Assembly (NCBI RefSeq): GCF_003369835.1
Contig: NZ_QPMJ01000001.1
Span: forward strand, 744,001-808,000
DNA length: 64,000 nt
Direction of reading: 5' to 3'
DNA from: Halorussus rarus
GTDB lineage: Archaea > Halobacteriota > Halobacteria > Halobacteriales > Haladaptataceae
Shown here: one piece after another, positions 1 through 64,000 of the stretch
How positions within the stretch are numbered: the stretch's first letter is position 1
Layout: every line of letters begins with the position of its first letter
Notes under the pieces: model-generated
What the model was told of the DNA's origin: nothing
The model's database searches: none
Seen by the model: the letters and a program-made list of their open reading frames with translations, nothing else
Position numbers and translations under genes: made by a program

Positions 1-1
1 T

Positions 2-214
2 CGGAGCTACAACAACCTCGGGATGGGCAAGGAGACGATGCGCAAGTGCGACCACCAGGCCCAGCGCGCGGTCCCGGTCGTCAAGGGCCTCCCGGGGTCC
101 GAGCAGGGCTCGGGGCAGTTCTTCGACCTGGTCAACCTCACCTCGCGGAGCGAACTCGGCTACGGTTGCGACGAAGGGCCGGCCGGAGAGTGCGAACTCG
201 GTTCGTACGAATAG
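2..214 (+). CDS. Branched-chain amino acid-type ABC transporter substrate-binding protein, C-terminal part (partial)
   Basis: The reading frame is open from the window edge and ends at a TAG at 212-214; about 70 residues remain. It ends with a two-cysteine tail of the form YGC-x7-C. I assign it to the extracellular ligand-binding lipoprotein of a Liv/Urt-type importer mainly because the next four genes are the permeases and ATPases of exactly such a transporter in the usual order. The visible fragment alone has no diagnostic motif, so the ligand (branched-chain amino acid, amide or urea) is not known. Confidence 0.6.
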   Translation, partial: RSYNNLGMGKETMRKCDHQAQRAVPVVKGLPGSEQGSGQFFDLVNLTSRSELGYGCDEGPAGECELGSYE

Positions 215-277
215 CGCGCTCGCCGCAGTTATTCACCAACGTTTATTGTAGATAGAGGATACCAAACACATGGTAGA

Positions 278-284
278 CTTATAC
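278..284 (+). promoter_or_regulatory. Probable TATA box for the liv permease operon
   Basis: CTTATAC lies about 55 nt before the GTG start of the first permease, which puts the expected transcription start near 305-308. A G-rich Shine-Dalgarno-like stretch (GGGGGGAG, about 323-330) precedes the start, so this operon would have a short leader. It suggests the permease/ATPase genes can be transcribed apart from the binding-protein gene. Confidence 0.45.
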
Positions 285-334
285 ATGGACACGCGCAGTG
301 ACGAAGGACGGAGACAGCGTTCGGGGGGAGAAGC

Positions 335-1270
335 GTGAGTCTTGTTTCCCAAGTGGCTACAGTGCTGATAAACGGGCTCCAGCAGGGAGCCATCTACGTG
401 TTGGTCGCGATCGGGCTGTCGATCATCCTCGGCACGCTCAAGTTCGTCAACTTCGCCCACGGGGCGCTGTACCTCATCGGGACGTACGTCGGCCTGTTCA
501 TCACGCTGGAGGTGCAGCTGACCGGCGGGAAGTTGATGGAGTGGGGGTACACCGAACTCGGACTCGGCTGGGGCTTCCTGCCGGCGCTCATCATCGTTCC
601 CGCGGTGGTGTTCGTCGTCGGCATCGTGATGGAGCGGTTCGTGGCCAGGCCGTTCTACGACAGGCCGGACACCGACCAGATACTGCTGACGTTCGGGCTG
701 GCTATCGTCGTCCAGGAGCTGTTCAAGATCCTGTTCGGCGGCCAGAGCTACAACTTCGCGCGCCCGGCGTGGGCGAGCGGTCCGGTCTCGGTTCCCGTCA
801 TCGGTAGCTTCCCGCAGTGGCGGCTGTACGTGCTGGGCATCACCGCGGTGCTGGTCGCCGGGGTCTACCTGCTCATTGAGTACACTGACTTCGGACTGGT
901 CGTCCGGGCGGGCACGCGGGACGCCGAGATGGTCCAGCTCCTCGGTATCAAGATCACCCGGCCGTACCTCATGGTGTTCGGCGTCGGCGCGGCGCTGGCG
1001 GGCGTCGCCGGCGTGGTCGGCGGGCCGCTGTACGCGGTCAACCCCAACATCGGCACCGAGGTGCTGGTGCCGGCGTTCCTCGTCGTCGTCATCGGCGGGG
1101 TCGGCTCCATTACCGGCGCGGTGATCGGCGGCATCCTCATCGGCGAGACGCTGGCCATCCTGGTCGCGGTCGCGCCCCAGTGGTCCCAGGTCGGCATCTA
1201 CGTGCTGGCGGCCGTCGTGCTGCTCGCGCGGCCCCAGGGCCTGCTCGGCGTCGAGGAGGTGACGCCATGA
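335..1270 (+). CDS. livH: Branched-chain amino acid ABC transporter permease (LivH type)
   Basis: 311-residue integral membrane protein with about eight hydrophobic segments, the length and pattern of LivH/UrtB permeases. The N-terminal segment (LINGLQQGAIYVLVAIGLSI, residues about 11-30) and the GTLKFVNFAHG stretch just after it are family hallmarks; the FVNFAHG motif is near the first cytoplasmic coupling region. It forms the transmembrane channel with the next gene. The start is a GTG with a G-rich ribosome-binding site about 5 nt upstream. Its stop overlaps the next start (ATGA), so the two are translationally coupled. Confidence 0.93.
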   Translation: MSLVSQVATVLINGLQQGAIYVLVAIGLSIILGTLKFVNFAHGALYLIGTYVGLFITLEVQLTGGKLMEWGYTELGLGWGFLPALIIVPAVVFVVGIVMERFVARPFYDRPDTDQILLTFGLAIVVQELFKILFGGQSYNFARPAWASGPVSVPVIGSFPQWRLYVLGITAVLVAGVYLLIEYTDFGLVVRAGTRDAEMVQLLGIKITRPYLMVFGVGAALAGVAGVVGGPLYAVNPNIGTEVLVPAFLVVVIGGVGSITGAVIGGILIGETLAILVAVAPQWSQVGIYVLAAVVLLARPQGLLGVEEVTP

Positions 1271-2451
1271 CCGACGAGCAGACCGAGCACGCCGACGCCG
1301 CCGACGAAGGAACCGTCGTCGGGGCGGCGGAGGGCGAACTGTTCTCGCTCGACGCGCTCATGGAGAGCGAACTGTTCGTCGTCGGCCTGTTCGCCGCGTT
1401 CGTCGCGGTGTTCCCGTGGGTGTTCTCCGACGCGCCGGTGATCAGCGGCTTCCTCAACGGCTACCGGGACCTCGCGACGCTGATGCTCATCTGGGGCATC
1501 TTCGCCATGGGGTTCAACCTGCTGCTGGGGTACACCGGCCTGCTGTCGTTCGGCCACGCCGCCTTCTGGGGCGGCGCGGCGTACGCGGCCGGCATCTTCA
1601 GCAACCTGGTGTCGTCGAGCCCGATTCTCATCATCCTCGCCGGGACCGTCTTCGCGGCGCTGCTGGCGTGGGTGCTCGGGTTCATCTCGCTCCGGCGGGG
1701 CGGCATCTACTTCTCGATCCTCACGCTGGCGTTCGGTCAGATGGCCTACTACATGGCGCTGTCGCCGATGGCCTGGATCACCAACGGCGAGAACGGGTAC
1801 ACCGCGGTCGAGATCGGGTCGCTGCTCGGCGTCATCGACCTCCGGTACCCGGTGCCCGTGGTGGGCTGGCTGGTCGGGACGTGGAAGTACGTGCTCGTCG
1901 GGGTCGTGGCGGTCGCCGCGGTCGCGGTCGCCTACCGCATCCTCAACTCGCCGTACGGCATGGTGTTCCGGGCCGTCCGCGAGAACGAGCAGCGCGCGGA
2001 GTTCGTCGGACTGAACGTCTGGCGGTACAAGCTGATGTCGTTCGTCATCTCCGGGGCGTTCGCGGGCATCGCCGGCAGCCTGTTCACCATCTACGGCGCG
2101 TACGTGCCCCTCCAGTCGCTGTACTGGACGACCAGCGGCGAAATCGTCATCATGTCGGTGCTGGGCGGCGTGGGGTCGCTGTTCGGGCCCATCGTGGGCG
2201 CGGGCATCTACCTCTACGTCGAGAACATCATCAGCGGCGTCCAGGCACTGACCCTGCCGTTCACCGGCCCCGCCGAGTGGCTCACGCTGGTCCAGGAGCC
2301 GGTGGTACTGATGGAGGGGTTCGGCGCGTACTGGCACCTCATCCTCGGACTGGTGTTCGTGCTGGTCATCGCGCTGTTCCCCCGCGGCCTCTGGGGGCTG
2401 TTCGAGGACGTCGGCGAGGCGGTCCGCAGTCGCACGGGAGGTGACCGGTAG
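1267..2451 (+). CDS. livM: Branched-chain amino acid ABC transporter permease (LivM type)
   Basis: 394 residues. A roughly 45-residue acidic soluble N-terminus (rich in D, E and A) precedes about nine membrane segments. The stretch GFNLLLGYTGLLSFGHAAFWGG is the LivM/UrtC signature (the LSFGHAAF core), and EAA-loop-like residues near VGLNVWRYKLMSFVISGAFAG contact the ATPases. I chose the ATG that overlaps the preceding stop, with GGAGGTGA just upstream, over an earlier in-frame start that would run back into livH. It pairs with LivH. Confidence 0.93.
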   Translation: MTDEQTEHADAADEGTVVGAAEGELFSLDALMESELFVVGLFAAFVAVFPWVFSDAPVISGFLNGYRDLATLMLIWGIFAMGFNLLLGYTGLLSFGHAAFWGGAAYAAGIFSNLVSSSPILIILAGTVFAALLAWVLGFISLRRGGIYFSILTLAFGQMAYYMALSPMAWITNGENGYTAVEIGSLLGVIDLRYPVPVVGWLVGTWKYVLVGVVAVAAVAVAYRILNSPYGMVFRAVRENEQRAEFVGLNVWRYKLMSFVISGAFAGIAGSLFTIYGAYVPLQSLYWTTSGEIVIMSVLGGVGSLFGPIVGAGIYLYVENIISGVQALTLPFTGPAEWLTLVQEPVVLMEGFGAYWHLILGLVFVLVIALFPRGLWGLFEDVGEAVRSRTGGDR

Positions 2452-3210
2452 ATGGGGCTGCTCGAGACCACCGACCTCACCAAGTCGTTCGGCGGGCTGA
2501 CCGCGGTCGACCAGGTGAACCTCGACATCGAGGAGGGCGAGAGCGTCAGCGTCATCGGCCCCAACGGGGCGGGCAAGTCGACGCTCATCAACCTCATCAC
2601 GCGGATGCTCGACGTCTCCTCGGGCGACATCCGGTTCAAGGGCGACTCCATCGTCGCGGCCGAGCCCCACGAGGTCGTCCAGCGAGGGGTGAGCCGGTCG
2701 TTCCAGACCGCCTCCATCTTCCCCGAGCTCAGCGTCGAGGAGAACGCTCAGATCGCGGCGCTGGCCGCCGAGCACGGCTCGTTCCGGTTCAACTTCCTGC
2801 GGCGGCGCGACAGCTACGGCGAGGTCGACGACCTGGCCCGCCGGATGCTCGACGCGGTCGGGCTCTGGAGCCAGCGCAACGTCACCGCGGCCGACCTGCC
2901 GTACGGCGACAAGCGCCGGCTGGAGATCGGCATCGCGCTCGCCAGCGAGCCCGACCTGCTGCTGATGGACGAACCGACCGCGGGCATGTCGCCCGAGGAG
3001 ACGGCCAACACGGTCGAACTCATCGAGGAGGTCAAGGAGGAGCTCGACCTGACCGTCATGCTGGTCGAGCACGACATGGAGATCGTGTTCAACGTCTCGG
3101 ACCGGATCGTCGTGCTCAACCGCGGCAGCGTCATCGCCGAGGGCACGCCCGAGGAGGTCCAGGGCGATCCTGAGGTCCAGGAGGCGTATCTCGGAGGTGT
3201 CGAGGTTTGA
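2452..3210 (+). CDS. livG: Branched-chain amino acid ABC transporter ATP-binding protein (LivG type)
   Basis: 252 residues. Walker A GPNGAGKST is at residues 36-44, and the signature is LPYGDKRRLEIG rather than LSGGQ, as is usual in LivG. Walker B is LLLMDEPTAGM and the switch histidine is in MLVEHDME. The ATG follows the livM stop directly (TAG then ATG) with GGGAGGTGA upstream. It powers import with LivF. Nothing in the sequence points to a substrate. Confidence 0.95.
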   Translation: MGLLETTDLTKSFGGLTAVDQVNLDIEEGESVSVIGPNGAGKSTLINLITRMLDVSSGDIRFKGDSIVAAEPHEVVQRGVSRSFQTASIFPELSVEENAQIAALAAEHGSFRFNFLRRRDSYGEVDDLARRMLDAVGLWSQRNVTAADLPYGDKRRLEIGIALASEPDLLLMDEPTAGMSPEETANTVELIEEVKEELDLTVMLVEHDMEIVFNVSDRIVVLNRGSVIAEGTPEEVQGDPEVQEAYLGGVEV

Positions 3211-3953
3211 GCCTGCTCGAACTGTCGGACGTCGACTCCTACTACGGCCAGAGCCACATCCTCCGCGACGTGACGATGAACGTCGAGGAGGGCGAGATCT
3301 GCGCGCTGCTCGGCCGGAACGGCGCGGGCAAGACCACCACGCTGCGGTCGATCTCGGGCGCGCGGCCGCCGGAGGTCCGCGACGGCAGCGTGACGTTCAA
3401 GGACGAGAACATCACCGACCTCTCGCCCGAGGACATCTCCTCGCGGGGCATCTCGCTGGTACCCGAGGAGCGGCGGGTGTTCCCGAACCTCACCGTGAGC
3501 GAGAACCTCCACCTCGCCGAGGTGACCAACAACGCGTCCAACACGGTCGGGCGGACGATTCCGGAGGTCGAGCACGCGGGCATGACGACCGACCAGGTGT
3601 ACGAGGAGTTCCCGCGGCTCGACGAGCGCCAGTCCCAGCAGGCAGGGACGCTGTCGGGCGGCGAGCAGCAGATGCTCGCCATCGCCCGGGCGCTCAAGCA
3701 GAGCACCGACCTGCTGCTGCTCGACGAGCCCTACGAGGGGCTGGCGCCCCAGATCATCGAGGACGTCGAGAACGCCATCGAAGGCATCAGCGAGTCGGGC
3801 ACGACCATCCTGCTGGTCGAGCAGAACGCCGTCGCCGCGATGGACATCGCCGACCGCTGCTACGTCATCGACCAGGGGAGTATCGTCTTCGAGGGAAGCG
3901 CGGACGAACTACGTCAGGATGACGAGACGAGAGAGCGATACCTCGGCGTCTGA
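3207..3953 (+). CDS. livF: Branched-chain amino acid ABC transporter ATP-binding protein (LivF type)
   Basis: 248 residues with Walker A GRNGAGKTT (36-44), signature LSGGEQQML, Walker B LLLLDEPYEGLAP and H-loop replaced by Q in LLVEQNA, which is normal for LivF. The start is a TTG overlapping the livG stop (TTGA); GGAGGTG about 9 nt upstream supports this unusual start. It forms the second nucleotide-binding subunit of the importer. Confidence 0.94.
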   Translation: MSLLELSDVDSYYGQSHILRDVTMNVEEGEICALLGRNGAGKTTTLRSISGARPPEVRDGSVTFKDENITDLSPEDISSRGISLVPEERRVFPNLTVSENLHLAEVTNNASNTVGRTIPEVEHAGMTTDQVYEEFPRLDERQSQQAGTLSGGEQQMLAIARALKQSTDLLLLDEPYEGLAPQIIEDVENAIEGISESGTTILLVEQNAVAAMDIADRCYVIDQGSIVFEGSADELRQDDETRERYLGV

Positions 3954-4647
3954 CGCGCCGGACGAGGCGGCCGACCCGGCGCCCATCGGCGACCCCGAGG
4001 CGCTGTTCGACCTCCTGGTCGAGGAGGGCGTGCTGGCGGTCGGCGACGACGGCGAGGTCGGTCCCACCGACGCGTTCGAGGACACGCAGGCCATCTACCA
4101 CGACTCGTACCTCGGCGTCGGCGAGACCGAGTTCCACGAGGCGGTCGCCTCGACGTTCGGCCTGCCCGACGCGGACGCGGCGGCCGACCTGGTCGGCGAG
4201 CGGGGCATCGACCGCGGGGAGTTCGTCTGCTACCTCGCGGTCAGGTCCCACCTCGACCGCCGGGTCGCGGCGGACGACCTGACGACGATGGCCGGGATGG
4301 TCTGGGAGGCCGTCCCCGACTCGCCGGTCCCGCCGGCAGTCGAGGACGTGACCGACGACCCCGAGGCGTTCCTCGCGGGCCGCGACCGGGCGGTGGTGTC
4401 GGTCTGGAAGCGGTTCTGCGACCCCTGCGACGCGCTGAAGGCCGACCTCGACGCGGTGCTCTCGGCCGTGCCCGACGGGGTCGACGTCGCGGGCGTCGAC
4501 GGCGAGATCGCCGGCGAGTTCTGCCGGACCCACGGCGTGGAGGCCGCCCCGCGGTTCGTCGCCATCGACGGGTCGGACACCAGGGTCATCGACGAGACCG
4601 ACGCCGACGGCGCTGCCGCGGCGCTCCGGGGCTTCTTCGGCGCCTGA
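3919..4647 (+). CDS. Thioredoxin-like protein with CDPC site, in the liv operon
   Basis: 242 residues. The C-terminal half (about 150-242) has a thioredoxin-like pattern: VVSVWKRF then C167-D-P-C170, followed by a helix and later the VEAAPRFV segment with the cis-proline position. CDPC replaces the usual CGPC. The N-terminal half (about 1-145) is acidic and helical and I do not recognise it. The ATG overlaps the end of livF by 35 nt in another frame, so it is probably co-transcribed. A role in thiol exchange is inferred. No signal peptide is visible, so it should be cytoplasmic. Confidence 0.75.
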   Translation: MTRRESDTSASDAPDEAADPAPIGDPEALFDLLVEEGVLAVGDDGEVGPTDAFEDTQAIYHDSYLGVGETEFHEAVASTFGLPDADAAADLVGERGIDRGEFVCYLAVRSHLDRRVAADDLTTMAGMVWEAVPDSPVPPAVEDVTDDPEAFLAGRDRAVVSVWKRFCDPCDALKADLDAVLSAVPDGVDVAGVDGEIAGEFCRTHGVEAAPRFVAIDGSDTRVIDETDADGAAAALRGFFGA

Positions 4648-4782
4648 TTCGGCGTCGGGTCCCGTTCGGGATTTTTCGCCGAGACGCTACGCGAGGAACT
4701 CTCCGGCTCGCTGGTCACGCCGGGGACGACCGCCGGCGCTCCGCGTTCGGCGTTCGGTCTTCAGAAACGGGACTGACTCCGG

Positions 4783-5181
4783 CTACTCCTCCGTCGATCC
4801 GGTCACGAGCACCGGCCGGTCGGACTGCAGGATGATCGACTGGGCGACGCTGCCGAAGATGGCCTTGCCGGCGGGCGACCGACTCCGGCCGCCCACGCAG
4901 ATGCAGTCGGCGTCCTCGCTGTCGGCGAAGTCGAGGACGCTGGCGGCGGGTTCGCCGCTGCGCTCGGCGACCTCGACGTCGACGCCCGCCTCCTCCAGCA
5001 GCTCCTCGGCGCGCCGGACCGACCCGACCTGCGTCGCCGACGCGCCGCCGGGATTCTCGGTGAAGACGTGGAGCAGGGTCGCCCGTATCTCGCTGTCGGC
5101 GGCAGGCAGGTCGACGACCGCCCGGGTCTGCTTGCGCGCTCGCTCGGCACCTTCGTCCACGGCGATGACGACGTGGTACAT
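4783..5181 (-). CDS. Universal stress protein (UspA family)
   Basis: 132 residues, single Usp domain. The N-terminal strand is YHVVIAVDEG, and the C-terminal nucleotide-binding loop is GGRSRSPAGKAIFGSVAQSII, matching the G-2x-G-9x-G-S/T pattern of ATP-binding Usp proteins. It ends with the RPVLVTG strand. It lies convergent to the liv operon and is cytoplasmic. Specific stress or partner cannot be read from the sequence. Confidence 0.9.
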   Translation of the reverse strand: MYHVVIAVDEGAERARKQTRAVVDLPAADSEIRATLLHVFTENPGGASATQVGSVRRAEELLEEAGVDVEVAERSGEPAASVLDFADSEDADCICVGGRSRSPAGKAIFGSVAQSIILQSDRPVLVTGSTEE

Positions 5182-5286
5182 GTTCGTACCGACGCGGAAC
5201 GGTGCCTTAGGTGTTGGGCCCGGGCAACTCGGTCGCTCCGGAACGGGCCCGAGCCGCCGCGGTCGGGGCCGCCTCCCGCTCGGCGG

Positions 5287-5559
5287 TCAGGTGTTCTCGC
5301 CGGCGCGCTCGGCGCCGGCCCGCCGGGAGACGAGGACGACCAGCGCCAGCGGGACGCCCAGCGCCAGCCCCACCGTGACCATGCCGTAGACTGCCAGGCC
5401 GAGGGGCGTGGGCGCGATTTCGACCAACCCCAGGAGCTTCACCGCGGTGAGGTCGGCGGGCCCCGCCGCGCCGAGCGCCGCGCCGACCGCGCCGGTGATC
5501 GCCACGACGACGAGGTAGAACCCGACCACGAACGTCCGTCCGCCGAGCGTCTCGCTCAC
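5287..5559 (-). CDS. Small two-to-three-helix membrane protein of the oxidase (cox) cluster
   Basis: Translation from the GTG at 5559 gives 90 residues with three hydrophobic stretches and a short charged tail (RRAGAERAGENT). The longer frame starting at 5637 adds an arginine/proline-rich stretch with no membrane character and would cross the divergent promoter of the 28-residue gene, so I reject it. It resembles haloarchaeal 'cox cluster' proteins (I associate it with DUF7520, unchecked). Function unknown; location beside oxidase subunit I suggests an accessory role. Confidence 0.7.
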   Translation of the reverse strand: MSETLGGRTFVVGFYLVVVAITGAVGAALGAAGPADLTAVKLLGLVEIAPTPLGLAVYGMVTVGLALGVPLALVVLVSRRAGAERAGENT

Positions 5560-5620
5560 GTTCGAGAATCGGCACGGCGGAAGGATTAGCCTTTTCATCC
5601 GCTCGCTCCCTACGTCCGGT

Positions 5621-5707
5621 ATGACCGAGAAAGACATGCTGGCCTACCTGCTCGGGGGTATCGCCGTTCTCATGTTCGCGATGGGCATCGTCCTGGCGGT
5701 GACGTGA
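5621..5707 (+). CDS. 28-residue single-span membrane protein
   Basis: ATG at 5621 to TGA at 5707. The peptide starts MTEKDMLAYLLGGIAVLMFA and continues into one hydrophobic helix of about 20 residues, with a charged N-terminus (TEKD). An AT-richer promoter-like stretch (AGCCTTTTCATC) lies about 25-30 nt upstream, which would give an almost leaderless mRNA. It is divergent from the cox cluster membrane gene. The composition (no random Arg/Pro-rich codons, clean helix) argues for a real gene. It is similar in type to tiny subunits of respiratory complexes. Function unknown. Confidence 0.6.
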   Translation: MTEKDMLAYLLGGIAVLMFAMGIVLAVT

Positions 5708-5848
5708 CGGCCGACGCGCCGAAACCACAGGAGCTGTCCGCGACCTCGCGGACGACATCGAACGATACCCGCCGGTAGCGAGGCAGTCGAATCGGAGAAG
5801 AGGTTTCGTCCCTACTCGTCGTCGGTCGGCTCGCTTCCGAACGACTCG

Positions 5849-7630
5849 CTACTCGTCGTTCGACGTTCGTCCCTCTTCGAGAGACTCACCGCCGTCGGCG
5901 ACCGCGACCGAGTTCTCGCGCTTGCGCTCGAACCACGCCCACTCCTTGGTCTTGAGTCCGTCGTCCTCGAGATCCCACGGGTCGCCGGACCGGACCCGCG
6001 GCCCCTCGAGCCACGAGGTCACCAGGTTGTAGACGAAGATGAGCTGACCGAAACCCATGATGAACGCCCCCACCGTCGCGATGAGGTGGAGGTTGGTGAA
6101 CATCGACACCAGTTCAGCGTTGTTGAAGACGTAGGTGGCGTAACGCCGGGGCATGCCGCCGTAGCCCAGTAGGATCATCGCGAAGAACGTCACGTTGCTC
6201 CCGATCATCGACAGCCAGAAGTGCCACTTCGCGAGGGTGCGCTGGTACATCCGGCCGGTGAACAGCGGGAACCAGTAGTAGATGCCCGCGAAGCCGGCCA
6301 TCGCGATGGCGCCCATCACGATGAAGTGGAAGTGCCCGACCACGTAGTAGGTGTCGTGCAGCACCAGGTCGACCGGAATCGACGCGAGGAAGACGCCGGT
6401 CACCCCGCCGATGATGAAGTTCTGGACGAATCCGATGCAGAACAGCATCGGCGACGTGAGCCGCAGCCGGCCGTTCCACATGGTGGTGATCCAGTTGAAG
6501 GTCTTGACCGCGCTCGGCACCGCGATGGCCAGCGACACCGCCATGAAGCTCGCCCGGATGCGCGGGTCCATCCCGACGGCGAACATGTGGTGGGCCCAGA
6601 CGCCGAACGAGAGCACGCCGATGGCCAGCGTCGAATAGACGACGAACTTGAACCCGAACAGCTTCCGGCCAGCGAATCTCGGTAGGATGAGACTCACGAG
6701 CCCCATCGGCGGCAGCACCAGAATGTACACCTCGGGGTGGCCGAAGAACCAGAACAGGTGCTGCCACAGGATGGGGCCGCCGCCCTCGACAGCGTAGAAC
6801 ATGGTGCCGAGGTTCCGGTCCATCAGCAGCATCACGAGCGCGCTACCCAGCAGCGGGAACGAGAACAGGATGAGTCCCGACTGGGTGATCATCGTCCACG
6901 AGAAGATGTCGAGGTTCTCCCAGCCCACGTCCTCGCCGCGCTCGGTGAAGATTGTCGCGATGAAGTTGATCGCCCCCATCGTCGCCGACACCCCCGAGAG
7001 ATGCAACCCGAGCAGCATCAGGTCGACGCCGGGGTTGGTCTGCTCGACCGACAGCGGCGTGTACATCGTCCACGACGTCTGGGCGGGGTCGATGCTGCCC
7101 GTCAGCGACGCGAGCGGGAATCCGGCCCAGATGAGCAGTGCCGCCGGCGGGAGGAGCCAGAACGCGATGGCGTTGATCCGGGGGAACGCCATGTCGTCCG
7201 CGCCGATGAGCAGCGGGACGAAGTAGTTCCCGAACGCCGCGATGATGGGCGTCCCGAACAGGAACAGCATCGTGATGCCGTGGGTCGTCAGCAGGGCGTT
7301 GTAGAAGTTCGCCCCGATGAAGTTCTCGGCGGGCGCGGCCAGCTCGGCCCGCATCAGCAGGACGGCGATGCCACCCCACGCGAACGCGACGAGGGCGTAG
7401 ACGCCGTAGAGGATGCCGATGTCCTTGTGGTCGACCGTTGTCAACCAGCGCACGATTCCGGCAGGCTTCTCGGTGTGTGCCTGCCCGGTCTGTTCGCCGA
7501 CGTAACCGCTACCGCCGGTCGTGAGGGGCGCGTAGGAGCGCCAGTCCTCGAGCCTGGTGAGGAACGCGGCGACTCCCACGAGGAGCACCCCCATGACGAC
7601 GGTGAGTGCGATCTGCCCGGCTTCTGCCAT
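5849..7630 (-). CDS. coxA: Heme-copper terminal oxidase subunit I (aa3/A1 type)
   Basis: 593 residues, about 13 membrane spans including one extra N-terminal helix before the canonical VDHKDIGILYG start. Active-site residues are present: low-spin heme His in TTHGITMLF, Cu-B site GHPEVY with H298 and Y302 (the expected His-Tyr crosslink) and E300 of the A1-type D channel, the His pair H347-H348 in AHHMF, and the heme ligands in HDTYYVVGHFHF. It reduces oxygen to water and pumps protons in the cell membrane. Subunits II and III are not adjacent but lie about 27-30 kb away in this window. Confidence 0.97.
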   Translation of the reverse strand: MAEAGQIALTVVMGVLLVGVAAFLTRLEDWRSYAPLTTGGSGYVGEQTGQAHTEKPAGIVRWLTTVDHKDIGILYGVYALVAFAWGGIAVLLMRAELAAPAENFIGANFYNALLTTHGITMLFLFGTPIIAAFGNYFVPLLIGADDMAFPRINAIAFWLLPPAALLIWAGFPLASLTGSIDPAQTSWTMYTPLSVEQTNPGVDLMLLGLHLSGVSATMGAINFIATIFTERGEDVGWENLDIFSWTMITQSGLILFSFPLLGSALVMLLMDRNLGTMFYAVEGGGPILWQHLFWFFGHPEVYILVLPPMGLVSLILPRFAGRKLFGFKFVVYSTLAIGVLSFGVWAHHMFAVGMDPRIRASFMAVSLAIAVPSAVKTFNWITTMWNGRLRLTSPMLFCIGFVQNFIIGGVTGVFLASIPVDLVLHDTYYVVGHFHFIVMGAIAMAGFAGIYYWFPLFTGRMYQRTLAKWHFWLSMIGSNVTFFAMILLGYGGMPRRYATYVFNNAELVSMFTNLHLIATVGAFIMGFGQLIFVYNLVTSWLEGPRVRSGDPWDLEDDGLKTKEWAWFERKRENSVAVADGGESLEEGRTSNDE

Positions 7631-7818
7631 GCGCGATGGTCAGGACTACAAGGTAAAGAAAGGTTAGGATACGCCCCCGTCGCATCCGGGATTTGCGTGC
7701 GATAGGGTGGCAAAGATTACCGCTTCGTGTTGGACATCCGTCACTGTTCGAGGTCGGATTCCCGACAAGACGAGCGACCGCGGAACGAGTAGCGGAACGG
7801 ACCGGGGAATCGGTTCGC

Positions 7819-8046
7819 TTACTCCGACTCGGCGCTCTCGATGAGCTTGGCCGCGAAGTAGGTCAGGTACGCGAGCAGCAGGAACGGGACGACCAGCAGG
7901 GCGAACCCGACGGTGGACGTCAGCCCCTCGATGGCCCACGGCGAGGCGCCCGCGAACAGCGCGACGAAGAAGCCGATGATGCACAGCGGAATGATGTTGA
8001 CGGAGATGTCGAGCCAGGTCTCCTTGTCGAAGACGGGGGTTGCCAT
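7819..8046 (-). CDS. 75-residue two-helix membrane protein of the cox cluster
   Basis: Starts MATPVFDKETWLDISVNIIP, with two long hydrophobic segments (about 19-35 and 45-66) and an acidic end (ESAESE). The ATG at 8046 is preferred; the frame runs further upstream through another gene in a different frame, giving Arg/Ser-rich nonsense. It lies directly upstream of oxidase subunit I on the same strand. I associate it with the haloarchaeal family DUF6684 (unchecked). Probable small accessory or assembly subunit; function unknown. Confidence 0.8.
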   Translation of the reverse strand: MATPVFDKETWLDISVNIIPLCIIGFFVALFAGASPWAIEGLTSTVGFALLVVPFLLLAYLTYFAAKLIESAESE

Positions 8047-8179
8047 GTACGAGGGTACCCACCGGGGTATCAAATAGGTTGGCGATTCGCAACGGCGGCG
8101 GGCCTCGTTCGGGCCGCTTGCAGTCCGGTTCGGTCGGTCCGCGAGCGGGGTGGACCGGCGTCCGACGCGGCGTACCCGC

Positions 8180-8539
8180 TCAGACCGCGCTGGGCTGCCA
8201 GAACGACCCGAAGACGCCGCCGAACAGGATGATGACGCCGCCGACGAGGATGGCGACCCCGCGGAGGTGGACCGACCCGGTCGTGAAGTAGGCGATGGCG
8301 CCGCCGGCCGCCAGGCAGACCACCGAGGCGGTGACCAGTCCCTTCCAGGGGTCGGCGACGTAGCCCGACTCCCGGAGGATGCCGACGACGCTCCCCACGA
8401 ACAGCAGGAGTCCGCCGACGGCCACCGGAAACAGCGGCCAGACGATGCCGACCTCGAAGATGGCGAGGCCGAAGGCGACGAACAGCGGCCACGGACTCGC
8501 CTTGCGGTATTCGTCACTCAACCCGGGTTGCTCATCCAT
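8180..8539 (-). CDS. Four-helix membrane protein of the cox cluster
   Basis: 119 residues with four evenly spaced hydrophobic segments after a polar start (MDEQPGLSDEYRKASPWPLF). Gly-rich helices and a WPLFPVAVGG loop are visible; there are no conserved His or Cys that would bind metal. It sits two genes upstream of oxidase subunit I on the same strand. I associate it with DUF7541 (unchecked). Function unknown; synteny suggests oxidase biogenesis. Confidence 0.8.
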   Translation of the reverse strand: MDEQPGLSDEYRKASPWPLFVAFGLAIFEVGIVWPLFPVAVGGLLLFVGSVVGILRESGYVADPWKGLVTASVVCLAAGGAIAYFTTGSVHLRGVAILVGGVIILFGGVFGSFWQPSAV

Positions 8540-8563
8540 ACGTACGAATCGGGAGGCCCGAGA

Positions 8564-8929
8564 CTAAAGGCCACCGTTCCCGACCAGACGCGCGAGTTCT
8601 CGGCGGGCCGCCCGCATCCCGAGGAGCGGCAGGGCCACCACGCTGTACGGGTCGGTTGTCTCCCACGAGTAGACGAACAGGAAGACGAAGTACACCACGA
8701 TCAGCAGCCCGAGCATCTTCAGCCGGAACGTCCGCAGGTCGTCGCTCTCGCCGGCGTACGCCTCGCGGAACTGCTCGCGCCGGTCGTCGTCGAGGCGCCG
8801 CCAGTGGTCGAGCCCCTCGTGGAGCACCAGCAGCTCCTCGCTCTCCAGCGGTCGGCCGCAGTACGGGCACTCGGCTGGGGACTCGCCGGGCGGGACGTCG
8901 GTCTGGTAGGTGGGTAGCTCGTCGGTCAT
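8564..8929 (-). CDS. Zinc-finger membrane-anchored protein of the cox cluster
   Basis: 121 residues. Residues about 20-45 hold CPYC-x16-H-x4-H (CPYCGRPL ... LHEGLDHW), a C2H2-like zinc site. A charged DDDRREQFREAY segment and one membrane helix (about 72-90, LLIVVYFVFLFVYSW) follow. The stop lies 5 nt after the start of the neighbouring large membrane gene's end region, so they probably share a transcript. I associate it with DUF7410 (unchecked). A soluble zinc finger on a membrane anchor next to oxidase genes suggests a metal- or assembly-related role, which is inference only. Confidence 0.75.
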   Translation of the reverse strand: MTDELPTYQTDVPPGESPAECPYCGRPLESEELLVLHEGLDHWRRLDDDRREQFREAYAGESDDLRTFRLKMLGLLIVVYFVFLFVYSWETTDPYSVVALPLLGMRAARRELARLVGNGGL

Positions 8930-8933
8930 GGGT

Positions 8934-10316
8934 TCAGACGAACGGGGGTTCGGCGCTGGGCGCGGAGACGATCCAGAGGCTGGTCATGGTGTACAGCACC
9001 ATCGCGACCACGAATGGGTACTGGCTCCGGACCGCCTGGAGGCGCCCCGGGAACACCTCGTACGCGCTCGCGTGCGAGACCCACACCGCCAGCAGGTGAC
9101 CGAGCAGGACGAACGCGACCGCGAGCATTCCGAACCAGCCCGGCAGGACGGCGACCGAGGGGTTGAGCGGCGGGTTCAGGGGATTGGACAGCGCCGCGAG
9201 CAGCGCGGGCGAGAGCGAGACGAACAGCCCGAGGAAGTGCGCGAGGTGGTAGCCGGCCGCGATGGGCAGCAGCGTGGGCGCGAACCGCTGCCCGATGGCG
9301 TCGGCCGTGAGGTAAGTGTCGGCGGTCCGGCGGGCGTACCGGGCCGCGAGCCAGTAGACGCCCAGGAACAGCGCGTACCCGACGACCATCGCGAGCGGGT
9401 ACAGCACCGCCGCGGGCAGGCCGGCGCCCACCGCGGTCTCCGCGATGGCGACCCAGACCGGCGTGCCGACGAAGCCGTCGTAGGTGGTGACCCACAGGAT
9501 GGCCACCACGAACGCCACCTCGTCGCGGCCGTCGGCGACGCCCGGGTCGGTCAGCGCCGCGCCAAGCGTCCGGAGCGTCAGTCCGTCCTCGTCGCGCTGG
9601 ACGGGCGCGACCAGCCCGTAGTACCGGAACAGCCGGGCGACCGGGTCGACGCTCCCGAACCACCGGTCCGGGCCGAAGGTCAGCGCGCCCGCCAGCGTGA
9701 CGACCGAGTAGCCGACCACGACCCACGCGAGCAGCCGGGGGTCGTCGGCCAGCGGGCTCACGACCTCCAGCCAGACGACCGCGAGGATGCCGACCACGCT
9801 GGGCCACGCGCCCAGTCGCTCGGGGTAGTCGCGGTCGAGCGACGGGAGCCACTCGGCGACCGCCCGCCAGGGGTTGAGCGCGGGCCAGCTGTTGCCGACG
9901 AGGTACACCGTGGCGACGTAGCCGGCCCACCAGCCGACCCAGACGAACAGGATGGCGGCGTTCCGGAACAGCGACTGCGGGCCGAAGAGGCCGACGGCGA
10001 CGACGCCGACCAGCGCCGCGACCGAGGCGACGCGGGTCAGCGTCGCCGCGCCGTCGAGCCGGCTGCCCACGACCCGCCGCCAGTCGTGGACCGCGCGGAC
10101 GAACGCCCGGTCGGTGACGAAGCTCGCCAGCAGGAACGACGCGCCGACGACGCCGCCGCCGGTCAGCAGGAACAGCCACGTCGGCACCGCGAGGCTGCCG
10201 GCGGCCGCGCGCAGGCCGCCGCCGTGGGCGAGCGCGGTCCCGGCGAACAGCGTTCCGGCGACCGCCGCGTGGCTGGCCGCCGCGAGCGCGAGCGTTCGGG
10301 CGTTCGGCCGTCTCAT
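8934..10316 (-). CDS. Large polytopic membrane protein of the cox cluster
   Basis: 460 residues from the ATG at 10316; the open frame extends upstream to 10607 but that part lacks membrane or haloarchaeal character. About 11-12 hydrophobic segments. N-terminal helix contains a His (LAHGGG). The middle has a conserved-looking RLFRYYGLVAPVQRDEDGL loop and the segment YDGFVGTPVW. I do not recognise a functional family; similar unnamed proteins occur in actinobacteria as well as haloarchaea, as far as I recall. It is co-oriented with the zinc-finger protein and oxidase subunit I. Confidence 0.75.
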   Translation of the reverse strand: MRRPNARTLALAAASHAAVAGTLFAGTALAHGGGLRAAAGSLAVPTWLFLLTGGGVVGASFLLASFVTDRAFVRAVHDWRRVVGSRLDGAATLTRVASVAALVGVVAVGLFGPQSLFRNAAILFVWVGWWAGYVATVYLVGNSWPALNPWRAVAEWLPSLDRDYPERLGAWPSVVGILAVVWLEVVSPLADDPRLLAWVVVGYSVVTLAGALTFGPDRWFGSVDPVARLFRYYGLVAPVQRDEDGLTLRTLGAALTDPGVADGRDEVAFVVAILWVTTYDGFVGTPVWVAIAETAVGAGLPAAVLYPLAMVVGYALFLGVYWLAARYARRTADTYLTADAIGQRFAPTLLPIAAGYHLAHFLGLFVSLSPALLAALSNPLNPPLNPSVAVLPGWFGMLAVAFVLLGHLLAVWVSHASAYEVFPGRLQAVRSQYPFVVAMVLYTMTSLWIVSAPSAEPPFV

Positions 10317-10416
10317 CGTCGGTGGTTGGGCCGGTCGGGACTTGTCGCTTCCGGAGTCGGGCGACCGCCAGCAGGTCTTTGTAGGTCGGTGTGGTAGCGG
10401 GGCCGGGGAGATTACC

Positions 10417-10680
10417 GTGGAACGCCAAGGCACACCGACAGGTCCGGGAGAGCCCGACTTCGGGGAACAGGCCGAGACCGCCAAGCAGCCCGACGACATC
10501 GCCGAGATGGACATCACCGAGCCGACCGTGACGTGGCTCGAGGTGTCCCACCCCCAGCAGCCGATTCCCATCGGCGAGAAGGACCGGGTGCTCGACAGCC
10601 ACTTCAACGAGCAGTACGACGTCTGGGAGGTCCTCCTCGTCGCGTTGCCGGACGAGGAGGACGAGGATGGCGAGGAGTAG
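10417..10680 (+). CDS. Small acidic hypothetical protein
   Basis: Translation from a GTG at 10417 gives 87 residues, very acidic, ending EEDEDGEE. The part from about residue 31 (MDITEPTVTWLEV onward) looks folded, with alternating hydrophobic strands. An internal ATG at 10507 is the alternative start, giving 57 residues. It is divergent from the large cox cluster membrane gene and convergent with the MTH865-like gene. Not recognised. Confidence 0.55.
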   Translation: MERQGTPTGPGEPDFGEQAETAKQPDDIAEMDITEPTVTWLEVSHPQQPIPIGEKDRVLDSHFNEQYDVWEVLLVALPDEEDEDGEE

Positions 10681-10944
10681 CTACAGCATGTCGTTGGACT
10701 TCAGCCCCTCGATGAGGTCGTCGACCAGCGTGTCGACGTCGTCGTAGGGGAAGTCCTGGTCACTTCCGAGCTTCGTGGACAGTTCCATCGCGGTGAAGCT
10801 GACGTCGCCGGCCTCGAAGCGCGTTCCCGGGCCGTCCGGGAGTGCGGGCACGAGGTCCATCGGGTTGCTGACGGGGTAGTCGGCGCCCTCGAACGCCTCG
10901 GTGAACTGCTCGCGGAGTTCGGCTTCGGTTTCTTCGTCTGCCAT
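10681..10944 (-). CDS. MTH865-like small protein
   Basis: 87 residues, starting MADEETEAELREQFTEAFEGADYPV. The length, the amphipathic N-terminal helix, the GADYPVSNPMDLVPALPDG core and the C-terminal segment on a helix (DDVDTLVDDLIEGL) match the archaeal MTH865 family, an EF-hand-like helical fold whose function is not known. The stop directly abuts the convergent acidic small gene. Confidence 0.75.
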   Translation of the reverse strand: MADEETEAELREQFTEAFEGADYPVSNPMDLVPALPDGPGTRFEAGDVSFTAMELSTKLGSDQDFPYDDVDTLVDDLIEGLKSNDML

Positions 10945-11339
10945 GTCCGTTGATGTGTGTCGATTGGGGCAAAAACGTTCCGGAACAACGGAAAACTCGT
11001 TGTCCGTTTCTCCGAACGTCGCGGTCCGCTCTCGTCCGCATCGCCACCCACTCCGGATTGGGAGGCGGTGCCGTCGGTAGGCAGAGGGTGACGACGCCGG
11101 AAATGCGAGCTTATTCTTCGGTAAGAAGACGGTAACGCCGGCTTGCTGGTCCTACTGGCAGTCGAGGGGACTTCGCTGAGTAGTCGGCGTTTTGTCGCAC
11201 GCTCGGGTCACGCGATTCACCGGAGGGCGTCGGGAAACGGCGTATACGGCTCGAACGCCACATCAGTAATAAATGAGTAATTCCACATTGAACTGAAACC
11301 GGAAGGCTTGTAGTATAGTAACTGAGCTTTGAAAGTGGC
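10945..11339. other. Intergenic region with hairpin and a promoter
   Basis: 395 bp without a supported gene. AT content rises compared with the flanks. A short hairpin occurs at 10985-11003 (ACAACG / CGTTGT with a 7-nt loop), close to the divergent start of the MTH865-like gene. A TATA-like GTAGTATAG at 11310-11318 sits about 25 nt before the ATG of the beta-helix gene, predicting a leaderless mRNA. A minus-strand frame crossing 11111-11641 is a shadow of the beta-helix gene. Confidence 0.5.
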
Positions 11340-12839
11340 ATGGCACGCGACACGACGGCACGCGAAGACGAACAGTCAGACGTAACGGTGGACCGGCGCT
11401 CCTTCCTCGGGGCCGCAGGGGCCGGCGTCGCCGCCGCGGTCGGCGTCGGTTCGCTGGCGACCGGCGCGGCGGACGCCGCGGAGTACCGGACGGTCACGGT
11501 CTCGGCGGGCGATACCCGCACGTTCAGCGTCGGGAGCGGCGAGACGCTGGAGAACCTCCTGATCGACATGACCGCCGAGGGCGCCTCGGCCAAGATACAC
11601 GCGAACGGGGACGACTGGACCGTCCGGAACGTCGCCTTCAAGGGCGAGCATCCCGGCGGCCACTACCTGTTCACGCCCGCGGTCTCGGAGGGCGGGACCG
11701 CCACGGTCGAGAACCTCTACATGGGCGACGGCCAGACCGCGCGCTCGGGCAAGGGCGGCATCTGGGTCAACGGTCACGACCACTACGGCACGCTCAACTT
11801 CCGGAACGTCCACATCGCCCACTTCATCGACAACGGCCTCTACGGCACCGACCCGGGCTACTCCTACCACGGCCGCCACGGCGGGGTGGTGAACGTCTCC
11901 GACAGCTTCTTCGACAGCAACAACATCTCGAACATCCGGGTCGGCTCCATCGACGGCCGGACCTGCCGCGTCGAGAACTGCGTGGTCCGGACCGGGACGA
12001 CCCGGCCCTGCGGCGTCGGCTGCTCCTCCCCGGGCGCGACCAACTCCCGCGGCGTGTGGGCCTGGTGGGGCCCGGTCGAGGTGAAGGACTCGGACATCGA
12101 AGGGTCGCGCGTGGTTGCGGACAGCCGGGCCGGCGAGCCCTCCATCTCCTCGACGAACACCCGCTGGGGCTCGGACGCCAACACCGACCGGGTCCCGTCG
12201 GGCGTTCCCATGACGGCCGAGGAGGCCGCCAGTGGCACCGCCAGCGGCGGTAGTACCGGCTCCGGCACCCCCGAGACGAGCGAGCCCGACGACTCGAACG
12301 CGACCGGGACCGTGCTCGAACTCGTCGCCGGGCAGAACACGTCGAACGTCACCTACGAGTTCACCGTCGAGGGCAGCGTGACGAAGCGCACGTCCGCGAC
12401 CGGCGGTGTCGAGTCCGAGGGCAACGATAGCGTGACCGACAACGGCGACGGCACGGTCACGGTCTCGGGCGTCTCGGGCAACGGCTACGGCGACTCCTAC
12501 CTCGTCGACGGCGACGTCGTCTCGATGGACCTCGACGAGAGCAAGTGGACGCTCCGGTACGGCGGCGAGGAGGTCGGCGTCGGCGACCTCGTCCTGCCGA
12601 ACGAACTCGTCATCGACGGGAGCGACGCGCCCCGCAGGGCCAGCACCTACACGTTCGAGGTCAGCGGCGCGGCCCGCAAGAGCGCGGCGCTCGGGTCGGT
12701 CAACCGCCACGACACGATTAAGGACGGTCAGATATCCGGCCGGGTCATCGGCGGGAAGGACGGCTTCCGGTTCTCCGGGGAGATCACCGCGTTCCGGCTC
12801 GACGGCCCCGCGACCGTCGAGGTCCGCGACGGCTCCTGA
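11340..12839 (+). CDS. Tat-exported parallel beta-helix protein with C-terminal beta domain
   Basis: 499 residues. A Tat signal (RRSFLG at 20-25 followed by an Ala/Gly-rich hydrophobic stretch ending near AADAAE) directs export folded. Residues about 60-290 show repeated short strands (VENLYMGDGQ, LNFRNVHIAHF, VNVSDSFFDSNN, CRVENCVVRTG) typical of a right-handed parallel beta-helix as in pectate lyase-like folds. A Ser/Thr/Gly linker (about 295-320) leads to a second domain (about 328-499) of a kind I have seen at the end of other haloarchaeal secreted proteins. Probably binds or cleaves polysaccharide; no catalytic residues can be named. Confidence 0.85.
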   Translation: MARDTTAREDEQSDVTVDRRSFLGAAGAGVAAAVGVGSLATGAADAAEYRTVTVSAGDTRTFSVGSGETLENLLIDMTAEGASAKIHANGDDWTVRNVAFKGEHPGGHYLFTPAVSEGGTATVENLYMGDGQTARSGKGGIWVNGHDHYGTLNFRNVHIAHFIDNGLYGTDPGYSYHGRHGGVVNVSDSFFDSNNISNIRVGSIDGRTCRVENCVVRTGTTRPCGVGCSSPGATNSRGVWAWWGPVEVKDSDIEGSRVVADSRAGEPSISSTNTRWGSDANTDRVPSGVPMTAEEAASGTASGGSTGSGTPETSEPDDSNATGTVLELVAGQNTSNVTYEFTVEGSVTKRTSATGGVESEGNDSVTDNGDGTVTVSGVSGNGYGDSYLVDGDVVSMDLDESKWTLRYGGEEVGVGDLVLPNELVIDGSDAPRRASTYTFEVSGAARKSAALGSVNRHDTIKDGQISGRVIGGKDGFRFSGEITAFRLDGPATVEVRDGS

Positions 12840-13098
12840 TTCGGCTCCGTCGGACGACCCGTCGGCTCTCGACCGCGGTCGGTGTCCGGTCGACGCTGGC
12901 GTCTTTTCTCGGCGAGACCGGGTCGGCGCGACCGACCAGCGTGAATCTACAGAATCACGCCCGGAGCGGCGCCGACAGGTCGCAGTTACCGGCGCGTCAA
13001 ACCGTCCGTACCCGCCGGCGTGCCGTCAGTTGACGGGGACTGACGCGAGCGAACGCGGCGTGGAACAATGGCCGGGGGCGTCGAACCGCCGTCGGGAC

Positions 13099-14205
13099 AT
13101 GAACTATCTGTTCTTCGCGAACACGCCCGCGCACGTTCACCTCTACCGTAACGCCGTCCGAGAGCTCCGGGACCGCGGCCACGACGCGCTGGTGCTGGCC
13201 CGCGACTACGGCTGCACCCTCGACCTGCTGGAGTACTACGAGGTACCCCACGAGGTCTACGGCGAACTCGCGACCAGCAAGTACTCGCTGGCGCGTCAGC
13301 TCCCGCGACACTACGTGACGATTCTCCGGCACGTCCGGGAGTACGACCCCGACCGGATCTTCGGGGTCGGCGCGTACGCCGCCCACGCGGGCGCGGCCGC
13401 CGACGCGCCGACGGTGCTCGTCACCGACTCCGAGAACACCCACCTCGACCACGCCGTCTCCCGGCCCTTCGCCGACGCCTACCTCACGCCCCACACGTTC
13501 GACAAGGACCTCGGCGAGAAGCACCACGTCTTCCGCGGGTTCAAGGAGTGCGCGTACCTCCACCCGGAGGAGTGGGAGCCTCAGACCGACATCCGCGAGG
13601 AGCTGGACGTCGGGCCGGACGAGGAGTTCGCCGTCGTGCGGCTGAACGCGTTCGGCTCCCACCACGACGTCGGCCAGGCCGGCTTCACCCCCGAGAAGCG
13701 ACGGGAACTGGTCGACCGGCTCGCCGAGCGCGCCACCGTCTTCGTCTCAGACGAGGGCGGGGCCACCGACTTCTCGGAGCTCCCCGCTCGACCGTTCGAC
13801 CTCCACCCGGCGCTGCTCCACGACGCGCTCGCCGAGGCCTCCCTCCTCGTGGCCGACACCCAGACCATGGTCACCGAGGCCGCGCTCCTCGGCACGCCCG
13901 CCGTCCGCTCGAACTCCTTCGTCGGCGACGACGACATGGGCAACTTCACCGAACTCGAGCGCGAGGGGCTCATCTACAACTTCCGGGAGTTCGACGCGGT
14001 GCTCGAGACGGCGACCGACCTGCTCGCGGCGTCGGGCGTCGCCGACGAGTGGGCGGCCAAGCGAGAGGCGTTCCTCGCAGACAAGGTGAACCTCACCGAC
14101 CTGATCGTGGACGTGGCGACCGACCCGACGAGCCTCCGGTCGCTGCCGACCAGGCGGACCTACGACCGGATGCCGAACGAGGCCGCGGGCCGGGCGGCCG
14201 ACTGA
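13099..14205 (+). CDS. DUF354 family protein (GT-B glycosyltransferase-like)
   Basis: 368 residues from the ATG at 13099, which begins MNYLFFANTPAHVHLYRNAV, the typical DUF354 start; a start 23 codons upstream adds an unlike sequence. The N-terminal Rossmann-like half has VLARDYGCTLDLL and FGVGAYAAHAG; the C-terminal half has SDEGGATDF, DTQTMVTEAALLGTPAVRSNSF, matching the nucleotide-sugar-binding half of the UDP-GlcNAc 2-epimerase/GT-B fold. Likely acts in cell-surface glycan or glycolipid synthesis. A GT2 enzyme gene lies convergent downstream. Confidence 0.85.
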   Translation: MNYLFFANTPAHVHLYRNAVRELRDRGHDALVLARDYGCTLDLLEYYEVPHEVYGELATSKYSLARQLPRHYVTILRHVREYDPDRIFGVGAYAAHAGAAADAPTVLVTDSENTHLDHAVSRPFADAYLTPHTFDKDLGEKHHVFRGFKECAYLHPEEWEPQTDIREELDVGPDEEFAVVRLNAFGSHHDVGQAGFTPEKRRELVDRLAERATVFVSDEGGATDFSELPARPFDLHPALLHDALAEASLLVADTQTMVTEAALLGTPAVRSNSFVGDDDMGNFTELEREGLIYNFREFDAVLETATDLLAASGVADEWAAKREAFLADKVNLTDLIVDVATDPTSLRSLPTRRTYDRMPNEAAGRAAD

Positions 14206-14270
14206 GGTCCGGACGCGGCGCTCTTCTTCTCACCTAGCGGAAAAGTCGTTGCGAGAACCGGAGCTTCCGG

Positions 14271-15266
14271 TTACTCGCCGTCCGTGACCCGCAGTTCCAT
14301 GTCCTGGCTGCGCCGCCGCTCCAGGTAGACCGCCGCGCCGACCGACAGGTAGCTACCGACGACGAGCGCCGCGAGCGAGCCCGCGCTGCCGGCCAGCCCC
14401 GCGACGACCGCGGCGACCAGCCCGAGCGCGCCGAGCGCGTAGCAGATCGGGGTCACCCGGTCGCCGGCGTCGGCGAATCGAGTCCATTGACGTTCGACGA
14501 AGTTCGACAGCAGGAGCCACGACAGCTTCGGGACGAAGCTCCGGTACCGGATGGTGCTCTCCTCGTCGCCGTACACCGCGGGCATCGCCACGTCGGCGAC
14601 CGTCATCCCGCGGGAGTTCAGCCGGGCGAGCAGCTCGTTGGCGAAGCCGTAGTCGTCGTAGAGCCGGTCGAGGTCGAGGCTGCCGAGGGCGTCGCGCGAG
14701 ATGGCGGTGTAGCCGTTCTGGGGATCGGTCGTCCCCCAGTAGCCGCTGGCGAACTTGGTCAGCACCGACAGGAGCCGGTTGCCGAACAGCCGGAACGGCG
14801 GCATCCCCTCGCGGAACTCGGGGTCGAGGAGCCGGGTCCCCTTCGCGTAGTCGGCGTCGCCAGCCACGATGGGGTCGAGCAGACGCGGGAGCCGGTCGGG
14901 GTCCATCTGTCCGTCGCCGGCCATCACCGCCGTCACGTCCATCCCGTCGGCGTACGCCCGGCGGTAGCCGGTCTTTATCGCGCCGCCGACGCCGCGGTTG
15001 GTCTCGTGGCGGATCGGCACCACCTTCCGGGGAGCGTCGACGCCGACGCCGCCGTCCGCGAGGGCCGGGACCGGCTCGGGGGTCGGCGCGGTCCGGTTCG
15101 CCTTCTCCGCGTGTTCCTGTATCTCCTGCCACGTCCCGTCGGTCGACTGGTCGTCGACGACGTACGCCCGGTCGACGAACTCGGGGAGCGTGTCGACGAC
15201 GTCGCCCACGCGCCCCTCCTCGTTGTACGCCGGTACGACGACGCCGACTGTGTTTCCGTTGTACAT
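14271..15266 (-). CDS. Family 2 glycosyltransferase, dolichol-phosphate-sugar synthase-like
   Basis: 331 residues. GT2 motifs: VVVPAYNEEGRVGDVV (5-24 region), VVDDQSTDGTW, NRGVGGAIKTGYRRAY, MAGDGQMDPDRL (the D-x-D equivalent is DGQMD), and DPQNGYTAISRDAL. About two membrane helices close the protein (270-315), as in AglJ-like or GtrB-like enzymes. It probably transfers a sugar to a polyprenyl phosphate at the inner membrane face for N-glycosylation or glycolipids. The donor sugar is unknown. Confidence 0.88.
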   Translation of the reverse strand: MYNGNTVGVVVPAYNEEGRVGDVVDTLPEFVDRAYVVDDQSTDGTWQEIQEHAEKANRTAPTPEPVPALADGGVGVDAPRKVVPIRHETNRGVGGAIKTGYRRAYADGMDVTAVMAGDGQMDPDRLPRLLDPIVAGDADYAKGTRLLDPEFREGMPPFRLFGNRLLSVLTKFASGYWGTTDPQNGYTAISRDALGSLDLDRLYDDYGFANELLARLNSRGMTVADVAMPAVYGDEESTIRYRSFVPKLSWLLLSNFVERQWTRFADAGDRVTPICYALGALGLVAAVVAGLAGSAGSLAALVVGSYLSVGAAVYLERRRSQDMELRVTDGE

Positions 15267-15407
15267 TGTTCGGTGTCTCGCTGGGGGTCGCTGCCCGCGC
15301 TGGGCGCGGTCACGTCGGCCGAGGTACGTCCCTGCGACCTTTTGTTATGGGTCGGCTGTCGAATCGCCTGCCCGCGGAGGGTCGACCTAGGGTCGGCCGT
15401 CGTCGCA

Positions 15408-15458
15408 GGTACAGGCGCCCAACCGAGACCCGCCGACGCGGTACAGGCGCCCAATCGA
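15408..15458. repeat. Spaced direct repeat in a divergent promoter region
   Basis: The 19-nt unit GGTACAGGCGCCCAACCGA (15408-15426) recurs with one change (C to T) at 15440-15458, offset 32 nt, close to three helical turns. It lies in the 289-bp gap between the divergent GT2 and M42 peptidase genes. Such same-face spacing fits a regulator binding twice, but the spacing could also be chance duplication. Confidence 0.5.
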
Positions 15459-15555
15459 CCGGTCAATCGCCGCAAACTGCCGGCCGGAATCCCGAGAGGT
15501 CGGTCCGAATGCCCGAAGAGACGGGTTTATGGCCGCCGGGCGGTCAGTAGCTCGC

Positions 15556-16620
15556 ATGAGCGCAGACTCCGACCCCGACTTCGGCTTCGACTTCGACCTC
15601 CTCCGCGAGTTCACCGAGACCAGCGGCGTCCCCGGGTACGAGGACCGGGTGCGGGAACTCGTCCGTCGGGAGTTCGACGGTGCGGTCGACGCTGTCCGCA
15701 CCGACGCGATGGGAAACGTCGTGGGGACCGTGGAGGGCGCGAGCGACTACTCCGTGGCGGTCGCCGCCCACATGGACGAGATCGGCTTCATGGTCAAGCA
15801 CGTCACCGACGACGGCTTCCTCGAGGTCGACACCCTGGGCGGGTGGGACCCCGACGTGCTCCGGGCCCAGCGCGTGACCGTCCACGCCGAGGGGGAGGAC
15901 ATGACTGGCGTCATCGGGTCGATCCCGACCCACGTCAAGGACGACGACGAGGAGTTCTCGGTCGACGACGTGGCCATCGACCTCGGTCTCCCCGCCGACG
16001 AGGTCGCGGAGCGCGTCTCGGTCGGCGACCTGGTGAGCATGGAGCAGACCACGACCCGGGTCGGCGAGCATGTGACCGGCAAGGCGCTCGACGACCGGGT
16101 GTGCCTGTTCGCGATGCTCGAGGCCGCCAAGCGGCTCGACGACCCCGACGTGACGGTCCACTTCTGCGCCACGGTCCAGGAGGAGCTCGGTGTCCGGGGC
16201 GCGCCGGCGCTCGGCGTCGACCTCGACCCGGACCTCGCGGTCGCGCTCGACGTGACGGTCGCCAACGACATCCCCGCGGTCGGGAAGGAGAGCGAGTACG
16301 TGACGGAGCTCGGCGGGGGTGCCGCGGTCAAGCTCAAGGACTCCAGCGTGGTCACGACCCCGAAGGTCCACCGCCGGCTGCGTTCGGTCGCCGAGGACCG
16401 CGGTATCGACCACCAGCTCGAGGTGCTGCCCTCGGGCGCGACCGACACCGCGGGCTTCCAGAACACCAACGGCGCCAAGCCCGTGGGCGCCATCTCGGTC
16501 CCGACCCGGTACCTCCACACCGTCACCGAGAGCGTCCACCACGCCGACGTGGAGGCGACAATCGACCTGCTGACCGCGTTCCTCGAGACCGAGACCGGCG
16601 ACCACGACTACAGCCTGTAG
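15556..16620 (+). CDS. M42 family metallopeptidase (TET-type aminopeptidase)
   Basis: 354 residues. All expected co-catalytic metal ligands can be placed: His in AAHMDEIGFMV, bridging Asp in GKALDDRV, catalytic Glu pair in TVQEELGVRG, Asp in ALDVTVAND and His in TRYLHTVTE. The N-terminal SGVPGYEDRVREL is also typical. Family members form large tetrahedral (dodecameric) aminopeptidases that trim peptides in the cytoplasm. I chose the ATG at 15556 because the upstream in-frame ATG at 15529 gives nine unrelated residues. Confidence 0.92.
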   Translation: MSADSDPDFGFDFDLLREFTETSGVPGYEDRVRELVRREFDGAVDAVRTDAMGNVVGTVEGASDYSVAVAAHMDEIGFMVKHVTDDGFLEVDTLGGWDPDVLRAQRVTVHAEGEDMTGVIGSIPTHVKDDDEEFSVDDVAIDLGLPADEVAERVSVGDLVSMEQTTTRVGEHVTGKALDDRVCLFAMLEAAKRLDDPDVTVHFCATVQEELGVRGAPALGVDLDPDLAVALDVTVANDIPAVGKESEYVTELGGGAAVKLKDSSVVTTPKVHRRLRSVAEDRGIDHQLEVLPSGATDTAGFQNTNGAKPVGAISVPTRYLHTVTESVHHADVEATIDLLTAFLETETGDHDYSL

Positions 16621-16689
16621 TCGCCGGCGACCGGTTCTCGCTCTCGACGCCCGGAGTCGCGATTCCGGCTCGCCTTCCGTCCGACCACC

Positions 16690-16855
16690 AGCTAGCTGTA
16701 CCGCGAGCGAACGAGCGAGGCGAGTGAGCGAGCGGCCCTTTTTTGATCCACATTTTTTCGAGAAGGGTTCCCGCAGCGAGCGAAGTGAGCGAGGACACCC
16801 GACGACGAAAAAAGGTGGGGTTGTATCGAAAGTATAGAGTACCCGCCACCGTAAC
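16690..16855. repeat. Putative dispersed intergenic repeat with homopolymer runs
   Basis: This stretch combines short repeats of GAGCGA (GCGAGCGAACGAGCGAGGC and GCGAGCGAAGTGAGCGAGG) with T6 (16738-16743 and 16752-16757) and A6 (16807-16813) runs. It is unlike a gene in any frame. I recall similar GAGCGA plus T-run stretches downstream of genes elsewhere in haloarchaeal genomes, so it may be a dispersed repeat or terminator-like element. That family link is from memory. Confidence 0.35.
16831..16837 (+). promoter_or_regulatory. TATA box of the first halocyanin gene
   Basis: AGTATAG centred about 30 nt before the ATG at 16864. The predicted transcript would start at or within a few bases of the start codon. 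Confidence 0.45.
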
Positions 16856-16863
16856 TCCCGACC

Positions 16864-17430
16864 ATGAGCACGGAAGGAAGCGAGTCGGTCACGCGGCGCG
16901 GGTTCATGCGAGCCGCAACCGGGACCGCGGCCGCCGCCGGGGCGGCCGGCACCGCCGTAGCCCAGGAGGAGGGCGGCGGAGGCGGCGGCGCGGCACAGGA
17001 AGTCGTCGTCGGCCCCGGCGGCAGCCTGGTGTTCGAGCCCGCCGAACTCACCATCGCGCCCGGTACCACGGTCAACTTCGTGTGGGAGTCGGACAACCAC
17101 AACGTCGTCCCGTCGAGCCAGCCCGACGGCGCCAACTGGGAGGGGACCGCGGGCGGCGAGACCAAGACGTACAACACGGGCCACGAGTACTCCCACACCT
17201 TCGAGACCACCGGCACCTACGAGTACTACTGCCAACCCCACGAGACCGCCGGCATGACCGGCACCATCACCGTCCAGGAGGGCGGCGCCTCGACGGGCGG
17301 CGGCGGTCCCGCCATCCCGAGCAGCGCCAAGACCCTCGGCATCGCCACGACCGCCGCGCTGGTGTTCACGCTCGGTCTCGCCTACTTCTTCATGAAGTAC
17401 GGCGGCGACTACGGCCAGATAGAGGAGTAG
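16864..17430 (+). CDS. Halocyanin-like membrane-anchored blue copper protein (copy 1)
   Basis: 188 residues. Tat signal (TRRGFMRAATG), Gly-rich linker, then a plastocyanin-like domain (about 45-140) with copper ligands in SDNHNVVP (His) and YYCQPHETAGM (Cys, His, Met). A C-terminal membrane helix (about 155-175) anchors it outside the cell, unlike the lipid-anchored halocyanins. Probably carries electrons between the cytochrome b-Rieske complex and a terminal oxidase. Bases 17164-17307 are identical to part of the second copy at 25933-26589. Confidence 0.93.
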   Translation: MSTEGSESVTRRGFMRAATGTAAAAGAAGTAVAQEEGGGGGGAAQEVVVGPGGSLVFEPAELTIAPGTTVNFVWESDNHNVVPSSQPDGANWEGTAGGETKTYNTGHEYSHTFETTGTYEYYCQPHETAGMTGTITVQEGGASTGGGGPAIPSSAKTLGIATTAALVFTLGLAYFFMKYGGDYGQIEE

Positions 17431-17527
17431 CGCGGCTCCGTTCCCTTTTCGGTCCGCCGACCGACCAGCCGCGGGACCGACCGGTTTCGGGACCGACCGG
17501 TCGCGCGTCGCCTCGCGGCCCGGATTC

Positions 17528-18058
17528 TCAGATCGTGTCGGGCGAGTCGTGGAGCGTCAGGTCGACCTCGCGGCGCTCGCCCTCGAGGTCCTCGACGATG
17601 CGCGCGACGACCTTCCGGGCTTCCTTCAGCACGAGCGGTTTCACCTTGTCGATGACCCAGTCGAGCGAGACCAGCCGCGGCAGGTCGATCATGTCGGAGC
17701 TCGCCGAGTCGGCGTCGAACTCGATGACCAGTCGGACCTGCGAGGCGGACTCTCGGTCGGGCGGTGCCTCCTCGGGGGCCGGCTCGACCACCCACCTCCC
17801 GTGGGCGTCGAGGTCCTTGACGATGCGCCACGCGATGCGCTCGGGCGGCTCGAAGTCGGTCACCTCCGACCGGACGACGTAGTTCAGCTTCCACCACTTG
17901 AGGTGGATGTCGTACTCGGTGCCGGGACCGCCGTCGCCGTGGCGGGTCACCCGGTCTAAGTGCTCGGAGTAGTCGGCGTACCCCTCGAAGTCGGCGAGGA
18001 ACTCGTAGGCCTCCTCGGGCGACACGTAGACGACGGTGCTGAGTTCGACGCTGTCCAC
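17528..18058 (-). CDS. SRPBCC (START/coenzyme Q-binding-like) family protein
   Basis: 176 residues from a GTG at 18058 (VDSVELSTVVYVSPEEAYEFLADFE). The helix-grip pattern is clear: N-terminal strand and VSPEEAYEFLADFEGYADY helix, then GTEYDIHLKWWKLNYVVRSEV strands and a long C-terminal helix. Upstream in-frame codons encode a Pro/Arg-rich stretch and are excluded. Proteins of this type bind lipids or quinones or act as polyketide cyclases; the ligand here is unknown. Confidence 0.85.
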   Translation of the reverse strand: MDSVELSTVVYVSPEEAYEFLADFEGYADYSEHLDRVTRHGDGGPGTEYDIHLKWWKLNYVVRSEVTDFEPPERIAWRIVKDLDAHGRWVVEPAPEEAPPDRESASQVRLVIEFDADSASSDMIDLPRLVSLDWVIDKVKPLVLKEARKVVARIVEDLEGERREVDLTLHDSPDTI

Positions 18059-18209
18059 GCGCCGAGGTTGGGCCGAACCCGGCGTAAAACTTCCGGCGGG
18101 CGGGCTCTGTACGGAATTCGGCCGCGGGGCAGAGGGGTGCCACCGCCGCGGAGGATGACAGCTCCCGCCCCGTACCGCCGGGGTCACCGACACGCGTCCC
18201 CGAACGCCG

Positions 18210-18560
18210 TCACGCCTCCTCGATGGTGTCGAGGACGCGCTGTGAGAGCTCCACGTCAGAGACGTCGCCCCGGTCGTGGGCGATCAGCCACTCCTCGTCC
18301 GCCCGCCACGTCCCGCGGCGGTTTCCGTCGAGGTCTGTGACGCTGCCCCGCACGTCGGTCGGCTCCCACTCTTCCTCCGCCTGGAGGTCCAGCAGACGGT
18401 TCAGCACCCTGCCGACCTCGCGGTGGGGAACGCCGTCGCCGGGCGCCGCCGTCTCGTAGCCGATGTGCAAGGTGCCGCCGTCGGTCGCGAGGTCGGTGAC
18501 GTAGACGCCGTGGCTCATCAGGCGCTGCTCGAGTCGCTCGCGGAGCTCCGCGTCGTCCAT
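18210..18560 (-). CDS. Haloarchaeal hypothetical protein
   Basis: 116 residues, soluble, acidic, mixed alpha/beta. N-terminal helix (DDAELRERLEQRLMSHGVYV), a beta pair (DGGTLHIGYETAAP), then helix (HREVGRVLNRLLDLQ) and a WEPTDV strand. No motif that I recognise. It lies between the SRPBCC gene and the small zinc-ribbon gene, on the same strand as both. Confidence 0.7.
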   Translation of the reverse strand: MDDAELRERLEQRLMSHGVYVTDLATDGGTLHIGYETAAPGDGVPHREVGRVLNRLLDLQAEEEWEPTDVRGSVTDLDGNRRGTWRADEEWLIAHDRGDVSDVELSQRVLDTIEEA

Positions 18561-18594
18561 ACCGGGTCGTCGGTCGCGAAGCGGGTAAACCCTC

Positions 18595-18816
18595 CTACCA
18601 GAAGTCGTGTGAGTCCCGCGGCGCGACGCAGTTGCAGGTCACGGTCGGGTCGAGCACCTCGTCGACCGGCATCGATTCGCCGCACTCGGTACAGACGACG
18701 CTCGCGCTCTCGTCGCCGCGGTAGAGCCGCAGCGCGTGCGCGCCGATCACCGCTCCGGCGGCGAGTCCGACCGCCCCCGCGAGCGCCTTGTCCATCCGCG
18801 CAGTCTCGCGTGCCAT
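18595..18816 (-). CDS. Small membrane-anchored zinc-ribbon-like protein
   Basis: 73 residues from ATG at 18816 (an alternative ATG at 18795 gives 66). One N-terminal hydrophobic helix (ALAGAVGLAAGAVIGAHALRL), then CTEC and CNC (CTECGESM ... TCNC), a probable four-Cys site with irregular spacing. A TTTAAG element about 20-25 nt upstream of the start suggests a leaderless mRNA. Function unknown. Confidence 0.7.
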   Translation of the reverse strand: MARETARMDKALAGAVGLAAGAVIGAHALRLYRGDESASVVCTECGESMPVDEVLDPTVTCNCVAPRDSHDFW

Positions 18817-18949
18817 GCGCTCCCGAGGACGGCGCACAAACTTAAACCCACTGACGGCGGAAAACCAACAGAATCCCGGACGTCCGAGAACGTGCAACCT
18901 CGCTGTCACCGCCGCGGGAACGCCCCAGGGCCGACCGACAGACGCCACC

Positions 18950-18956
18950 TATAAAT
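18950..18956 (+). promoter_or_regulatory. TATA box of the small membrane protein gene at 18982
   Basis: TATAAAT (18950-18956), centred about 29 nt before the ATG at 18982. This is the clearest leaderless-type promoter in the window and supports choosing that ATG over an upstream in-frame ATG at 18955, which would overlap the TATA box itself. Confidence 0.65.
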
Positions 18957-18981
18957 GCACGCTCGAATCAGATACGCACAC

Positions 18982-19356
18982 ATGGTAGGGTTCCTGAACT
19001 ACCTCATCGGTTTCGTGGTGAGCCTCCTCATCGGCGCGTTCGGCATCTACGTCGGCGCGCGCGTCATCGCCGACCGGGACGACTACGAGTACGCGATACT
19101 CACCGCGCTCGTCGGGGCGGTGGTCTGGTGGCTGGTCGCCGGCATCCTCAGCATCCTCCCGCTGGTGGGCGGCCTGCTCGGCTCGGTGTTCGGCCTGCTC
19201 GCGTGGGTGTACGTCATCAACGCGCGCTACCCCGGCGGCTGGGGCAGCGCCTTCGGCATCGCGCTGGTCGCGTACGTCACGGTCTGGGTCGTGCTGGTGG
19301 TGCTGAGCGTACTGGACATCCTCGCGGCCGGCGCGCTCGGCGTCCCCGGGCTCTGA
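18982..19356 (+). CDS. Four-helix membrane protein
   Basis: 124 residues starting MVGFLNYLIGFVVSLLIGAF, with four hydrophobic segments and few charged residues. The pattern (long GAFGIYVGARVIADRDDY loop, then LTALVGAVVWWLVAGI) resembles haloarchaeal proteins of unknown function with YeaQ-like packing, which I cannot confirm. It is convergent with the flavoprotein gene. Confidence 0.75.
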   Translation: MVGFLNYLIGFVVSLLIGAFGIYVGARVIADRDDYEYAILTALVGAVVWWLVAGILSILPLVGGLLGSVFGLLAWVYVINARYPGGWGSAFGIALVAYVTVWVVLVVLSVLDILAAGALGVPGL

Positions 19357-19369
19357 CCGCACACGCTTT

Positions 19370-20575
19370 CTACCGCTCGTATCCAAGCTCCTCGCTCACG
19401 AGGTCCGCGGCGTTGCTGATCGCTCCCACCGACGAGAGGTATCCCGCGCCGACTGTCGTCTTGAGCGCCTTCGCGGCCCGGCCGGTGAGCACCGTCGGGC
19501 CGACCTGGGCGACCGCGCCGTCGCCGACCGACACCAGCCAGCCCGGCGAGTCGAACGCGAACGGGTCGAGCCGCGGCTCGAAGACGCCGTCGCCATCGCG
19601 GTCGTGCTCGGCGAGGCGGGCGATGCTGTCGGCGACCGCGCGGGCCTCCCGGACCGCGGCCTGGGCGCTGGCGGGCACGGCCTCGCCGTCGGCGTCGACC
19701 ACCCGGGCCGCGTCGCCCACGACGAACGTCCCGTCGCCGACCTGCATGGTGTTCTTCACTTCGGGCCGCTCGCCGTCGAGCGCGTCGGGGCCCCGGATGC
19801 CGCCGGTCCAGACGAACTGGTCGTAGCTCAGCCGCTCGCTCGAGTCGAGTTCGAGCGCCTCGTCGTCGGCCGCGGCGACCGCGGTACCGGTCCGTATCTC
19901 GACGTCGCGGGACTCGAGCTGGTCGCGGACCGCCGACTGGAAGTTCTCGGGGAACGCGGGCGCGACGCTGTCGAACTGCTCGAGGAGGGTTATCGTCACC
20001 GCGTCGCGGGCGCCCTCCTCGCGGGCGAAGGCGGCGAGCTCGCCCGCGACCTGCACGCCGGAGAGGCCCGCGCCGCCGACCACGACGCGAGCGGTCGACC
20101 CGTCCGCGTCACCGGACGGCTCACCGTCATGGCCGGCCGATTCGGCGGCGCGACCGGCCGCCAGCGCGTCGAGGAACTCCGCGCGGATGCGCTCGGCGTG
20201 GTCGAGCGTCTTGAGCGGCGTGGCCCGTTCCTCGACGCCGGGCAGGTCGTAGAACGCGGTCTCGGCCCCGAGACAGACGGCGCAGTAGTCGTAGTCGACG
20301 GTCTCGCCCGACGCCAGGGTGAAGGCGCCCGCGTCGGGGTCGACGTCGGCGACCTCCGCCCGCCGGACCGCCGCGCGGTCGAGCACCTCGTCGAGTTCGA
20401 CCGCGATGTCGTCGGCCAGCGACGGCCGGCGGATAACCCGGTGGAGCTCGTGTTGGACGAGGTGGCGGCCGGTCCGCTCGACCACCGTAATGGCCGCGTC
20501 GTCGGGGAGATTGCGTTCCAGCTTTCGAGCGAGAGTCAGGCCGGCGTAGCCCGCACCCAGGACAGCGACTTCCAT
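19370..20575 (-). CDS. NDH-2-like FAD/NAD(P)-dependent oxidoreductase
   Basis: 401 residues. Two Rossmann folds: FAD-binding VAVLGAGYAGLTLARKLE at the N-terminus and NAD(P)-binding VVVGGAGLSGVQVAGELAAF in the middle, then the GTFVVGDAARV FAD motif. The segments YDYCAVCLGAETAFY and FVWTGGIRGPDAL are typical of type II NADH dehydrogenase/sulfide-quinone reductase relatives. There is no C-terminal membrane helix. Likely feeds electrons to menaquinone; NADH versus other donors cannot be settled. Start at 20575 by the canonical MEVAVLGAG start. Confidence 0.88.
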   Translation of the reverse strand: MEVAVLGAGYAGLTLARKLERNLPDDAAITVVERTGRHLVQHELHRVIRRPSLADDIAVELDEVLDRAAVRRAEVADVDPDAGAFTLASGETVDYDYCAVCLGAETAFYDLPGVEERATPLKTLDHAERIRAEFLDALAAGRAAESAGHDGEPSGDADGSTARVVVGGAGLSGVQVAGELAAFAREEGARDAVTITLLEQFDSVAPAFPENFQSAVRDQLESRDVEIRTGTAVAAADDEALELDSSERLSYDQFVWTGGIRGPDALDGERPEVKNTMQVGDGTFVVGDAARVVDADGEAVPASAQAAVREARAVADSIARLAEHDRDGDGVFEPRLDPFAFDSPGWLVSVGDGAVAQVGPTVLTGRAAKALKTTVGAGYLSSVGAISNAADLVSEELGYER

Positions 20576-20661
20576 TTCGTTGGAGTACGGCGCCCGCGGG
20601 CTTAGGAGTGAGGGACGAGCGAGTCGACGGCGTCGGGCGGTGCGGGAAAACCGAATCGCAA

Positions 20662-21645
20662 TCAGAACAGAGCTTCGCTCTCCGGCAGGACCTCGGCCGG
20701 GCCACCGACCTCCCATACCATCGTCTCGACGCCGCAATCCGCGACGACCTCCTCGACGCGGTCGGCGTGCTCGGCGGTCGTGTTGACGTAGACGCTCGCA
20801 CCGGTGTCGGTCGAGAAGTAGACCGGCACGTCCTCTTCCTCGCGGAGCTCGCGCACGGCGTCGAAGATCTCCAGGGTGGCCGGTTTCCAGTAGACCCAGC
20901 CGGCGGGCCCGGTCATCGTCGTGGCCGCCAGCGACAGCGAGTCGTGCTCGGCGGTCTCGAAGACCCGGCGGAAGTCGCCCTCGCGCAGCGCGTCGCGCAC
21001 CTCCGCGAGCTGTTCGTGGATGTGGGCGAGCCGGGCTTCGAACATGTGGCTGTCGGCGGCCTCGCGGTGGGCGTGCTCGGTCTCCTTGTACGCGGGCACC
21101 AGCCCGGCCACGATGCGGAGGTCGTCTTCGAGGGGCGAGTCGAGGCGCTCGGAGCGGCAGTCCTCGTCGTTGAGGCCGGTGTGGAGGTCCGAGAACGCAC
21201 CCGTGACCGCGCGGGCCGCCGACGAGGATCCGCGGCGCGCGACGGTCGAGATCTCCGGGCGGGAGAGCCCGAGGTCGGCGGCCTCCGCGAGGGCCATCGC
21301 CGCCGCGGCGAACCCGGACGACGAGGAGCCGAGTCCGACGTTCGACGGGAAGGAGTTCTCGCTCTCCAGCCGGACGGGGTGCTCGACGTGGTCGGCGTCG
21401 GCGAGTTCGCGCACGCGTGAAACAACGTTCATCACTCGGTCGGCCTCGTGGTCCGCCAGCTCCTCGCCGTCGACGACGAAGGTGTCCGCGTCGAGGTCGG
21501 GATCGAACTCGACGGTGGTCTTCGTGTGGCTCGGCGCGGTGCAGACGCTGATGGAGTCGTGGTACGGGAGCCGCAGCTCCTCGTCTCGCATCCCGTGGTA
21601 CTTGACCAGCCCCTGGATCGGGTGGGCCTTCGCGGTCGCCTTCAT
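20662..21645 (-). CDS. mvaD: Mevalonate-phosphate decarboxylase (archaeal phosphomevalonate/diphosphomevalonate decarboxylase)
   Basis: 327 residues, GHMP superfamily. The start MKATAKAHPIQGLVKYHGMRD and ATP-loop FPSNVGLGSSSSGFAAAAMA with the following SSAARAVTGAF are decarboxylase signatures; the conserved catalytic Asp lies in FSTDTGASVYVN. From the Haloferax enzyme, which acts on mevalonate 5-phosphate (EC 4.1.1.99), the same alternative mevalonate route to isopentenyl phosphate for lipid synthesis is expected here. ATG at 21645 chosen; longer frames start in the divergent promoter of nth. Confidence 0.9.
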   Translation of the reverse strand: MKATAKAHPIQGLVKYHGMRDEELRLPYHDSISVCTAPSHTKTTVEFDPDLDADTFVVDGEELADHEADRVMNVVSRVRELADADHVEHPVRLESENSFPSNVGLGSSSSGFAAAAMALAEAADLGLSRPEISTVARRGSSSAARAVTGAFSDLHTGLNDEDCRSERLDSPLEDDLRIVAGLVPAYKETEHAHREAADSHMFEARLAHIHEQLAEVRDALREGDFRRVFETAEHDSLSLAATTMTGPAGWVYWKPATLEIFDAVRELREEEDVPVYFSTDTGASVYVNTTAEHADRVEEVVADCGVETMVWEVGGPAEVLPESEALF

Positions 21646-21812
21646 GCGTGGAACGCGGCGGTTCGGGCCGATAAAACTCCCGGTACCGCCCCACCGGTCC
21701 GGGTCGGGCGCGCCCCCGCTCTGCACGCCGGTCGTCGCCGGCGTCGGCAGATCCGGTTCGCGGCGGATCCGAAGCCGAATGGCTCAAACCCCTTCCACTC
21801 CAGGCTTCGCGC

Positions 21813-22502
21813 ATGGGAGAACCACTAGACACGCGCGAGGCCCAGACCGAGGAGGTCATCGAGCGGCTCTACGAGGAGTACCCCGACTCCACCATCTCGC
21901 TCGACTTCTCGAACAGGCTCGAACTGCTCGTCGCGGTGATGCTGTCGGCCCAGTGCACCGACGAGCGCGTGAACAAGGAGACCGAGCACCTCTTCGAGAA
22001 GTACCGGACCGTCGAGGACTACGCGAACGCCGACGTCGACGAGCTCTCCGAGGACATCGGCTCCATCACCTACCACAACAGCAAGGCCGACTACATCAAA
22101 TCCTCTGCCCGGACGATGCTCGAGGAGCACGACGGCGAGGTGCCCGACACGATGGAGGGGCTGACCGACCTCAAGGGCGTCGGGCGCAAGACCGCCAACG
22201 TCGTCCTCCAGCACGGCCACGACGTGGTCGAGGGCATCGTGGTCGACACCCACGTCCAGCGGCTCTCCCGGCGGCTCGCCATCACGGAGGAGGAGCGTCC
22301 CGAGGCCATCGAGGAGGACCTGTTCGACGTCGTTCCGGAGGAGGACTGGCAGCAGTACACCCACCTGCTGATCAGCCACGGCCGGGCGACCTGCACCGCG
22401 CGCAACCCCGACTGCGGCGACTGCGTGCTCGAGGACGTCTGCCCGTCCTCGCGGCTCGACCACGAGGTCGACCTCGCCAGCGGCGAGCCGTGGGACGCCT
22501 GA
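21813..22502 (+). CDS. nth: Endonuclease III (DNA glycosylase/AP lyase)
   Basis: 229 residues. Helix-hairpin-helix LKGVGRKTANVVLQ holds the catalytic Lys (in GRK), and the conserved catalytic Asp is in VVDTHVQRLSRRL. The C-terminal 4Fe-4S site is complete: C-x6-C-x2-C-x5-C in the CTARNPDCGDCVLEDVC stretch. It removes oxidised pyrimidines from DNA. The gene is divergent from the decarboxylase gene. Confidence 0.96.
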   Translation: MGEPLDTREAQTEEVIERLYEEYPDSTISLDFSNRLELLVAVMLSAQCTDERVNKETEHLFEKYRTVEDYANADVDELSEDIGSITYHNSKADYIKSSARTMLEEHDGEVPDTMEGLTDLKGVGRKTANVVLQHGHDVVEGIVVDTHVQRLSRRLAITEEERPEAIEEDLFDVVPEEDWQQYTHLLISHGRATCTARNPDCGDCVLEDVCPSSRLDHEVDLASGEPWDA

Positions 22503-22551
22503 CCGTCGCCGGACGCGGCGACGGCCGAGCGTGTCGCCGGTGCGCGGGCGG

Positions 22552-23037
22552 TCAGTACAGCACGTACCGCAGGAAGAACCGGACGATGCCGATGAGCCAC
22601 GCCAGCAGCCAGAACAGGACGTAGCCCGCGACCCCGACCCGGAGCCGGCCCCGCCACGCCCCCATGTTCTCGTGAAGGTCGTTTATCTCCACGTCGCGGT
22701 CGGTGTCCGAAGCGTACAGGTCGTGGCTGCGCTTGACCTGGAAGATGCGGACGATGCCCGTCAGCGCGACGATGAGCATCGCGTACGCCTGCAGGCCCAG
22801 GAAGGCGTGGAGGGCGGCGAACCCGCCTATCTGGTCGAAGAAGCGGGGCAGCATCCACGTCACCATCGGGACCGTGGTCAGCAGCAGTCCGACCGCGATG
22901 AACTTGAGGTGGTGGATCAGCACGTCCCAGGTCACCACCTCCTGGTCGAGGATGTACCAGGCCCCGTAGAGGTAGAACGGCAGGCTGGCGGTGACGACGA
23001 GGGCTATCGCGGCCGCGACCAGGGGCTCGCTCGCCAT
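22552..23037 (-). CDS. Four-helix membrane protein with paired histidines
   Basis: 161 residues with four helices. The second begins with IHHLKFIAVG and the third has LHAFLGLQAYAML, so histidines sit near helix ends in an arrangement reminiscent of small b-type cytochromes, though the usual heme-ligand spacing is not proven. Charged loop KRSHDLYASDTDRDVEINDL follows helix 3. I associate it with DUF7321, which occurs beside bc-type operons in haloarchaea (unchecked). Function unknown. Confidence 0.75.
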   Translation of the reverse strand: MASEPLVAAAIALVVTASLPFYLYGAWYILDQEVVTWDVLIHHLKFIAVGLLLTTVPMVTWMLPRFFDQIGGFAALHAFLGLQAYAMLIVALTGIVRIFQVKRSHDLYASDTDRDVEINDLHENMGAWRGRLRVGVAGYVLFWLLAWLIGIVRFFLRYVLY

Positions 23038-23172
23038 GCGCGGCGGTTGGGAGCGCGGTGGGTTAAGGGGTCCGGAAGCGTCGCGACCCCGACGGGTCGG
23101 GCGAGGAGGCTCTCGGCCCGCGAGAGCAAGGTTAATCCATTCCAGGTGTGAGCCAACGCACGAACCGACGAC

Positions 23173-24117
23173 ATGCCTGGTCCGACCATCATCTGCGTCG
23201 ACCCCGACGAGTCCGACCGAGCGGCGACGCTCGACCGCCTCAGAAGCGAAGCGCGGGACCCGACGCTGCTCGAGGCCGAAACGCTGGCGGGCGTCGAGGA
23301 ACCGCTCCGGGAGCGCGCGGTCGACTGCGTGGTGACCGAGTACCACCTCCCCGATGGAACCGGGCTGGACGTCGCCGACCGGGTCCGCGAACTGCGGCCG
23401 AGCGCCGGGTGCGTCCTCTTCACCCGGACCGACCGGGCGGCGTTCGACACCGAGACCCACGCCGACGCCGTCACGGAGTACGTCTCGAAGGACGCGGCCG
23501 ACGCGGCCGACGCGGCCGACCGGCTCTGGAACCTGGTCGAGTTCACGTCGACGTTCCGGGTCCAGACGGCGTATCCGCTCCCCCAGGACGAGACCGACCG
23601 CCTCGCCGCGCTCGACTCCTACGAGTTCGACTCCGAGGACCTGCGGGCCGACGTCGAGCGCGTCACCGACCTCGCGGCCAAGCGGCTCGACGTGCCGATG
23701 GCGTCGGTCAACCTCATCAAGGAGCACAGCCAGGAGTTCCTGGTGTGCCACGGGGCCGACTGGACGCCGACCGCCCGCGAGCAGTCGATCTGCACCTACG
23801 CGATCGCCGACGAGGGGACGGTCACGGCGGTCGAGGACGTCAAGGAGGACCCGCGGTTCGCCGAGAACGAGAGCCTCGACGACCTCGGCATCCGGTCGTA
23901 CCTCGGCGCCGACCTGACGACCGGCGGCGGCCTCTCCATCGGGACGCTCTGCGCCTACGACGGCGAGCCCCACACCTTCTCGGCCGACGACCGGGAGTTC
24001 CTCGACAGGCTCGCCGACGTGACGATGAGCATCCTCGACCTCCACCTCGAGGTGACCCAGTTGCGGGACGGTCCGGACGACGCCCCGGCGTCGACCGTCG
24101 GAAGTGATGGCTCGTGA
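23173..24117 (+). CDS. Receiver-like plus GAF domain signalling protein
   Basis: 314 residues. Residues 1-120 have a response-regulator fold (TIICVDPDESDR with D10/D12, CVVTEYHLPDGTGLDV, YVSKDAADAAD), but the phosphorylated Asp position is E56, so it probably cannot be phosphorylated. A linker of three DAA repeats (encoded by 9-bp tandem repeats at 23491-23517) precedes a GAF domain (about 155-300; SVNLIKEHSQEFLVCHGADW to GTLCAYDGEPHTFS). The next gene overlaps by 4 nt, so the two probably act together in signal sensing. Ligand unknown. Confidence 0.85.
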   Translation: MPGPTIICVDPDESDRAATLDRLRSEARDPTLLEAETLAGVEEPLRERAVDCVVTEYHLPDGTGLDVADRVRELRPSAGCVLFTRTDRAAFDTETHADAVTEYVSKDAADAADAADRLWNLVEFTSTFRVQTAYPLPQDETDRLAALDSYEFDSEDLRADVERVTDLAAKRLDVPMASVNLIKEHSQEFLVCHGADWTPTAREQSICTYAIADEGTVTAVEDVKEDPRFAENESLDDLGIRSYLGADLTTGGGLSIGTLCAYDGEPHTFSADDREFLDRLADVTMSILDLHLEVTQLRDGPDDAPASTVGSDGS

Positions 24118-24779
24118 GCCAGCACCGCGCCGCCCGGTACGAGTTCGCTCCCGACCTGCCGCTGGAGGGGGTCGACCCCGGGACGACCCTGCTGGTCGCC
24201 GGACCGACGATGTCGGGCGCGCGCCGGCTCGCGCTCCGACTGGTGACCGACGGGAACGACCGCGGGGAGGGGATGATACTCCTCACCACCAACAAGGGCA
24301 GCGAGACGCTGCTCGGGGAGTGCGACGACCTGTGCACCGGGCTCGCGAACGCCCCGTTCGGCGTCGTCGACTGCGTGAGCAAGCAGCAGGGCAACCCCGT
24401 TCCCTCGGACCGGGTCGAGACGGTGTCGAGCCCGGGCGACCTGACCGGCGTGGGAATCGAGTTCTCGGGGTGGTGCCGGCGCCTCCGCGAGGCGGGCACC
24501 GAGCGCGTCCGGACGGGCCTGTACTCGCTGTCGACGCTGCTGATGTACACCGACTTCCAGACGGTCTCGCGGTTCGTCCACACCCTCGGCGGGCGCATCT
24601 CGGCGACCGACGGGCTGGGCGTGTTCCTCATCGACCCCGCGACCCAGGACGACCGCGTCGTCAGCACGATGACCCAGTTCTGCGACGCCCGCGTCGACGT
24701 CCGGGAAGGCGACGACGGGAACCGCCGGCTCCGCGTACGCGGTCTCTCCGACCAGCCGGGGGGCTGGACGTCGTACTGA
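24114..24779 (+). CDS. RecA/KaiC-like signalling protein with degenerate Walker A (DUF7504-like)
   Basis: 221 residues, GTG start overlapping the upstream TGA (GTGA). The P-loop position reads GPTMSGAR (30-37), so the essential Lys is replaced by Ala. Later strands (MILLTTNKGSETLL, VGIEFSGWCRRL, YSLSTLLMYTDF, LGVFLIDPATQDD) follow the RecA-fold order of haloarchaeal proteins paired with bacterio-opsin-activator-like or HTR-like sensors. Likely a non-hydrolysing partner of the GAF protein; inference. Confidence 0.75.
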   Translation: MSQHRAARYEFAPDLPLEGVDPGTTLLVAGPTMSGARRLALRLVTDGNDRGEGMILLTTNKGSETLLGECDDLCTGLANAPFGVVDCVSKQQGNPVPSDRVETVSSPGDLTGVGIEFSGWCRRLREAGTERVRTGLYSLSTLLMYTDFQTVSRFVHTLGGRISATDGLGVFLIDPATQDDRVVSTMTQFCDARVDVREGDDGNRRLRVRGLSDQPGGWTSY

Positions 24780-24811
24780 CCGCGCTGCGACGCCGAGTCG
24801 ACGTCGGGGCG

Positions 24812-24818
24812 CTTATAC
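24812..24818 (+). promoter_or_regulatory. TATA box of the gene at 24843
   Basis: CTTATAC centred 28 nt before the ATG, so a leaderless transcript is predicted. It separates the signalling pair from the downstream respiratory genes. Confidence 0.55.
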
Positions 24819-24842
24819 CGCTACGCCTCTGACTTTCGAGCT

Positions 24843-25847
24843 ATGACCGACGCCTCGGACGACCCGCCGGGCGACCGCCCCGGTGACGCCGCGCCGGCCG
24901 GGGACGGGGACGCCTCCGGAGCGCGGGGTGACGACGCCGAGACGCGAGACGGGGACGCGCCAGAGCGACCGGCCCCGGAGTCGCCCGACGACGGCGGCCG
25001 CGGCGGATCGCCGACCGACGCCGACGCGGAGCGCGACCGGCCCTCCCCGGAGGAAGTCGAGGAGAAGTACGACTTCGAGGACTTCGGCCCGCGGGACATG
25101 GCCGAGATGAGCTACGAGGAGTGGGAGGTCGCGTTCGACCACGACTCGTGGATCACCGGCGACGCCCTCCTCGACAGGGTCGAGGCCGACCTCAAGAGCC
25201 GGGTCGCCGACCGGGACGTGTTCGCGGTGGTCGAACGCATCGAGCAGGAGGGCGAGCCACAACTGCTCGCGTACTCCGACGAGGGGTACGCCGTGGTCTA
25301 CCCCGACGGCAGCGTCGAGGGCAGCGGCACCGTACTCCGGGACGTGAAGCCCTCGGTCGCGCTGTCGTCGATGGAGAGCTACGAGGTGCCCGAGGTGCCC
25401 GAGGGCGACGTGCTCCCCGACCCCGCCGAGGTGCCCGAGGGCTCGGGTCAACTCGGCAACCAGCTGATGCAGGTCGTCGCCGGGGTCCACGTGCTCGCCG
25501 GGGTCGCGCTGTTCGCGGCGTGGATCGCGATGGGTCTCCCGCTCGTGGCCGCGGTGGCCGCGGTCGGCTTCTTCGTCTTCGGCGTGTTCGTCTTCCTGCT
25601 GGTCGCCAACGCCCGGCTCTCCGACCGGTTCCGGGCCGAGGAGTACCGCAACCGGCTCCGGGCGGTCGGGCTGGACGACGACGAGCGCCCCGAGTTCCTG
25701 CCCGGCGAGGGCGGCGAGGAGGCGCCGGGTAGCGAAAGCGGTTCGTTCCCGGACGAGAGCGACGATTCGCTCCCGGACGACGCGACCGGCCGGTCGGGCG
25801 ACGCGGCCGGCACCGGCGTTTCGTCGGCGTCCGACGGCCGCAGTTAG
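24843..25847 (+). CDS. Two-helix membrane protein with acidic disordered ends
   Basis: 334 residues. The first 75 residues are an acidic Gly/Asp/Pro-rich disordered arm. A folded part (about 76-200) contains EEVEEKYDFEDFGPRDMAEMSYEEWEVAFDHDSWITGD and PEVPEGD repeats; two membrane helices (about 215-260) follow, then a second disordered acidic tail. I associate it with DUF7319, found next to haloarchaeal bc-type operons (unchecked). Function unknown; it directly precedes the blue copper gene. Confidence 0.8.
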   Translation: MTDASDDPPGDRPGDAAPAGDGDASGARGDDAETRDGDAPERPAPESPDDGGRGGSPTDADAERDRPSPEEVEEKYDFEDFGPRDMAEMSYEEWEVAFDHDSWITGDALLDRVEADLKSRVADRDVFAVVERIEQEGEPQLLAYSDEGYAVVYPDGSVEGSGTVLRDVKPSVALSSMESYEVPEVPEGDVLPDPAEVPEGSGQLGNQLMQVVAGVHVLAGVALFAAWIAMGLPLVAAVAAVGFFVFGVFVFLLVANARLSDRFRAEEYRNRLRAVGLDDDERPEFLPGEGGEEAPGSESGSFPDESDDSLPDDATGRSGDAAGTGVSSASDGRS

Positions 25848-25932
25848 GGCAGTTCCCGGCGCGTCCGCCGCGCAGACTCCGTTACGGTAGCATCGGTGGC
25901 TTTAAGCGATTCCTGTCCTGACTTTCATCCGT

Positions 25933-26589
25933 ATGAAGAGGCGGGACTTTCTGACGGCAGCAACCGGTGTTGCGGGCGGCGCCGGGGCGGGCGCAGCGGC
26001 CGCCGCGGCCCAGGAGACGACCACCACGTCGTCGGGCAACACCACTGCCACCGGAAACGAGACCACGACCGCCGCCAACGGGACGGCCACGGGCGGAGGC
26101 GCGTCCGGCGGCGGCGGTCCGACCGAAGAGGTGATAGTCGGTCCCGGCGGGAGCCTGGTGTTCGAGCCCGCCGACCTGACCATCGCGCCCGGCACCACGG
26201 TCCACTTCGTGTGGGAGTCGGACAACCACAACGTCGTTCCCTCCAGCCAACCGGAGGGCGCTAACTGGGAGGGGACCGCGGGCGGCGAGACTAAGACGTA
26301 CAACACGGGCCACGAGTACTCCCACACCTTCGAGACCACCGGCACCTACGAGTACTACTGCCAACCCCACGAGACCGCCGGCATGACCGGCACCATCACC
26401 GTCCAGGAGGGCGGCGCCTCGACGGGCGGCGGCGGTGGCGGCGAGGCCGACCCCGAGCACATGGGGGTCCCGTTCCAGGCCCACTTCGTCGGGCTGGCGA
26501 CCCTGCTGATGATAGCGGTCTCGCTCATCTACACGTTCTTCCTCCTGAAGTACGGCGAATCGCCGCACGCGAGCGGGAGTAACCGATAA
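25933..26589 (+). CDS. Halocyanin-like membrane-anchored blue copper protein (copy 2)
   Basis: 218 residues. Tat signal (MKRRDFLTAATG), a longer Thr/Asn-rich linker (N-x-T glycosylation sites) than copy 1, then the plastocyanin-like domain with His in SDNHNVVP and Cys/His/Met in YYCQPHETAGM, and a C-terminal membrane helix (about 183-205). First gene of the cytochrome b-Rieske operon; only 2 nt before the next gene, so it is probably the electron acceptor of that complex. A 144-bp stretch (26293-26436) is identical to copy 1. Confidence 0.94.
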   Translation: MKRRDFLTAATGVAGGAGAGAAAAAAQETTTTSSGNTTATGNETTTAANGTATGGGASGGGGPTEEVIVGPGGSLVFEPADLTIAPGTTVHFVWESDNHNVVPSSQPEGANWEGTAGGETKTYNTGHEYSHTFETTGTYEYYCQPHETAGMTGTITVQEGGASTGGGGGGEADPEHMGVPFQAHFVGLATLLMIAVSLIYTFFLLKYGESPHASGSNR

Positions 26590-26591
26590 CC

Positions 26592-26978
26592 ATGTCATCG
26601 ACAGGCTCAACCTACGGCGACATCCACCGCTACGAACCGGCCCGCGAGAGCACGGCCGCGGCCATCGCCATCGTCCTGCTGACGGTGGTGGAGGTCGTGT
26701 TCGTCGGCCTGTTCACCTACGGACTGGTGAGCGGCTGGGGGTACAGCGAGATCGGCAACATGTACCTCGGATTCGTGCTCGCGATCATCTTCGTCGACCT
26801 CGCGTTCATCCTTCTGCTGTACCGCAAGGAGTTCCTCCCGGACGTGATGATCGTCAAGAAGCGCCGTCGCAAGTGGGAGGACCTCTACGTTCGCGAAGAG
26901 CAGCAGTACGGCACCGAGACCCTCGGTGACGCGTGGGACCAGGTCAAGCGCGCAGTCTATCCGTATTACAAGCGATAA
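26592..26978 (+). CDS. Two-helix membrane protein in the bc-type operon
   Basis: 128 residues: polar start (SSTGSTYGDIHRYEPARES), two helices (about 22-45 and 55-77), then a basic cytosolic segment (KKRRRKWEDLYVREEQQYG). The operon position between the blue copper and Rieske genes, with 2-nt gaps on both sides, indicates a subunit or assembly protein of the cytochrome b-Rieske complex. I associate it with DUF7318 (unchecked). Confidence 0.8.
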   Translation: MSSTGSTYGDIHRYEPARESTAAAIAIVLLTVVEVVFVGLFTYGLVSGWGYSEIGNMYLGFVLAIIFVDLAFILLLYRKEFLPDVMIVKKRRRKWEDLYVREEQQYGTETLGDAWDQVKRAVYPYYKR

Positions 26979-26980
26979 CA

Positions 26981-27832
26981 ATGCCAGGTGAAGACGACAA
27001 GTATCCAGACAGCACAGGTCGACGCCGCTTCGTCAAGGGCGTCGTCGGGAGCGCGTCGCTGGCCGGCGTCGGAACCGCCGCGGCGGCGGGGATCAACTCC
27101 GCCACCGCGCCGACCGGCCAGGGCGGGGGTATCCGGCAGTTCATGGCGATGGAGAACACCGCGGGCCCCGCCCCGCGAGGGATGCCCCAGATCCCGGTCG
27201 AGATTGACTCGGAGGGGTACCTCAAGGGGCTCTGGCCCGAACCGGAGACCGTCACCCAGCAGGGCCGCGAGGTCACGATCGCCGAGATGGACCTCGGGGG
27301 CGTCACGTACTCGAACGAGTGGTTCCAGTACTGCGGCGTCCAGACCTACCCCGGCGTCCAGCCGGAAGCCGACCAGGACAACTACTTCCGCTACAGCGGG
27401 AACTCGAAGTTCGAGTGGCAGAACGAGGAGGTCGAGCAGGGCGCCAAGATCCACGTCGACGACTTCTCGGACTACGAGTCCTGGGGCAACGGCATCGGCA
27501 AGGCGGGCCTCGGCAAGCCCGCGATGGGGACCTGGCGCTCCCAGGACGTCCCGCCGAGCGGCACGATTCCGATCCAGGTAATCCGGAGCACGCGGGTCGA
27601 GGAGATGGCCAAGAACGACGAGTGGCTCAAGGCCAGCACCTCGGAGGGATTCATCGCCAACCTGAACAAATGCACGCACTTTTGTTGCGTGCCGTCGTTC
27701 AAGGGACTGGCCGGGTCGAAGGTGGCGAGCGCGCAGGACATGATCTACTGCCAGTGTCACCAGTCGGTGTACGACCCGTTCAACATCGTGAAGAAATCGT
27801 TCGTCGCGCTCCCGCGACCGGAGGACGACTAA
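26981..27832 (+). CDS. Rieske iron-sulfur protein of a cytochrome bc/b6f-like complex
   Basis: 283 residues from ATG 26981. Tat-like signal anchor (GRRRFVKGVVGSASLAGVG) and a large Rieske domain. Cluster ligands are C231-T-H233 and C257-Q-C259-H260. The disulfide Cys pair and Gly of the canonical boxes are altered: box I is CTHFCC (not CTHLGC), box II is CQCHQS (not CPCHGS). This box-I shift leaves C235 or C236 as the possible partner Cys. Accepts electrons from menaquinol and passes them on, probably to the blue copper protein. Confidence 0.92.
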   Translation: MPGEDDKYPDSTGRRRFVKGVVGSASLAGVGTAAAAGINSATAPTGQGGGIRQFMAMENTAGPAPRGMPQIPVEIDSEGYLKGLWPEPETVTQQGREVTIAEMDLGGVTYSNEWFQYCGVQTYPGVQPEADQDNYFRYSGNSKFEWQNEEVEQGAKIHVDDFSDYESWGNGIGKAGLGKPAMGTWRSQDVPPSGTIPIQVIRSTRVEEMAKNDEWLKASTSEGFIANLNKCTHFCCVPSFKGLAGSKVASAQDMIYCQCHQSVYDPFNIVKKSFVALPRPEDD

Positions 27833-27833
27833 C

Positions 27834-28637
27834 ATGAGCATCGAACGCAAGGACGAGCACGACCACGGCGAGTGGATGCAGGAGAAGGAGCTCACGCCGG
27901 TGGAGACGACGTTCCTCACGGCGCTCATCTGGATGGACAAGCGCTTCCGGATCGTCGACTACCTCGAGATCCTCGAGACCCTCTACTACAGGGTCAACAT
28001 GCAGATGCCCAAGAGCCACACCGAGCAGTACAACCTCGACAACAAGTTCTGGTACTGGTACCCCCTGTACGCGCTCGGGAGCTTCTCGACGATCGCCTAC
28101 GTCGTCGCCGCGTTGAGCGGCGCGCTGCTCGGGTTCTACTACGCGCCCGGGACGGTGTCGGCGTCCGGCGACGCGTCGCTGGCGTACAACCAGTTGACGT
28201 TCATCATGACCGAGCTGAACTTCGGGTTCATGCTCCGGTCCATCCACCGGTGGTCGGCCCAGGTGATGGTCGCGGCGGTGTTCCTCCACATGCTCCGGGT
28301 GTACTTCACCGGAGCGTACAAGGAGCCCCGCGAGCTCAACTGGATTCTCGGCATCATCCTCATCAGCCTGACGATGGTGTTCGGGTACTCGGGCTACCTG
28401 CTCACCTGGGACCAGCTGGCGTTCTGGGCCAGCCAGATCGGCGTCGAGATGAGCCTCTCGATCCCGCTCATCGGCGAGTGGGTCGCCCAGCTCGTGTTCG
28501 GCGGGTTCAGTCCCGGCGCCGCGACGCTCCAGCGGATGTACATCATGCACGTGTTCCTGCTCCCGTTCGTGGTCACGACCCTCGTCGCGGTCCACATCGC
28601 CATCGTGTGGATCCAGGGCATCGCGGAACCCCACTAA
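27834..28637 (+). CDS. Cytochrome b, N-terminal (b6-like) subunit
   Basis: 267 residues, four membrane helices. Heme ligands H138 (SIHRWSA) and H152 (FLHMLRV) in helix B, H239 (IMHVFLLPF) and H254 (VHIAIVW) in helix D. The second pair has 14 residues between them and the first 13, which is the cytochrome b6 spacing rather than the mitochondrial one. Start is one base after the Rieske stop (TAA-C-ATG). Catalyses quinol oxidation with the next gene. Confidence 0.95.
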   Translation: MSIERKDEHDHGEWMQEKELTPVETTFLTALIWMDKRFRIVDYLEILETLYYRVNMQMPKSHTEQYNLDNKFWYWYPLYALGSFSTIAYVVAALSGALLGFYYAPGTVSASGDASLAYNQLTFIMTELNFGFMLRSIHRWSAQVMVAAVFLHMLRVYFTGAYKEPRELNWILGIILISLTMVFGYSGYLLTWDQLAFWASQIGVEMSLSIPLIGEWVAQLVFGGFSPGAATLQRMYIMHVFLLPFVVTTLVAVHIAIVWIQGIAEPH

Positions 28638-28640
28638 ACA

Positions 28641-29420
28641 ATGTCAGACGAACAAACCAGAACCGACGGCAGCGGAGACGCACAGACCGACGGCGGCGGG
28701 ACGGGCATCGTCCCGCCCGACGACGAGACCCCGACGTGGCGCGAGCGCAAGGAGCGCACGCAGGGGCTCTCCCGGCTGACCTACGAGTACTTCGAGCGCG
28801 CCCGTCGCGAGGACCAGGACCTCCGCCAGGAGTCCAGCTACGTCGAGCGCGACGTGCTGGCGTTCCCGGTGTGGCCCCACGAGATGATCCGGAACCTCTC
28901 GCTGACGAGCTTCTTCGTCGGCATGATCATCTTCCTGTCGGCGACGCTCCCGCCCCACCTCGGGGCGCCGGCCGACCCGAGTTCGACCCCCGCGGTCATC
29001 CTGCCCGACTGGTACCTCTACTGGTCGTTCGGCCTGCTGAAGCTCGGCCCGCTCAACCCCGAGCTGGCGATCCTGGGCGGCGAGAAGCTGATGGCCGACC
29101 GGACGTACGGCGTGATCGCCAACATCGTCGTGGTCGGGTTCATCGCTATCGTCCCGTTCCTGAACAAGGGCAGCGCCCGGCGGCCCGTCGAGCAGCCGTT
29201 CTGGGCCGCGGTCGGGATGGCCGGCTTCATCTTCGCGTGGACCATCAGCCTGGTGTCCATCAAGAACCTCGTCCCCATCGACTCCCACCTGCTGTTCGAC
29301 CTCTCGTTCCTCCTGCCCATCGTCGGAGCGACCATCACGTACGCGGTCCTGCGGTCGATGCGCGAGGGGTACATGTTCGACCTCAACCGGCGGTACTACC
29401 GGCTCCGACCGCCGAAGTGA
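28641..29420 (+). CDS. Cytochrome b, C-terminal (subunit IV-like) subunit
   Basis: 259 residues. A long acidic hydrophilic N-terminus (about 85 residues) precedes three to four membrane helices, as in subunit IV/PetD. PDWYLYW is the quinol-site PEWY motif with Asp for Glu. It starts 3 nt after the b6-like gene stop. The split of cytochrome b into two polypeptides parallels the b6f complex. Confidence 0.94.
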   Translation: MSDEQTRTDGSGDAQTDGGGTGIVPPDDETPTWRERKERTQGLSRLTYEYFERARREDQDLRQESSYVERDVLAFPVWPHEMIRNLSLTSFFVGMIIFLSATLPPHLGAPADPSSTPAVILPDWYLYWSFGLLKLGPLNPELAILGGEKLMADRTYGVIANIVVVGFIAIVPFLNKGSARRPVEQPFWAAVGMAGFIFAWTISLVSIKNLVPIDSHLLFDLSFLLPIVGATITYAVLRSMREGYMFDLNRRYYRLRPPK

Positions 29421-29442
29421 CTCCGTAGCGATTTTTCGCCTC

Positions 29443-29757
29443 ATGGATCCGAGTACCGACGACACCGACGGGGAGTCCGGCGCCCGCGAGGTCGAGGTGC
29501 CGCTCGAACTCTACAAGGTCGTGACGGTGTTCTCGACCATGTTCGCCGTGGCGTTCGTCGTCGGCGGGTTCATCGTCCTCGACACCGCGACCCAGCGCGC
29601 GACCCTCTCGCTGTCGGAGCTCGACCTGCCGCTGGCGGTCCTGGGCGTGGCGATGATCGCCGCGGGCGCGGCGGTGTACGCCTTCGCGACCCGGTTCCGC
29701 GCCGAGGGAATGGGAAAACCTAAAGACGGCTCCGACGAACCTTCGAACGATGGCTGA
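29443..29757 (+). CDS. Two-helix membrane protein in the bc-type operon
   Basis: 104 residues: acidic N-terminus, then LYKVVTVFSTMFAVAFVVGGF and LPLAVLGVAMIAAGAAVYAF helices, and a short charged tail. Overlaps the next gene by 8 nt in another frame. I associate it with DUF7315 (unchecked). Probable small subunit or assembly factor of the cytochrome b-Rieske complex; function unknown. Confidence 0.78.
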   Translation: MDPSTDDTDGESGAREVEVPLELYKVVTVFSTMFAVAFVVGGFIVLDTATQRATLSLSELDLPLAVLGVAMIAAGAAVYAFATRFRAEGMGKPKDGSDEPSNDG

Positions 29758-30004
29758 CGAATTCGCGAAGGGACTGGCGATAGCGACGGGCGGCGGCCTG
29801 CTCTGGATGGTGCTGTCCGGCTGGTACACCACGCCCGGCTTCGAGGAGGCACAGCTCTGGGGCGAGATTCCCGGTAACCTGGACACGTACGGCCAGGTGT
29901 CCATCGCCCTCCGCGAGGTGCTGGCCTGGTTCATCATCCTCGGCGTCCTGGCCTTCTGGGTCGTCATCCCCGCGATCGAACAGCTCCGCAGCGCCCGGTC
30001 GTAG
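29750..30004 (+). CDS. Small two-helix membrane protein in the bc-type operon
   Basis: 84 residues starting MADEFAKGLAIATGGGLLWM, with two helices and the intervening loop WYTTPGFEEAQLWGEIPGNLDTYGQ. Last gene of the operon, overlapping the one before. I associate it with DUF7314 (unchecked). Function unknown. Confidence 0.78.
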   Translation: MADEFAKGLAIATGGGLLWMVLSGWYTTPGFEEAQLWGEIPGNLDTYGQVSIALREVLAWFIILGVLAFWVVIPAIEQLRSARS

Positions 30005-30612
30005 ACCGACCCCGTCCCGCGACCGCGGCCACAGCCGACCCCTTCTGCGGTTCTCGTTCGCCGGCGACCGCCCCGGCTCGCTCACCGACCCCGAACCGTC
30101 GGTCTCCGCGCCGCCTTGCTGTGGGCCGTCGCGCGTGCCCTCCGGTCGACGCTCCGATTCAGCACGCGCGGGTTGCGCGTCGAGTCGACGCCGCGGTGGG
30201 GGTCTCTCGCCTCGGTCGCCCCTCCGAGCCGGCCGACGACGCCCCTTCTTCCGCACTACGTGACGGACGCCGACTCGGTACAGCGGGTAACGGTCCGGTA
30301 CGTCCCTTCGACTACTACCCCCGGGACCCAGGTCCTGGGGATACGGGACGTCGTCGTGCTGACGCCGTCAAGATATCGCCGACGCAGTCCGTCGGCAATG
30401 GAACGAAACGGCGAGGAGGAAGGTCGAGCTATCGGATGCGCGGCGACGCGAACCGGACGAGCAACCGACGATGTGCGCTGTCACCTGCCGGTTCTACAGC
30501 TATGAGAGTGGAGCACAGGATTGCGGAGTGGAGCGTAGAATTGCGGGCCAATAGGCTGCGACCGCCAACCGACGAGGAAGAACCAGACGACCGAGAGCAA
30601 AGACGACCGGAT
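30005..30612. other. 608-bp intergenic region between the bc-type operon and a convergent gene
   Basis: No convincing gene in either strand. It holds a nested hairpin (30301-30350: CGTCCC / GGGACG around CCCCGGGACC-CA-GGTCCTGGGG at 30319-30340) and an imperfect 20-nt tandem repeat (unit at 30506-30525 and 30526-30545, 17 of 20 matches). Composition is slightly lower GC and lacks the strong codon-position bias of the flanking genes. It could hold terminators, an untranslated tail or a non-coding RNA. Confidence 0.5.
30506..30545 (+). repeat. Imperfect 20-nt tandem repeat (two units)
   Basis: GAGTGGAGCACAGGATTGCG is followed directly by GAGTGGAGCGTAGAATTGCG, three mismatches. It lies in the intergenic region 68 bp from the end of the convergent membrane gene. 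Confidence 0.6.
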
Positions 30613-31050
30613 TCAGACGACCGCGTTCCACCACTGGTCGACGAGGAAGAACAGGCTGATGTAGCCCGCGTAGAGCAGCACCAGGACCGAGGCGGTTATC
30701 GACCCCTTGGGGCTGGTGATCTTCTCGTCGCGCCGGAGTTCGACCTCCTTGGACTCGAACTCGAAGAAGTCGGTGATGAACAGCCCGAGGACGAGCGACG
30801 AGAGGACCATGCCGGCGTGGTGGTGGAGCGTCAGCAGGTAGAACGACCCGAGCACGAGGACGACGTTCGACAGCTCGTGGAGCCAGTTGCGGTCGAGCTC
30901 CTCCTCGCGGTCGTCGCTCCGCGCCTGCTTGCGGTAGTCCCGGTACGCCCACCAGCGCGTGCCCATGTTGACCAGCACGAGCGCGAACACCACGTACTCG
31001 ACGTAGGGTTCGAGCACGTCGATGGGTCCGAGCAGTGACAGCGGTTCCAT
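30613..31050 (-). CDS. Multi-helix membrane protein (bc-type cluster, opposite strand)
   Basis: 145 residues, four hydrophobic segments, a His-rich stretch (LTLHHHAGMVLSS) and a His in NWLHELSNVV. The middle loop (YRKQARSDDREEELDRN) is charged. TATA-like TATAATA lies about 25 nt upstream of its ATG. I associate it with DUF7313, which neighbours haloarchaeal cytochrome b-Rieske operons (unchecked). It points toward the operon across a 608-bp gap. Confidence 0.78.
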   Translation of the reverse strand: MEPLSLLGPIDVLEPYVEYVVFALVLVNMGTRWWAYRDYRKQARSDDREEELDRNWLHELSNVVLVLGSFYLLTLHHHAGMVLSSLVLGLFITDFFEFESKEVELRRDEKITSPKGSITASVLVLLYAGYISLFFLVDQWWNAVV

Positions 31051-31073
31051 ACACGATATTCGGAAAGCCGACG

Positions 31074-31080
31074 TATTATA
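31074..31080 (-). promoter_or_regulatory. TATA box of the gene ending upstream at 31050
   Basis: Minus-strand TATAATA, centred about 26 nt before the ATG at 31050, predicting a leaderless transcript. Confidence 0.5.
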
Positions 31081-31118
31081 TCCTTTCCATTGGTCCTCGG
31101 ATCGCCGTCGCCCGCCGG

Positions 31119-31877
31119 CTACCGCTCGAAGAAGGGCCGGCTATCGGCGACCCGGACCAGGTCGAGGTGACCGTCCTCGCGGACCGAGACCGGCGTGTGG
31201 GGCCGGACCCGCCGGACCGCCTCGTCGTCGAGCAGCAGCGACACCGCGCCCTCGTCGCGCTCGACCGTGAGTTCCACCGGTCGGTCGGCCGACACCACCC
31301 AGTGGTCGACGTTCACCGCGAACGGCGCGACCGGGACGACCCCGACCACGCCCGACGCGGGTTCGAGCAGCGGGCCGCCCGCGCTCCGGCCGTAGCCGTG
31401 GCTCCCGGTCGGCGTCGAGACGGCCACGCCGTCGGCGCGGAACCGCGCGACCCGCTCGCCCCGGGACCGGACGCCGTACTCGGAGATGCGGGCGGGCTCC
31501 GTCGTCACCAGCATCACGTCGGCCAGCGCGCGCCCGACGCGCTCGCCCCCGACCGAGACCCCGAGGACCGCTCGCGGTTCGGTCTCGAACTCGCGCGCGA
31601 GCAGGGCGTCGATGGCCGACAACGAATCGTCCCCGCCGTCGACCGCCCGGTCCCCGGCGATTCCGCCGTAACCCGGCCCGGCGTCGACCGGTAGAACGGG
31701 CGCGTCCACCTCCGCGCGGACCAGCTTCAGCAGCGCCGACTCGCCGACCGCGGCGACCGCGTCGGGGTCGGCCGCGACCACCTCGCTCGCGGGACCGTCG
31801 ACAACCGACGCCTCGTCCGCGACCGCGTCGCGGATCCGGTCCGCGAGCGCGCCCTCGCCAACGATTCCGAGCGTCAT
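31119..31877 (-). CDS. NAD kinase-like protein with degenerate phosphate-binding motif
   Basis: 252 residues. The segment DGVAVSTPTGSHGYGRSAGGPLLEP matches the NAD-binding core of NAD kinases (canonical [21 protein letters not shown]). The catalytic GGDGT motif, however, is replaced by VGESA (44-48), and the NE/D motif reads ADVMLVTTEPARISEY. Either a diverged kinase paralogue or a regulatory/non-catalytic relative. The start MTLGIVGEGALADRIR fits the N-terminal Rossmann strand. Confidence 0.75.
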   Translation of the reverse strand: MTLGIVGEGALADRIRDAVADEASVVDGPASEVVAADPDAVAAVGESALLKLVRAEVDAPVLPVDAGPGYGGIAGDRAVDGGDDSLSAIDALLAREFETEPRAVLGVSVGGERVGRALADVMLVTTEPARISEYGVRSRGERVARFRADGVAVSTPTGSHGYGRSAGGPLLEPASGVVGVVPVAPFAVNVDHWVVSADRPVELTVERDEGAVSLLLDDEAVRRVRPHTPVSVREDGHLDLVRVADSRPFFER

Positions 31878-31978
31878 CCCCGTCCGGCCTCCTCGGCGTT
31901 CGCGCTACCCATTGGTACCTCCTTGCGTCGCCATCTGTGAAAAGCATACGGAGTCGGCTGGCCGGCGGCCCCGCGACG

Positions 31979-33289
31979 CTATCCGTCGTACGGCCAGTCG
32001 CCGATGATCTTCATCCCCTCGGCCTGGTCCTCGGCCTCGAGGGCGGCCGCGATCTCCTCGGGCTCCTTGTGCTCTACGTCGAACTCCTGGCTCGCGAGCC
32101 GGACCGTCAGCTCGGTCAGCAGTATCGCCTGCTCGCGGAGGTCCCGGACCTCGAGCTTGTCGAGCGTGTCGGCGTAGGTGTGGCCCCACCCGCGGCCCTC
32201 GTCGCCGGTCTCGCTCATGACGTGGTAGCCCGGCACGCCCCACTGGACGTACGGCCAGTGGTCGCTGTGCGGGCCCTGCTCGGGGATAGTCGTCACCGGG
32301 TGGCCGAAGTCGTCGCCGACCGCCTCGGCCGCCTCGTCGAGCGCGTCGAAGCCGTGCGTGTGGAACGAGAGCGTCCGCCCGCGGACCACCCCGTCGTTGT
32401 TCACGATGGCCTTGATGTCGTCGAGGTCCCGGCTCTCCGCGTCTCGGCCCGACCCGACCAGCCCGACCTCCTCGGCCCCGTAGGCGATGAAGTGGACCCT
32501 CGTGTCGAGTTCGTCCTCGCGGGCCGCGAGCGCCCTCGCCATCTCGACCACCATCGCGGTGCCGGCGCCGTTGTCCATCGCGCCCTCGGCGATGTCGTGA
32601 GCGTCGACGTGGCTGGTCACCAGGACCTCCTCGTCGGTGTCGGGACCGAGTTCGGCGTGGACGTTCCGGCTGGTCGCCTCGGAGGCATCTGCCTCGACGG
32701 CCACCTCGACCTCCTCGCCCTCCCACCGCCGCGCGAGCCGGGCGCCGACCTCCTTGCTGACGCCGACCGCCGGCACGTCGCCGATGGGGTCCTCGTCGGT
32801 GCCGACGCTGCCGGTCGGCGGGAGACACCCCTCCACGTGGTTCCGGAAGACGAACGCGGCCGCGCCGGCCTCGACGGCGTGGTAGTACTTCTCCCGGCGG
32901 TGGACGAACCGGTCGTAGTAGTCCGGGACGTTCGAGGCGGCCATCACGACCTTGCCGGAGAGGTCCGCGTCCTCGAAGTCCTCGGGCAGCCCGTGGCCGA
33001 GGTCCACGAGTTCGCCCGCCGCGGTCTCGGCGGGGCTCCGCGGGAGTGCGATGCAGTCCTGGACGGTGTCGCCGGCCCGGACCGCGCTGTCGCCGCGGGT
33101 CCAGCCCTGGACGTCGAACTCATCGAGGCGGGCGTTCCGGGCGCCGACGCGGTCGAGCGCCTCGCGCGCGAGCTCGGCGGCCTCGCGCTCGCCCTCGCTG
33201 CCGGCCATCCGGTCGCCGACGTCGACCAGCGACTCCAGGAGGTCCCATCCGGCGTCGCTTGCGAACGTCTCGCCGATCCACTGTGTCAT
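31979..33289 (-). CDS. M28 family zinc peptidase
   Basis: 436 residues from the ATG at 33289. The metal sites are recognisable: HVDAHD, AMDNGAG, AYGAEEVGL (catalytic EE), NNDG and GHTYADTLD. A protease-associated insertion lies near 115-195 (FVHRREKYYHAVEAGAAAFVFRNH). No signal peptide, so it is a cytoplasmic aminopeptidase of the M28 type with acidic adaptation. Substrate unknown. Confidence 0.9.
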   Translation of the reverse strand: MTQWIGETFASDAGWDLLESLVDVGDRMAGSEGEREAAELAREALDRVGARNARLDEFDVQGWTRGDSAVRAGDTVQDCIALPRSPAETAAGELVDLGHGLPEDFEDADLSGKVVMAASNVPDYYDRFVHRREKYYHAVEAGAAAFVFRNHVEGCLPPTGSVGTDEDPIGDVPAVGVSKEVGARLARRWEGEEVEVAVEADASEATSRNVHAELGPDTDEEVLVTSHVDAHDIAEGAMDNGAGTAMVVEMARALAAREDELDTRVHFIAYGAEEVGLVGSGRDAESRDLDDIKAIVNNDGVVRGRTLSFHTHGFDALDEAAEAVGDDFGHPVTTIPEQGPHSDHWPYVQWGVPGYHVMSETGDEGRGWGHTYADTLDKLEVRDLREQAILLTELTVRLASQEFDVEHKEPEEIAAALEAEDQAEGMKIIGDWPYDG

Positions 33290-33447
33290 ACCACCGCATG
33301 AATCGGGTGACGGCGTAAGTTTTTCGAATCGAAAGTTCCGACGATTCGTCACTCGAACCCGGTTCTCGCCAACGACTCCTAGAAGATTCGGGGAGGAGCT
33401 TTTAAAGACGGTGGCCAGTTTAAGACATTTTGAGCCTCCAACAATAC

Positions 33448-33453
33448 TTTATA
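33448..33453 (+). promoter_or_regulatory. Promoter elements of the E1 alpha gene
   Basis: TTTATA at 33448-33453 lies 45-50 nt before the ATG at 33498. A second T/A-rich candidate (CTTTTAAAG, about 33399-33407) occurs 45 nt further upstream. The leader of about 20 nt contains GGTCGGTGAT, a weak ribosome-binding stretch. Confidence 0.4.
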
Positions 33454-33497
33454 ACGATGGAGGCACATTTTGCCATAGACGGTCGGTGATCGACGAT

Positions 33498-34568
33498 ATG
33501 GCAATACAGGCACCCGACGTGACCCGCGTGGTCGAACCGGACGGAACCGTCGACGAGCGAACGGTCCCCGACCTCACAGAGTCGGCGGTGACCGACCTCT
33601 ACCGGCTCCAGGTACTCGCCCGGACGTTCGACGAGAAGGCGGTGAAACTCCACCGCCAGGGGCGTATCGGGACGTACGCGCCCCTCCAGGGCCAGGAGGC
33701 CGCCCAGGTGGGCGCGGCCTTCGCGCTCTCGGAGTCGGACTACTGCTTCCCGACGTACCGGGACCACGCGATGTACCTCACGCGGGGGCTCGAACTCGAG
33801 GACGTGCTGGTCCACCTGCTCGGCGAGGGCAACTACGTCGACCGCGAGGACTCCGAGGGCCTCCGGACGTTCCCGCCGACCATCCCCATCGCGACCCAGT
33901 TGCCCCACGCGGTCGGCACGAGCATGGCGGCCGACTACCGGGGCGACGACTCCGCGACCCTGGTCAGCTTCGGCGACGGCGCGACCAGCGAGGGCGACTT
34001 CCACGAGGGGATGAACTTCGCCGGGGTCTTCGAGACCCCGACGGTGTTCTTCTGCCAGAACAACCAGTGGGCCATCTCGGTCCCGCGCGAGCGCCAGACC
34101 GCCTCGGCGACCATCGCCCAGAAGGCCCACGCGTACGGCTTCGACGGGGTCCGCGTCGACGGGAACGACGTGCTCGCGGTGTACGGCGCGGTCCGGGACG
34201 CCCTCGACGCCGCGAAGGACGGCGAGGGGCCGCGGCTCATCGAGGCGGTCACCTACCGCCGGGGCGCCCACACCACCACCGACGACCCCTCGAAGTACCG
34301 CGACGACGAGGAGGTCGAGGAGTGGCAGCAGAAGGACCCGCTCGAGCGCACCCGCGACTACCTCGAGGAGGCCCACGACTGGGGCGACGACGACGAGCGG
34401 GAGGTCCGCGAGTGGGCCGACGACCGGGTCGCCGAGGCGGTCGTGAACGTCGAGGACCGCACCGGCATGGACGTCGACGACATCTTCGAGCACGTCTACG
34501 CCCGGACGCCCGAAACGCTGCGGCGCCAGCGCCGCGAGGTCGTCGACGAACCGGAGGTCGAGCGGTAG
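33498..34568 (+). CDS. 2-oxo acid dehydrogenase E1 component alpha subunit
   Basis: 356 residues. Thiamine diphosphate-binding motif GDGATSEGDFHEGMNF with NNQWAIS at its end (GDG...NN), active-site YAPLQGQEAAQVG and the conserved TYRRGAHTTTDDPSKYR phosphorylation-loop-like segment. It acts on pyruvate or branched-chain 2-oxo acids with an E1 beta, E2 and E3, none of which is nearby: the next gene is oxidase subunit III. The upstream open frame from 32952 overlaps the peptidase and is not coding. Confidence 0.93.
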   Translation: MAIQAPDVTRVVEPDGTVDERTVPDLTESAVTDLYRLQVLARTFDEKAVKLHRQGRIGTYAPLQGQEAAQVGAAFALSESDYCFPTYRDHAMYLTRGLELEDVLVHLLGEGNYVDREDSEGLRTFPPTIPIATQLPHAVGTSMAADYRGDDSATLVSFGDGATSEGDFHEGMNFAGVFETPTVFFCQNNQWAISVPRERQTASATIAQKAHAYGFDGVRVDGNDVLAVYGAVRDALDAAKDGEGPRLIEAVTYRRGAHTTTDDPSKYRDDEEVEEWQQKDPLERTRDYLEEAHDWGDDDEREVREWADDRVAEAVVNVEDRTGMDVDDIFEHVYARTPETLRRQRREVVDEPEVER

Positions 34569-34645
34569 TCGGGGACGGCGGTCCGGCAGTCGGGGCCGGG
34601 TCTCCGTCGCGGAGTCGCCCCGGCCCGCGGCCGCGTTCAGGTGGC

Positions 34646-34655
34646 TTTTTACTAT
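34646..34655 (+). promoter_or_regulatory. TATA-like element of oxidase subunit III gene
   Basis: TTTTTACTAT centred about 25 nt before the ATG at 34676, predicting a leaderless mRNA and a start separate from the E1 alpha gene. Confidence 0.45.
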
Positions 34656-34675
34656 TCGACCCGCAAGGTCCGGGT

Positions 34676-35527
34676 ATGACAGTAGCGGACGACTCATCGG
34701 AAGAGCACGGCCACCACCTGCCGGCCGTCGAGGACTGGCCGCGCGGGTTCGGCGAGGCGAGCTGGTGGCCCTTCGTCACCGCGCTGGGCGGTGCGGGCAT
34801 CTACATCGGGGCCGCCCTGTTCCTGCTCGGGCGGGGCCAGCAGCCCGTCGTCGACCCGATCTACGGTCCCGTGGCGTTCGTCGGGGCGGTCACCCTGTTC
34901 CTCGTGGGCCTGTACGGGTGGGTCTACCACGCCTTCGTCAAGGCGTTCTGGTCGAGCGACGGCCACGGCGGCAACGCGCTCAAGTGGGGCATGGTACTGT
35001 TCCTCGGCTCCGAGATGGCGACGTTCGGCGCCGGGTTCGTCTACTACTTCTGGATCCGCGTGGGAACGTGGTCGACCGAAGGGCTCCCGCACCTGCTCGG
35101 GTCGCTGGTACTCATCAACACCGCGCTGCTGGTGCTGTCCAGCATCACGCTCCACTGGGCCCACGTGGAACTCCGGAAGGACAACCGCCAGAACTTCCTC
35201 GTCGGGCTCGCGGCCACGCTGGTGCTCGGTATCGTCTTCATCGGCGGGCAGGTGTACGAGTACTACCAGTTCATCCAGCACGAGGGCTTCAACCTCGGGT
35301 CCGGAATCTTCGGTAGCGCCTTCTACGCGCTGACCGGCCTCCACGGGCTCCACGTCTCGATGGGCGCGGTCCTGCTGGGCATCGTGTTCGTCCGCGCGCT
35401 GTACGGGCAGTACACCGCCGACCAGGACCTGTCGGTCACGACGGTCTCGATGTACTGGCACTTCGTCGACGCGGTCTGGATCTTCCTCGTCGTCGTGCTG
35501 TACGCCGGCGCCGAGATCGCGGTCTGA
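34676..35527 (+). CDS. coxC: Heme-copper terminal oxidase subunit III
   Basis: 283 residues and seven membrane helices, the normal subunit III length. Motifs: SWWPFVTALGGAGIYIGAALFLL, KWGMVLFLGSEMATFGAGF, LTGLHGLHVSMG and MYWHFVDAVWIFLVVVLY, with the conserved His pair in GLHGLHV and the Glu in SEMATF. Binds beside subunit I near proton-entry paths. Acidic hydrophilic N-terminus of about 25 residues. Confidence 0.95.
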   Translation: MTVADDSSEEHGHHLPAVEDWPRGFGEASWWPFVTALGGAGIYIGAALFLLGRGQQPVVDPIYGPVAFVGAVTLFLVGLYGWVYHAFVKAFWSSDGHGGNALKWGMVLFLGSEMATFGAGFVYYFWIRVGTWSTEGLPHLLGSLVLINTALLVLSSITLHWAHVELRKDNRQNFLVGLAATLVLGIVFIGGQVYEYYQFIQHEGFNLGSGIFGSAFYALTGLHGLHVSMGAVLLGIVFVRALYGQYTADQDLSVTTVSMYWHFVDAVWIFLVVVLYAGAEIAV

Positions 35528-35697
35528 TAGGGTCGGTCGTGACCATTTTCGGCACGGGCGCTCCACCAACCGTTTTTCGGTCGTGAAATATTCCGCCGCC
35601 GGATTTTGACCGATACAGAATTACGACCGACCCTACGAGCCGCCGAGAGGCGATTCGGCTCCGGTCTTTTTCTCCTTCCGCCCCGTCGATCCGGGCG

Positions 35698-36453
35698 ATG
35701 GGGCCCACCTACAACTTCGGCGCGTACCACTGGCGACGCCGCTTCCGTCGCATCGCGTCGGCGCTCGCACTCGCGGCGGCGAGCCGACTGCTGTGGCGCC
35801 GCGGTCGCTCGACCCGCCCCGCGGCGATTCTCCTCGCGCTCGCGGCCGTGTGGCGCGGCTACGCTCCGGTCAGGCGGCTCCTCTCGCCGCCGCCCTGGAC
35901 GGTCGAGCGGGAGAAGTACGACGCGCTCGGCCGGGCGCTCCCCGTCGCCGACGCCGACCTCGTGGTCGACGTGGGCTGTGGCACCGGTCGCTCGCTGGTC
36001 GGCCTCGCACCGTGGCTCCCCGACGACGCCACCGTCGTGGGGCTCGACGTGTTCGATTCGCGGATCATCCTCGGGAACGGTCCCGCGCTCGCCCGCCGGA
36101 ACGCGGCGCGGGCCGGCCTCGATGTCGCGCCCGTGGCGGGCGATGCGAGCAGGCTCCCCCTCGGGGACGACACCGCCGATGCGGTCACGGCCTGCCGGGT
36201 CCTCCACGACCTGCCGCGGGCCGACGCCGAGCGCGCGCTGGCCGAAGCCCGCCGCGCGTGTCGGCCCGACGGGGTGGTCGGCGTCCTGGAGCTTCCGCTG
36301 ACCCACGGCGCGGACGCCGACCCGGTGGACTACTGGCGGGGGCTGGTCGACGCGGCGGGGTTCGACGTCCGGCGCGCGGAGCCCGTCACCGGCGACGGCG
36401 CCGGAACGGAGTACGTGGTCGTCGTCGCCGAGCCCGGCCCGACGGCCGACTGA
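35698..36453 (+). CDS. SAM-dependent methyltransferase with N-terminal membrane helix
   Basis: 251 residues. Motif I is VVDVGCGTGRSLVGL (about 88-102), followed by VVGLDVFDSRI with the acidic residue for SAM ribose, and VAGDASRLPLGDDTADAVTACRVLHDL. Residues about 18-58 are hydrophobic (two helical stretches rich in Ala/Leu), so it may sit at the membrane. The substrate is unknown. Located between oxidase subunit III and subunit II genes, so a role in quinone or heme methylation is conceivable, not shown. Confidence 0.85.
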   Translation: MGPTYNFGAYHWRRRFRRIASALALAAASRLLWRRGRSTRPAAILLALAAVWRGYAPVRRLLSPPPWTVEREKYDALGRALPVADADLVVDVGCGTGRSLVGLAPWLPDDATVVGLDVFDSRIILGNGPALARRNAARAGLDVAPVAGDASRLPLGDDTADAVTACRVLHDLPRADAERALAEARRACRPDGVVGVLELPLTHGADADPVDYWRGLVDAAGFDVRRAEPVTGDGAGTEYVVVVAEPGPTAD

Positions 36454-36544
36454 GCGCTATCTCCCGAGTAGCTATCGACTGCTGGGAGTACGGTGTAACG
36501 AAAAGGGAGCGGTGTCGAGAGAAGCGAGGCGGAGCGGCGCGACG

Positions 36545-37264
36545 TCAGGCCGAACTGTTGCCCTGCTGCTCGTCGAGCCAGTCCTGGTACTCCTCCTGGG
36601 TCACGACCTCGACCTCGCCGAGCATCTTCGAGTGGCCCACGCCGCAGTACTCCGCGCAGTAGAGCTGGTAGGTGCCCAGGCTGGTGGGCTTGGTCTTGAT
36701 GGTGTTGTGCGTGCCGGGGACGGCGTCCTGCTTCAGGCCCATCTCGGGCACGTGGAGGGCGTGCAGCCAGTCGTTCGACGTGACGTTGAGGTAGACGTTC
36801 TTCCCCCGCGGCAGGACGAGCGTGCCGGTCGTCGAGACGTTGGCGTCCTGGTAGTTGTAGTTCCAGAGGTACTTCTGGCCGACGACCTCGACCTCGACCG
36901 CCTCGTCGGTCGGCTGGTAGGCGCTCTCGGGCTGGGCGACGTACTCGTTGGCCATCACGCCGTAGGAGGCGTACCCGACGACCAGCAGGACCAGCGCGGT
37001 CGCGATGGTCCACGAGATCTCGAGCCGCCGGTTCTCCTTGGTCGGCTTGGGGTCGTCGTTCTTCCGGTACTTCCACACGGTGTAGACGAGGATGCCCTCG
37101 ACCAGCACCGTGATGGGTATCGCCATGTACAGCAGCTGGGTGTTCAGCGACTGTATCAGCGCCTCCGTCGTGGAGTCGTACCCTTGCGCGAGCACCGGGT
37201 CGGCGAACAGGGCGAGCCCCGCGATCCCCAGTAGCGTTGCGAACGCTGTCCGCTTTGCACTCAT
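36545..37264 (-). CDS. coxB: Heme-copper terminal oxidase subunit II
   Basis: 239 residues. Cleavable or anchoring N-terminal helix ending DPVLAQG, two membrane helices (about 40-110), then the CuA cupredoxin domain with C203 and C207 (CAEYCGVGHSKM), H211, M214 and H168 (WLHALHVPEMG). E in AEYC is the CuA carbonyl ligand. It receives electrons from the blue copper donor and passes them to subunit I. Divergent from the heme synthase gene; TATA-like ATAAATA lies 27-33 nt upstream on the minus strand. Confidence 0.96.
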   Translation of the reverse strand: MSAKRTAFATLLGIAGLALFADPVLAQGYDSTTEALIQSLNTQLLYMAIPITVLVEGILVYTVWKYRKNDDPKPTKENRRLEISWTIATALVLLVVGYASYGVMANEYVAQPESAYQPTDEAVEVEVVGQKYLWNYNYQDANVSTTGTLVLPRGKNVYLNVTSNDWLHALHVPEMGLKQDAVPGTHNTIKTKPTSLGTYQLYCAEYCGVGHSKMLGEVEVVTQEEYQDWLDEQQGNSSA

Positions 37265-37290
37265 GTCGGTGAGGAATTGGGACGAGACTC

Positions 37291-37297
37291 ATAAATA
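37291..37297 (-). promoter_or_regulatory. TATA-like element of coxB
   Basis: TATTTAT (minus strand) centred about 30 nt before the coxB start, predicting a nearly leaderless transcript. The divergent heme-synthase gene has its own CTAAATAC element at 37362-37369. Confidence 0.45.
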
Positions 37298-37401
37298 CCT
37301 ACTGACTTCCCGATTCGAGACGTCGGATTCGACGGGCCGTCCGCCCCGCGATTCGGTTCTTCTAAATACGACGAGTCCCCACAACCGACTAGGAGATTCT
37401 C

Positions 37402-38808
37402 GTGACCGGACACACGCCTCGGCGGTTCGTCACGATGCTCGCCGGCACGGCGCTGGGCGTCTACCTGCTGGTGGTCGTCGGCGCGACCACGGCCCTGACC
37501 GACGCCGCGGCCGCCTGCCCGACGTGGCCCGCGTGCAACGGTCGCTGGCTGGTCCCGCTCGACCGGCCGACGCTCGCGGTTGCCTGGGGCCACCGGGTCG
37601 CCGCGCTGGTCGTCGGCACCGGGCTCGCGGTCACGACCGCGCTCGCGTGGACCGGCGACGCCGACCGCCGGGTCCGGACCGCGCTCGCGACCTCGGCGGT
37701 GCTCTACCCCGCCCAGGTCGCACTGGGCGCGTTCGCCGCGACGACAGGCACGCCGGCGCTGCTGTCGGCGGTCCACCTCGTCGGCGGCATGGCCATCTTC
37801 GGCGGCATCGTCCTCGCGCTCGCGTGGACGCTCGAACCCGAGACGTTCGACGAACCCACCGGCGTCGCGGACCCGGACGAGGTTCCCGACGCCGCGGAGT
37901 CCGGTCCCGCGCCGACCGCCGACCTCCCCGGTGGTCCGCTGGCCCGCGCGAAGCGCACCGGGTTCGCCTACTTCCGGCTGATGAAGCCCCGGCTGATGTG
38001 GCTGCTCTGTCTGGTCGCCTCGGCCGGGATGGCGCTGGCCGCCGGCCCCGCACTGGAGGTCGAGACGGTCGTCGCCACCCTCACCGGCGGCGTGCTATCC
38101 ATCGGCGCCTCGGGCACGTTCAACCACGTCCTCGAGCGCGACGTCGACCGGAAGATGAACCGGACCGCCGACCGCCCCGCGGCGACCGACCGGACCCCGG
38201 TCCGGAACGCCGTGGCGTTCGGCCTCGGGCTGGCCGCGCTCTCGCTGGTCGCGTTCCTGACGGTCAACGTGCTGGCGGCCGCGCTCGGGATGTTCGCCAT
38301 CCTGTTCTACAGCGTCATCTACACGCTGGTGCTCAAGCCCAACACCGTCCAGAACACGGTCATCGGCGGCTTCGCCGGCGCGCTGCCCGCCCTCATCGGC
38401 GGGGCCGCGGTCACGGGCGAGATCGGCCTCCCGGCTATCGTGCTCGCCGGGGTCATCTTCCTGTGGACGCCCGCCCACTTCTACAACCTCGCGCTGGCGT
38501 ACAAGGACGACTACGCCCGCGGGGGCTTCCCGATGATGCCCGTGGTCCGGGGCGAGGCCGTGACCCGCAAGCACATCCTGCTGTACCTCGGCGCGACCCT
38601 GCTGGCGGCGGGCCTGCTCTCGGCCGTCACCACGCTCGGCCTGCTCTACGCCGCAACCAGCGTCGCCTTCGGCGGCGTCTTCCTCTGGACGGTCGTCCGC
38701 CTCCACAACGAGCAGACCGAGCAGGCGGCGTTCCGGTCGTTCCACGCCTCGAACGCCTATCTGGGCGCACTGCTGCTCGCGGTCGTCGCCGACGCGCTGG
38801 TGTTCTGA
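37402..38808 (+). CDS. ctaB: Fusion of CtaA-like half and CtaB heme O synthase
   Basis: 468 residues, GTG start. The first four helices (about 1-150) resemble half of CtaA/COX15: ACPTWPACNGRW (paired Cys), GHRVAALVV and AVHLVGGMA His residues for heme. Residues about 190-468 are a UbiA-type prenyltransferase: NHVLERDVDRKMNRTADRP (N-x3-D-x3-D) and YKDDYARGGFPM. It farnesylates heme B to heme O; the CtaA half may assist heme A formation. A short acidic linker (about 155-188) joins the parts. It serves the aa3-type oxidase encoded around it. Confidence 0.9.
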   Translation: MTGHTPRRFVTMLAGTALGVYLLVVVGATTALTDAAAACPTWPACNGRWLVPLDRPTLAVAWGHRVAALVVGTGLAVTTALAWTGDADRRVRTALATSAVLYPAQVALGAFAATTGTPALLSAVHLVGGMAIFGGIVLALAWTLEPETFDEPTGVADPDEVPDAAESGPAPTADLPGGPLARAKRTGFAYFRLMKPRLMWLLCLVASAGMALAAGPALEVETVVATLTGGVLSIGASGTFNHVLERDVDRKMNRTADRPAATDRTPVRNAVAFGLGLAALSLVAFLTVNVLAAALGMFAILFYSVIYTLVLKPNTVQNTVIGGFAGALPALIGGAAVTGEIGLPAIVLAGVIFLWTPAHFYNLALAYKDDYARGGFPMMPVVRGEAVTRKHILLYLGATLLAAGLLSAVTTLGLLYAATSVAFGGVFLWTVVRLHNEQTEQAAFRSFHASNAYLGALLLAVVADALVF

Positions 38809-38847
38809 CCTCGGCAGAAACGGACTCTACGACACTCGACTCAGACC

Positions 38848-39519
38848 ATGACCCGAACGCTCGGCTTCGACGTCGGTCGACTCCGCCCGAGTCGCGACGC
38901 TCTGCTGTGGGCCGGACTTTTGATCAACACCGAACTCATCCTGACGTTCGCGTACCTGCTGCTCGCGGACGTGACCGTGACCGAGTGGCGGTACCTCGTC
39001 TTCCCGTTCGTCTGGCTCAACGTCAGCGCGTGGGCGCTGGTCCGGACCGACCCGGCGGCCCAGTCGCCGCGCGACCGCTACGTCGCGGCGGCGATGGCCG
39101 TCGGCTACTTCGGGCTGCTGGCGTACGCGGGCGGCATCGTCGGGCCCGGCGGGCACCACGCGCTCGGCTGGCGGGTCGCGTGGCTCCCGCCCGGATGGGG
39201 GCCGGCGCTGCTGTACACCGGCTCGGCGGTCAAGCTCTCGGTGATGCCGTACAAGCTGGTGGGCTACCTCACCCTCGCGTACCTCGTCTACGACACGGTG
39301 CTGGAGGCAGCGGGGTCGGCGGTGTCGGGGCTGCTCGGCCTGGTCTCGTGCGTCAGCTGCACGTGGCCGGTCGCCGCGACGCTGGCGGCCGGCGTCGTCG
39401 GGAGCGGCACCGCGGTGGCGGCCGCGGCCAGCGAGTGGTCGTACACCCTCGGGACGGTCGCGTTCGTCGTCACCGTGGCGCTGCTCCGGTGGCGCCCCTC
39501 CTTCGGCGGGCGGTTCTGA
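38848..39519 (+). CDS. Polytopic membrane protein with CVSC motif
   Basis: 223 residues, about seven helices. Motif LVSCVSCTWP near 165-175, preceded by LGLLG and followed by a GSGTAVAAA stretch. Cys-x2-Cys within membrane protein next to heme/oxidase genes hints at copper or heme handling, as inference. I associate it with DUF7546 (unchecked). Spaced 39 nt after the fusion gene, so it is likely in the same transcript. Confidence 0.78.
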   Translation: MTRTLGFDVGRLRPSRDALLWAGLLINTELILTFAYLLLADVTVTEWRYLVFPFVWLNVSAWALVRTDPAAQSPRDRYVAAAMAVGYFGLLAYAGGIVGPGGHHALGWRVAWLPPGWGPALLYTGSAVKLSVMPYKLVGYLTLAYLVYDTVLEAAGSAVSGLLGLVSCVSCTWPVAATLAAGVVGSGTAVAAAASEWSYTLGTVAFVVTVALLRWRPSFGGRF

Positions 39520-39600
39520 CCGCCGCGGAGACGAGATTATTTTGCGTGATAATGACGGACAACTATAATTGACTCCGCGTCAGACGTTCGTCTGACGACC

Positions 39601-40230
39601 ATGTCTCCGCCCGGCGACGACGCCCGACGGTTCGCCGCGATGCTGGCCGACAACGCCGACCACTCATCGGTCACGGCCGATCGGCTCGCGGGCACGACCG
39701 ACGGCGTCGCGGACCTCGAGTCGGCGCTCGTCACCCACCTCGCGGACGGCGAGCGCCCGCGGTTCTGCTTCGAGGCCGCCCGGGAGGGCGTCGGCCTCGG
39801 AGACCCCGACGACACGGTCGACCCCGAGCGCGGCGGGGCATTCCTGTTCACCGACCTCCGGGTGTACCTCCAGCTGGGCGTCGGCGAGACCGGCGACAAG
39901 TCGCTGAGCCTCCCCTACGGCGACATCGACGGCGTGGGTCACCGCGACGGGCCGAAGCGCCACCGCATCGACCTGTCGGTCGCCGACACGGCGTACTACC
40001 TCTGGATTCCGGGCCGGTTCGACGCCGACGACGTGGCCCGGGCCGCGGAATACGCCACCTACCGACGGAAGGCCGAGACGCCGGACACCGGCGGCGGCGA
40101 CGTGTCCCGAACCGAGAGCCAGACCGTCGAGGAGCGGCTCCGCCGGCTCGGCGACGCCCACTCGCGCGGGCTCATCTCGACCGAGGAGTTCGAGCGCCGG
40201 AAGCAGAACCTCAAGGAGTACGACGAGTAG
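39601..40230 (+). CDS. PH-like domain protein with C-terminal SHOCT motif
   Basis: 209 residues. Middle part (about 75-150) alternates strands (GAFLFTDLRVYLQLGVG, KSLSLPYGDIDGVGHRDG, YYLWIPGRF) as in PH-like domains. The end ERLRRLGDAHSRGLISTEEFERRKQNLKEYDE is a SHOCT helix motif (G-L-I-S/T-x-E-E-F). Soluble and acidic. Perhaps an accessory of the ABC exporter immediately downstream; function unknown. Confidence 0.75.
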   Translation: MSPPGDDARRFAAMLADNADHSSVTADRLAGTTDGVADLESALVTHLADGERPRFCFEAAREGVGLGDPDDTVDPERGGAFLFTDLRVYLQLGVGETGDKSLSLPYGDIDGVGHRDGPKRHRIDLSVADTAYYLWIPGRFDADDVARAAEYATYRRKAETPDTGGGDVSRTESQTVEERLRRLGDAHSRGLISTEEFERRKQNLKEYDE

Positions 40231-40272
40231 CGAATCGAACGGCTTACCAGCCGACCGCAACAATCTCCGCCC

Positions 40273-41265
40273 ATGAGCGAGGTACTCGTCGCCGAGGACC
40301 TCCGGAAGTCCTACGGCGACGCGACGGCGCTCGACGGCGTCTCGCTGTCGGTCGGCGAGGGCGAGGTGTTCGCGCTCATCGGGCCGAACGGTGCCGGCAA
40401 GACCACGCTGGTCCGGTCGCTGACCGGGACGACCGACCCGGATGCGGGGTCGGTGTCGGTGTTCGGGACCGACCCGACCGCGGTCGACCGCCAGCGGCTC
40501 GGCCTGCTCCCCCAGTCGTTCGACCCGCCCGAGCGGCTCACCGCGCGCGAGCTCGTCGACTACTACGCCGGCCTCTACGACGAGGCCCGCGACCCGGAGG
40601 CGGTGCTCGCGGAGGTCGGGATGGCCGACGCCGACGCGACCTGGTACGAGAACCTCTCGGGCGGCCAGCGCCGCCGGACCTGCGTCGGCACCGCGCTGGT
40701 CAACGACCCCGACCTGCTCTTCCTCGACGAGCCCACCACGGGCATCGACCCCGCGGGCCGGCGCGCGCTCTGGACCCTCATCGAGGACCTGGCCGACCGC
40801 GGGACCACGGTGTTCCTGACGACCCACTACATGGAGGAGGCTCACCGGCTCGCCGACCGGGTGGCCCTGCTGGCCGACGGCGAGGTCGCGGCGGTCGGCA
40901 CCCCGACGGACCTGGTTGCCGAGCACGGCGGCCGGACGCGGGTGGTCGTCGAGACCGAGCGCAGCGGTGAAGCGGCGGTCGAGGCGCTCGCCGACACCGA
41001 CTTCGAGGCCGAGGTGACCGACGAGGGGCTGGTCGTCGCGGGCGTCGCCCCCGAGGACATCGGCGACGTGGTCGAGGCCCTGAACGACGCGGGCGTCGCC
41101 TACGAGTCGCTGACCTGGAAGGAGCCCGACCTCGAGGACGCCTTCCTCCGGCTGACCGGGCGGTCGGTCGCGGGCGGCACGGACGCTACGGTCGGTCGGG
41201 AGAGCGACCTGGCTGGTCAGGAGCGCGGCGACAGCGAAACCGCCCTCGCGGGAGGCGAGCGATGA
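40273..41265 (+). CDS. ABC-2 type exporter ATP-binding protein
   Basis: 330 residues. Walker A GPNGAGKTT (about 38-46), signature LSGGQRRR, Walker B LLFLDEPTTGIDPAG, and switch TTHYMEEAHRLADRV. A C-terminal extension (about 215-330) is acidic. Its stop overlaps the permease start (ATGA). Genes around it serve terminal oxidase assembly, so its substrate may be copper, heme or a precursor, which is inference from location only. Confidence 0.92.
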   Translation: MSEVLVAEDLRKSYGDATALDGVSLSVGEGEVFALIGPNGAGKTTLVRSLTGTTDPDAGSVSVFGTDPTAVDRQRLGLLPQSFDPPERLTARELVDYYAGLYDEARDPEAVLAEVGMADADATWYENLSGGQRRRTCVGTALVNDPDLLFLDEPTTGIDPAGRRALWTLIEDLADRGTTVFLTTHYMEEAHRLADRVALLADGEVAAVGTPTDLVAEHGGRTRVVVETERSGEAAVEALADTDFEAEVTDEGLVVAGVAPEDIGDVVEALNDAGVAYESLTWKEPDLEDAFLRLTGRSVAGGTDATVGRESDLAGQERGDSETALAGGER

Positions 41266-42050
41266 CTACCGCGGGTCGGGTCCGGGCGGAGGCCAGCGCG
41301 GCGTGGCGGTCGTTCACCCGGCGGCGGACCGCGGTGTTCTTCACGTTCTTCTTCCCGGTCATCCTCATCCTCATCTTTGCGGTGCTGGTCCAGACCAACC
41401 CGGGCGGCGGCGGCCTATTCGCCCAGCCGCCGGGCTACTACCTGCCTGGCTACCTCGCGGTCGTGGTGCTGTTCACGCCGCTCTCGCGGGTCGGCTCGGA
41501 GGTCGCGCGCCACCGCGAGGGCAACCGGTTCGAGAAGCTGGCGACCACGCCGCTGGGCCGGGCCGAGTGGCTGCTGGCCCACACGCTGGTCAACGTCGCC
41601 ATCATCGGCATCGCGGGGCTGCTCATCCTCGGGCTGATGGCGCTGGTGACCGGCACCGCGAGCCTGGCGCTCGGCCCGGCGAACCTCGCGCTCGTCGCGG
41701 TGCTCGTCGCGTTCGCGGTCGCGCTGTTCTGCGGTCTCGGCGCGGTGCTCGGCGGCCTGGCCGACTCTCAGGACGGCGTCATCGCCGCGAGCAACACCAT
41801 CGCGCTCCCGCTGCTGTTCCTCTCGGACACGTTCGTCTCGCCGGGGCTGCTGCCGGGGTGGTTCCGGCCCGCGATGAACCTCTCGCCGCTGACCTACTTC
41901 GCCCGGGGAGTCCGTGACCTGACATATCAGTCCGGCGTGGTGGGCGCCGATCCGCTGGTCGCAGGCTGGGGGGCGAACCTCGCGGTGCTGGCCGCGCTCA
42001 CTCTGGTGTTCTTCGCTGCCGGGGCGTACGCGATTCCCCGGACGGACTGA
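41262..42050 (+). CDS. ABC-2 type exporter permease
   Basis: 262 residues with six membrane helices. Family features: AVFFTFFFPVILILIFAVL, VARHREGNRFEKLATTPLG (coupling-like loop), LPLLFLSDTFVSPGLLPGW and LSPLTYFARGVRDL. It overlaps the ATPase gene by 4 nt. This is the NodJ/CcmB-like permease class; the exported compound is not evident. Confidence 0.9.
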   Translation: MTTAGRVRAEASAAWRSFTRRRTAVFFTFFFPVILILIFAVLVQTNPGGGGLFAQPPGYYLPGYLAVVVLFTPLSRVGSEVARHREGNRFEKLATTPLGRAEWLLAHTLVNVAIIGIAGLLILGLMALVTGTASLALGPANLALVAVLVAFAVALFCGLGAVLGGLADSQDGVIAASNTIALPLLFLSDTFVSPGLLPGWFRPAMNLSPLTYFARGVRDLTYQSGVVGADPLVAGWGANLAVLAALTLVFFAAGAYAIPRTD

Positions 42051-42105
42051 GGAAATCGGACGCCGCCGTGTCGTCCTTTCGCGCTCGACCGATTTTTCAC
42101 CGCTG

Positions 42106-42265
42106 GCGCGCGCTGGCGGACCCTCGTGGTCCGCCAGTGCGTGCGAGGGATGACTGAGCGATCGGAGGGAGCGAAGGAAGAGGCTGGGGAGGGACGAGGC
42201 TCGCGGTCGCGGTGCGGGGCGGTGCGGGACAGAGGTGACGGCAGTAGCTAGCTCCACCGAATCAG
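42106..42265. repeat. Left copy of an inverted repeat flanking the DUF420 gene
   Basis: About 150 bp that reappears, inverted and diverged, at 43025-43215. The best-conserved cores are GGTGACGGCAGTAGCTAGCT (42234-42253, reverse complement at 43046-43065, perfect) and GCGGTGCGGGGCGGTGCGG (about 42208-42228, one gap or mismatch in the other copy). It also contains a perfect 10-bp hairpin, CTGGCGGACC-CTCGT-GGTCCGCCAG, at 42113-42137. No frame makes a plausible protein. Confidence 0.75.
42113..42137 (+). terminator. Perfect 10-bp hairpin after the ABC exporter operon
   Basis: Stem CTGGCGGACC / GGTCCGCCAG with loop CTCGT, 63 nt after the permease stop and within the left repeat copy. A TTTTT run (about 42093) precedes rather than follows it, so termination is only a possibility. 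Confidence 0.4.
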
Positions 42266-42295
42266 TCGTCTTCGGAATCGAATTGACCGCACTCT

Positions 42296-42916
42296 CTACC
42301 GTCGCAGCGAAAATACGAACGGCGCAACCGCGGCCATGTACTCGTCGACGCCGTAGACGTGGTTGAGCATCAGGTACGTCACGATGCCGAGCGCGAGGCT
42401 CAGACTCCACGCGCCGGCCGCCCAGCGGCCGACCTTCGCGTGAGCGGTGTCCCGGAGCTCCGCGGGCGTGTGGGTCAGTCCGAGCACGACGGCGTGGAGC
42501 ACCACGGGGACCGCGACCACCGACAGCACGATGTGGATCGCCAGCATCGCGAGGTAGGCGTAGTAGACCGGCCCGGTCACGGCGATGGACTTCTCGCCGC
42601 CCCCGCCGACCTTCACGAGGTAGAGCACCAGGAAGGCAAGGATGAGGGTGAACGCGGTCAGCATCGCGGCGCGGTGCTTGCGGACCTCGCCCTTGCGGAT
42701 CCAGCGCCACCCGAGCAGCAGCGATGTGAGCGCGACGGTGTTCACGACCGCGATGGCGTGGCTCAGCAGGTCCACGGTCGGGCGTTCGAGCTCCGGGTAG
42801 ATGGGGAGGAGGCCGGCGAACGTCCCGAGCACGAGCACGTAGCCGAGTATCGAGAGGACCGCAGTCGCGGCGCGCGGGTTGTCCTTCACCCGGCGCTTTG
42901 CGGTTGTGGTCGCCAT
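42296..42916 (-). CDS. DUF420 / CtaM-like membrane protein
   Basis: 206 residues, six helices, with His residues in LLSHAIAVVN, RKHRAAM, IHIVLSVVAV and LNHVYGV. Matches the DUF420 family; members such as bacterial CtaM are needed to mature aa3-type oxidases. Located beside the ctaB fusion and ABC exporter, so an oxidase assembly role is well supported by context. It lies between two inverted repeats and is on the opposite strand to the exporter. Confidence 0.88.
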   Translation of the reverse strand: MATTTAKRRVKDNPRAATAVLSILGYVLVLGTFAGLLPIYPELERPTVDLLSHAIAVVNTVALTSLLLGWRWIRKGEVRKHRAAMLTAFTLILAFLVLYLVKVGGGGEKSIAVTGPVYYAYLAMLAIHIVLSVVAVPVVLHAVVLGLTHTPAELRDTAHAKVGRWAAGAWSLSLALGIVTYLMLNHVYGVDEYMAAVAPFVFSLRR

Positions 42917-43347
42917 GTCCGGTCGTTGGGACTATCGACTCAAGTGTATTGCTGTCCGTCCTCGAACGATTTTGGAAGTTCGAGTTGCCACGTGCAGATC
43001 ATTTTCCGACACCACTCGACGGTGAGCGGACGGACGACACCACGAAGCTAGCTACTGCCGTCACCGATGAGTTTCCGCACCGCCCCGCACCGCGACGGCC
43101 TCACCCCTCCCCAGCCGCCTGCGCTTCTCGGCCTCCACTCCGTTCCGGCCTGCGATGCTCGTCCCTCGCACACGTCGGCGCGGCCACGAGGCCCGCGCCA
43201 GTGCGCGCCGGTGTCGGAAGAAGCGATAGCTCACCCGCGGTACAACGCGTCGCCGTCCCCGTTCTACAACTACGGTTTCACGAACCCAAACGAACTTTCA
43301 GCAGGGTTTCCGTAACTGTCAAAGCCGAACGTGTTGAAAACACGGGT
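42917..43347. other. 431-bp intergenic region with the right repeat copy and a promoter
   Basis: Between the divergent DUF420 gene and the methylmalonyl-CoA mutase subunit gene. It contains the inverted-repeat copy (43025-43215) and an AT-richer leader (43271-43347). No convincing gene; frames crossing it read as low-complexity Pro/Arg/Ser. Confidence 0.6.
43025..43215. repeat. Right copy of the inverted repeat flanking the DUF420 gene
   Basis: Reverse complement of the left copy at 42106-42265, with perfect identity over 43046-43065 and recognisable similarity across about 150 bp (for example CGCCCCGCACCGCGACGG and CCCCTCCCCAGCC at 43080-43115). The two copies face each other around a 760-bp unit holding one gene. 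Confidence 0.75.
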
Positions 43348-43764
43348 ATGAGCGCAGACCAGGAACAGCAGTCGATTCGCTGCCTCGTCGCCAAGGTCGG
43401 ACTGGACGGCCACGACCGGGGCGCCCACGTCATCGCCCGCGCGTTCCGGGACGCAGGGTTCGAGGTCATTTACTCGGGCCTCCACAACGCCCCCGACGAG
43501 ATCGTGCAGGCGGCCGTCCAGGAGGACGTCAACGTCCTCGGAATCTCCATCCTCTCCGGAGCGCACAACACGCTCGTCCCCAAGATCATCGACGGCCTCA
43601 AAGAGTACGACGCCTTCGAGGACACCCTCATCCTGGTCGGCGGGGTCGTCCCGGACGACGACAAGGCCGAACTCAAGGAGATGGGCGTCGCCGAGGTGTT
43701 CGGCCCCGGCACCCCGATGGAGGAGACCATCGAGTTCGTCCGGGAGAACGCCCCCGAGCGATGA
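43348..43764 (+). CDS. mcmA2: Methylmalonyl-CoA mutase, B12-binding (C-terminal/alpha) subunit
   Basis: 138 residues. Cobalamin-binding motif D-x-H-x-x-G is in GLDGHDRGAHVIARAFRDAGFEV; S and GG boxes follow (LGISILSGAHNT, LILVGGVVPDDD). Stand-alone 138-residue subunits form split methylmalonyl-CoA mutase with a large catalytic subunit, which is not in this window. The stop overlaps the MeaB start by 4 nt. Converts succinyl-CoA and methylmalonyl-CoA in propionate metabolism or the methylaspartate cycle. Confidence 0.93.
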   Translation: MSADQEQQSIRCLVAKVGLDGHDRGAHVIARAFRDAGFEVIYSGLHNAPDEIVQAAVQEDVNVLGISILSGAHNTLVPKIIDGLKEYDAFEDTLILVGGVVPDDDKAELKEMGVAEVFGPGTPMEETIEFVRENAPER

Positions 43765-44828
43765 GTGCCGAGCACGAGCACGCCGACCTCGTCGCGGACC
43801 TGCTGGAAGGCAAGCACCGGGCGCTGGCGCGGGTCATCACCAAGATAGAGAACCGGGCGCCGGGCTACCGCGACTTGGTCTCCCAGCTCCACGACCACAC
43901 CGGCGACGCCGAGGTCATCGGCATCACCGGCAGCCCCGGCGCCGGCAAGTCGACGCTCGTGGACAAGATGGCCGACTACTACCGCGACCGGGGCGAGACC
44001 GTCGGCGTCATCGCGGTCGACCCCTCCTCGCCGTTCACGGGCGGCGCGGTGCTGGGCGACCGCATCCGGATGGCGAGCAACGTCGGCGACATGGACGTGT
44101 TCTTCCGGTCGATGAGCGCGAGGGGGAGCCTCGGCGGGCTCTCGACCGCGACCACCGACGCGGTGAAGGCGCTCGACGCGTTCGGCAAGGACAAGGTAAT
44201 CATCGAGACGGTCGGCGCCGGCCAGAACGAGATCGACATCGTGAAGTCGGCCGACACGGTCGCGGTGCTGGTCCCGCCGGGGAGCGGCGACGACGTCCAG
44301 ATGCTCAAGGCCGGCATCCTCGAGATCGGCGACGTGTTCGTCGTCAACAAGGCCGACCTCGACGGCGCGGACCGCACCGTCCAGGAGCTCCGGGAGATGG
44401 TCCACATGCAGAACGACCACACCGCGGGGCTCGCGACCGGTCACCACGGCGCGGGAGGACTTCCGGCGGACGAGAGCGGTGACGACGACACTACTGGCGA
44501 CGAGGCAGCCGACGGCTGGGAGCCCCAGATCGTCGAGACCGTCGCAGAGAGCGGCGAGGGCGTCGAGCGACTGGTCGAGACGCTGGCCGACCACCGCGCC
44601 CACCTCGAATCGTCGGGCATGCTCGCCGAGAAGGAGCGGATGCGCTACGCCGAGGAGATCCGGAACCTGCTCCGCGAGGACGTCGGCGACATGCTGGAAG
44701 GCGAGATCGAGCGCCACGGCGGGATGGACGACCTGGTCGAGCGCGTTCGGAAGCGCGAGACCGACCCCTACTCTGTGGCCGACGAGGTCATCGCTCCCAT
44801 CGAGGACTGCCTCGACGAACCGGAGTGA
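43761..44828 (+). CDS. meaB: Methylmalonyl-CoA mutase-associated GTPase MeaB
   Basis: 355 residues. P-loop GITGSPGAGKSTLVDK (about 56-71), base-switch DPSSPFTGGAVLGDRIRM, and NKADLDGAD (N/TKxD). The family gates cobalamin loading and protects the mutase. A low-complexity insertion (GLATGHHGAGGLPADESGDDDTTGDEA) lies before the C-terminal WEPQIVETVAESGEGVE segment. Overlaps the B12-binding subunit gene; the pair is functionally linked. Confidence 0.94.
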   Translation: MSAEHEHADLVADLLEGKHRALARVITKIENRAPGYRDLVSQLHDHTGDAEVIGITGSPGAGKSTLVDKMADYYRDRGETVGVIAVDPSSPFTGGAVLGDRIRMASNVGDMDVFFRSMSARGSLGGLSTATTDAVKALDAFGKDKVIIETVGAGQNEIDIVKSADTVAVLVPPGSGDDVQMLKAGILEIGDVFVVNKADLDGADRTVQELREMVHMQNDHTAGLATGHHGAGGLPADESGDDDTTGDEAADGWEPQIVETVAESGEGVERLVETLADHRAHLESSGMLAEKERMRYAEEIRNLLREDVGDMLEGEIERHGGMDDLVERVRKRETDPYSVADEVIAPIEDCLDEPE

Positions 44829-44947
44829 CCCGGCCAGCGACCGCTCGCGGGACGACTCCCTTTTTCGAGAACCGTCGCGACTCCGCCTGCTGACGCGCCG
44901 CTACGTGTGATACGGAACTGCGGAAAACGAAAACTCGAAACTGACGT

Positions 44948-45766
44948 CTAGATCTCGCTCTCGAAGTCGTCGAGCGAGTAGGTCGGCTCGGCGCCGCGGC
45001 GGTCGAGCGTCTCGTTGGCCAGCAGCCAGTAGACGACCGACAGCGCCTTGCGGCCCTTGTTGTTCGTGGGGACCACGAGGTCGACGTTGCTGGTGTTGTT
45101 GTTGGAGTCGCACATCGCGATGACCGGGATGCCCACCGTGATGGCCTCGGTGACGGCCTGCGCGTCGCCGATGGGGTCGGTCACGACCACGACGTCGGGC
45201 TCGATGTAGCCGTCGTACTTGGGGTTGGTGAGCGTCCCGGGGATGAACCGGCCGGTCCGGGCGCGCGCGCCGACCGCCTCCGCGAACTTCTCGGCGGGGA
45301 AGCGACCGTACTGGCGCGAACTGGTCACCAGGATCTGCTCGGGGTTGTAGTTGGCCAGGAAGTCCGCGGCGGTCCGGATGCGCTGGTCGGTCTTCGAGAC
45401 GTCGAGGACGTACAGCCCGTCGGTCCGGACGCGGTGGATGAACCGCTCCATGTCCTGGGTCTTCTGCTGGGTCCCGATGTGGACGCCCGCGCCGAGGTAG
45501 TCCTCGACGGGGATGAGGAGGTCGGCCTCCTCCTGGTTCTCCATGACGTCCTCGTCGAGGGCCGGGCCCGCGTCGGCCTCCTCCTCGGTCTCGGCCTCGG
45601 CCGGCTCGTCGGTCGTCTGTTCGTCGTCGGCCTCCGCCGCCACGTCCTCGTCGGGCTCCTCGGCCGGCTCCGCACCGCCCGCGCCCTCGGGCTCGGGGTC
45701 GATCTCCGATTCCGCGGCGTCGAGGCCTTCCTCGTCTTCTACCTGTTCGGGGTCGTTCTCGCTCAT
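44948..45766 (-). CDS. rps2: Ribosomal protein uS2 (S2)
   Basis: 272 residues. Archaeal S2 core from about residue 80 ([28 protein letters not shown]...). The first 80 residues form an extra, highly acidic E/D/A tail typical of some haloarchaea. Last gene of the cluster. Start at 45766 overlaps the enolase stop by 4 nt. Confidence 0.95.
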
Positions 45767-46974
45767 AGTCGTGATACGTTTTGCTCGATTCGGATGAGTT
45801 CGTTCAGCTTGGCGGTTCGCTCGCCGCCGACCGCGCCCGTCTTGATGAACGGGGCGCCGGTCGCCACGGCGAGGTGTGCGATGGTCGTGTCCTCGGTCTC
45901 CCCGCTCCGGTGGGAGATGACCGGCTCGTAGCCGTTCTCGACGGCGAGCTCGACGGCGTCGACCGCGTCCGACAGCGTGCCGATCTGGTTGGGCTTGACG
46001 AGGATGGAGTTGCCGGCTCCCTGCTGGATGCCGGTCTCCAGTCGCTCGACGTTGGTGACGAACAGGTCGTCGCCGCAGATCAGCGTCCGGTCGCCGACCC
46101 GCTTGGTCAGCTCCGCGAAGCCCTCGTAGTCGTTCTCGTCGAGGGGGTCCTCGACGTACGCGAGGTCGTACTCGTCGACGAGGTCGGCGACGTACGCGAT
46201 CTGCTCGTCGGTCGACCGGGTCGTCTCGCGGTAGACGTACTCCTCGTCGTCTTCGTCGTACATCTCCGAGGCGGCCACGTCGAGCCCGAACTTCACGTCG
46301 AAGCCGAACTCGTCGGCCACGGTCTCGGTCGCCTCGTCGACGATCTCGAACGCCTCCTCGTCGTCGATGGAGGGCGCCCACGCGCCCTCGTCGCCCTTGC
46401 CGGCCGCGACGCCCCGCTCGTCGAGCAGGTCGTGGACCGCCTGGTGGACCGCGGCGTTGGCGAACACCGCGTCCTGGACGCTCGGCGCGCCGAGGGGGAC
46501 GGCGAGGAACTCCTGGATCGCTGTCGCGTCCGCGGCGTGCTCGCCGCCGCCGACCACGTTGCCCAGCGGCGTGGGGAACTCCTCGCCCCGGAAGGCGCCG
46601 CCGAGGTGCTGGTACAGCGGCGCGCCGAGCACGTCCGCTGCGGCCTTCGCGGCGGCCATGCTGACGGCGACCGCGCTGTTCGCGCCGATCTCCGAGAAGT
46701 CGTCGGTACCGTCGGCGGCCCGGAGGGTGCGGTCGACGTCGCGCTGGTCGCCGACGAAGACCTTGCCTTCGAGCCGGGGGACGGCATGTTCGCGCGCCGA
46801 CGCGATGGCCTCGCTCGGGTCGAGTTCGATGGCCTCGTACTCACCGGTTGAGGCGCCGCTCGGCGCCGCCGCCCGGCCGAAGCCGCCGCTTTCGGTGAGG
46901 ACGTCGGCCTCGACCGTCCGGTTGCCCCGGGAGTCGAGGATCTGGCGGAGCCGCACGTCGCTGACGAGCGTCAT
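45763..46974 (-). CDS. eno: Enolase
   Basis: 403 residues, starting [25 protein letters not shown]. The ASTG loop (GASTGEYEA), catalytic regions [42 protein letters not shown] and SHRSGETED are all present. Converts 2-phosphoglycerate to phosphoenolpyruvate. Sits in its usual archaeal place in the ribosomal/polymerase cluster between rpoK and rps2. Confidence 0.97.
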
Positions 46975-47150
46975 CGCTCACCCCGGCGCACCGTGAACGG
47001 CAGGACGCCGGCGTCGTACTCGTCGGCCGCGATGAGGATGGGCTCGGTCTGGTCGGTGTCGGTCAGCACGGGCGCGCCGTACGACACCTGCAGGGCGCGA
47101 GCCCCGATGATGCGAGCCTTCTCGTAGCGGGAGTAGCGTTGCTGAGCCAT
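46971..47150 (-). CDS. rpoK: DNA-directed RNA polymerase subunit K (Rpo6)
   Basis: 59 residues from ATG at 47150 ([22 protein letters not shown]). The conserved [24 protein letters not shown] matches archaeal Rpo6/omega equivalent. The start overlaps the rpoN stop (TAATG) and the stop overlaps the enolase start (ATGA). Confidence 0.95.
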
Positions 47151-47350
47151 TACTGGTAGGGAGCGACGATGTCGACGAGGTCCTTGTGCGACACGAGCAT
47201 CCGGCGGCAGCACTGTCGCTCGACGCCGAGTTCGTCGAGGACCTTCTCGGGGTCCTCGTCGCCCTCCTTCGTCGCCGACCGTGCCTTGAACTCCTCCCAG
47301 TACTCCCCGACGACCTTGCCGCACGTGAAACAGCGGACGGGTACCATCAT
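47150..47350 (-). CDS. rpoN: DNA-directed RNA polymerase subunit N (Rpo10)
   Basis: 66 residues. Zinc ligands at both ends: CFTCG near residue 7 and CCRRM near residue 47. The family start is [13 protein letters not shown]; the ATG at 47347 may be the true start, giving 65 residues. Confidence 0.95.
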
Positions 47351-47395
47351 GTTATCGGGCCTCCGTTCGGAACCGCGGGTTTCCTGTCATGGTGA

Positions 47396-47794
47396 TCACC
47401 GGTAGGACTTCTGGTAGCGGGCGCGAGCGCCGGGACCGCCCCACTTCTTGGGCTCGGAGCGACGCGAGTCGTTGACCAGCAGCGACCGGTCGAACTCGAT
47501 GAACGCGTCCCGGAGCTCGGCGTCGTTGGTGTACTGGACGAGCCCGCGCGCGATGGCGGTGCGGACCGCGTCGGCCTGGCCGCTGATGCCGCCGCCCTGG
47601 ACGTCGACTTCGACGTCGACGTTGTCGCGCTCGTCCTCGCCGGCGACGCGGAACGGCTCGAGCATCTTGAGCCGGGCCGTCTCCGGTTCGACCAGCTCGA
47701 CGGGCTGGGAGTTGATGCGCACGCGGCCCTCGCCCTCGATGACGGTGGCGCGGGCGATGGCCGTCTTCTTCTTGCCGCTCGTGTTGGTTACCAT
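47396..47794 (-). CDS. rps9: Ribosomal protein uS9 (S9)
   Basis: 132 residues ending in the conserved [22 protein letters not shown] tail, whose final basic residues reach the ribosomal P site. N-terminal [19 protein letters not shown] is typical. Start overlaps the rpl13 end. Confidence 0.96.
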
Positions 47795-48225
47795 GTGACG
47801 TTAGCACCCAGGTTCTCGCTGACTTCGCCCAGCTGGACGAAGCGGATGTTCGACAGCCGGTCCAGCGACGTGCCCTCGAGGACCTCGCCGTCCTCGTCGA
47901 AGGGGTTGCCGACGTAGACGCGGACGTTCTCGAACGCCTCGCGGCCGCGGTCCTTCTTGTACGGGACCATGCCGCGGATGGAACGCTTGAAGATCATGTC
48001 GGGGCGCTTGGGGTAGTACGGACCGCTGTCCGACCCCAGCTCGGCGCGCTTCTCGTAGGTGGACATGACGTCCTCCTCGCTGCCGGTGATGACCGCGTCC
48101 TCGGCGTTGATGACCGCCACGCGCTCGCCGTCGAGCGCGCGCTGTGCGACCTTGCTGGCCACGCGACCGAGGATGCAGTCGCGGGCGTCGACGACGACGT
48201 CTGCGTCGAATTCTGCGAGACTCAT
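47788..48225 (-). CDS. rpl13: Ribosomal protein uL13 (L13)
   Basis: 145 residues with the archaeal signature [19 protein letters not shown] and [30 protein letters not shown]. In operon order between L18e and S9. Confidence 0.96.
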
Positions 48226-48575
48226 CGGATCACCCGCACGTCGGAGCCGTCTGGATTCTGTTCGATAGCCTGTTCGAGTTCGAGCGCCTCACCGTCGGCC
48301 TGCTGGATCTTGGTCTCCGCGCTGGACGAGAAGTCCACGGCGGCGACCGTGACGTTCTTCTGCAGGACGCCGCTTCCGAGAACCTTGCCGGGCACGATGA
48401 CGGTCTCGTCCTCCTCGGCGTACCGCTCGATGCGGCCGAGGTTGACTTCCGCGTGGGTGCTCCGGGGCTTCTCGAGGCGGTCCGCGACAGTGCTCCACAC
48501 GTCGGCGTCCGAATCGCGGGACACCGACTTGAGGTCGGCGATGAGACTGGTAAGCCTCGGATTCGTCTTGCTCAT
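48222..48575 (-). CDS. rpl18e: Ribosomal protein eL18 (L18e)
   Basis: 117 residues. N-terminal [17 protein letters not shown] and [25 protein letters not shown] match L18e. Stop overlaps the rpl13 start (ATGA). A tRNA-Leu gene lies 33 nt upstream in the same direction, so they probably share a transcript. Confidence 0.95.
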
Positions 48576-48608
48576 ACTACTTCCTCCTGATGGAATCGAA
48601 AACTGGAG

Positions 48609-48693
48609 TGCAGGGAGCAGGATTTGAACCTGCGGACTCCTACGAGACAGCGCCCTGAACGCTGCGCCGTTGGCCTGACTTGGCTATCCCTGC
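48609..48693 (-). tRNA. tRNA-Leu (anticodon CAG)
   Basis: 85-nt class II tRNA on the minus strand. Acceptor GCAGGGA pairs with TCCCTGC, T-arm contains GGTTCAAATCC, the anticodon loop is TTCAGGG (CAG) with a CAGCG/CGCTG stem, and there is a long variable arm (GTCTCGTAGGAGTCC). No intron is seen. Its position just upstream of rpl18e is a usual archaeal arrangement. Confidence 0.95.
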
Positions 48694-48863
48694 ACGTCTG
48701 AGAACACACGTGCAGCCCGTCGCGGGCATCAGTGTGTAGTGGGTGGCCCTTCAAACCAGTTTCGGTCTGACTCGACCCTGGACGCCCCGTCGTCGCCGCG
48801 GAGTCCTGCGACTTTCCGGAAGCGTCGAACGCCGAAACGCGGTCTGAAGTGCCCTGCATGGTT

Positions 48864-49610
48864 CTATAGCTGTACTGCTTCTTCGAGCTCGGCCGCGCGG
48901 TCGCCGATGGAGGCGGCGGCCTCGGTCACGAGCTCGTCGATGGTCAGCGACCCGTCGGTCTCGACGTGGAACACGAAGGCGTTGTCGACGTCGTGGACCT
49001 CGACCTCCTTGCCGGGGTACCGCTCGGTGAGGTCGTGGTCGAACTCGGAGGTGGGGACGAGCTCCCCGTCCTCCTCGATGACGCCGCGGAGGATGTTGGT
49101 CTCCTCCTCGTCGTACTCGTCGCGGTCGCCGACGACCTCCACGCGCTGGAGGTGCCGGTAGCCGACCGCCACGCCGCCCTGGTGCTTGGCGTGGTCCTTC
49201 CCGGTCGAGAGGACGGCGTCGGCCTCGAGTTCGAGCCGCTGGCCGTCTTTGAGGTCGATGATGGGGACGTTGCCGTCGGCCGGCTGGACCATCCCGTCGG
49301 AGCTCACGAGGTCGCCCGAGTAGGCGGTCCCCGGGCCCGACACGTCGAGGCTGAGGGTGACGGTGTCGCCCTCCTCGAACTCGCCCAGCGGCGTGCTGAG
49401 CGGGACTAGCCCGAGTCGCAGGCCGATCTGCTCGTCGAACATCACCGACGAGTTCTCCACCATCCGCACCGTCTCGATGGAGAGGGTCGGCACGTCGGCG
49501 ACGATGGCCCGCCGGATGCCGTTGGCGAACGCCGGGGTCGCGCCGCGCACGAGGAACCGGGCCTCCCGGTCCCCGCGTTCGACGAACTCAACCTCGTAGT
49601 CTTCGGTCAT
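48864..49610 (-). CDS. rpoD: DNA-directed RNA polymerase subunit D (Rpo3)
   Basis: 248 residues, Rpo3/alpha equivalent. The N-terminal dimer region ([25 protein letters not shown]) and [18 protein letters not shown] are characteristic. It contains no cysteine at all, so the iron-sulfur cluster present in some archaeal Rpo3 proteins is absent. Confidence 0.96.
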
Positions 49611-49613
49611 GGG

Positions 49614-50006
49614 TTAGAATCCGCTCTTGCCCTTGGGGGCGCGGGTGCCGTCGTGCGGGATGGGGGTCACGTCCTCGATGCGACCGATCTCGAGGCCGGC
49701 GCGGGCCAGCGCCCGGATGGTCGCCTGCGCGCCCGGGCCGGGGTTCTGCTGGAGGTTCCCGCCGGGTCCGCGCACCCGGACGTGGACGCCCTCGATGCCC
49801 GCGGCCTTGACCTCCTCGGCGACCGTCTCGGCCATCTGCATCGCGGCGTACGGCGAGGACTCGTCGCGGTTCTGCTTGACGACGGTCCCGCCGCTGCTCT
49901 TCGCGATGGTCTCGGCGCCGGTCAGGTCGGTGACCGTGATGATGGTGTTGTTGAACGATGCGTGCACGTGGGCGACGCCCCACTTGTCGTCCTGAGATTC
50001 GCTCAT
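49614..50006 (-). CDS. rps11: Ribosomal protein uS11 (S11)
   Basis: 130 residues. [20 protein letters not shown] and [48 protein letters not shown] are signature stretches. Stop is 3 nt before the rpoD start; start overlaps the rps4 stop. Confidence 0.97.
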
Positions 50007-50527
50007 TCGTTACCCTCCGCTCGCTCGGGGTGGAGTTCGTCCGCCAGCGGGCTGTTCTCGTCGAACTCGACGGTGCTCTCCTCGGCCACCTCGACCTTGT
50101 AGGAGGGCGCCTGGACGCGCTGGTCGTCGACGGTGACGTGGCCGTGGACGACGAACTGACGCGCCTGGTTGGGCGTGTTGCCCAGGCCCTTCCGGTAGGC
50201 GACCGTCTGGAGCCGGCGCTCCAGCACGTCGGTCACCTCGAGCAGCAGGACGTCGTCGAGCTCGTCGCCGTCGTCGAGGACGCCGATGCGCTGGAGGTGG
50301 GCGACGAACTCCTGGCCCTCCTCGGCCTCGGTGTCGCCCTGCGCGCGCTGGGCGAGCAGGTTCCGGGCCTCGCGGCGGTAGCCCCGAAGCTCGGACTGGG
50401 CCCGCCAGAGCTCCTCCTTGTTCTGGAGGCCGTAGCGGTCGACCAGGCTGCGCTCCTCGGAGATGCGCTCGCCCTGGTAGGGATGGTTGGGCGTCTCGTA
50501 GAACTTGGTGTTCTCGCCGAGCGCCAT
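50003..50527 (-). CDS. rps4: Ribosomal protein uS4 (S4)
   Basis: 174 residues with an S4 RNA-binding domain ([42 protein letters not shown]). N-terminal [19 protein letters not shown] is typical. Stop overlaps the rps11 start and the start overlaps the rps13 stop by one base. Confidence 0.96.
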
Positions 50528-51048
50528 TACTCCTCACCACCCTCTTCTTCGGCCGCCTCTTCGGCGGCCTGTTCTTCCTTGATCTCCTCGACGTTGACGC
50601 CGATGGTGCCCTCGGTACGCCCCGTCGAGCGGGTGCGCTGACCGCGGACCTTCTGACCGCGCTTGTGGCGGACGCCCTTGTACGAGTCGATCATCTTCAT
50701 CCGGTTGATGTCCTGCCGACGGGTCATGTTCAGGTCGTTGCCCGTCTGGTGGGTCGTCTCGCCGGAGAAGTACTCGTTGCGGTGGTTCGCGAGCCATTCG
50801 GGGACCTTGTCGCCGAAGCTCTCGACCGCCTCGACGACGGTCTCGATCTCGTCGTCGTCGAGTCGGCCGAACGTCGCCGTGCGGTCGACGCCTGTCTGCT
50901 CGGCGATGATGCGCGCCGCTCGGCGACCGATCCCGTTCAGTTCCGACAGGGACCGCTCGACGGACTTCGTCCCATCGAGGTCTGTCTGCCCGATGCGGAC
51001 GAAGTATCGGAGGTCCTCGTCTTCCTCCTGTGGTTCTTCCGTGCTCAT
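50527..51048 (-). CDS. rps13: Ribosomal protein uS13 (S13)
   Basis: 173 residues from the ATG at 51048 ([26 protein letters not shown]). The core [20 protein letters not shown] and the C-terminal [30 protein letters not shown] are canonical; the tail is acidic. An upstream in-frame extension to 51105 runs into the tRNA-Ser gene and is excluded. Confidence 0.96.
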
Positions 51049-51065
51049 GGTTGGATACTGGAAAG

Positions 51066-51150
51066 CGTCGAGGGAGGGATTTGAACCCTCGAGGCTTGAC
51101 GCCACAGAGTTAGCAACCCTGCGCCGTGGGCCAGACTAGGCTACCTCGAC
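51066..51150 (-). tRNA. tRNA-Ser (anticodon GCT)
   Basis: 85-nt class II tRNA on the minus strand. Acceptor GTCGAGG pairs with CCTCGAC, the T-arm has GGTTCAAATCC, the anticodon loop is TTGCTAA (GCT, reads AGC/AGT), and the variable arm is long. Located just upstream of rps13 in the same direction. Confidence 0.95.
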
Positions 51151-51230
51151 ACGCGTGCATTCACTGTCGCCCTTCCGGACTCGGGACCCGACGCCCCTAC
51201 AGGTTTGCGAGTAAACGTACCGGTGGCGGG

Positions 51231-51240
51231 TATATAAATA
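51231..51240 (-). promoter_or_regulatory. TATA box for the tRNA-Ser/rps13 operon
   Basis: Minus-strand TATTTATATA is a strong archaeal TATA box about 85 nt before the tRNA-Ser 5' end. It fits the promoter of a transcript that carries the tRNA and the S13-S4-S11-RpoD genes. Confidence 0.6.
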
Positions 51241-51325
51241 CAACGAAACGCCGACTCCCTGCGGCGGGCTCCCACTGCGGAACGCGGCCCAGTTCGGTTG
51301 TCCGCGAGGCTAGTCGTTCGACCGT

Positions 51326-51652
51326 TCAGGAGGTGCCCCAGTCCCAGTCGCTCTCGTCACCCCCGACCTCTATTTGTTCGACCCGTCCCAACTCCTCCCA
51401 GGCGGCGTCACCGTCGGCGGCGTCGGAGCGGCGGACCGACAGGTCTCCCCAGCCGTCGTCGTACTCGGCCGAGAGCTCGTACCGCTCGGTGGACCCGTCC
51501 CCGGGCCGGACTTCGACCCGGAGCGACTCCTCGGGCACGTAGTCGATGGGGCTCGCAGGCCCCTCGAAGGTGGTCCCGTCCGCGAGCGCGACGCGCACGC
51601 GGTCGTTCAGGTCGGCCTCGCCGAGGCGCTCGACCAGTTCGGACTCGCTCAT
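51326..51652 (-). CDS. Haloarchaeal hypothetical protein
   Basis: 108 residues, acidic, mainly beta after an N-terminal helix (SESELVERLGEADL). The segment LNDRVRVALADGTTFEGPASPIDYVPEESLRVEV resembles Sm/SH3-like small beta-barrels. No conserved catalytic motif seen. Ends in DWDWGTS. Confidence 0.65.
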   Translation of the reverse strand: MSESELVERLGEADLNDRVRVALADGTTFEGPASPIDYVPEESLRVEVRPGDGSTERYELSAEYDDGWGDLSVRRSDAADGDAAWEELGRVEQIEVGGDESDWDWGTS

Positions 51653-51777
51653 GGGTCGGCCTTCACGGGAGTCGCGGTTAAGCGTGCGGGCCGGGAGCCG
51701 TGCAGTTCGGTAACCGCGAAGAACCGACCGAATTCAACGACCGCCGCTCGCGGGTCAGCTGCGGGCAGGAAAGTCGC

Positions 51778-52767
51778 TCAGGCTTCGAGACCGCTGACGT
51801 ACTTGTCGTTGATCTCCCACTCGCCGTCGTCGCCCTTCACCATGTACTCGCCGTAGTAGGGCACCCGGTTCGCCACTGTCTCCCGGAACGTCTCGCGAAT
51901 CTCCTCCTTCGACATCTCGCCCATCGGCCGGAGGTCGTCGTTGCGGTTCAGACACCCCTTCAGGTATCCCTCGTGCGTGACGCGCACGCGATGGCAGTTC
52001 GCGCAGAACTGCGGGTTCTCGACCGGGTCGACGATCTCGACCATCCCGCTCGACTCGTCGGCGGCGGTCCCGCCGACCCAGTAGCGGTTGCGGTTGTGCA
52101 TGTCCCGGGTCTCGACCTCGTCGGCGATGTCCGCCAGCCAGTCGTGGACGCGCCCGATGTCGATGTTCCACTCGGGCTTGCCGGTGAGTTCGGGCATGTA
52201 CTGGATGAGCTGGAGCTGGAGCCCCTCGTTCTCGGCGACGTGCTCGACCATCTCCTCGACGTAGCCCGCGGTGTGCTCGAACACGACCATGTTGAGCTTC
52301 ACGGGGTCGAGGCCGGCGTCGACGGCGGCGTGGACGCCCTCGATGACCTTGTCGTAGGCGCCGCTCTGGGTCACCTCGGCGAACGCTTCCGGGTCGAGGG
52401 CGTCCTGCGAGACGTTGACTCGCTCCAGGCCCGCGTCCACAAGGCCTTCGGCGCGACCGGGGAGGAAGGTGCCGTTGGTCGTGAGCGACACCTCCATCTC
52501 GTCGGGCGTCCGCCGGATGATCTCCTCCAGGTCGTCCCGGAGCATCGGCTCGCCGCCGGTGAACTTCACCTTCTCGACGTCGAACTCCCGGGCCACCTCC
52601 AGGAAGCGGACGACCTCGTCGGCTGTCATCTCGTCGTCCTGGGGATCCATCGGCCCCCGGGTGTCCCCCAGCCCCTCGTTGTGGCAGTAGACGCAGTCGA
52701 AGTTGCACCGGTCGGTGAGCGAGACCCGAACGCCGGAGACTTCGCGCCCGAAATCGTCCTCCAACAT
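51778..52767 (-). CDS. moaA: GTP 3',8-cyclase (MoaA)
   Basis: 329 residues. Radical SAM site C-x3-C-x2-C in [23 protein letters not shown] motif, then the second 4Fe-4S site in [21 protein letters not shown]. It makes the first precursor of molybdopterin from GTP. The C-terminal Gly-Gly dipeptide of many MoaA proteins is not visible; the protein ends SGLEA. Divergent from the Mrp ATPase gene. Confidence 0.94.
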
Positions 52768-52938
52768 CTCTTGTGGACGTTTCGCGTCAGAGTCCTTAAA
52801 ATCGCTGTCGACACCGCCGGCTTCGTAACCGGTTTTGGTTACCTCTCGCTGGGGCTACCTGTGTCTCGCACTTCGAACCCGCTCGGAGCGACCCGGAAGT
52901 TGACAAGGCTTATCGACGCCTCGGCCCGTACCCTCGAT

Positions 52939-53973
52939 ATGGACGAATCAGAGGTACGCGAGCTACTCCGCGAGGTCGAGGATCCCGACCTCGGGGACGA
53001 CATCGTCTCGCTCGGACTCGTCAACGACGTGGCGGTCGAGAGCGACACCGCCAGCATCTCCCTGGCGCTCGGCGCGCCCTACTCGCCCCACGAGACCCAG
53101 ATTGCGAATCGCGTCCGCGAGGTCCTCTCGGACCACGGAATGGAAGCCGACCTCTCGGCCCGCGTGGACGACGGCATCAGCGCCGACGAGCAGGTGCTCC
53201 CCGACGTCGAGAACATCATCGCGGTCGCCTCCGGCAAGGGCGGCGTCGGCAAGTCGACCGTCGCGGTCAACATCGCGGCCGGCCTCTCGCAACTCGGCGC
53301 CCGGGTCGGCCTCTTCGACGCCGACGTCTACGGCCCGAACGTCCCCCGGATGGTCGACGCCGACGACGTCCCCAGGGCCACCGAGGACGAGACCATGATT
53401 CCGCCCGAACAGTTCGGCGTGAAGCTCATGAGCATGGCGTTCCTCGTCGGCGAGGACGACCCGGTGATCTGGCGCGGTCCGATGGTCCACAAGGTGCTCA
53501 CCCAGCTCTGGGAGGACGTCGAGTGGGGCCACCTCGACTACATGGTCGTCGACCTCCCGCCGGGGACCGGCGACGCCCAGCTCACGCTCCTCCAGAGCGT
53601 CCCGGTCACCGGCGCGGTCATCGTCACGACGCCTCAGGAGGTCGCCATCGACGACGCCCGCAAGGGTCTCCGGATGTTCGGCAAGCACGACACCGCCGTC
53701 CTCGGCATTGCCGAGAACATGTCCACCTTCAAGTGCCCGGACTGCGGCTCCGAGCACGACATCTTCGGCCGCGGCGGCGGCGCGAAGTTCGCCGAGGACA
53801 ACGACATGCCGTTCCTCGGCTCGATTCCCATCGACCCGTCCGTCCGGACCGGCGGCGACGAGGGCCGGCCCATCGTGCTCGACGAGGACAGCGACACCGG
53901 CGACGCGTTCCGCGTCCTGACCGAGAACGTCGCCAACAACGTCGGCGTTATCAAGCGCCGACAGCAACGCTGA
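52939..53973 (+). CDS. Mrp/NBP35 P-loop ATPase (iron-sulfur carrier)
   Basis: 344 residues. N-terminal MIP18/DUF59 domain (about 1-75; ELLREVEDPDLGDDIVSLGLVNDV), deviant Walker A GKGGVGKST (about 98-106), DADVYGPNVPRM, DYMVVDLPPGTGDAQLT and the CxxC pair in KCPDCGSEHD. Assembles and transfers 4Fe-4S clusters, so could serve MoaA, Nth or the oxidoreductases nearby. TATA-like CTTATCG (about 52909-52915) is 27 nt before the ATG. Confidence 0.95.
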   Translation: MDESEVRELLREVEDPDLGDDIVSLGLVNDVAVESDTASISLALGAPYSPHETQIANRVREVLSDHGMEADLSARVDDGISADEQVLPDVENIIAVASGKGGVGKSTVAVNIAAGLSQLGARVGLFDADVYGPNVPRMVDADDVPRATEDETMIPPEQFGVKLMSMAFLVGEDDPVIWRGPMVHKVLTQLWEDVEWGHLDYMVVDLPPGTGDAQLTLLQSVPVTGAVIVTTPQEVAIDDARKGLRMFGKHDTAVLGIAENMSTFKCPDCGSEHDIFGRGGGAKFAEDNDMPFLGSIPIDPSVRTGGDEGRPIVLDEDSDTGDAFRVLTENVANNVGVIKRRQQR

Positions 53974-53976
53974 CCC

Positions 53977-54189
53977 ATGTCGCACGACCAGGGCTCCTAC
54001 GGGCCGGACGCGGAACGCGCGAAGACGCTACGGGAGACCGCCGAGGACGTCCGCGGCGAGTCCTCGGAGAGCAAGCTTGTCGCGGCGATGCTCTACCGCG
54101 TCAGCGACCTCTACGATCCCGACGAGGAGACATCTCCCCGAGACATCTACGTCAATATGCGGGAGATCATCCGGACGAAGGAGTCGTAG
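53977..54189 (+). CDS. Small haloarchaeal protein downstream of Mrp
   Basis: 70 residues, helical and charged (DAERAKTLRETAEDVRGESSESKLVAAMLYRVSDLYDPDEE). It begins 3 nt after the Mrp stop, so it is probably in the same transcript. I do not recognise the family. Confidence 0.7.
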   Translation: MSHDQGSYGPDAERAKTLRETAEDVRGESSESKLVAAMLYRVSDLYDPDEETSPRDIYVNMREIIRTKES

Positions 54190-54194
54190 AACCG

Positions 54195-55115
54195 TTATCG
54201 CAATTTCCTGAGAATCGCGAATCCGCCGACGAGTGCGAGGCCGACGTACGCTAACGGGACACCGCCGACCTCGTACCCGCCGCTGACCTTCTCACCCAAA
54301 CTTCGGGCGTAGCTGTCGTTGCGGTACTGATAGTTGTCGCTCATCCACGTCGGCCGGACTGGTTCGTACGAGGTGTTCCACGTCCGGGTATCCGATCCGG
54401 CCTGGCCGGCGAACTCTACCTGGTCCATCGCACCGTCCTTCGTGGTCAGGTTTCCGGTGTACAACCGAGCCTCGCCCGCGATCTTGGAACCGCGTTCGTC
54501 GAGGAGTTCGACGGTGATCGTCCGAGTATCCCCGGGTCGGACCGACGCCGGGTACAGGCTCCCGTCTGTATCGGTCGTGTGGACGAAGAGCTTCGTGCTG
54601 TAAATCTGGTCTGAGGGATTGACCAGGGTCACCTCGGCGACCGCCGACGGTTCGCCTTTGACGTTGCCGTTCGTCACCTCGACGTTCGTGATGTGGGGTC
54701 TGGGGACGCCGGCGGGGTCGCTCGAGTTTATCTCTCGTGTGAAGTTGAACTGTGTGGAGTTCCCGTACGTTTCGAAGGTGACGGTGTGGTTGTCCTGGTT
54801 GACGTTGAGTCCGGAGGTGATGGATATCTCTTTGGTGTGAGTCTTGTTTTGATCTAGTCTCAGGTCTGCATTGTAGACCGTTCTATTGTCGACAACTACA
54901 TTATATCCGCTTTTTTTGTTTGACTGTTCTTCATTCATCGCTACCACAGTAAGGGTATTATTGCCGCCCTCAAAGTCAAGTTTGTATAGGACACCTGCAG
55001 GATCTATTACTATTCTATCAACCGTGTTGTTTCTATTAGCATGACCTCCACTGGCTGCGGAAATCAATAAAACACTAACAGTCATAAGTAATACCAACTT
55101 TCTTTGGCTTACCAT
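54195..55115 (-). CDS. Secreted, membrane-anchored beta-rich surface protein
   Basis: 306 residues. Cleavable-type N-terminal signal (VLLMTVSVLLISAASG), many N-x-S/T glycosylation sites, several short beta domains (VTVEVTNGNVKGEPSAVAEVTLVNPSDQIY like CARDB/fibronectin folds) and a C-terminal membrane helix with basic end (VGLALVGGFAILRKLR). The first third of the coding DNA is markedly lower in GC than the genome. Functional partner may be the large divergent-composition gene upstream in the same island. Confidence 0.75.
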   Translation of the reverse strand: MVSQRKLVLLMTVSVLLISAASGGHANRNNTVDRIVIDPAGVLYKLDFEGGNNTLTVVAMNEEQSNKKSGYNVVVDNRTVYNADLRLDQNKTHTKEISITSGLNVNQDNHTVTFETYGNSTQFNFTREINSSDPAGVPRPHITNVEVTNGNVKGEPSAVAEVTLVNPSDQIYSTKLFVHTTDTDGSLYPASVRPGDTRTITVELLDERGSKIAGEARLYTGNLTTKDGAMDQVEFAGQAGSDTRTWNTSYEPVRPTWMSDNYQYRNDSYARSLGEKVSGGYEVGGVPLAYVGLALVGGFAILRKLR

Positions 55116-55155
55116 ATGTATGAAAATAATACAGAATATATTTACTTAAATTTTA

Positions 55156-58100
55156 TTAATCAGAGCACATTGAAACCCCCTCACAGGGAGATTTTTCTTG
55201 GTGGATGTATTTGAAGTCAGATCGGATTTCTTGACGGCTCTTCGCCTCTTGATAGGTGAATATCCTATCTTGATCAGGGATCCGTTCCCTCGCTATTTCA
55301 CCAGTTTGTAGGTTTAAATATCTTTGAACAACATCGCCAGTAACCTTACCAGAGGTTCCAACGACGTTTTCTTCCTTCTCATAACTCGGAGCGTCAAATT
55401 CCGTGGTCTCCGTTTTGTTCAGGACCCAGACGGTTTTGTTCCGAGACCTTCCAAGTCTGATGCCATCGTTGGCATTGGCTTTGCGAACAGCAAACCGTCG
55501 ATCATCAGTTGTTAACGTCACCTTCCATTCGTACTTTGGTGGGCTTACCTGCTTCTGGCGTTCGGCCTCATACAGTGTGATGAGGTTCGTGTATTTACTC
55601 TTCTCCGTGATTTCGTACTGTGTCTTCTGGGTTTCGTCTTCTATTTTTACTTGCCTCGTTTTCCCTGTAAAGTGGTGATGCTGGTCGGTCGGGAAGGGTG
55701 CCCAGTACGTCTCTGTACGCGTGACGGTGTAGGTGTACGTTTCCGTGGTCGGGTAGCGGTAAGTCTCGTAGGTCTGATACGTGTACGTCTCGGTGACCTC
55801 GGTACAAGCGAAGGTCCCGTGACACCGAGTCACGGTGTGCGTGTCAGTGTGGGTAACGGTCACCGTTCTCGTCTCCCAGTCGGTCCTCGTACCGGTTTTC
55901 TGTATTTCCTGTTCGTACTCGTACTGCTTGTCAGTACGATGTTCGGCAGGATCAACCACCTGACGGGTATCTCCCGTGAACTCACCGTTCCAGCGGTTCG
56001 AATCGCGCCATTCCGACCGGACGTTGTCCCGCCAGTACGTCTCGGTTTCCGTTCTGGTGACCTCCCGAAGATTCGTCCCGGATGCACTCCACTCGGAGGC
56101 GAGGAAGATATCGCGGATTCGCTTCGACGAGAAGTTCCTCGTCACCGTTTCGTACTTCGCATCCTGTTCTTTCACTCGCCTCTCAAGCACGAATTCTGGT
56201 TTGTGTCGTTTCTCTTCGAGTTTGTACCCTTTCGAGAGATATCGATCGCGCTCGCCTCTCGATTCGGCAGTCACTATTTCCGTGCGCTGCTTCTCGATGC
56301 GGTAGCTCAGGTTCGTCAAGGTGGGATCCGGCCAATATCGACCATCCTTGACAAACACGTCTACAGCGGGGAACGATACTTCGCTCTCTTTACGCCGATT
56401 CTCCTTGTTGTACACGGTAACCGACGGACGCTGATCGGAGAGTGCCGATGCGGGAATCTCGACGATACCGACGTAGCGGCGGGCGTATTCTGTGGGTTCC
56501 GAGTGGTCACTCTTCGGTGCTTTGACCGTCTCCCATTTCACCACATTCGCTCCCTGAACTGAGGTTGATATGCCGACGTGAAGATCGTCGTAGTACGTCT
56601 GCTTTGAGAGGTGATAGGCGTCCGTTTCGACTCGCAGACGTACTTCGTCGCCGGGGTAGTATGGTCCCTCTGTCACAACTTTACTTGACGTAATCTCCGG
56701 GACGAAATAATCCAGGAAATCGAAGTTCCGTTTTGTTTGTAAATCGAACCCATCTTCGATGATACTCGCTGCTCTTTCGTAAGCACGGAATTTTGCAGTT
56801 GTATTGTCCGGTTTCGTCGGTGTTGCACCGTATTTCCAGATATACTTTAAATCCGTCTTATCGGGGTCGAATGAACTGCTTGCATTTATAAGGATACCAT
56901 GGTCCCTTGTGATGTAATTTTTTGTTCCGTCATTGATGACATCGAGTCGCAACTCTGGTTTACTTGGAGTTACTTGGAATTTACTAATTTTGGAACCTTC
57001 CCAAGTAACTTGCTGGAAAGATGTTTGGTATCGTATTCTTATCTGATAATATTTCGGAATTTGTCCGGCCCAAATTGAGTTGACTATTAGGCTATTCTCC
57101 TTTTCTCGACCATGCTTCTTACTTCTAATTTCCACGATTTTATTAGATTCATGCCGTATATTTATAGTAATATTTTCCTCATCAACTCCGTTAAGATCAA
57201 TCTTCATAACGTGATGCGCTTTGTACCGACTCGGGTCGATACGCTCGTGATACGAATCGACAGGCCCGTTGACGAACTCCGACTTGACGATTTCCGGTTC
57301 TTTCACCGGTTCAATGTACGCACTCGTCCGCCGCGTCTGCCCTCTGTCGTCAATCGCGACGACGGTCACCCGATACCGCTTTCCGGGCGTGAAATCGTAG
57401 TGCGAGAACGACAGGGACTGCCTGGCGCCCGTTCGGGAACGATACCGCTGGCGGACCCGCGACTCCGTCGTCGCCACCGTCTCTCCGTCGACCTCGACGC
57501 GGACTGAGTCGAGATTCTCGTAGTCGTCGGACCCCGCGACGGTCCCGGAAATCGAGCCGAATCGCTCGAGCGATTCGATGGACACGTTCGGCTTCGGATC
57601 GACGACGACGGTCGTACTACCGTCGGCGAACGTCGCGACGTTCTGGGAGCCGTCGACGTACATGACGACCGCATAGAGCTTGTGGTCGCCCGGTTCCCAC
57701 GTCCGGCGAAGGACGGTACCGCTTCCAACCTTTGACGAGGTGTTTCGCCACGTGATAGAACGGACGCTGGCGGTCGAGACGTCCAATCGAACGTCGTACC
57801 GACCGTAAAGCGGTCTCGCGCCGGTCACGACTGCGTCGCCGTCGACGACGGGCGAGGCCCGCTCGGCGATGTTGACGGACGAGTCCGAGTCCCGAGATCG
57901 CCACGAGGGCGGCGTGTCCGGTCCCGTCGAGACGACCGTTTCGAGCGACGCCGCGTCGGACTGCCCGTCGACGTCGTAGACGGTCGCGGTAATCGTCCGG
58001 TCTCCCGGGCTCGGAAAGAGCTTCGTCGCCGCGTCGGACCGCTGTCCGGCAGACAGCGAGTGATTGGCGAACGGCACGCCGTCGACGGTCCAGACGACAT

Positions 58101-58596
58101 AGTCGAGGGCGGCGGCGCCGGCATCGATGTCCGCCGTGAAATTCGCCGTCGAGCCGGCGGTCGGTCGGGTCGGCCCGGAGAGCGAAACCGACGGGTCCGT
58201 TCCGGGCGAGACCGCAACGAAGAGCGTGTCGGAGCTGTTGGCACCGTCGTCGTCGGTGACGGTGAGCGTGACCCGGTACCGACCGGTCTCGGTCGGCGTG
58301 AATCGAGTCCGGGCGCAGTCGGAACAGTCCGGGTCAATTTCCCGACCCTCGGGCGTCCGTATCGACCACTCGTAGCGTCGGATTTGGCCATCCGTATCAC
58401 GCGAACCGGACCCGTCGAGGAGGACGGTCGCACCCTTCGTGACGTCCTGGTCGAGGCCTGCATCAGCGAGCGGCGGTTCGTTCGCGGGAGCAGCGGTCCG
58501 AGGAAGTGCCGTAGTTACAGCAGTAGTCGAGATGAATACTACGAGCAGCGCCACCGATATCCACTTCGACATGGGGGTACGTTCTGCCCTCTTCAC
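55156..58596 (-). CDS. Very large exported PKD-domain surface protein of unknown function
   Basis: 1146 residues (or 1138 from the ATG at 58572, MSKWISVALLVVFISTTAVTTAL). Signal peptide, then a PKD domain (about 38-130; DAGLDQDVTKGATVLLDGSGSRDTDG...), a second Ig-like domain (134-220 region), further beta domains, and a large C-terminal region (from about 800) dominated by T-V-T-x-T-E-T-Y repeats. Two copies of a module (about 847-905 and 956-1010) share ETYW, FTG(D/K)TRQV and a QYE element. No C-terminal membrane helix or sorting motif. Lower GC than flanks. Confidence 0.75.
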   Translation of the reverse strand: MKRAERTPMSKWISVALLVVFISTTAVTTALPRTAAPANEPPLADAGLDQDVTKGATVLLDGSGSRDTDGQIRRYEWSIRTPEGREIDPDCSDCARTRFTPTETGRYRVTLTVTDDDGANSSDTLFVAVSPGTDPSVSLSGPTRPTAGSTANFTADIDAGAAALDYVVWTVDGVPFANHSLSAGQRSDAATKLFPSPGDRTITATVYDVDGQSDAASLETVVSTGPDTPPSWRSRDSDSSVNIAERASPVVDGDAVVTGARPLYGRYDVRLDVSTASVRSITWRNTSSKVGSGTVLRRTWEPGDHKLYAVVMYVDGSQNVATFADGSTTVVVDPKPNVSIESLERFGSISGTVAGSDDYENLDSVRVEVDGETVATTESRVRQRYRSRTGARQSLSFSHYDFTPGKRYRVTVVAIDDRGQTRRTSAYIEPVKEPEIVKSEFVNGPVDSYHERIDPSRYKAHHVMKIDLNGVDEENITINIRHESNKIVEIRSKKHGREKENSLIVNSIWAGQIPKYYQIRIRYQTSFQQVTWEGSKISKFQVTPSKPELRLDVINDGTKNYITRDHGILINASSSFDPDKTDLKYIWKYGATPTKPDNTTAKFRAYERAASIIEDGFDLQTKRNFDFLDYFVPEITSSKVVTEGPYYPGDEVRLRVETDAYHLSKQTYYDDLHVGISTSVQGANVVKWETVKAPKSDHSEPTEYARRYVGIVEIPASALSDQRPSVTVYNKENRRKESEVSFPAVDVFVKDGRYWPDPTLTNLSYRIEKQRTEIVTAESRGERDRYLSKGYKLEEKRHKPEFVLERRVKEQDAKYETVTRNFSSKRIRDIFLASEWSASGTNLREVTRTETETYWRDNVRSEWRDSNRWNGEFTGDTRQVVDPAEHRTDKQYEYEQEIQKTGTRTDWETRTVTVTHTDTHTVTRCHGTFACTEVTETYTYQTYETYRYPTTETYTYTVTRTETYWAPFPTDQHHHFTGKTRQVKIEDETQKTQYEITEKSKYTNLITLYEAERQKQVSPPKYEWKVTLTTDDRRFAVRKANANDGIRLGRSRNKTVWVLNKTETTEFDAPSYEKEENVVGTSGKVTGDVVQRYLNLQTGEIARERIPDQDRIFTYQEAKSRQEIRSDFKYIHQEKSPCEGVSMCSD

Positions 58597-58750
58597 TTAT
58601 AAAATACATGTTTAGAGCAGGATAATACAATACCATCCAACGACAGAATTCGGCAGACGAAGCAAGTTTTGCGAACGGTCGAAAACCGGTAAGAAACCCG
58701 GCATTACCGCCGATTCCTCATGAACAATCCTTGCTAATCTATAGCAAAGG

Positions 58751-58757
58751 CTTTACT
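58751..58757 (+). promoter_or_regulatory. Probable promoter of the oxidoreductase operon
   Basis: CTTTACT, about 53 nt before the ATG at 58810, in an AT-rich gap. A TATAGCAAAG-like element lies just upstream. Expect a leader of about 25-30 nt. Confidence 0.4.
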
Positions 58758-58809
58758 GATTCACCCACCTACCACCAAACACTGGCCCAAACGGCCGTGA
58801 GCTACGAAT

Positions 58810-60714
58810 ATGACTGACGACGAACTCATCTGGCGAATCGCGGGCGGTTCCGGAGACGGGATCGACTCGACGAGCCAGAACTTCGCCAAGGCGCTGATGC
58901 GGTCTGGCCTGAACGTCTTCACGCACCGTCACTACCCGTCGCGCATCCGCGGCGGTCACACGTACGTGGAGATCCGGGCCAAGGACGAGCCGGTAAAGTC
59001 CCGGGGAGACAACTACAACTTCCTGCTGGCGCTGGGCGACAGCTTCGCCCGGAACCCCCAGGAGGAGGCCTACTACGGCAACGAGGAGATCAAGCCGCTG
59101 TCGGAGAACTTAGACGAGCTCCGCGAGGGCGGCGTCATCGTCTACGACGCCGGACTGCTCGACACCGACGAGATTGAGGACTTCGACCAGCGCGCCGAGG
59201 AGAACGACTGGCACGTGTACGACCTCGACCTGCGCGGCCTCGCCAAGGAGCACGGGCGGGAGGTCATGCGCAACACCGCGGGCGTCGGCGCGACCGCGGC
59301 GCTGCTCGACATGGACCTCGAGCACATCGAGGGGCTGATGGAGGACGCGATGAGCGGCGACGTGCTCGAGGCCAACCTCCAGATCCTCGAGGAGGCGTAC
59401 GAGTCGGTGAAGGACGACTACGAGCACACCCACGACCTCCGCGCGCCGACCGGGAGCCACGACGAGGAGCAGGTCCTCGTCTCGGGCTCGCACGGCATCT
59501 CGTACGGCGCGCTCGACGAGGGCTGCCGGTTCATCTCGGGCTACCCGATGACCCCGTGGACCGACGTGTTCACCATCATGACCCAGCATCTGCCGGAGAT
59601 GGGCGGCATCTCCGAGCAGGTCGAGGACGAGATCGCCGCGGCGTCGCTGGCGATCGGCGCGAGCCACGCCGGCGCGAAGGCGATGTCCGGATCGTCGGGC
59701 GGCGGGTTCGCGCTGATGTCCGAACCGCTCGGCCTCGCTGAAATCACCGAGACGCCCATCGTGCTGGTCGAGGCGATGCGGGCCGGCCCCTCGACCGGGA
59801 TGCCGACCAAGCCCGAGCAGGGCGACCTCGAGCACGTCCTCTACACGAGCCAGGGCGACTCGAACCGCGTCGTGTTCGCGCCGGGCGACCCCGCGGAGTG
59901 CTACGAGCAGACCCGCAAGGCGTTCGAGATCGCGTACAACTACCAGATTCCGGCCATCGTCCTCTACGACCAGAAGCTGTCGGGCGGCCACCAGACCGTG
60001 CCCGAGGGCGTGTTCGACGAGGAGCCCAACCCCGACCTCGGCAGCGTCGTGACCGAGCAGGACCTCGAGGACGCGGTCCAGGAGGCCGGCCGGTTCAAGC
60101 GGTACATGTACGACGACGAGGAGGGCAGCGGCTTCGGCGGCGTCAGCCGCCGATCGCTCCCCGGCCAGAAGGGCGGGAACTTCCTCGCGTCGGGCAACGA
60201 GCACAACGAGGTCGGCCACATCAGCGAGGACCCCGACAACCGCACCATCCAGATGAACCGCCGGATGGCCAAGCTCGACGCCATCCGCGAGGACCTGGAC
60301 GAGAACTCGGACCATCAGCCCGTGTACGGCCCCGAAGACGCCGAGTACGGCATCCTCAGCTTCGGGTCGACCAAGGGCGTCATCGAGGAGGCGGTCGACC
60401 AGATAAACGAGTCGGGCCACTCGGTCAAGTCGATGAACGTCAGCGACATCATGCCGTTCCCCAAGGACGAAGTGACCGCGTTCCTCGAGGACGTCGACGA
60501 GGCGCTGGTCGTCGAGATGAACGCGTCGGCCCAGTTCCGCCGGCACGTCCAGGGCCAGCTCGGCCGCTTCGGCGAGAAGCTGTACAGCCTGCTCAAGTAC
60601 GACGGCAACCCCTTCGAGCCCGAGGAGGTCGTCTCCGGCTTCGAGAGCCGGCTCGGCGGGGAGGCCGACCTGAGCGAGTACAACGTCCGCATCGAGTCCG
60701 CGACGGGTGATTAA
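58810..60714 (+). CDS. porA: 2-oxoacid:ferredoxin oxidoreductase alpha subunit (pyruvate or 2-oxoglutarate)
   Basis: 634 residues. The gamma-like domain (GGSGDGIDSTSQNFAKALMRSGL, RGGHTYVEIR) is fused in front of the alpha domain (EQVEDEIAAASLAIGASHAGAKAMSGSSGGGFALMSE, GGPSTGMPTKPEQGD as AGPSTGMPTKPEQGD). Haloarchaea use two such enzymes, PorAB for pyruvate and KorAB for 2-oxoglutarate; length and partner favour Por, but substrate is not decidable here. It oxidises the acid with CoA and reduces ferredoxin. Confidence 0.88.
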   Translation: MTDDELIWRIAGGSGDGIDSTSQNFAKALMRSGLNVFTHRHYPSRIRGGHTYVEIRAKDEPVKSRGDNYNFLLALGDSFARNPQEEAYYGNEEIKPLSENLDELREGGVIVYDAGLLDTDEIEDFDQRAEENDWHVYDLDLRGLAKEHGREVMRNTAGVGATAALLDMDLEHIEGLMEDAMSGDVLEANLQILEEAYESVKDDYEHTHDLRAPTGSHDEEQVLVSGSHGISYGALDEGCRFISGYPMTPWTDVFTIMTQHLPEMGGISEQVEDEIAAASLAIGASHAGAKAMSGSSGGGFALMSEPLGLAEITETPIVLVEAMRAGPSTGMPTKPEQGDLEHVLYTSQGDSNRVVFAPGDPAECYEQTRKAFEIAYNYQIPAIVLYDQKLSGGHQTVPEGVFDEEPNPDLGSVVTEQDLEDAVQEAGRFKRYMYDDEEGSGFGGVSRRSLPGQKGGNFLASGNEHNEVGHISEDPDNRTIQMNRRMAKLDAIREDLDENSDHQPVYGPEDAEYGILSFGSTKGVIEEAVDQINESGHSVKSMNVSDIMPFPKDEVTAFLEDVDEALVVEMNASAQFRRHVQGQLGRFGEKLYSLLKYDGNPFEPEEVVSGFESRLGGEADLSEYNVRIESATGD

Positions 60715-60715
60715 C

Positions 60716-61651
60716 ATGAGTGCATTCAACGCAATCGGCGAGGAGCGCGAGATCGACAGAGACGAGTTCACCCCGGAGATCGAGCCCCAGGCGACGTGGT
60801 GTCCGGGCTGCGGCGACTTCGGCGTCCTGAAGGCGCTGAAGCAGGCGATGCCCGAGGTCGGCCGCACCCCCGAGGAGACCCTGCTGGTCACGGGAATCGG
60901 CTGTTCCGGAAAGCTCTCGAGCTACTTCCGGAGCTACGGCTTCCACTCCATCCACGGCCGGTCGCTCCCCGTGGCCCGCGCGGCGAAGCTCGCCAACCCC
61001 GACCTCGAGGTCATCGCGGCGGGCGGCGACGGCGACGGCTACGGCATCGGCGGGAACCACTTCATGCACACCGCCCGCGAGAACCACGACATGACCTACA
61101 TCGTCTTCGACAACGAGATCTTCGGGCTCACGAAGGGCCAGACGTCCCCGACCAGCCCGAAGGGCCACAAGTCGAAGACCCAGCCCCACGGTAGCGCAAA
61201 GCAGCCGATCCGGCCGCTGTCGCTCGCGCTGACCTCCGGGGCGTCGTACGTCGCTCGGACCGCGGCGGTCAACCCCAACCAGGCCAAGGAGATCCTGGCG
61301 GAGGCGATGGAGCACGACGGGTTCGCCCACGTCGACTTCCTGACCCAGTGTCCGACCTGGAACAAGGACGCCAAGCAGTACGTCCCGTACATCGACGTGC
61401 AGGACAGCGACGACTACGACTTCGACATCACCGACCGCGGCGAGGCGTCGGAGATGATGCAGGAGGCCGAGGACGCCCTCTACGAGGGCACCGTACTCAC
61501 CGGCCGGTTCTACCGCGACGCCGACCGTCCGTCCTACCAGGAGGAGAAGCAGGCCACGGGCGACATGCCCGAGGAACCGCTGGCCGAGCGGTACTTCGAC
61601 GAGGACTACGAGTGGGAGCGCAGCTACGACCTGCTCGAGCGCCACAAGTAA
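60716..61651 (+). CDS. porB: 2-oxoacid:ferredoxin oxidoreductase beta subunit
   Basis: 311 residues from ATG 60716 (MSAFNAIGEEREIDRDEFT). Thiamine and cluster-binding stretches: TWCPGCGDFGVLKAL, GIGCSGKL, AAGGDGDGYGIGGNHF, and FDNEIFGLTKGQTSPTS. Start follows the alpha stop by 1 nt, so the two are co-translated. The Cys positions of CPGCG and IGCSG bind the iron-sulfur cluster. Confidence 0.93.
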   Translation: MSAFNAIGEEREIDRDEFTPEIEPQATWCPGCGDFGVLKALKQAMPEVGRTPEETLLVTGIGCSGKLSSYFRSYGFHSIHGRSLPVARAAKLANPDLEVIAAGGDGDGYGIGGNHFMHTARENHDMTYIVFDNEIFGLTKGQTSPTSPKGHKSKTQPHGSAKQPIRPLSLALTSGASYVARTAAVNPNQAKEILAEAMEHDGFAHVDFLTQCPTWNKDAKQYVPYIDVQDSDDYDFDITDRGEASEMMQEAEDALYEGTVLTGRFYRDADRPSYQEEKQATGDMPEEPLAERYFDEDYEWERSYDLLERHK

Positions 61652-61764
61652 GCCGCGCTCGTGGTTCGGCCCCGCCGCTTTCTTCGTATTTTATCCCGTC
61701 AGCGACTGCGTCACTCGTCGCGGACTGCGAGAGAGCTCTGTTCGCTTCGACAGCTTCCCTTCTC

Positions 61765-62037
61765 TTAGCCGTCTTCCCCGCCACTCTCTCCATCTCCGCC
61801 TTCCTCGCCGCCCAAACTACCTTCCTCTCCGCCACCGCCAATCGCACCTTCCTCACCGCCTTCTTCTCCGCCGCTTTCGCCACCCTCCTCCCCGCTGCCT
61901 TCTTCCCCGCCGTTCTCTCCGCCCTCCTCGCCACCGCCTTCTTCACCGCCACCGCCGGGCATCCCGCAGCCGGCGAGTACGGCGACGGCTCCGGCGAGCG
62001 AGAGTCGAACGAATCGTCGTCGCGAGCGTCGGACCAT
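61765..62037 (-). CDS. Gly/Glu-rich lipoprotein
   Basis: 90 residues from ATG at 62037: MVRRSRRRFVRLSLAGAVAV then LAGC. This is a Tat-type signal (RRRFV) with a lipobox LAGC, so the protein is exported and lipid-anchored. The remaining 65 residues are a low-complexity run of GGEEG-type repeats with Ser/Asn. The longer frame upstream reaches into the next gene's region and is not supported. Function unknown; such anionic tails occur on haloarchaeal surface proteins. Divergent from the Lrp regulator gene. Confidence 0.6.
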   Translation of the reverse strand: MVRRSRRRFVRLSLAGAVAVLAGCGMPGGGGEEGGGEEGGENGGEEGSGEEGGESGGEEGGEEGAIGGGGEEGSLGGEEGGDGESGGEDG

Positions 62038-62229
62038 ACCGCGCGAACGCCCCCGACTTCCGAAAAGGGAGGGTACCGTTCCGGCCCGACGGCTGCCACC
62101 GTTCCGCCGCGTTCGTCCGGTTGCGGTCGGTGGGTCCGCGCAACGACTCGTTCCCGTTCGACGGACCGGAGTAAGCTCGACGCAACTCGGCCGAACGCGC
62201 GTTCGGTCGGAACGCAAACCGTTTTCCCA

Positions 62230-62258
62230 TTCGGAAGGTATTTTTTCCCGTATCCGAA
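62230..62258 (+). promoter_or_regulatory. Inverted repeat before the Lrp-type regulator
   Basis: TTCGGA (62230-62235) and TCCGAA (62253-62258) form a 6-bp palindrome with a 17-nt T-rich spacer, ending 11 nt before the ATG at 62270. The position overlaps the probable core promoter (GTATTTTTTC), so it may be an autoregulatory operator. Confidence 0.4.
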
Positions 62259-62269
62259 ATACACTGGTA

Positions 62270-62698
62270 ATGAGCACGCAGTCCACGGAGGACCGGATTC
62301 TATCGGTCCTCGAAGAGGACGCTCAGGCGTCCTACGCCGAGATAGCGGAACGGGCGAACGTCTCGAAGCCCACGGTCCGCAAGTACATCGAAAAGCTCGA
62401 AGACGAGGGGGTCATCGTGGGGTACTCCGCCGAGATCGACCCGAAGAAGCTCTCCAGCAAGTCCATCGCGATGGTCGGCATCGAGGTCGCCAGCGAGGAG
62501 TACGTCGACGCGACCCGCGAACTCAAGGAGCTCGACGAGGTCGAGACCCTCTACTCCTCGTCGGGCGACCACATGCTCATGGCCGAGGTCCGGGCGGCGG
62601 ACGGCGACGCCGTCGGCGAGGTCATCAGCGAGAAGATCCTGAACGTCGAGGGCGTGACCGCGGCCCACCCGTCGTTCCTCCAGGAGCGTCTGAAGTAA
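62270..62698 (+). CDS. Lrp/AsnC family transcriptional regulator
   Basis: 142 residues. N-terminal winged helix-turn-helix (about 10-60; SYAEIAERANVSKPTVRKYIEKLEDEGVI) followed by an alpha/beta RAM ligand-binding domain (about 65-140; SIAMVGIEVASEEYVDATRELKELDEVETLYSSSGDHMLMAEVRAAD). Regulators of this family sense amino acids. The promoter inverted repeat suggests self-control; downstream targets are unknown. Confidence 0.9.
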   Translation: MSTQSTEDRILSVLEEDAQASYAEIAERANVSKPTVRKYIEKLEDEGVIVGYSAEIDPKKLSSKSIAMVGIEVASEEYVDATRELKELDEVETLYSSSGDHMLMAEVRAADGDAVGEVISEKILNVEGVTAAHPSFLQERLK

Positions 62699-62700
62699 GG

Positions 62701-62790
62701 GTCCTTTCGGAGGCCGTGAAGCCGGGGTTTCCTTCGCAGGGGTGGGGTTCCCTTCCCAGGGGCCGGGGTTATCTCCACAAGGGTCGGTGA
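62701..62790 (+). repeat. Three imperfect 20-nt units in the gap after the regulator
   Basis: Units start at about 62721, 62741 and 62761 (GCCGGGGTTTCCTTCGCAGG, GGTGGGGTTCCCTTCCCAGG, GGCCGGGGTTATCTCCACAA), sharing GGGGTT and a later C-C-T/A-C core. The gap to the next gene is 245 bp and I see no gene in it. Confidence 0.4.
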
Positions 62791-62943
62791 TTCCGGGGAT
62801 GCGGAATGTCTCGCCCAGCCAGGAAAGGTCCCACTACAGCTGTTAACGGTCGACGAGGAATCGACGTTCGAAGACGACGAGGACTGCGTCCGTCGGCATC
62901 GACGGTTCGGGATAACCGATAGCTACCGAATCCGATTCCGCTC

Positions 62944-64000
62944 TCAGTCCGCGGCCGAGAGCTCGACGCTCGCCAGCGCGCGCTGGATGCGCTCCGAGGC
63001 CTCGGCCAGCCGCTCGGCGCTGTTGGCGTACGACACCCGCAGGCACTCCTCGGCGTTCGTGCCGAAGTCGGGGCCGGGCGTCATCGCCACGCCCGCCTCC
63101 TCGAGGAAGAAGTCCGCGGCGTCGAAGGCGTCCCCGGGTAGATCGCTCACGTCGATGAGCAGGTAGTACGCGCCGCCGGGGGTGTACCCCATGCTCAGCC
63201 CCCAGTCCTCGACCTCGCTCACGAGGTAGTCCCGGCGCTCGCGGTAGGTGTCCCGGACCTCGTCGAGGAAGTCCGCACCCGATTCGAGCGCCGCGACGCC
63301 GCCGGACTGGACGAAGTTGGGCGCGCAGATGAGCGTGTTCTGCGCGATGCGGTTGACGTGACCGACGTACTCCGGCGGCGCGACCATCCAGCCGAGCCGC
63401 CACCCGGTCATCGCGAACCGCTTCGAGAAGCCGTCGAGCACGAAGGCGTCGTCGGTGTACTCCAGCACGGTGTGGTCCTCGCCCTCGTAGGTCAGCCCGT
63501 GGTACACCTCGTCGGAGACCACGGTGGCGTCGTTCTCGGCGGCCAGGTCGACCAGCTCCTCCAGCGTCGAGCCCTCGAGCACCGCGCCGGTCGGGTTTGC
63601 GGGCGAGTTGAGCAGCAGCGCCTCGGTCTCCGGGCCAAGGACGCGGTCGAACTCGCTCGCGCGCGGCCGGAACCCCTCGTCGGCCGACAGCGGGACCGTC
63701 GAGATGCGCCCGCCGGTCTGGCGGACGAAGTTGGGGTAGCAGGCGTAGTACGGGTCGGTCAGCACCACCTCGTCGCCGGGGTCGACCAGCGACGAGAACG
63801 CCAGCAGCAGCGCGGGCGACGACCCCGAGGTGACGACGATGCGCTCGGGGTCGACGTCAACGCCGTACCGCCGGTCGTAGTAGGCCGCGATGGCCCGCCG
63901 GAGCTCGGGCTTGCCCCGCGAGGAGGTGTAACCGGTCTCGCCTGCGCGGAGCGCTGCGACCGCTGCCTCGGTGACTGCCGCCGGAGTGTCGAAGTCGGGT
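62944..64000 (-). CDS. Class I/II pyridoxal-phosphate aminotransferase (partial, start beyond the window)
   Basis: C-terminal about 352 residues, open to the window edge. PLP site: S-K-R-F-A-M-T-G-W-R-L-G-W with the Schiff-base Lys, VSDEVYHGLTYEG (Asp and Tyr for PLP), and SPANPTGAVLE. A GTG at 63768 could be read as a start but lies mid-domain (the frame upstream reads SRGKPELRRAIAAYY and TSGSSPALLLAFSSL), so the true start is outside. Substrate (aspartate, alanine or aromatic amino acid) not determined. Confidence 0.93.
   Translation of the reverse strand, partial: PDFDTPAAVTEAAVAALRAGETGYTSSRGKPELRRAIAAYYDRRYGVDVDPERIVVTSGSSPALLLAFSSLVDPGDEVVLTDPYYACYPNFVRQTGGRISTVPLSADEGFRPRASEFDRVLGPETEALLLNSPANPTGAVLEGSTLEELVDLAAENDATVVSDEVYHGLTYEGEDHTVLEYTDDAFVLDGFSKRFAMTGWRLGWMVAPPEYVGHVNRIAQNTLICAPNFVQSGGVAALESGADFLDEVRDTYRERRDYLVSEVEDWGLSMGYTPGGAYYLLIDVSDLPGDAFDAADFFLEEAGVAMTPGPDFGTNAEECLRVSYANSAERLAEASERIQRALASVELSAAD

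Follow-up and report, generated by a model that had tools for sequence, protein, structure and literature searches.

The two facing repeats around the DUF420 gene of Halorussus rarus are probably independent copies of an old dispersed element, PATE-like and non-coding, that was once mobile and is now mostly fixed in position, rather than parts of a switch for the gene between them. Both lie within the window, that is, the whole stretch of 64,000 nucleotides analyzed (positions 744,001 to 808,000 of contig NZ_QPMJ01000001.1), to which all plain coordinates below refer.

A dispersed family behind the inverted repeats

The inverted match on the two sides of DUF420 that had been recognized in a sequence-only reading is real, with a perfect 20 bp (42234-42253 and 43046-43065), and the arms also resemble each other in inverted orientation over 25 nt (96%), 22 nt (77%), and 19 nt (89%). 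However, a search of the H. rarus genome with the left arm found 49 places including itself (48 other significant matches), on four contigs and both strands, among which the right copy was only about the 35th best match. The arms are thus two members of a dispersed family, and their similarity is far beyond chance because both belong to it, but they are not each other's closest relatives in this genome. The description as a pair of inverted repeats holds for this locus but misleads at the scale of the genome. The same reading had allowed for a chance pairing of sequence that is otherwise unique; instead, it recurs many times, in about 60 copies across the genome. Its suggestion of a pair of miniature elements came close, although the element lacks terminal inverted repeats and the two copies are independent within this large family.

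The boundaries of both copies were reset from the family alignment (35 to 49 copies, sharp ends). The left copy (42104-42253, plus strand, 150 bp) occupies the convergent intergenic region between the stop codons of the ABC-2 permease and DUF420 genes. At its left end is hairpin I (42107-42145, plus strand), a covarying stem that folds in RNA prediction, followed by an invariant GAGGCTGGGGAGG-NN-YGAGG block (42180-42199, plus strand) that was located by a genome-wide motif search and evolves slowly between sister species, and by the right-end oligonucleotide GTGACGGCAGTAGCTAGC (42235-42252, plus strand, located by a search for the right-end motif), with its core at 42239-42252. Beyond the DUF420 gene (42296-42916, minus strand; PF04238, E = 3.3e-34), the right copy (43046-43210, minus strand, 165 bp) sits between the divergent starts of DUF420 and a B12-binding mutase subunit. 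Its right-end oligonucleotide (43047-43064, minus strand) faces that of the left copy, tail-to-tail, with 795 bp between the right ends; its GGCTGGGGAGG block, from the same genome-wide search, is at 43099-43118 (minus strand) and its hairpin I at 43167-43207 (minus strand), where the inner stem has a sequence unlike that of the left copy and is still paired in the alignment.

Structure of the element

In the aligned copies, the element runs from a left end YGGCGCGCGC through hairpin I, GYGCGAGGGA, and a variable second hairpin to (A/C)GGCTGGGGAGG-NN-TGAGGC, a GCGGT-rich stretch, and finally GTGACGGCAGTAGCTAGC(T). The GGCTGGGGAGG block is invariant, and the core of the right end is CGGCAGTAGCTAGC. 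Sizes range from about 110 to 270 bp, most copies having 135 to 165 bp and those of about 270 bp having smaller elements nested inside. Boundaries in the family alignment are sharp, with unrelated flanks between copies, and pyrimidine-rich sequence follows the right end. The two ends (CGGCGCG... and ...CGGCAGTAGCTAGC) are unrelated, so there are no terminal inverted repeats. Neither was any target duplication found, as matches between left and right flanks were no longer than in shuffled pairings (58, 92, and 53 of 300 shuffles were as high). One copy (L051) has ACTGCAGT on both flanks, which we treated as a coincidence. There is no open reading frame in the element. The left end has a strong covarying palindrome, the right end only the palindromic core AGCTAGCT.

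Covariation of hairpin I was scored on an alignment built without the structure. Its cells were paired in 98.1% of cases versus 87.6% in shuffles, with 57 double changes versus 16.9, and sliding the partner by one column made pairing fall to about 20%. On the plus strand G.U cells outnumbered A.C cells (34 versus 4; binomial P = 6e-7 if cells are treated as independent, which they are not), an asymmetry that, with this reservation, favors a fold of plus-strand RNA or single-stranded DNA over a symmetric cruciform. In the inner stem (columns 16 to 19) double changes were frequent and G.U was entirely absent, a pattern that suggests replacement of the whole tip rather than stepwise change. An Rfam scan of the element gave chance-level matches only, far below gathering scores.

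Copy number and genomic context

The 4.37-Mb genome of H. rarus contains about 57 to 60 copies, spread over all four large contigs and both strands. The right-end motif, with up to three mismatches allowed, was matched 60 times versus 7 for a reversed control, and the GGCTGGGGAGG block was matched 61 times versus 14 for its control. A composite or autonomous longer version was sought and discarded; none with both ends was seen in this genome, since 59 of 61 right ends have a left end 60 to 330 bp upstream. No right end (0 of 61) overlaps a predicted gene, predicted genes covering about 80% of the window. According to the simple gene predictor used, the neighboring-gene contexts are evenly mixed (19 ++, 14 +-, 14 --, and 13 -+), with no orientation bias.

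This context bears on the idea that the element works between genes as a 3'-end module, either bidirectional or similar to a transcription terminator. The strong hairpin, the pyrimidine-rich sequence past the right end, and the tail-to-tail dimers described below would all suit such a role, but convergent gene pairs flank only 14 of about 61 copies and divergent pairs flank 13, and the dimers show no preference for convergent sites. Because the context of copies and dimers alike speaks against it, we rejected this explanation, to which we attach almost no probability.

Nested elements and tail-to-tail dimers

A second, smaller element of about 45 to 55 bp, consisting of two tandem hairpins with variable stems (TC-stem-GGCTCG-stem-CGGYG), was found nested within copies of the main one, with hairpin I and GCGAGG as frequent sites, both in H. 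rarus (L013, L018, L025, L027, L032, L036, L038 to L040, and L045) and in its relatives (L095, L099, L104, L105, L117, L121, and L153). Between sister species, hairpin I of one orthologous copy is filled by a double hairpin of about 46 bp (L153) and its counterpart is empty (L152), with a clean junction.

At the loci of named Halorussus genomes, 17 of about 34 units were tail-to-tail pairs. Such dimers (L095, L096, L098, L101, L106, L108 to L110, L112 to L114, L117, L119, L120, L124, and L125) often combine two right-end types, GCCTCGGCAGTAGCTAGC and GAGGCTCAAGCAGTAGCTAGC. Their spacer measures 21 to 37 bp, mostly 33 to 36, and is constrained in length, not in sequence. Within H. rarus, four tail-to-tail neighbors lie less than 2 kb apart versus 0.42 expected at random (P of about 0.001, 5,000 simulations), and the pair around DUF420 is one of these four. 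Single genes also stand between facing copies, as DUF420 does, at L046 and L027, where the copies are 1,499 and 893 bp apart; judged from sequence only, these are putative HAD-type and KptA/Tpt1-like genes. Comparison of the sister species G004 and G015 revealed a 23-bp spacer between facing right-end cores that is inverted from one to the other (L146:1486-1508 versus L154), so that small inversions between facing cores do happen, while the dimer spacer at another locus (L147/L155) is not inverted between the same two species. Hairpin-mediated template switching is sufficient to explain the inverted spacer.

Orientation of DUF420 in the genus

The sequence-only reading had proposed that the repeats delimit an invertible segment or a recombination hotspot that would flip DUF420. 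In most Halorussus genomes the gene is oriented as it is here, converging on the permease gene and diverging from that of the mutase subunit. It is flipped in three species, G002, G007, and G016 (L129, L128, and L139, compared with L130, L131, L134, and L136), together with a fructosamine-kinase-like gene (PF03881), which in H. rarus is not beside DUF420. No element copy was found at the flipped block in any of the three, and in the two species checked for long inverted repeats, G002 and G007, none was found at the ends of the block. Gene order among relatives therefore speaks against both proposals, as the flips of DUF420 do not coincide with the element and the orientation here is that of the genus majority.

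Recombination between the facing copies that flips the gene is hence very unlikely in our judgment. It would be favored by the perfect facing 20-bp cores, by the excess of close tail-to-tail neighbors, by the flips of the DUF420 block in other species of the genus, and, indirectly, by the spacer inverted between G004 and G015. Against it stand, besides the majority orientation and the flipped species that carry no element, the lack of any recombinase nearby and the finding that the similarity between the two copies does not exceed that among other family members.

The history of the two insertions can be read in part from the relatives. The right copy has a counterpart in G011, at the same place and in the same orientation (L136:1857-2007), whereas the left copy is absent from G011 and, among the genomes compared, was seen only in H. 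rarus. For this reason the two copies probably arrived separately, and the right one appears to be the older, although its counterpart in G011 could reflect another insertion at a comparable site. The pair around DUF420 thus probably results from two separate events, with no switching of the gene, and more generally a facing pair of such copies should not be read as an invertible switch.

Age and rate of change

The sister species G004 and G015 are 93.8% identical over 5 kb. All eight element loci sampled were common to both, including three that at first seemed unshared, and five loci of H. rarus coincide with loci in these species, at about 85% identity or less. Since the sampled loci are shared in this way and the right copy recurs in G011, most copies are old. 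A clean filled/empty pair of the main element was not found among these genomes, as the three candidate loci were occupied in both sister species, and one site (L221) is vacant in H. rarus but too diverged to define a junction. It is consequently from copy number and sharp ends that we infer past mobility.

Orthologous copies have diverged by 17% in their flanks, by about 10% in the element interior, and by only 4 to 5% in the GGGGAGG block and the right-end core. The conserved blocks (12/266, 4.5%) thus change about four times more slowly than the flanks (332/1,927, 17%; Fisher P = 3e-9). Even these sister species, G004 and G015, have different hairpin tips. The motif that precedes the right-end core is lineage specific, being GTGAC in 33 of 39 copies here and GCCTC in 18 of 25 in H. 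litoreus. At sites shared with relatives the copies of H. rarus carry GTGAC while the relatives often have other motifs, as expected from concerted evolution or from co-evolution with a partner.

A functional element would account for the slowness of the blocks, the species-specific motif, and the stable positions no less well than a relic would. We considered, tentatively, that the element is a maintained structured site (plus-strand RNA, single-stranded DNA, or protein-binding DNA) for which dispersal is secondary, with roles such as chromosome organization or RNA processing. It may, with a probability well below an even chance, be a structured class-wide intergenic family held by selection, whose right-end motif would co-evolve in each species with a candidate trans-acting partner, protein or RNA; if so, nearly all copies in a genome would share the lineage motif even though at least some positions predate the species. 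Beyond the three traits just mentioned, the excess of G.U over A.C and the tail-to-tail pairs, with their spacer of constrained length and unconserved sequence, argue for it. The arguments to the contrary are that copies have no orientation or context bias with respect to genes, that transcription as untranslated regions is unlikely for those in divergent promoter regions, that presence at the DUF420 sites varies between species, and that hairpin tips are freely replaced; moreover, gene conversion between copies could mimic both the slow evolution and the shared motif.

The explanation that we prefer remains a PATE-like element, once mobile. It would be a short, single module with a left-end hairpin and a fixed right-end oligonucleotide that most likely spread in the past through haloarchaeal intergenic DNA by means of a trans-acting enzyme recognizing the folded plus strand. 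Most copies would then have become fixed and been passed on vertically, as seen at the small sample of loci compared. Selection, or else conversion between copies, may have preserved the hairpin and the two slowly diverging blocks, while hairpin tips would change when they are replaced as a whole and when the smaller double-hairpin elements insert, changes that are visible in the sister species. At DUF420, a separate event would have added the left copy to the older right one.

Distribution across Halobacteria

Of 195 Halobacteria genomes searched with a covariance model (E ≤ 1e-4), 92, belonging to 30 of 65 genera, had matches to the element. The class-wide matches that were inspected have hairpin I, GCGAGGGAYGAG, and CKGGGGAGGYGTGNGG in common and differ in their right ends (for example, GGACTGAAAGGGGC). 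The same element core with a right end of the type GGACTGAAAGGGGC or ATGAAAGGGGC is widespread in other haloarchaeal genera (L170, L173, L177, L178, and L180), and one copy of H. rarus itself (L035:1001-1111) ends in ATGAAAGGGGC. A gapped motif scan of named genomes gave matches only in Halorussus (H. litoreus, H. halobius, H. ruber, and H. aquaticus) and in one Halobacteriales MAG. The element is also present on haloarchaeal plasmids. A viral origin was considered and dropped, as phage records and viral contigs gave no match and the plasmids were the only such source of matches.

Small dispersed repeats of haloarchaea are poorly catalogued, and the covariance model found this one in almost half of the Halobacteria genomes sampled; apart from PATEs, we found no earlier description of it in the open-licence literature. 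It offers a testable case of an element that looks mobile yet has fixed positions and slowly evolving blocks, together with a species-specific end motif, dimers of constrained spacer, and smaller elements nested in its hairpins.

Comparison with known systems

The REP and REPIN sequences of bacteria, which are associated with RAYT transposases, are numerous short intergenic hairpin repeats that form inverted pairs with a short spacer and have GTAG in their conserved end. The element shares all these traits, including GTAG within the conserved end, but it is a unit of about 150 bp, its hairpin is variable rather than fixed in sequence, and its genome has no Y1/RAYT-type transposase. Like MITEs, it is small, non-coding, multicopy, and intergenic; unlike them, its single unit lacks terminal inverted repeats and target duplications.

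The closest resemblance is to the PATEs, which were described together with the SMR-A repeats in Haloquadratum walsbyi (PMC3119063). PATEs have no terminal inverted repeats, no target duplication, palindromes near their termini, and a conserved terminal oligonucleotide; small repeats insert into their palindrome, IS605-type transposons are related to them by their ends, and strain-specific insertions show their mobility (PMC3119063). The element likewise is short, non-coding, and heterogeneous in sequence, and it matches PATEs in lacking terminal inverted repeats and target duplications and in having a near-terminal palindrome, invaded by smaller repeats, and a conserved terminal oligonucleotide.

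This whole list would favor a PATE in the strict sense, a non-autonomous IS200/IS605-type derivative that a Y1 transposase would move in the form of single-stranded DNA, a reading that we nevertheless regard as improbable. Y1_Tnp (PF01797) is absent from the 99.98% complete genome of H. rarus, although the control search was positive in Haloferax volcanii. The genome has one TnpB versus about 60 elements, and none of 30 TnpB loci sampled from about 140 in the genus ends in element sequences, the single element match near them (L206) being a complete, separate element. Only one near-terminal palindrome is clear, too. Thus, neither the Y1 transposase search of the genome nor the sampled TnpB loci yielded a mobilizing enzyme, and we call the element PATE-like and not a PATE because its tie to IS605-type transposons was tested and not borne out.

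The nested inserts resemble SMR-A in entering the near-terminal palindrome of a larger element, but they are about 45 to 55 bp long, with two tandem hairpins joined by GGCTCG and ending in CGGYG, whereas SMR-A has about 110 bp and inverted terminal repeats (PMC3119063). Aside from having no detected link to IS605-type transposons, the element differs from PATEs in its one clear hairpin, at the left end, where a PATE has two near-terminal ones. In contrast to PATEs, it also keeps its positions between species, shows genus-wide homology with a species-specific right-end motif, and forms tail-to-tail dimers with a constrained spacer.
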